Source: Chloroflexota bacterium (GTDB lineage: Bacteria > Chloroflexota > Dehalococcoidia > RBG-13-53-26). From it: 10,590 nt of DNA. The DNA lies in NCBI GenBank assembly GCA_030616195.1, contig JAUWXW010000031.1:1-10590 (forward strand), in the 5' to 3' direction. The translations under genes and the position numbers were made by a program. The notes under the pieces are model-generated. The model saw only the letters and a list, made by a program, of their open reading frames with translations, made no database searches and had not been told where the DNA came from. Of the stretch, positions 1 to 10,590 are shown one piece after another (position 1 is the first letter of the stretch; each line of letters opens with the position of its first letter).

Positions 1-1
1 C

Positions 2-484
2 TCGGCTACTAGTTTTGGAGAGACGGAGAAGTACGCTAAGATTATGTTGGAGAAAGGAATAAAGCCGGAGCTAGAGGTGTGGCACACGGGGCAGTTATGG
101 CTGGTGCGCAACCTGATTGAGCAGGGGCTGGTGAAACCACCTTACTTCATACAGTTTGTGATGGGCTTTCAAAGTGGCGCCTACGCTTCTCCCAAGGAGC
201 TCCTCCACCTGGTGGAGTGTGCCCCCAAGCCCTCGGTGTTCAGTTGCCTTGGGGTTGGGCCTTTGCAAAACCCCATCATCGCCATGGGTATCGTGCTGGG
301 AATCAATGTACGAACCGGCATGGAGGACAACGTACTCTATAAGCGAGGCGAGCTGTGCAAGGACAACGCCCAGCTAGTAGAGAGGGTGGCCAGAATGGCC
401 AGAGACCTCAATAGGGAGATAGCCACTCCTAAACAAGCCAGGCAAATGCTGGGTCTGTCGGAGAAACCATCGCGGTACGATTGA
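2..484 (+). CDS. beta-keto acid cleavage enzyme (BKACE, DUF849), 3' part
   Basis: This is the C-terminal part of a gene that starts before the window; the frame is open from base 2 to the TGA at 482-484. The family consists of Zn-dependent TIM-barrel enzymes, the founder being Kce of lysine fermentation. They condense a beta-keto acid with acetyl-CoA to give acetoacetate and a new CoA ester. Visible family signatures are the strand SVFSCLGVGPLQNP, the active-site stretch GINVRTGMEDN (family form close to GGxVRVGLEDN) and the C-terminal helix ending ATPKQARQMLGL. The Zn-binding His pair lies upstream of the window and cannot be checked. The usual GG before the RxGxED motif is GI here. The substrate is unknown: BKACE paralogues differ widely. 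Its place at the head of acyl-CoA genes suggests that it handles a beta-keto intermediate or supplies a CoA ester. Family assignment is firm; specificity is not. Confidence 0.88.
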   Translation, partial: SATSFGETEKYAKIMLEKGIKPELEVWHTGQLWLVRNLIEQGLVKPPYFIQFVMGFQSGAYASPKELLHLVECAPKPSVFSCLGVGPLQNPIIAMGIVLGINVRTGMEDNVLYKRGELCKDNAQLVERVARMARDLNREIATPKQARQMLGLSEKPSRYD

Positions 485-718
485 CGGCATTGAGGCAGGT
501 CCGCAAAGCAGGCTAGGGGTAGTTTTGGGCTGATCTAGGCTCACGGAATTTGTGCTATTCATGCTCAGACCTTCTGGACAGATGGCACAAGCCTGGGACA
601 GATATTGGGAAATGTGCTCTCCGAGTGAGGGTGCCCGATTGAGGAAAGGAGAACAGGCTGGTCTTCCGGATGCCTATTTGGGATGGTACCCAGGGATTAC
701 TTCAAAGGGGGAAACACA
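485..718 (+). other. intergenic gap before the HMGCS-like gene
   Basis: I see no convincing gene, hairpin terminator or sigma70-type promoter in this stretch. A short open frame from 552 has no ribosome binding site and runs into the next gene in another frame. A GGAAAGGAG at 643-651 resembles a Shine-Dalgarno site but lies too far (about 30 nt) from the ATG at 683. Confidence 0.5.
704..711 (+). promoter_or_regulatory. ribosome binding site that sets a GTG start
   Basis: AAAGGGGG lies 7 nt before GTG 719. The longer frame could begin at ATG 683, but no Shine-Dalgarno sequence lies at a workable distance there. The protein from 719 (VAGIVSYGAYIPF) begins exactly where archaeal HMG-CoA synthases begin (MGIVGYGVYIP). 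Confidence 0.7.
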
Positions 719-2158
719 GTGGCAGGAATCGTGTCTTACGGTGCATACATACCCTTTTCGCGGATGAAACGCCAGGTATTCTCCGATTTCTGGGGTGGGT
801 TTCCTATGCCTGGAGAGAGGGCAGTGGCCGGTTTCGATGAGGACAGCCTGACTATGGCCGTGGAATCAGGTATGGACTGTATGAAGGGGACTGACCCCAA
901 AACGGTGGACGGCTTGTTCTTTGCCACCACCACCTCGCCCTACAAGCAGTGGCTATGCTCCAGCATAATGGCTGTGGCCCTGGATATGCGCGACGATATC
1001 CGCACTATGGATATAACCGGCGCTCTTCGCGCCGGAACCACTGCTGTTGCTGCGGGACTCGATGCCATCGAGGCAGGCTCGATGAAGAGCGTTCTGGTCA
1101 CTGCCGGGGACAGTATTATGGGGGAACCTGGGAGCATATATGAGCAGGCCTTAGGTGATGGCGGGGCGGCTCTTCTCCTCGGAAGCGAGGGGGCTATTGC
1201 CATCATTGAGGGTAGCTGTCACATCTCCGACGACTTCGCTGGCATGTGGCGGGCGGACGGAGACCAGTATCTTCGCTCCTGGGAAGAGCGGATGGTTTGG
1301 GACCGAGGCTATTCCGAAATCCTGCCGCAAGCCATCTCCAGGCTGATGAACAAGCATAAGCTAGCCCCCTCAGATGTCAGCAAGGTAGTCTACGATGGGC
1401 CTCACGATCTGAGAAGGCATCTCAAGGTGGCCTCAACACTGAAGCTTGACGCTGCCCAGGTTCAGGATCCGCTTTTCTTGAACGTGGGCAATGCCGGTTG
1501 TGCCCTGGCAATGATGATGCTGGTGGCTGCTCTGGAGGAGGCCAAGGGAGGCGATAGGATCATCTTTGCCAGCTATGGCAACGGGGCCGATGCCTTCTTG
1601 CTCCGGGTGACCCCGGAGATAGAGAAGCTCAGGAATCGGCGGGGAATAAAACAACACCTGGCCTCCAAGAGGATGATCGACAATTATGCTAGCTTCGTCA
1701 AGTGGCGCAAACTGGTCCAAATGGACCAGTCCCGCGGTGCGGGCTTCCATGGGCCTACCTCAGTATCAGCACAGCGGCGGGAGCACAAGATAATACTCGG
1801 CCTTATGGGGGCCAAATGCAGGGTCTGTGGCACTCCCCAATACAACCAGGAGCGCAGCACCACACCTACGAGGATATGCGTAAGATGTCATGCCAAGGAC
1901 CAGTTCGAGGACTACAGGTTCGCCGACAGAAAGGCGAAGATCTTTAGCTTCACCCAGGACAATCTGGCTGCTCATCCTGACCCTCCGGTCACGTTGACGG
2001 TGGTTGACTTTGATGGAGGGGGCAGAGCCCTATTTGAGATGACGGACAGAGACCCCAATGAGATCGTAGTCGGGATGCCCGTGGAGATGGCCTTCAGGAA
2101 AGTATCCGTCGAAGGCGGGATACACAATTATTACTGGAAGACGAGACCCATAAGATAG
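719..2158 (+). CDS. HMG-CoA synthase-like protein fused to DUF35 zinc-ribbon/OB-fold, active site degenerate
   Basis: The protein has 479 aa. Residues 1 to about 330 follow archaeal HMG-CoA synthase: YGAYIP at the start, DEDSLTMAVE, then GALRAGTTA, and GNGADAFLLRVT near the end of the domain. Residues from about 354 onward are DUF35: a rubredoxin-like zinc ribbon with Cys367, Cys370, Cys387 and Cys390 (CxxC-x16-CxxC), followed by an OB-fold. Compared with archaeal HMG-CoA synthase from memory, the catalytic Glu of SESHPY is Thr71 (TTTSPY). The nucleophilic Cys of EFACKAGT is Leu103 (TGALRAGT). The His of VFHQP is Asp226 (VYDGP). Asn258 (VGNAG) is kept. Normal HMG-CoA synthesis is therefore unlikely. 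The thiolase gene starts 18 nt downstream. In archaea DUF35 bridges thiolase and HMG-CoA synthase and shares a CoA channel. I infer that this protein is a structural or CoA-binding partner of the thiolase, or has a different chemistry. Confidence 0.85.
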   Translation: MAGIVSYGAYIPFSRMKRQVFSDFWGGFPMPGERAVAGFDEDSLTMAVESGMDCMKGTDPKTVDGLFFATTTSPYKQWLCSSIMAVALDMRDDIRTMDITGALRAGTTAVAAGLDAIEAGSMKSVLVTAGDSIMGEPGSIYEQALGDGGAALLLGSEGAIAIIEGSCHISDDFAGMWRADGDQYLRSWEERMVWDRGYSEILPQAISRLMNKHKLAPSDVSKVVYDGPHDLRRHLKVASTLKLDAAQVQDPLFLNVGNAGCALAMMMLVAALEEAKGGDRIIFASYGNGADAFLLRVTPEIEKLRNRRGIKQHLASKRMIDNYASFVKWRKLVQMDQSRGAGFHGPTSVSAQRREHKIILGLMGAKCRVCGTPQYNQERSTTPTRICVRCHAKDQFEDYRFADRKAKIFSFTQDNLAAHPDPPVTLTVVDFDGGGRALFEMTDRDPNEIVVGMPVEMAFRKVSVEGGIHNYYWKTRPIR

Positions 2159-2176
2159 CAGAGAAAGGGGAAATGG

Positions 2177-3355
2177 ATGGCAGGGAGTATCAAGGACAGG
2201 GTTTGTATCATCGGTATGGGCTGCACCAAGTTTGGAGAGTTCTGGGACAAGAGTGTCGGCGATCTTGTGGTCGATGCTGCCTATGAAGCCTTTGAAGATG
2301 CTGGTGTCAGCCCCGAGGATATCCAAGCTGCCTGGGTAGGGACCTTTTATGAATACTCAGGGCAGGCAGGGCTGGCCCTTTCTGCCCCACTGAGGCTCCA
2401 GTATAAGCCGGTAACCAGAGTGGAGAATATGTGCGGCACGGGATCAGATGCCTTGAGAAACGCCTGCTATGCTGTGGCCGCAGGAATCTATGACATGGTA
2501 TTGGCACTTGGGGTGGAGAAAATAAAGGACCAGGGCGCAGGCGGTCTCACTTTTGGTGGCTATGCTACCTCGAATGTGATGCCTGCGACGACAGCGCCGG
2601 CTCAGTTTGCCATGATGGCTACCACCTATTTTGCTCGCTATGGCATTTCCCCCGAAGAAGGCAAGAGGATGCTGGCCAGAATCTCGGTCAAGAGCCACCA
2701 CAATGGATCCCTAAACCCGAAGGCGCACTTCCAGAGGGAACTGACTGTGGAGCAGGTGGTAAATGCTCCCATCATCGCCTGGCCTCTGGGGCTGTTCGAT
2801 TGCTGTGGTGTGAGCGATGGGGCAGCCGCGGCTATCGTGGTGCCTGCTGAAATGGCCAGGACATTCAGGCCCGATCCTGTCTATATCAAGGCGCTGCAAA
2901 TCTGCGCCGGCCCTGCCGATGGGCTGGTGAATACGGACTACGACTACACCCATGTCGAGGAGACCTACCGTGCCGGCCTGGCCGCCTACGCCGAGGCAGG
3001 GATATCCAACCCCCGCAAAGAGATCAGCATGGCTGAGGTGCACGACTGCTTCTCCATTACCGAGGCCATCATAATGGAGGACCTCCAGTTTAGTCCCAGG
3101 GGAAAGGCAAAAGAGGATATCGATGCCGGGACCTTTGAACTCAACGGGGAACTGCCTGTGCAGCCCGATGGTGGTCTCAAGTGCTTTGGACACCCGATTG
3201 GGGCCTCGGGGCTGAGGATGATGTATGAAATGTACAAACAGCTTCAGGGAAAGGCTGACCGCCGCCAGATAAAAAATCCGCGTCTGGGGCTGACTCACAA
3301 CATGGGGGGGCGGCCGCCGGGGGCTGTCGTCAACTGTACCATTGTAGGCCTATGA
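2177..3355 (+). CDS. thiolase of the SCP2/archaeal acetoacetyl-CoA thiolase type
   Basis: The protein has 392 aa, the full length for this family. Start ATG 2177 has AAAGGGG 6 nt upstream; the ATG at 2173 is out of frame. Visible active-site elements are the nucleophile Cys86 in ENMCGTGSDA, His289 in EVHDCFSITEA, Cys336 and His339 in GGLKCFGHPIGASG, and NMGG at 375-378 near the C-terminus. This subfamily (Ltp2, archaeal AACT and BbsB are relatives) commonly works with a DUF35 protein, here fused to the gene just upstream. The likely role is thiolytic or retro-aldol C-C cleavage of a beta-keto- or beta-hydroxyacyl-CoA, the last step of the pathway. All catalytic residues are present, so the thiolase is expected to be active even though its HMGCS-like partner is not. 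Substrate cannot be read from the sequence. Confidence 0.92.
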   Translation: MAGSIKDRVCIIGMGCTKFGEFWDKSVGDLVVDAAYEAFEDAGVSPEDIQAAWVGTFYEYSGQAGLALSAPLRLQYKPVTRVENMCGTGSDALRNACYAVAAGIYDMVLALGVEKIKDQGAGGLTFGGYATSNVMPATTAPAQFAMMATTYFARYGISPEEGKRMLARISVKSHHNGSLNPKAHFQRELTVEQVVNAPIIAWPLGLFDCCGVSDGAAAAIVVPAEMARTFRPDPVYIKALQICAGPADGLVNTDYDYTHVEETYRAGLAAYAEAGISNPRKEISMAEVHDCFSITEAIIMEDLQFSPRGKAKEDIDAGTFELNGELPVQPDGGLKCFGHPIGASGLRMMYEMYKQLQGKADRRQIKNPRLGLTHNMGGRPPGAVVNCTIVGL

Positions 3356-3558
3356 GGTCAGGTGTCCACCGTCTTTGGGGTAAGTACCTGGAATATGGCA
3401 AGACCTGGAGGCTCTGCCAGAAGCGGCCGGAGGCATTATTCCAGGGAAGCACGGGGCCGTGTTCACGGGGCTGGGCAGGTGAGTAGCAGCATTCTGGATA
3501 TCAAGTACTTCAAACCATTGTGAGTTGAATGACCATCCCAATCAAAGGAGGACATGGA
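3356..3558 (+). other. intergenic gap, no recognised gene
   Basis: About 200 nt separate the thiolase from the dehydratase pair. A frame from GTG 3362 runs some 50 codons to a TGA near 3524 but lacks a Shine-Dalgarno site and resembles nothing I know. The other two frames are also open over part of the stretch. It may be a decayed coding fragment. No clear terminator or promoter is seen. Confidence 0.4.
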
Positions 3559-4119
3559 ATGACACAGGAGAAGAAGAAAACCCCGGAGGAGATGCTCCAG
3601 GAGGCTCAGCGGATGATAGGCAACGAGACGAAGCCGGTTGCCAATCAATATCCGGTGGAGTACGAGCCCATCCGACGGTACTGCATCATGGTTGATGATG
3701 ATAACCCCATGTTTCTGGACCCTGAATATGCCAAGAAGACCAAGCACGGCGGTGTCATCCTCCCGCCTTTTGCGACTTTTGGCATCATGAGCGGGGGCTC
3801 CCCCGCGGCTATGGCCAGGTGGTTTGATGCGGCAGAGACGCCGATCATGCCTCCAGCCCCGGGCAAATTCGTTGTCAATATGGCTCAGGAGTGGGAGTGG
3901 TCCAAGACGGTAATGGTAGGCGACCGATTGACCAGTAAAGTCAGGCTAGCCGATGTGTACATAAAGCCAATTCGTTTAGATCCGAAAGCGTTTTGGGTAG
4001 TCGTTGAGATGATAATAGGCAACCAGAGGGGAGAGACGGTGTGCACTGTGCAAAACGTCCTGCTTCTGCACAGGTCCCCGGAAGAAGTAGCGGCAGATCA
4101 GCCGCACAAAGGAGGTTAA
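3559..4119 (+). CDS. FAS1-like/MaoC N-terminal-domain dehydratase subunit
   Basis: The protein has 186 aa. I chose ATG 3559 because AAGGAGG (3545-3551) lies 7 nt upstream; the frame is open back to ATG 3529, which has no such site. The fold is the hot-dog MaoC_dehydrat_N type. Residues about 39-58 give RRYCIMVDDDNPMFLDPEYA, followed by KHGGVILPP. The hydratase motif D-x-N-P-x-H is present as D47-D-N49-P50-M-F52, so the catalytic His is Phe. This is usual for the structural half of two-subunit hydratases such as HadAB or ChsH1/ChsH2, where the partner carries the catalytic pair. The partner gene starts 3 nt after this stop. The function is thus hydration of an enoyl-CoA as a heterodimer. Substrate is unknown; a bulky or branched acyl-CoA is possible by analogy. 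Confidence 0.85.
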   Translation: MTQEKKKTPEEMLQEAQRMIGNETKPVANQYPVEYEPIRRYCIMVDDDNPMFLDPEYAKKTKHGGVILPPFATFGIMSGGSPAAMARWFDAAETPIMPPAPGKFVVNMAQEWEWSKTVMVGDRLTSKVRLADVYIKPIRLDPKAFWVVVEMIIGNQRGETVCTVQNVLLLHRSPEEVAADQPHKGG

Positions 4120-4122
4120 CAG

Positions 4123-4562
4123 GTGGAGCGCAAGCAACTCTACTGGGAAGATGTAAAGCTGGGGCAGGAAATACCCACCAGCTACTCTCTGAAGCTCGAT
4201 CCAACACGAATGGTCCTACAGGTAAGTGGCACCCAGGATTACTATCAGGTACACCATGATAGGGACTTTGCCCATGCCCAGGGTGTTCCGGATCCCTTCT
4301 TTAGCACGGGCTTCATCAGTGCAGCTCTGGGGGGAGACTGTTAACGGACTGGATCGGCCCTGAGGGGTGTCTCCGCAAGTTCAGGATGGAGATGAGAAGG
4401 ATGAACCTTCTCGGAGATACCATGACAGTCAACGGGAAGGTGACCGACAAGTACGTCCGGGACGAGGAGCATTATGTGGAAGCCGAAGTCTGGTGTGAGA
4501 CTGACACGCAAGGGGTTACCACCCCCTGCAAGGCAACAATGGTCCTTCCCTCTCGAGGTTAG
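4123..4562 (+). pseudogene. MaoC-type enoyl-CoA hydratase subunit with a frameshift
   Basis: Start is GTG 4123, with AAAGGAGG (4108-4115) 7 nt upstream. The first frame ends early at TAA 4342-4344 (73 aa). Reading in the -1 frame from 4335 gives an uninterrupted MaoC C-terminal half: RLLTDWIGPEG, then RMNLLGDTMTVNGKV, then EHYVEAEVW, ending VLPSRG and TAG 4560-4562. Rejoined, the product is about 146 aa, normal for a single hot-dog subunit. The catalytic pair is Asp39 and His44 (D-x4-H) in QDYYQVHHD, which complements the upstream subunit that lacks this His. The break lies at six G (4329-4334). It may be a real one-base deletion, a homopolymer sequencing or assembly error, or -1 slippage on G GGG GGA. 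The downstream half looks intact at protein level, so any damage is recent or not real. Confidence 0.82.
4329..4335 (+). other. homopolymer/slippery heptamer at the frame break
   Basis: GGGGGGA in the zero frame reads G GGG GGA, which fits the X XXY YYZ form of -1 frameshift sites. Slippage here would give exactly the frame that restores the MaoC domain. A possible stem pairs GGAGAC (4333-4338) with GTCTCC (4369-4374), but it overlaps the heptamer instead of lying 5-9 nt after it. It is therefore not a classical stimulator. Confidence 0.4.
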
Positions 4563-4766
4563 GCCCGTCTTGTTGCAGGATAGGGCTCAGTGCATCACAT
4601 TATAGCCAGGCACGCTTGTAGTCACTGCGCTGAACCGTGACAATGACGTCTTTGTCCATGTTTTGGCGTCTACGATGAGAATGTTGCAGAAGTCCGTGCC
4701 AAAAGCCGTCGCCATAGCAGTGTTTGGGTTGTGACAAGAGAGCGTCGCAGATCACAAAGGAGGAGA
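4563..4766 (+). other. intergenic gap before the acyl-CoA dehydrogenase pair
   Basis: No recognised gene lies here. One frame is open from about 4606 to the TGA at 4731-4733 region (reading PGTLVVTALNRDNDVFVHVL and on) but has no start codon with a Shine-Dalgarno site. It could be a decayed fragment or chance. I found no good promoter or terminator. Confidence 0.35.
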
Positions 4767-5957
4767 ATGGACTTTGCGTTCACCGAAGAGGAGGAGGCTT
4801 TTCGACAAGAGGTTAAGGAATGGCTAAAGAAAGAGATCCCGACAAGGTGGTATGAGCTCAGTCCTGGACTGTTTGAGGAGAATGAGGAGACCTGGGATAT
4901 CGCTCGCCAGTTTGAACGGAGACTGGCTGATAACGGCTGGTACGCGCCATCATATCCCACAGAATATGGCGGCGTGAACGCTACCTTCATGCAGCAGTGC
5001 ATTCTCTCCGAGGAGAAGGCTCTGTTGCGTGCACCTACCACGATGAGTCAGTTGTTTGCTGTTGGAATCGTCGGACCGACCCTCATGCTTTATGGGAGTG
5101 AAGAGCAAAAGAAGAAATACCTAAGGGGAATAGGAACGGCGGAGCTTGTTTTCTGTTTGGGCTATAGCGAACCGACGTCCGGATCCGATCTTGCTGCACT
5201 TCAGACCCGAGCCATGGAGGATGGCGACGATCTGGTTATCAACGGTCAGAAGATATTCACTACCCTTGCCCATCGTGCTGACTACTGCTGGTTGGCTGTC
5301 AAGACCGATCCCGATGCCCCAAGACATAGGGGGATCAGCATGCTCATTGTGGATATGAAGACCCCCGGCATCGCCGTGCGTCCCTTGATGAACATCGTTG
5401 GCTCCCACGAGTTCAACGAGGTTTTCTTTGACAATGTGCGTGTCCCCAAGACGGCCTTGGTGGGAGAGAAGAATCGAGGCTGGCATTATGCAATGACGGC
5501 CCTCAGCTACGAACGCTCTGGTATTACTGGTCCAGCCTTCATGCACACACTCATAGAGGACTTGGTAAAGTATGCCAAGGAGACAACGAGCGATGGCAGA
5601 GCACTATCTGATGACCCGCTAGTTCAGCAAAAGCTGGCGGCAATGGCTACCGACGTCGAGGTGTCGCGCCTACTATGCTATCGCGTAGCTGACCTGGAAA
5701 GCAGAGGTGGGATTCCCACCTACGAGGCTTCCGTATCGATGGTGTTTGCTTCTGAACTGGCCAGGCGCATTGCCAAGTTGGGGGGAGAAATCTTGGGGCT
5801 TTATGGTCAGCTAACCAGAGATTCCAAGCGAGCACCCTTGAGGGGCGCGATTGAAGTCCTTTATCTGTCGACTCTTGTTCTGGGCATTGCCGGTGGAACT
5901 AATGAGATTCAAAGAACTGTCATCGCTCTCTTGGGGTTGGGTTTGCCCAGGGGATAG
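4767..5957 (+). CDS. acyl-CoA dehydrogenase, probable catalytic subunit
   Basis: The protein has 396 aa. ATG 4767 is preceded by AAAGGAGG (4756-4763), a short 3-nt spacing. The frame extends upstream to GTG 4731, but the added residues (TRERRRSQRRR) do not fit the family, whose members start like MDFAFTEEEEAFR. The FAD/substrate motif is YSEPTSGSDLA at 133-143, and the C-terminus reads IAGGTNEIQR. The MCAD-type catalytic Glu position (YEGT) is Gly376. Glu249 in LSYERSG lies about where isovaleryl-CoA dehydrogenase carries its base, as in many FadE proteins with a GGTxEIQ ending. The enzyme is expected to introduce an alpha-beta double bond and pass electrons to an ETF. The second dehydrogenase begins 18 nt after its stop, which suggests an alpha2beta2 heteromer like FadE28-FadE29. 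That pairing is inferred. Confidence 0.9.
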   Translation: MDFAFTEEEEAFRQEVKEWLKKEIPTRWYELSPGLFEENEETWDIARQFERRLADNGWYAPSYPTEYGGVNATFMQQCILSEEKALLRAPTTMSQLFAVGIVGPTLMLYGSEEQKKKYLRGIGTAELVFCLGYSEPTSGSDLAALQTRAMEDGDDLVINGQKIFTTLAHRADYCWLAVKTDPDAPRHRGISMLIVDMKTPGIAVRPLMNIVGSHEFNEVFFDNVRVPKTALVGEKNRGWHYAMTALSYERSGITGPAFMHTLIEDLVKYAKETTSDGRALSDDPLVQQKLAAMATDVEVSRLLCYRVADLESRGGIPTYEASVSMVFASELARRIAKLGGEILGLYGQLTRDSKRAPLRGAIEVLYLSTLVLGIAGGTNEIQRTVIALLGLGLPRG

Positions 5958-5975
5958 GCTAGAAGAGGTATTCTC

Positions 5976-7115
5976 ATGGATCTTAGTTTGAGTGAACAGC
6001 AAGAAATGCTGAGGAAGACGGCTCGCGATTTCTTTCAGAAGGAATGTCCGAAGTCACTGGTGAGGGAAATGGCAGAGGATGAGAAGGGCTATTCTCCAGA
6101 TCTGTGGCACAAGATGGCAGAGCTGGGGTGGATGGGGTTGGTCTTCCCCACTGAATACGGGGGCGCTGGCGCTGATTTCCTCGACTTGGCTCTTCTGCTC
6201 GAGGAGATGGGGCGCGCCTGTCTTCCCGGCCCGTTCTTTTCAACGGTGGTTCTTTGTGGACTTACGATCTTGGCTGAAGGGAGCGAGGAGCAGAGGCAAG
6301 AGTTCCTAACCGGGATAGCCAGGGGGGAGCTGATTCTGGCCTTTGCTTTGACGGAACCCAGCGCTCGGTATGAGGCTTCGGCAATTGCCACTCGTGCTGT
6401 GCCTGAACACGATGGCTATGTTATCAACGGCACGAAGCTGTTCGTCAACGATGCCCATATCGCTGATTACGTCCTATGTGCAGCCAGGAGCAAGAAGACT
6501 GGCAAACCTGAGGAGGGAATCACGCTGTTCCTGGTGAGCACGCGGAGCCCGGGGATCGAATGTACTCCGCTCAGGACCATGGCTTCCGACAAACAGTGTG
6601 AGGTGGTATTCAACAACGTGAAGGTAGGGAAGAAGAACATTCTAGGGAAAGTGAATCAGGGCTGGCGCATAGTGGAGAGGACCTTACAGCAGGCGGCAGT
6701 GGCCAGATGCGCGGACATGGTGGGTAGTGCCAGAAGTGCCTTTGAGATGAGTGTCAGCTACGCCAAAGAAAGGGTTCAATTCGGTCGCCCTATCGGCAGC
6801 TTTCAGGCAATCCAACATCACTGTGCCAATATGGTCGTGGACATAGATGGCTCCGCTTTCATCACCTATGAAGCAGCTTGGAGGCTTAGCCAGGGCCTTT
6901 CCAGCACCATGTTGGTCTCCATGGCCAAGGCCTGGGTTAACGAAGCTTGCCAGAGGGTTACCCTTCTAGGACATCAGATTCATGGCGGTATCAGTTTCTG
7001 TGAAGATCACGATATGCATCTCTTCCATCGGAGGGTGAGAGCAGGTGCCCTTACGCTGGGGGATACAGCCTTCCATCAGAGGGTTGTCGCCCGTGAACTA
7101 CTGCGCCATGTTTGA
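5976..7115 (+). CDS. acyl-CoA dehydrogenase, probable non-catalytic FAD/structural subunit
   Basis: The protein has 379 aa, starting at ATG 5976 with GAGG (5965-5968) 7 nt upstream. Family features are MDLSLSEQQEMLRKTARDFF at the start, FPTEYGGAG at 57-65, ALTEPSA at 124-130, the FAD-contact stretch ERVQFGRPIGSFQAIQH from 265, and QIHGG at 334-338. The MCAD Glu position is Gly362 (LGDT in place of YEGT). The isovaleryl-type position aligns with a small residue near Ala240-241; Glu234 is several residues too early. No obvious catalytic base is left. In FadE-type heterotetramers one subunit type keeps the base and the other helps bind FAD. This fits a partner role for the upstream gene, but is an alignment by eye. 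Confidence 0.88.
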   Translation: MDLSLSEQQEMLRKTARDFFQKECPKSLVREMAEDEKGYSPDLWHKMAELGWMGLVFPTEYGGAGADFLDLALLLEEMGRACLPGPFFSTVVLCGLTILAEGSEEQRQEFLTGIARGELILAFALTEPSARYEASAIATRAVPEHDGYVINGTKLFVNDAHIADYVLCAARSKKTGKPEEGITLFLVSTRSPGIECTPLRTMASDKQCEVVFNNVKVGKKNILGKVNQGWRIVERTLQQAAVARCADMVGSARSAFEMSVSYAKERVQFGRPIGSFQAIQHHCANMVVDIDGSAFITYEAAWRLSQGLSSTMLVSMAKAWVNEACQRVTLLGHQIHGGISFCEDHDMHLFHRRVRAGALTLGDTAFHQRVVARELLRHV

Positions 7116-7355
7116 TGCTAGAATGGGCTCATCCACAACTGAGATTGAGGTATGTGATAGCGAAGATCAAATGGACTTCGTTCAATGCATTTGTGTTCTA
7201 TCCATTTCGATATACCCCAAATAGCTTCGCTAACCATGAAGAAGGCAGTCCTTCTGGAGCGGGCGGTTTGAGGGACTACTGGAAGAAAGGATGTCGGAAG
7301 CAGAACAAGAAGGCAATGTTAGCAAAATGTTAGCAGAGAACCCTGAGTTAGGCAG
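7116..7355. other. spacer between catabolic cluster and tRNA-Lys
   Basis: A short open frame begins inside the preceding stop region (ATG 7112) and runs to 7333 (73 codons). It lacks a Shine-Dalgarno site and has no family character, so I do not call it a gene. A 10-nt direct repeat, AATGTTAGCA, occurs at 7315-7324 and 7326-7335. No hairpin-plus-T terminator is evident for either flanking transcript. Confidence 0.45.
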
Positions 7356-7427
7356 TAGGCCGTGTGGGACTCGAACCCACGACGCCCTGATTAAAAGTCA
7401 GGTGCTCTTCCTCTGAGCTAACGGCCC
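7356..7427 (-). tRNA. tRNA-Lys (anticodon TTT)
   Basis: The minus strand folds as a complete cloverleaf of 72 nt. The acceptor stem GGGCCGT pairs with ACGGCCT, with one G-U at the end. The D arm begins TAGCTCAG. The anticodon arm is CCTGA-CTTTTAA-TCAGG with anticodon TTT (7395-7393), and the T arm is GTGGG-TTCGAGT-CCCAC. The discriminator base is A. CCA is not encoded; the bases after it are CTG. The short variable region GCGTC is normal for lysine tRNA. Confidence 0.96.
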
Positions 7428-7635
7428 AGCCTCCTATTCTACCCTATTGGCCAAGAAATTTCCTTCTCTCCCAAGGGCACCAGAGGCCCTTACAGCGTCG
7501 AGCCGCCGGAGGCGACTCTGCCGACCGAAGACCATGGATTTTTTCACTCGCCGAAGGTCGCCAGAGGATCGTCTAACGCCACACCTAGCTCAAAATGACA
7601 GACGGCACCGCCAAACATGCTGTGTGCCTGGATGC
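7428..7635. other. spacer between tRNA-Lys and the aminotransferase promoter
   Basis: There is no supportable gene; an open frame from 7447 to 7695 has no Shine-Dalgarno site and runs through the promoter. An imperfect hairpin, GAGCCGCC (7500-7507) with GGCGACTC (7511-7518), has one C-A mismatch and a 3-nt loop. T6 lies at 7539-7544, too far for a classical intrinsic terminator. Confidence 0.4.
7436..7441 (-). promoter_or_regulatory. candidate -10 box for tRNA-Lys
   Basis: TAGAAT on the minus strand lies 8 nt before the tRNA 5' end, a normal distance for a tRNA promoter. No good -35 hexamer is found 16-18 nt upstream, so the call is tentative. Confidence 0.35.
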
Positions 7636-7664
7636 TTGTGTCGCGACAAGACAATGGCTATAAT
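7636..7664 (+). promoter_or_regulatory. sigma70-type promoter for the aminotransferase operon
   Basis: TTGTGT (7636-7641), a 17-nt spacer, then TATAAT (7659-7664): the -10 box is perfect and the -35 keeps TTG. A 10-bp perfect palindrome, TGTCGCGACA (7639-7648), overlaps the -35 box and spacer and could be an operator. Predicted transcription start is near 7671, leaving a leader of about 145 nt. Confidence 0.6.
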
Positions 7665-7684
7665 TAGGGACAATATAAATACCG

Positions 7685-7726
7685 GTTCTCAATAGGGGGT
7701 GGGCTCCTCCCTGAAGCACTGAGAGT
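7685..7726 (+). promoter_or_regulatory. structured 5' leader hairpin
   Basis: Two nested helices are visible. The outer one pairs TCTCA (7687-7691) with TGAGA (7720-7724), extendable by two wobble pairs. The inner one pairs AGGGGG (7694-7699) with CTCCCT (7707-7712), with one G-U and loop TGGGCTC. An AAGGAGG (7727-7733) follows directly but no start codon comes after it. It matches no riboswitch or T-box that I recognise. It could be a cis-regulator of the aminotransferase gene or simply an mRNA-stabilising structure. Confidence 0.4.
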
Positions 7727-7804
7727 AAGGAGGAAACATAGGTCGGCTACCACCCGCAAGCTCTTTCAGCAACCCGAACTAACCAGCCCAGCCCACCGAA
7801 AGAA

Positions 7805-7809
7805 GGAGG
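7805..7809 (+). promoter_or_regulatory. ribosome binding site that sets a GTG start
   Basis: GGAGG directly abuts ATG 7810, which leaves no spacing for that codon. GTG 7816, in the same frame, lies 6 nt beyond it and gives the usual family N-terminus (M)ADFAFFN. I therefore place the start at 7816. Confidence 0.7.
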
Positions 7810-7815
7810 ATGCCT

Positions 7816-8748
7816 GTGGCAGACTTTGCTTTCTTTAATAAACAATTCGTGCCCCTCTCTGAAGCCAAGCTAGGCATTATGACTCACGCCCTCCACTATG
7901 GCACTGCTTGCTTCGACGGCATCCGAGGTAACTGGAATAGCGAAGAGGGGAAAATGTACCTCTTTCGCATCGCAGACCACCACCAGAGACTGCACAAGAG
8001 CTGTCACATAATGAAAATCAACCTTCGGTACAGCGTTGACGAACTGTGCCGGTTCACGGTGGAACTGACAGAGAGGAACGACTACCGGGAAGACATCTAC
8101 ATTCGTCCCCTGGCATACAAAAGCTCCCAGGCTGTGGGGGTGAGGCTGCACGATTTAGAGGATGACTTCCTCATGTTCGTTACTCCTTTCGGGCCCTATC
8201 TCGACATAGACAAGGGTGCCAGATGCTGCGTCTCAACCTGGCGCCGTATCGATGACAATGTGATTCCCCCACGGGCTAAGGTGACTGGTCTCTACGTCAA
8301 CAGCGCCATGGCCAAAACAGAAGCCTGGGAAAACGGCTTCGACGAGGCTATCCTTCTCAACCATGACGGCCATGTCTCTGAGGGGAGCGGGGAGAATATC
8401 TTCCTCGTTTTCGAAGGCAAGCTGGTTACTCCTCTCTCATCGGACAATATCCTGGTGGGCATCACCCGGGATACAATCATGAAACTGGCCAAGAACGAAC
8501 TGGGCATTGACACTATCGAGAGATCCGTCGACCGCAACGAGCTCTACATTGCCGACGAGTGCTTCCTGACAGGGACTGCAGCCCATGTAACCCCGGTTAT
8601 TGAGATTGACCATCGTAGCGTGGGTGAAGGAGCAGTGGGCGAAATCACCAGGAAATTGCAGCAGCTTTATTTTGATGTGATACGGGGTAAGAACCCCAAA
8701 TACATCGACTGGTGCACTCCTGTCCACCGCAGCAAGGCGGTGGCATAG
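7816..8748 (+). CDS. ilvE: branched-chain amino acid aminotransferase (class IV PLP enzyme)
   Basis: The protein is about 310 aa from GTG 7816 and transfers the amino group between Glu/2-oxoglutarate and Leu, Ile or Val. Fold-type IV motifs are in order: FFNKQFVP at the N-terminus, THALHYGTACFDGIRG, IYIRPLAYKS, then Lys155 in RAKVTGLYVNSAMAKTEA as the Schiff-base lysine. After these come the phosphate/cofactor segment VSEGSGENIF and LTGTAAHVTPV. Lys155 is encoded at 8278-8280. Length and motifs are complete. The related D-amino acid transaminase and aminodeoxychorismate lyase are shorter and lack the IRP-YKS context, so BCAT is preferred. It heads a small operon with two membrane protein genes that have no obvious metabolic link. 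The promoter and leader structure upstream suggest its own regulation. Confidence 0.93.
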   Translation: MADFAFFNKQFVPLSEAKLGIMTHALHYGTACFDGIRGNWNSEEGKMYLFRIADHHQRLHKSCHIMKINLRYSVDELCRFTVELTERNDYREDIYIRPLAYKSSQAVGVRLHDLEDDFLMFVTPFGPYLDIDKGARCCVSTWRRIDDNVIPPRAKVTGLYVNSAMAKTEAWENGFDEAILLNHDGHVSEGSGENIFLVFEGKLVTPLSSDNILVGITRDTIMKLAKNELGIDTIERSVDRNELYIADECFLTGTAAHVTPVIEIDHRSVGEGAVGEITRKLQQLYFDVIRGKNPKYIDWCTPVHRSKAVA

Positions 8749-8758
8749 CATTTGAACT

Positions 8759-9196
8759 GTGAACGAGTTGGCAGCAACTGAGGTAGTAACCCGTGCGGAA
8801 TACCTAATATTCATCTTTACTGCTTCCGTAGGGGTGTTGCAACTGGTAGCTGCCCGGACCCAACTCAAAGGGTTGCTTTTCTTCAAAAAGCCAGTCCTGG
8901 CCTATCCCTTCTCCCTCCTGCTAATAATAGGCTCCTTTTGGTGGTTCTTCGTACGGGACGACCGCATTGATACGATAATGCGCCAGCCCGGGCTGGAGGG
9001 CTCAGGGCAGTTCTATAATTTCTGTATGGGAGCCTTCGCGGCCCTCCTTTTCACCCTGGCTGTCTCCTCCCTGATTGGCCTCCTGCGGCGCAGGGGGCAG
9101 CGCAACGAAAACGAGAATAGCGAGGGGCTAGACACCCTAAGACAAATGAGCTACTTCGAGGCGGTCAAACGCAGCTTCAGGTCAAAGGAAGATTAA
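8759..9196 (+). CDS. hypothetical three-helix membrane protein
   Basis: I do not recognise this 145-aa protein. It begins at GTG 8759, 10 nt after the aminotransferase stop, with no visible Shine-Dalgarno sequence, so translational coupling is likely. Three hydrophobic helices are visible at about 14-33, 45-65 (with SFWWFFV) and 86-109. Basic residues follow the third (LRRRGQR), and a polar tail of about 35 residues ends FRSKED, presumably cytoplasmic. No catalytic motif is evident. Its stop directly abuts the ATG of the PAP2-fold gene, which suggests that the two are made together and may act together at the membrane. Confidence 0.72.
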   Translation: MNELAATEVVTRAEYLIFIFTASVGVLQLVAARTQLKGLLFFKKPVLAYPFSLLLIIGSFWWFFVRDDRIDTIMRQPGLEGSGQFYNFCMGAFAALLFTLAVSSLIGLLRRRGQRNENENSEGLDTLRQMSYFEAVKRSFRSKED

Positions 9197-9796
9197 ATGA
9201 CCGGGATAGATGAGAGGATAATCCTATGGATCAACGACCTGGTGGGTAAGTCCGCCGCGCTGGACAGGATTATGATCTGGTTGGCCAGCGATTACTTTAT
9301 CCCGGTTACTATCTCCCTTATTCTGCTGGCTATGTGGTTCTTGGGTCAGGGCACGGCTGAGCGGGAGAACTATCAACGGGCAGTCATGTGTGCCTTTATA
9401 ACCATAGGATTTGCTTCTGGCTTCGTTCTGGCTGCCAATCACATATATAGCCACCCACACCCTTTTGACGCTTTACCCGAACTGAAGGCTACCGTAGCCC
9501 AGATTTTCTACGAAATCCACGACCCGGCCTTCCCCAGCAACACAGCGACACTCACCTTTGCGGCGGCTGCTGGCCTGTGGCAAAAGAGCCGCAAACTCGG
9601 ATATCTGATGCTTGTCCCTGCTATCCTCATGCCCCTGGCCAAACTCTACGCCGCCGTTTATTGGCCTTCGGACATAGTGGCCGGGGCAATTCTAGCAATA
9701 CTCACCAGCTTCCTTATCTCCTGGGTAGTAATGCCTCTGGGTGAACCCATGATCGGTGGTTTCATTAAGGTAATGAGGAAACTCTGCCTCGCCTAG
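9197..9796 (+). CDS. PAP2-fold membrane protein with degenerate phosphatase motifs
   Basis: The protein has 199 aa, starting at ATG 9197 immediately after the preceding TAA; AAAGGAAG at about 9184-9191 serves as Shine-Dalgarno. The overall plan is that of a type-2 phosphatidic acid or undecaprenyl-pyrophosphate phosphatase: several membrane helices and an IDERIILWINDLVG start. All three phosphatase motifs are altered, however. The KxxxxxxRP motif reads NHIYSHPHPF (81-90) without the Lys or Arg. PSGH reads PSNT (113-116), losing its His. SRxxxxxHxxxD reads AKLYAAVYWPSD (147-158), with Lys148 for Arg and Tyr154 for the nucleophilic His; Asp158 is kept. Classical phosphatase activity is thus doubtful. 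It could be a lipid-binding or scaffold relative, or use other chemistry. The neighbouring polyprenol-phosphate sugar transferase makes a lipid-carrier link plausible. Confidence 0.82.
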   Translation: MTGIDERIILWINDLVGKSAALDRIMIWLASDYFIPVTISLILLAMWFLGQGTAERENYQRAVMCAFITIGFASGFVLAANHIYSHPHPFDALPELKATVAQIFYEIHDPAFPSNTATLTFAAAAGLWQKSRKLGYLMLVPAILMPLAKLYAAVYWPSDIVAGAILAILTSFLISWVVMPLGEPMIGGFIKVMRKLCLA

Positions 9797-10485
9797 AGCC
9801 TGAACCTCAGCCGCAGCACGGTAATCATATACCTGACAATCTCCCTGGTCGAGAACTTGGATGCGCCCGTCCTTTTGTCGGTGAATTCAATAGGTATTTC
9901 GACGCAGCGGAAACCTTTCTTTGTCAGCCTGTAGAGTGTTTCCATTCCGATGGAGTAGCCGGTGGAATAGAACCGATCGAAATCCAAGGAACCCAGTGCC
10001 TCTCGCCTGTAGCACTTATATCCACCACACCAGTCCTTGATGTGCCGCCCCAGCAGTAATCGAGTGTACAGATTGGCGCCACTGCTGATTATTTTCCTCG
10101 ACGGGGTCCTGACCGACTTGCCTCCCTTCACCAGCCGCGAGCCAATGACCACATCACATTCCCCGATTTTATCCAGAAATTGCGGGATGTATCCAGGATG
10201 GTGCGAGAAGTCGGCATCCATCTCAATAATGCAGTCAACCTCCTGCTCCAGGGCATATCTGAATCCGGCAATACCGGCTGTCCCCCTGCCTCTTTCCTGG
10301 CGATGAATCACCCAGATTCTACCCGGGTTCTGCCCGGCCAGCCTATCGGCCATCTCACCCGTTCCATCCGGCGAGCTATCGTCCACGATCACAATTCTTA
10401 TGTCATCTTGGGCCAGGATCTGATTGACGATCTTTTCAATGTTCTCTCTCTCGTTGTAGGTGGGTAACATTACTATTGCCTTCAT
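9793..10485 (-). CDS. polyprenol/dolichol-phosphate mannose synthase-like glycosyltransferase (GT2)
   Basis: The protein has 230 aa from ATG 10485; the frame opens upstream to 10539, but MKAIVMLPTYNERENI is the typical family start and the promoter -10 lies inside the extra stretch. Domains are a single GT-A fold: LPTYNERENI (7-16), VIVDDSSPDGTG (32-43, Asp35/Asp36), DADFSHHP (90-97) as the metal-binding DxD, GSRLVKGGK (115-123), WCGGYKCYRREAL (152-164) and IEFTDKRTGASKFS (199-212). It is expected to transfer mannose (or another hexose) from GDP- or UDP-sugar to a polyprenyl phosphate on the inner face of the membrane. No C-terminal membrane helices are present, as in the soluble DPM1-type. 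The product would feed glycan or glycoprotein assembly. Sugar and lipid specificity cannot be read. Confidence 0.9.
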   Translation of the reverse strand: MKAIVMLPTYNERENIEKIVNQILAQDDIRIVIVDDSSPDGTGEMADRLAGQNPGRIWVIHRQERGRGTAGIAGFRYALEQEVDCIIEMDADFSHHPGYIPQFLDKIGECDVVIGSRLVKGGKSVRTPSRKIISSGANLYTRLLLGRHIKDWCGGYKCYRREALGSLDFDRFYSTGYSIGMETLYRLTKKGFRCVEIPIEFTDKRTGASKFSTREIVRYMITVLRLRFRL

Positions 10486-10494
10486 AGCAGCCCC

Positions 10495-10523
10495 ATTATA
10501 TAGCCCCGCTGGCTTGGTGTAAA
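10495..10523 (-). promoter_or_regulatory. sigma70-type promoter for the GT2 gene, probably leaderless
   Basis: Minus strand: TTTACA (10523-10518), a 17-nt spacer and TATAAT (10500-10495). Five of six bases match the -35 consensus and the -10 is perfect. Only 9 nt separate the -10 box from ATG 10485, so transcription should begin within a base or two of the start codon. Confidence 0.72.
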
Positions 10524-10524
10524 A

Positions 10525-10552
10525 ATCAGCGGTCAGCAATCAGCCATCAGTT
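10525..10552 (+). repeat. heptad tandem repeat, four imperfect copies
   Basis: Units are ATCAGCG, GTCAGCA, ATCAGCC and ATCAGTT in direct succession. They lie just upstream of the GT2 -35 box. Repeats of this 7-nt type occur between genes in several environmental bacterial groups. Here they could also mark an upstream operator. Confidence 0.6.
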
Positions 10553-10590
10553 CAAGTGGGTGTCAGGTCCCCGCCACGGCGAGTCGGCCG

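Follow-up and report, generated by a model that had tools for sequence, protein, structure and literature searches.

We analysed a window of 10,590 nucleotides, meaning the whole stretch of DNA considered here, in which a gene pair encoding a fused protein and a thiolase is followed by one gene for a hydratase-like protein of hot-dog fold and by two acyl-CoA dehydrogenase genes, and is preceded by the terminal part of a gene for a beta-keto acid cleavage enzyme (BKACE). The features assigned are:

2 to 484, forward strand: BKACE, C-terminal 160 aa, cut by the window start
719 to 2158, forward strand: fused 479-aa protein with GTG start, pseudo-HMG-CoA-synthase (pseudo-HMGCS, about residues 1–335) plus DUF35 (about 350–479)
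719 to 1723, forward strand: pseudo-HMGCS domain, residues 1–335, catalytic triad of Glu, Cys and His absent
929 to 931, forward strand: Thr71 codon, site of catalytic Glu82 in archaeal HMGCS
1025 to 1027, forward strand: Leu103 codon, site of catalytic Cys114 in archaeal HMGCS
1394 to 1396, forward strand: Asp226 codon, site of catalytic His238 in archaeal HMGCS, variable across the family
1769 to 2155, forward strand: DUF35 part, OB fold and four-Cys zinc ribbon (Cys367, 370, 387, 390)
2177 to 3355, forward strand: SCP2-type thiolase, 392 aa, with Cys86, HDCF 289–292 and His339-Pro intact
3529 to 4119, forward strand: FAS1-DH/HadA-like hot-dog protein, by inferred function probably an enoyl-CoA hydratase of the same pathway
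4773 to 5957, forward strand: acyl-CoA dehydrogenase, best NCBIfam match PimC large subunit, below cut-off
5976 to 7115, forward strand: second acyl-CoA dehydrogenase, AcrC/PimD-like, below cut-offs

An alternative GTG start at 4731 would lengthen the frame of the first acyl-CoA dehydrogenase. No 3-hydroxyacyl-CoA dehydrogenase was found in the 10,590-nt window, a point against the degradative reading proposed below. The BKACE possibly belongs to the same pathway as the gene pair; as a conserved partner it was rejected, being present in only one of 77 loci.

The preliminary description had placed the HMGCS-like and DUF35 parts on one chain with the thiolase 18 nt further on, and both the fusion and this spacing were verified, as were Thr, Leu and Asp at the archaeal triad sites and the retention of the thiolase residues Cys86, His289-Asp-Cys291-Phe and His339-Pro. 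Realignment brought no Cys, Glu or His into the active site: the motif blocks around the Glu and Cys sites align with HMGCS gap-free, and the thiolase-superfamily HMGCS fold is present in the window protein and superposes at 1.4 Å. The protein scores 211.9 bits against the HMGCS model NF003274 (cut-off 244) and 165.1 bits against TIGR00748 (cut-off 353.35). Matches above 244 occur in four of 12 genomes of relatives, and three of these are fused-length frames (470, 506 and 474 aa), so that the cut-off of 244 separates the families poorly.

The triad loss is a trait of a family and no local oddity. In an alignment of 227 distinct rows, built from loci whose match covers 350 residues or more, 120 listed proteins, loci of relatives and references, none of the 217 fused-length rows carries Glu71 or Cys103; the triad count leaves out L070, whose match is in two pieces, as well as L075 and the second copy of L020, both partial, and the fused-length rows leave out L015 with its 389 aa. 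Among 64 representatives of less than 75 % identity, position 71 is Thr in 62 and position 103 Leu in 58, whereas position 226 accommodates 11 different residues (Asp in 26, Tyr in 24, nine others together in 14). Conservation of the proposed Thr/Leu/Asp replacement thus applies to its first two members, the pattern being better written as Thr/Leu/any, and this variability rules out Asp226 as a catalytic substitute. A second set, collected via an unfused relative, has Cys in 0/53 and Glu in 1/53 fused rows (P0199), four of its fused proteins branching basally, and Cys103 is likewise missing from all 51 further rows, fragments and one unfused protein among them. Neither Glu71 nor Cys103 occurs in 120 listed long fusions; our protein lists hold the best 120 of 3705, of 1154 and of 1351 matches, and remoter members may differ. 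P0002, a protein named as being from Chloroflexota, is 89 % identical to the fused protein of the window and makes Chloroflexota the probable lineage of the window.

The loss extends well beyond the triad. As reference we took the 116 columns with a conservation of 95 % or more among 60 triad-bearing HMGCS rows. Of these, 40 persist in more than 80 % of the 53 fused rows and 52 in less than 20 %, which indicates that the HMGCS fold has been preserved and the active site lost. E82, C114, K115, H200, H238, N241, Y272, G303 and S304 are among the lost columns, G303-S304 being deleted in the fused family. Four charged residues, Glu77, Arg104, Arg133 and Glu189, are newly conserved in the pseudo-HMGCS part and may serve a new ligand or reaction, and the alignments of the fused family show no newly conserved set of Cys, His or Ser at the triad positions. 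In the DUF35 part, the four zinc-ribbon cysteines reach a conservation of 1.0 in the 64 representatives and are invariant in an alignment of 73 rows; a crude spacing pattern recovers the ribbon in 136 of 217 rows.

The thiolase of the window scores 589.5 bits against NF004810 for SCP2-type thiolases (cut-off 403), stays with 162.8 bits below the BbsB equivalog cut-off of 750, and resembles 6ESQ_A (7.3e-62) more closely than PhlC (3.9e-22). Asked whether the fused gene always stands beside a thiolase, we can answer that it nearly always does. A thiolase match accompanies it in 76 of 77 loci, the exception (L017) being a contig that ends 40 nt past the fused gene, and the complete C-HDCF-HP motif is found in 74 of 77 adjacent thiolases, the other three being partial; this set excludes six thiolase-like matches that are less than 50 % identical or farther off. 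The gap between aligned ends is 13–207 nt in 73 of the 77 and about 1 kb in four. A same-strand thiolase lies within 3 kb in 46 of 51 later rows, with the Cys in 46/46, the full motif in 44, a partial motif in one and HDCL in place of HDCF in one. Three of the remaining five are explained by 75 nt of remaining contig (L122), a truncated gene (L110) and an unfused protein with its thiolase upstream (L146); L123 and L151 are real exceptions, without a thiolase in the remaining 2.9 and 4.0 kb. Over 71 pairs, the distance matrices of the two partners correlate with r = 0.933, a value uncorrected for shared descent, against at most 0.193 for shuffles. A read-through single chain of fused protein and thiolase, used as stand-in for a complex prediction, reached a pTM of only 0.66.

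Frames of 811–939 aa had raised the possibility of a three-way fusion including the thiolase, which was rejected because BLAST matches place the thiolase in a separate next gene in all eight long-frame loci examined (L147–L150, L152, L153, L155 and L156; split into two pieces in the case of L149). In L151 the long frame arises from a spurious extension upstream, with no thiolase match. What the long proteins of Desulfobacterota do contain is pseudo-HMGCS-DUF35-SDR in 7/7 cases of a Pfam search (the loci above except L149), with an SCP2 domain in 5/7; a further long frame, of 910 aa, occurs in L154. The SDR of L148 has its closest counterpart in Fox2/MFE-2 (2ET6, E 4.6e-133; human 17beta-HSD4, 6.2e-93), and YxxxK plus a Rossmann motif is present in 120/120 listed relatives. 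The gene preceding the long fusion is itself MFE-2-like (hydratase 2, SDR, SCP2) in all four loci tested, and L147 additionally has an acyl-CoA dehydrogenase and a CoA transferase.

Six Desulfotomaculum-type loci (L028, L030, L031, L034, L038 and L051) continue after the pair with one or two hot-dog hydratase genes, an SDR and an acyl-CoA dehydrogenase, all six having AMP-ligase genes upstream on the opposite strand; with family names taken from one representative each, their predicted content is a full beta-oxidation set. Other loci add CoA transferases and methylmalonyl-CoA-mutase-like or glycyl-radical enzymes. The 39 of 77 loci of SAR202 type, in turn, adjoin S41 peptidase and/or MinC genes outside beta-oxidation-type operons, which counts against a single role. 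A beta-oxidation-type match occurs in only 15 of these 39, in 14 cases a little informative SDR; the remaining 38 loci include at least one beta-oxidation enzyme in 20, or in 19 of the 29 that span at least 9 kb.

The fused protein is present in Chloroflexota, Desulfobacterota, Firmicutes of the Desulfotomaculum type and further groups. Carriers of the family available in culture include Desulfotruncus arcticus, Desulfoscipio geothermicus and Desulfofundulus australicus. Matches were obtained in 17/301 sampled genomes from the phylum of a Dehalococcoidia centre, 79/247 from that of a Desulfobacterales centre and 9/249 from that of Desulfotruncus, each sample covering part of its phylum, with queries and cut-offs that differed between the three. 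In the Dehalococcoidia genome bin1158 alone, the HMGCS model matches 12 times, in some cases weakly or only to fragments. In an IQ-TREE phylogeny of 58 rows from which the triad columns were omitted, the fused proteins form one clade (98/96), unfused triad-less relatives a separate one (97/83), and PhlA clusters with five triad-bearing HMGCS (86/94). FastTree with 141 rows returns the fused clade with 1.0 and the two triad-less clades as sisters with 0.959, and places PhlA with a support of 0.174. These trees favour a single fusion event, and a separate triad loss in PhlA appears possible, if not firm. The unfused relatives L108 and L109 show the gene order thiolase, pseudo-HMGCS, DUF35, and in L108 (Desulfotruncus arcticus) the trio is preceded by what, read by eye, appear to be an acyl-CoA dehydrogenase and an enoyl-CoA hydratase.

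With a probability of roughly two in three, we propose that the gene pair encodes a two-chain degradative beta-ketothiolase whose HMGCS fold has become a pseudoenzyme that keeps substrate or CoA in place next to the thiolase site. Both products would form one beta-ketoacyl-CoA thiolase laid out like the archaeal thiolase/DUF35/HMGCS complex. The thiolase alone would perform the chemistry, with Cys86 as nucleophile together with HDCF and His339-Pro, the fused DUF35 would dock the pseudo-HMGCS fold onto it, and the pseudo-HMGCS would close the shared CoA/acyl tunnel, its former synthase pocket holding a bulky or polar substrate part, or CoA. By analogy, this role might resemble that of the dead MaoC domain of ChsH2 in ChsH1-ChsH2-Ltp2, which lies on the same chain as DUF35 and accommodates steroid rings, as described in PMC11321319. 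The holder or scaffold role suggested at the outset fits the family-wide triad loss and thiolases that, where readable, are intact save for one Phe-to-Leu change in HDCF. A physical complex would be expected, thiolysis would be its direction, and the substrate would presumably be bulky or branched; the ketone-forming dehydrogenase on the same chain in relatives argues for thiolysis and against retro-aldol cleavage. More tentatively, the system could correspond, in anaerobes, to the beta-oxidation of bulky acids in peroxisomes: one dead-HMGCS-DUF35 fusion would have spread over Chloroflexota, Desulfobacterota and Desulfotomaculia, and some lineages would have captured an SCP2 acyl carrier and the MFE-2-type dehydrogenase that acts one step earlier, yielding a channelled dehydrogenase-thiolase machine.

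Alternatively, the pair could act as a C-acyltransferase like PhlABC or MucABC, forming C-C bonds in a Claisen or Friedel-Crafts type reaction with the pseudo-HMGCS as scaffold. This appears unlikely, as the scanned neighbours comprise acyl-CoA dehydrogenases, hydratases, SDR, CoA ligases and CoA transferases and no polyketide genes, the thiolase is closer to the archaeal enzyme than to PhlC, and PhlA falls outside the fused clade, among triad-bearing HMGCS, although FastTree lends that placement little support. It is quite unlikely as well that the thiolase acts alone and the fused protein is a mere stabiliser or regulatory remnant. According to PMC11321319, ChsH2 and Shy have a DUF35 that is unimportant or can be spared for some of the activity: the hydratase of Shy-Sal is independent of DUF35, and Sal with DUF35 only keeps about one third of the aldolase activity of the full complex, lost on dilution. 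The pairing, however, is retained across several phyla and in paralogues, and a functional PhlABC requires the whole operon (PMC6392133). We consider it very improbable that the HMGCS-like domain gained a reaction of its own, such as acyl-CoA hydrolysis or the retro-aldol cleavage of a tertiary hydroxyacyl-CoA initially envisaged. The near-invariant Thr71 and Leu103 and the newly conserved charged residues would suit such a gain, but position 226 is unconstrained, the triad sites offer no new Cys/His/Ser set and G303-S304 is deleted. Retro-aldol cleavage is further disfavoured by the thiolase motif and the dehydrogenase context: the partner has HDCF instead of YDHF/YDCY, the aldolase motif of Ltp2 and Sal according to PMC12329534, HDCF stands in place of the motif with the Tyr that serves as base in Sal and Ltp2 in the window thiolase and in 74 of the 77 adjacent ones (the other three are partial), and some relatives have a fused or neighbouring SDR of the 3-hydroxyacyl-CoA dehydrogenase type, whose product would be a ketone suited to thiolysis. 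A true HMG-CoA synthase with misaligned triad can practically be dismissed, for all the bits collected from both HMGCS models, given sub-threshold scores, gap-free motif blocks and the superposed fold.

The view of the fused protein as a new kind of thiolase partner was partly right: PhlA, the HMGCS-like subunit of the three-part complex PhlABC, already lacks Cys and Glu (PMC6392133), so that the novelty here lies in the fusion, in its catabolic context and in how far the family extends. As early as 2010, PhlA was termed an inactive thiolase-superfamily member and DUF35 fusions to members of this superfamily were recorded, both in PMC2954200. The fused family of breakdown pathways itself seems undescribed; the open-access literature yielded no account of it, of its SDR-SCP2 extension or of its reach, which is weak evidence as subscription journals were not covered, and the accessible part of a proteomic study on methanogenic benzene degradation (PMC13101534) makes no link to DUF35 or HMGCS. 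Source names, where given, often read 'hydroxymethylglutaryl-CoA synthase' or '3-hydroxy-3-methylglutaryl CoA synthase' and wrongly imply that Chloroflexota and sulfate reducers carry out a mevalonate step. If our proposal is true, the fused genes are markers of a beta-oxidation module widespread among anaerobes, and the HMGCS fold would seem to have turned pseudoenzyme in thiolase complexes more than once, for which tree support is moderate. Having the enzyme that acts one step earlier fused on would then provide a natural test case for substrate channelling through DUF35 complexes, named as a future question in PMC12329534.

Among known systems, the peroxisomal MFE-2/SCPx proteins resemble the Desulfobacterota relatives in their linked MFE-2-type SDR, hydratase-2 and SCP2 domains; we know of neither a pseudo-HMGCS nor a DUF35 in them. 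To our knowledge, the benzoylsuccinyl-CoA thiolase BbsAB has no HMGCS-like part either. Like the window pair, it combines DUF35 with an SCP2-type thiolase in catabolic beta-oxidation (PDB 7PXP), the window thiolase differing by its score far below the BbsB cut-off. ChsH2 likewise fuses a dead domain to DUF35 and docks on a thiolase-fold C-C cleaver (PMC11321319), but its dead domain adopts a hot-dog fold, Shy lacks such a domain, and the partners Ltp2 and Sal are aldolases. In MucABC (9VBO), chain 9VBO_A lacks Cys and Glu at the same positions beside an active thiolase subunit. The same holds for PhlABC (PDB 5M3K, 9SKH), where PhlA has Gly115 and Cys83 instead and is joined by a DUF35 and an active thiolase subunit; unlike in the window, PhlA and PhlB are separate chains, the complex is biosynthetic, and PhlA groups with triad-bearing HMGCS, whereby its loss may be independent. 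In the archaeal acetoacetyl-CoA thiolase/DUF35/HMGCS complex (PDB 6ESQ, 6ET9), HMGCS and DUF35 are separate chains with Glu82 and Cys114 kept, whereas the window has both parts on one chain and the triad lost. With 6ESQ and PhlABC the window nevertheless shares the joint encoding of an HMGCS-like part, a DUF35 and an SCP2-type thiolase and, as in complexes of this type, the four-Cys zinc ribbon in DUF35.

Eight Desulfobacterota loci (L147, L148, L149, L150, L152, L153, L155 and L156) encode longer fusion proteins of about 807-914 aa, and the relatives P0314 and P0354 are still larger variants of 1036-1038 aa. Pfam analysis, covering all eight except L149, placed the triad-less HMG-CoA-synthase-like (HMGCS-like) domain, DUF35 and an MFE-2-type SDR on one chain, mostly together with SCP2. 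A thiolase gene comes next after the long fusion gene at all eight loci, that of L149 being in two pieces.

The fused genes at L123 and L151 were found to lack a thiolase within 2.9 kb and 4.0 kb downstream, respectively. A thiolase-like protein without the nucleophilic Cys, which is possibly an aldolase or other non-thiolase, was detected next to an ORF of the separate-DUF35 cluster:

L025:14878-16023, thiolase-like protein, G..HDAF..HA

Two loci encode the parts separately, a three-gene arrangement that is an intermediate architecture:

L108:7147-9779, unfused triad-less HMGCS-like protein, separate DUF35 and thiolase
L109:7687-10292, the same three genes

In L108 (Desulfotruncus arcticus), these stand, as judged by eye, behind acyl-CoA dehydrogenase-like and enoyl-CoA hydratase-like genes.

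The triad positions read Leu-Ser-Asp in L151. The basal fused protein P0199 retains the catalytic Glu, its Cys and His positions being occupied by Thr and Tyr, respectively. In Dehalococcoidia bin1158 (L110, L111, L112, L113, L114), several of the 12 matches to the HMGCS model are shortened or stop-bearing, through either decay or assembly errors.

The window holds two further features, of which the tRNA gene is located past the end of the catabolic genes and the ORF gave no match in a Pfam search:

7355-7427, minus strand, tRNA-Lys(ttt)
8759-9196, 145-aa ORF

Downstream of the fused gene and thiolase in a Desulfovirgula MAG lies:

L021:4375-7782, glycyl radical enzyme (glycerol/diol dehydratase type), accompanied by a radical SAM protein

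At SAR202-type loci (L036, L056 and 37 others), S41 peptidase and/or MinC-like genes adjoin the pair, a setting that differs from the operons in other lineages.
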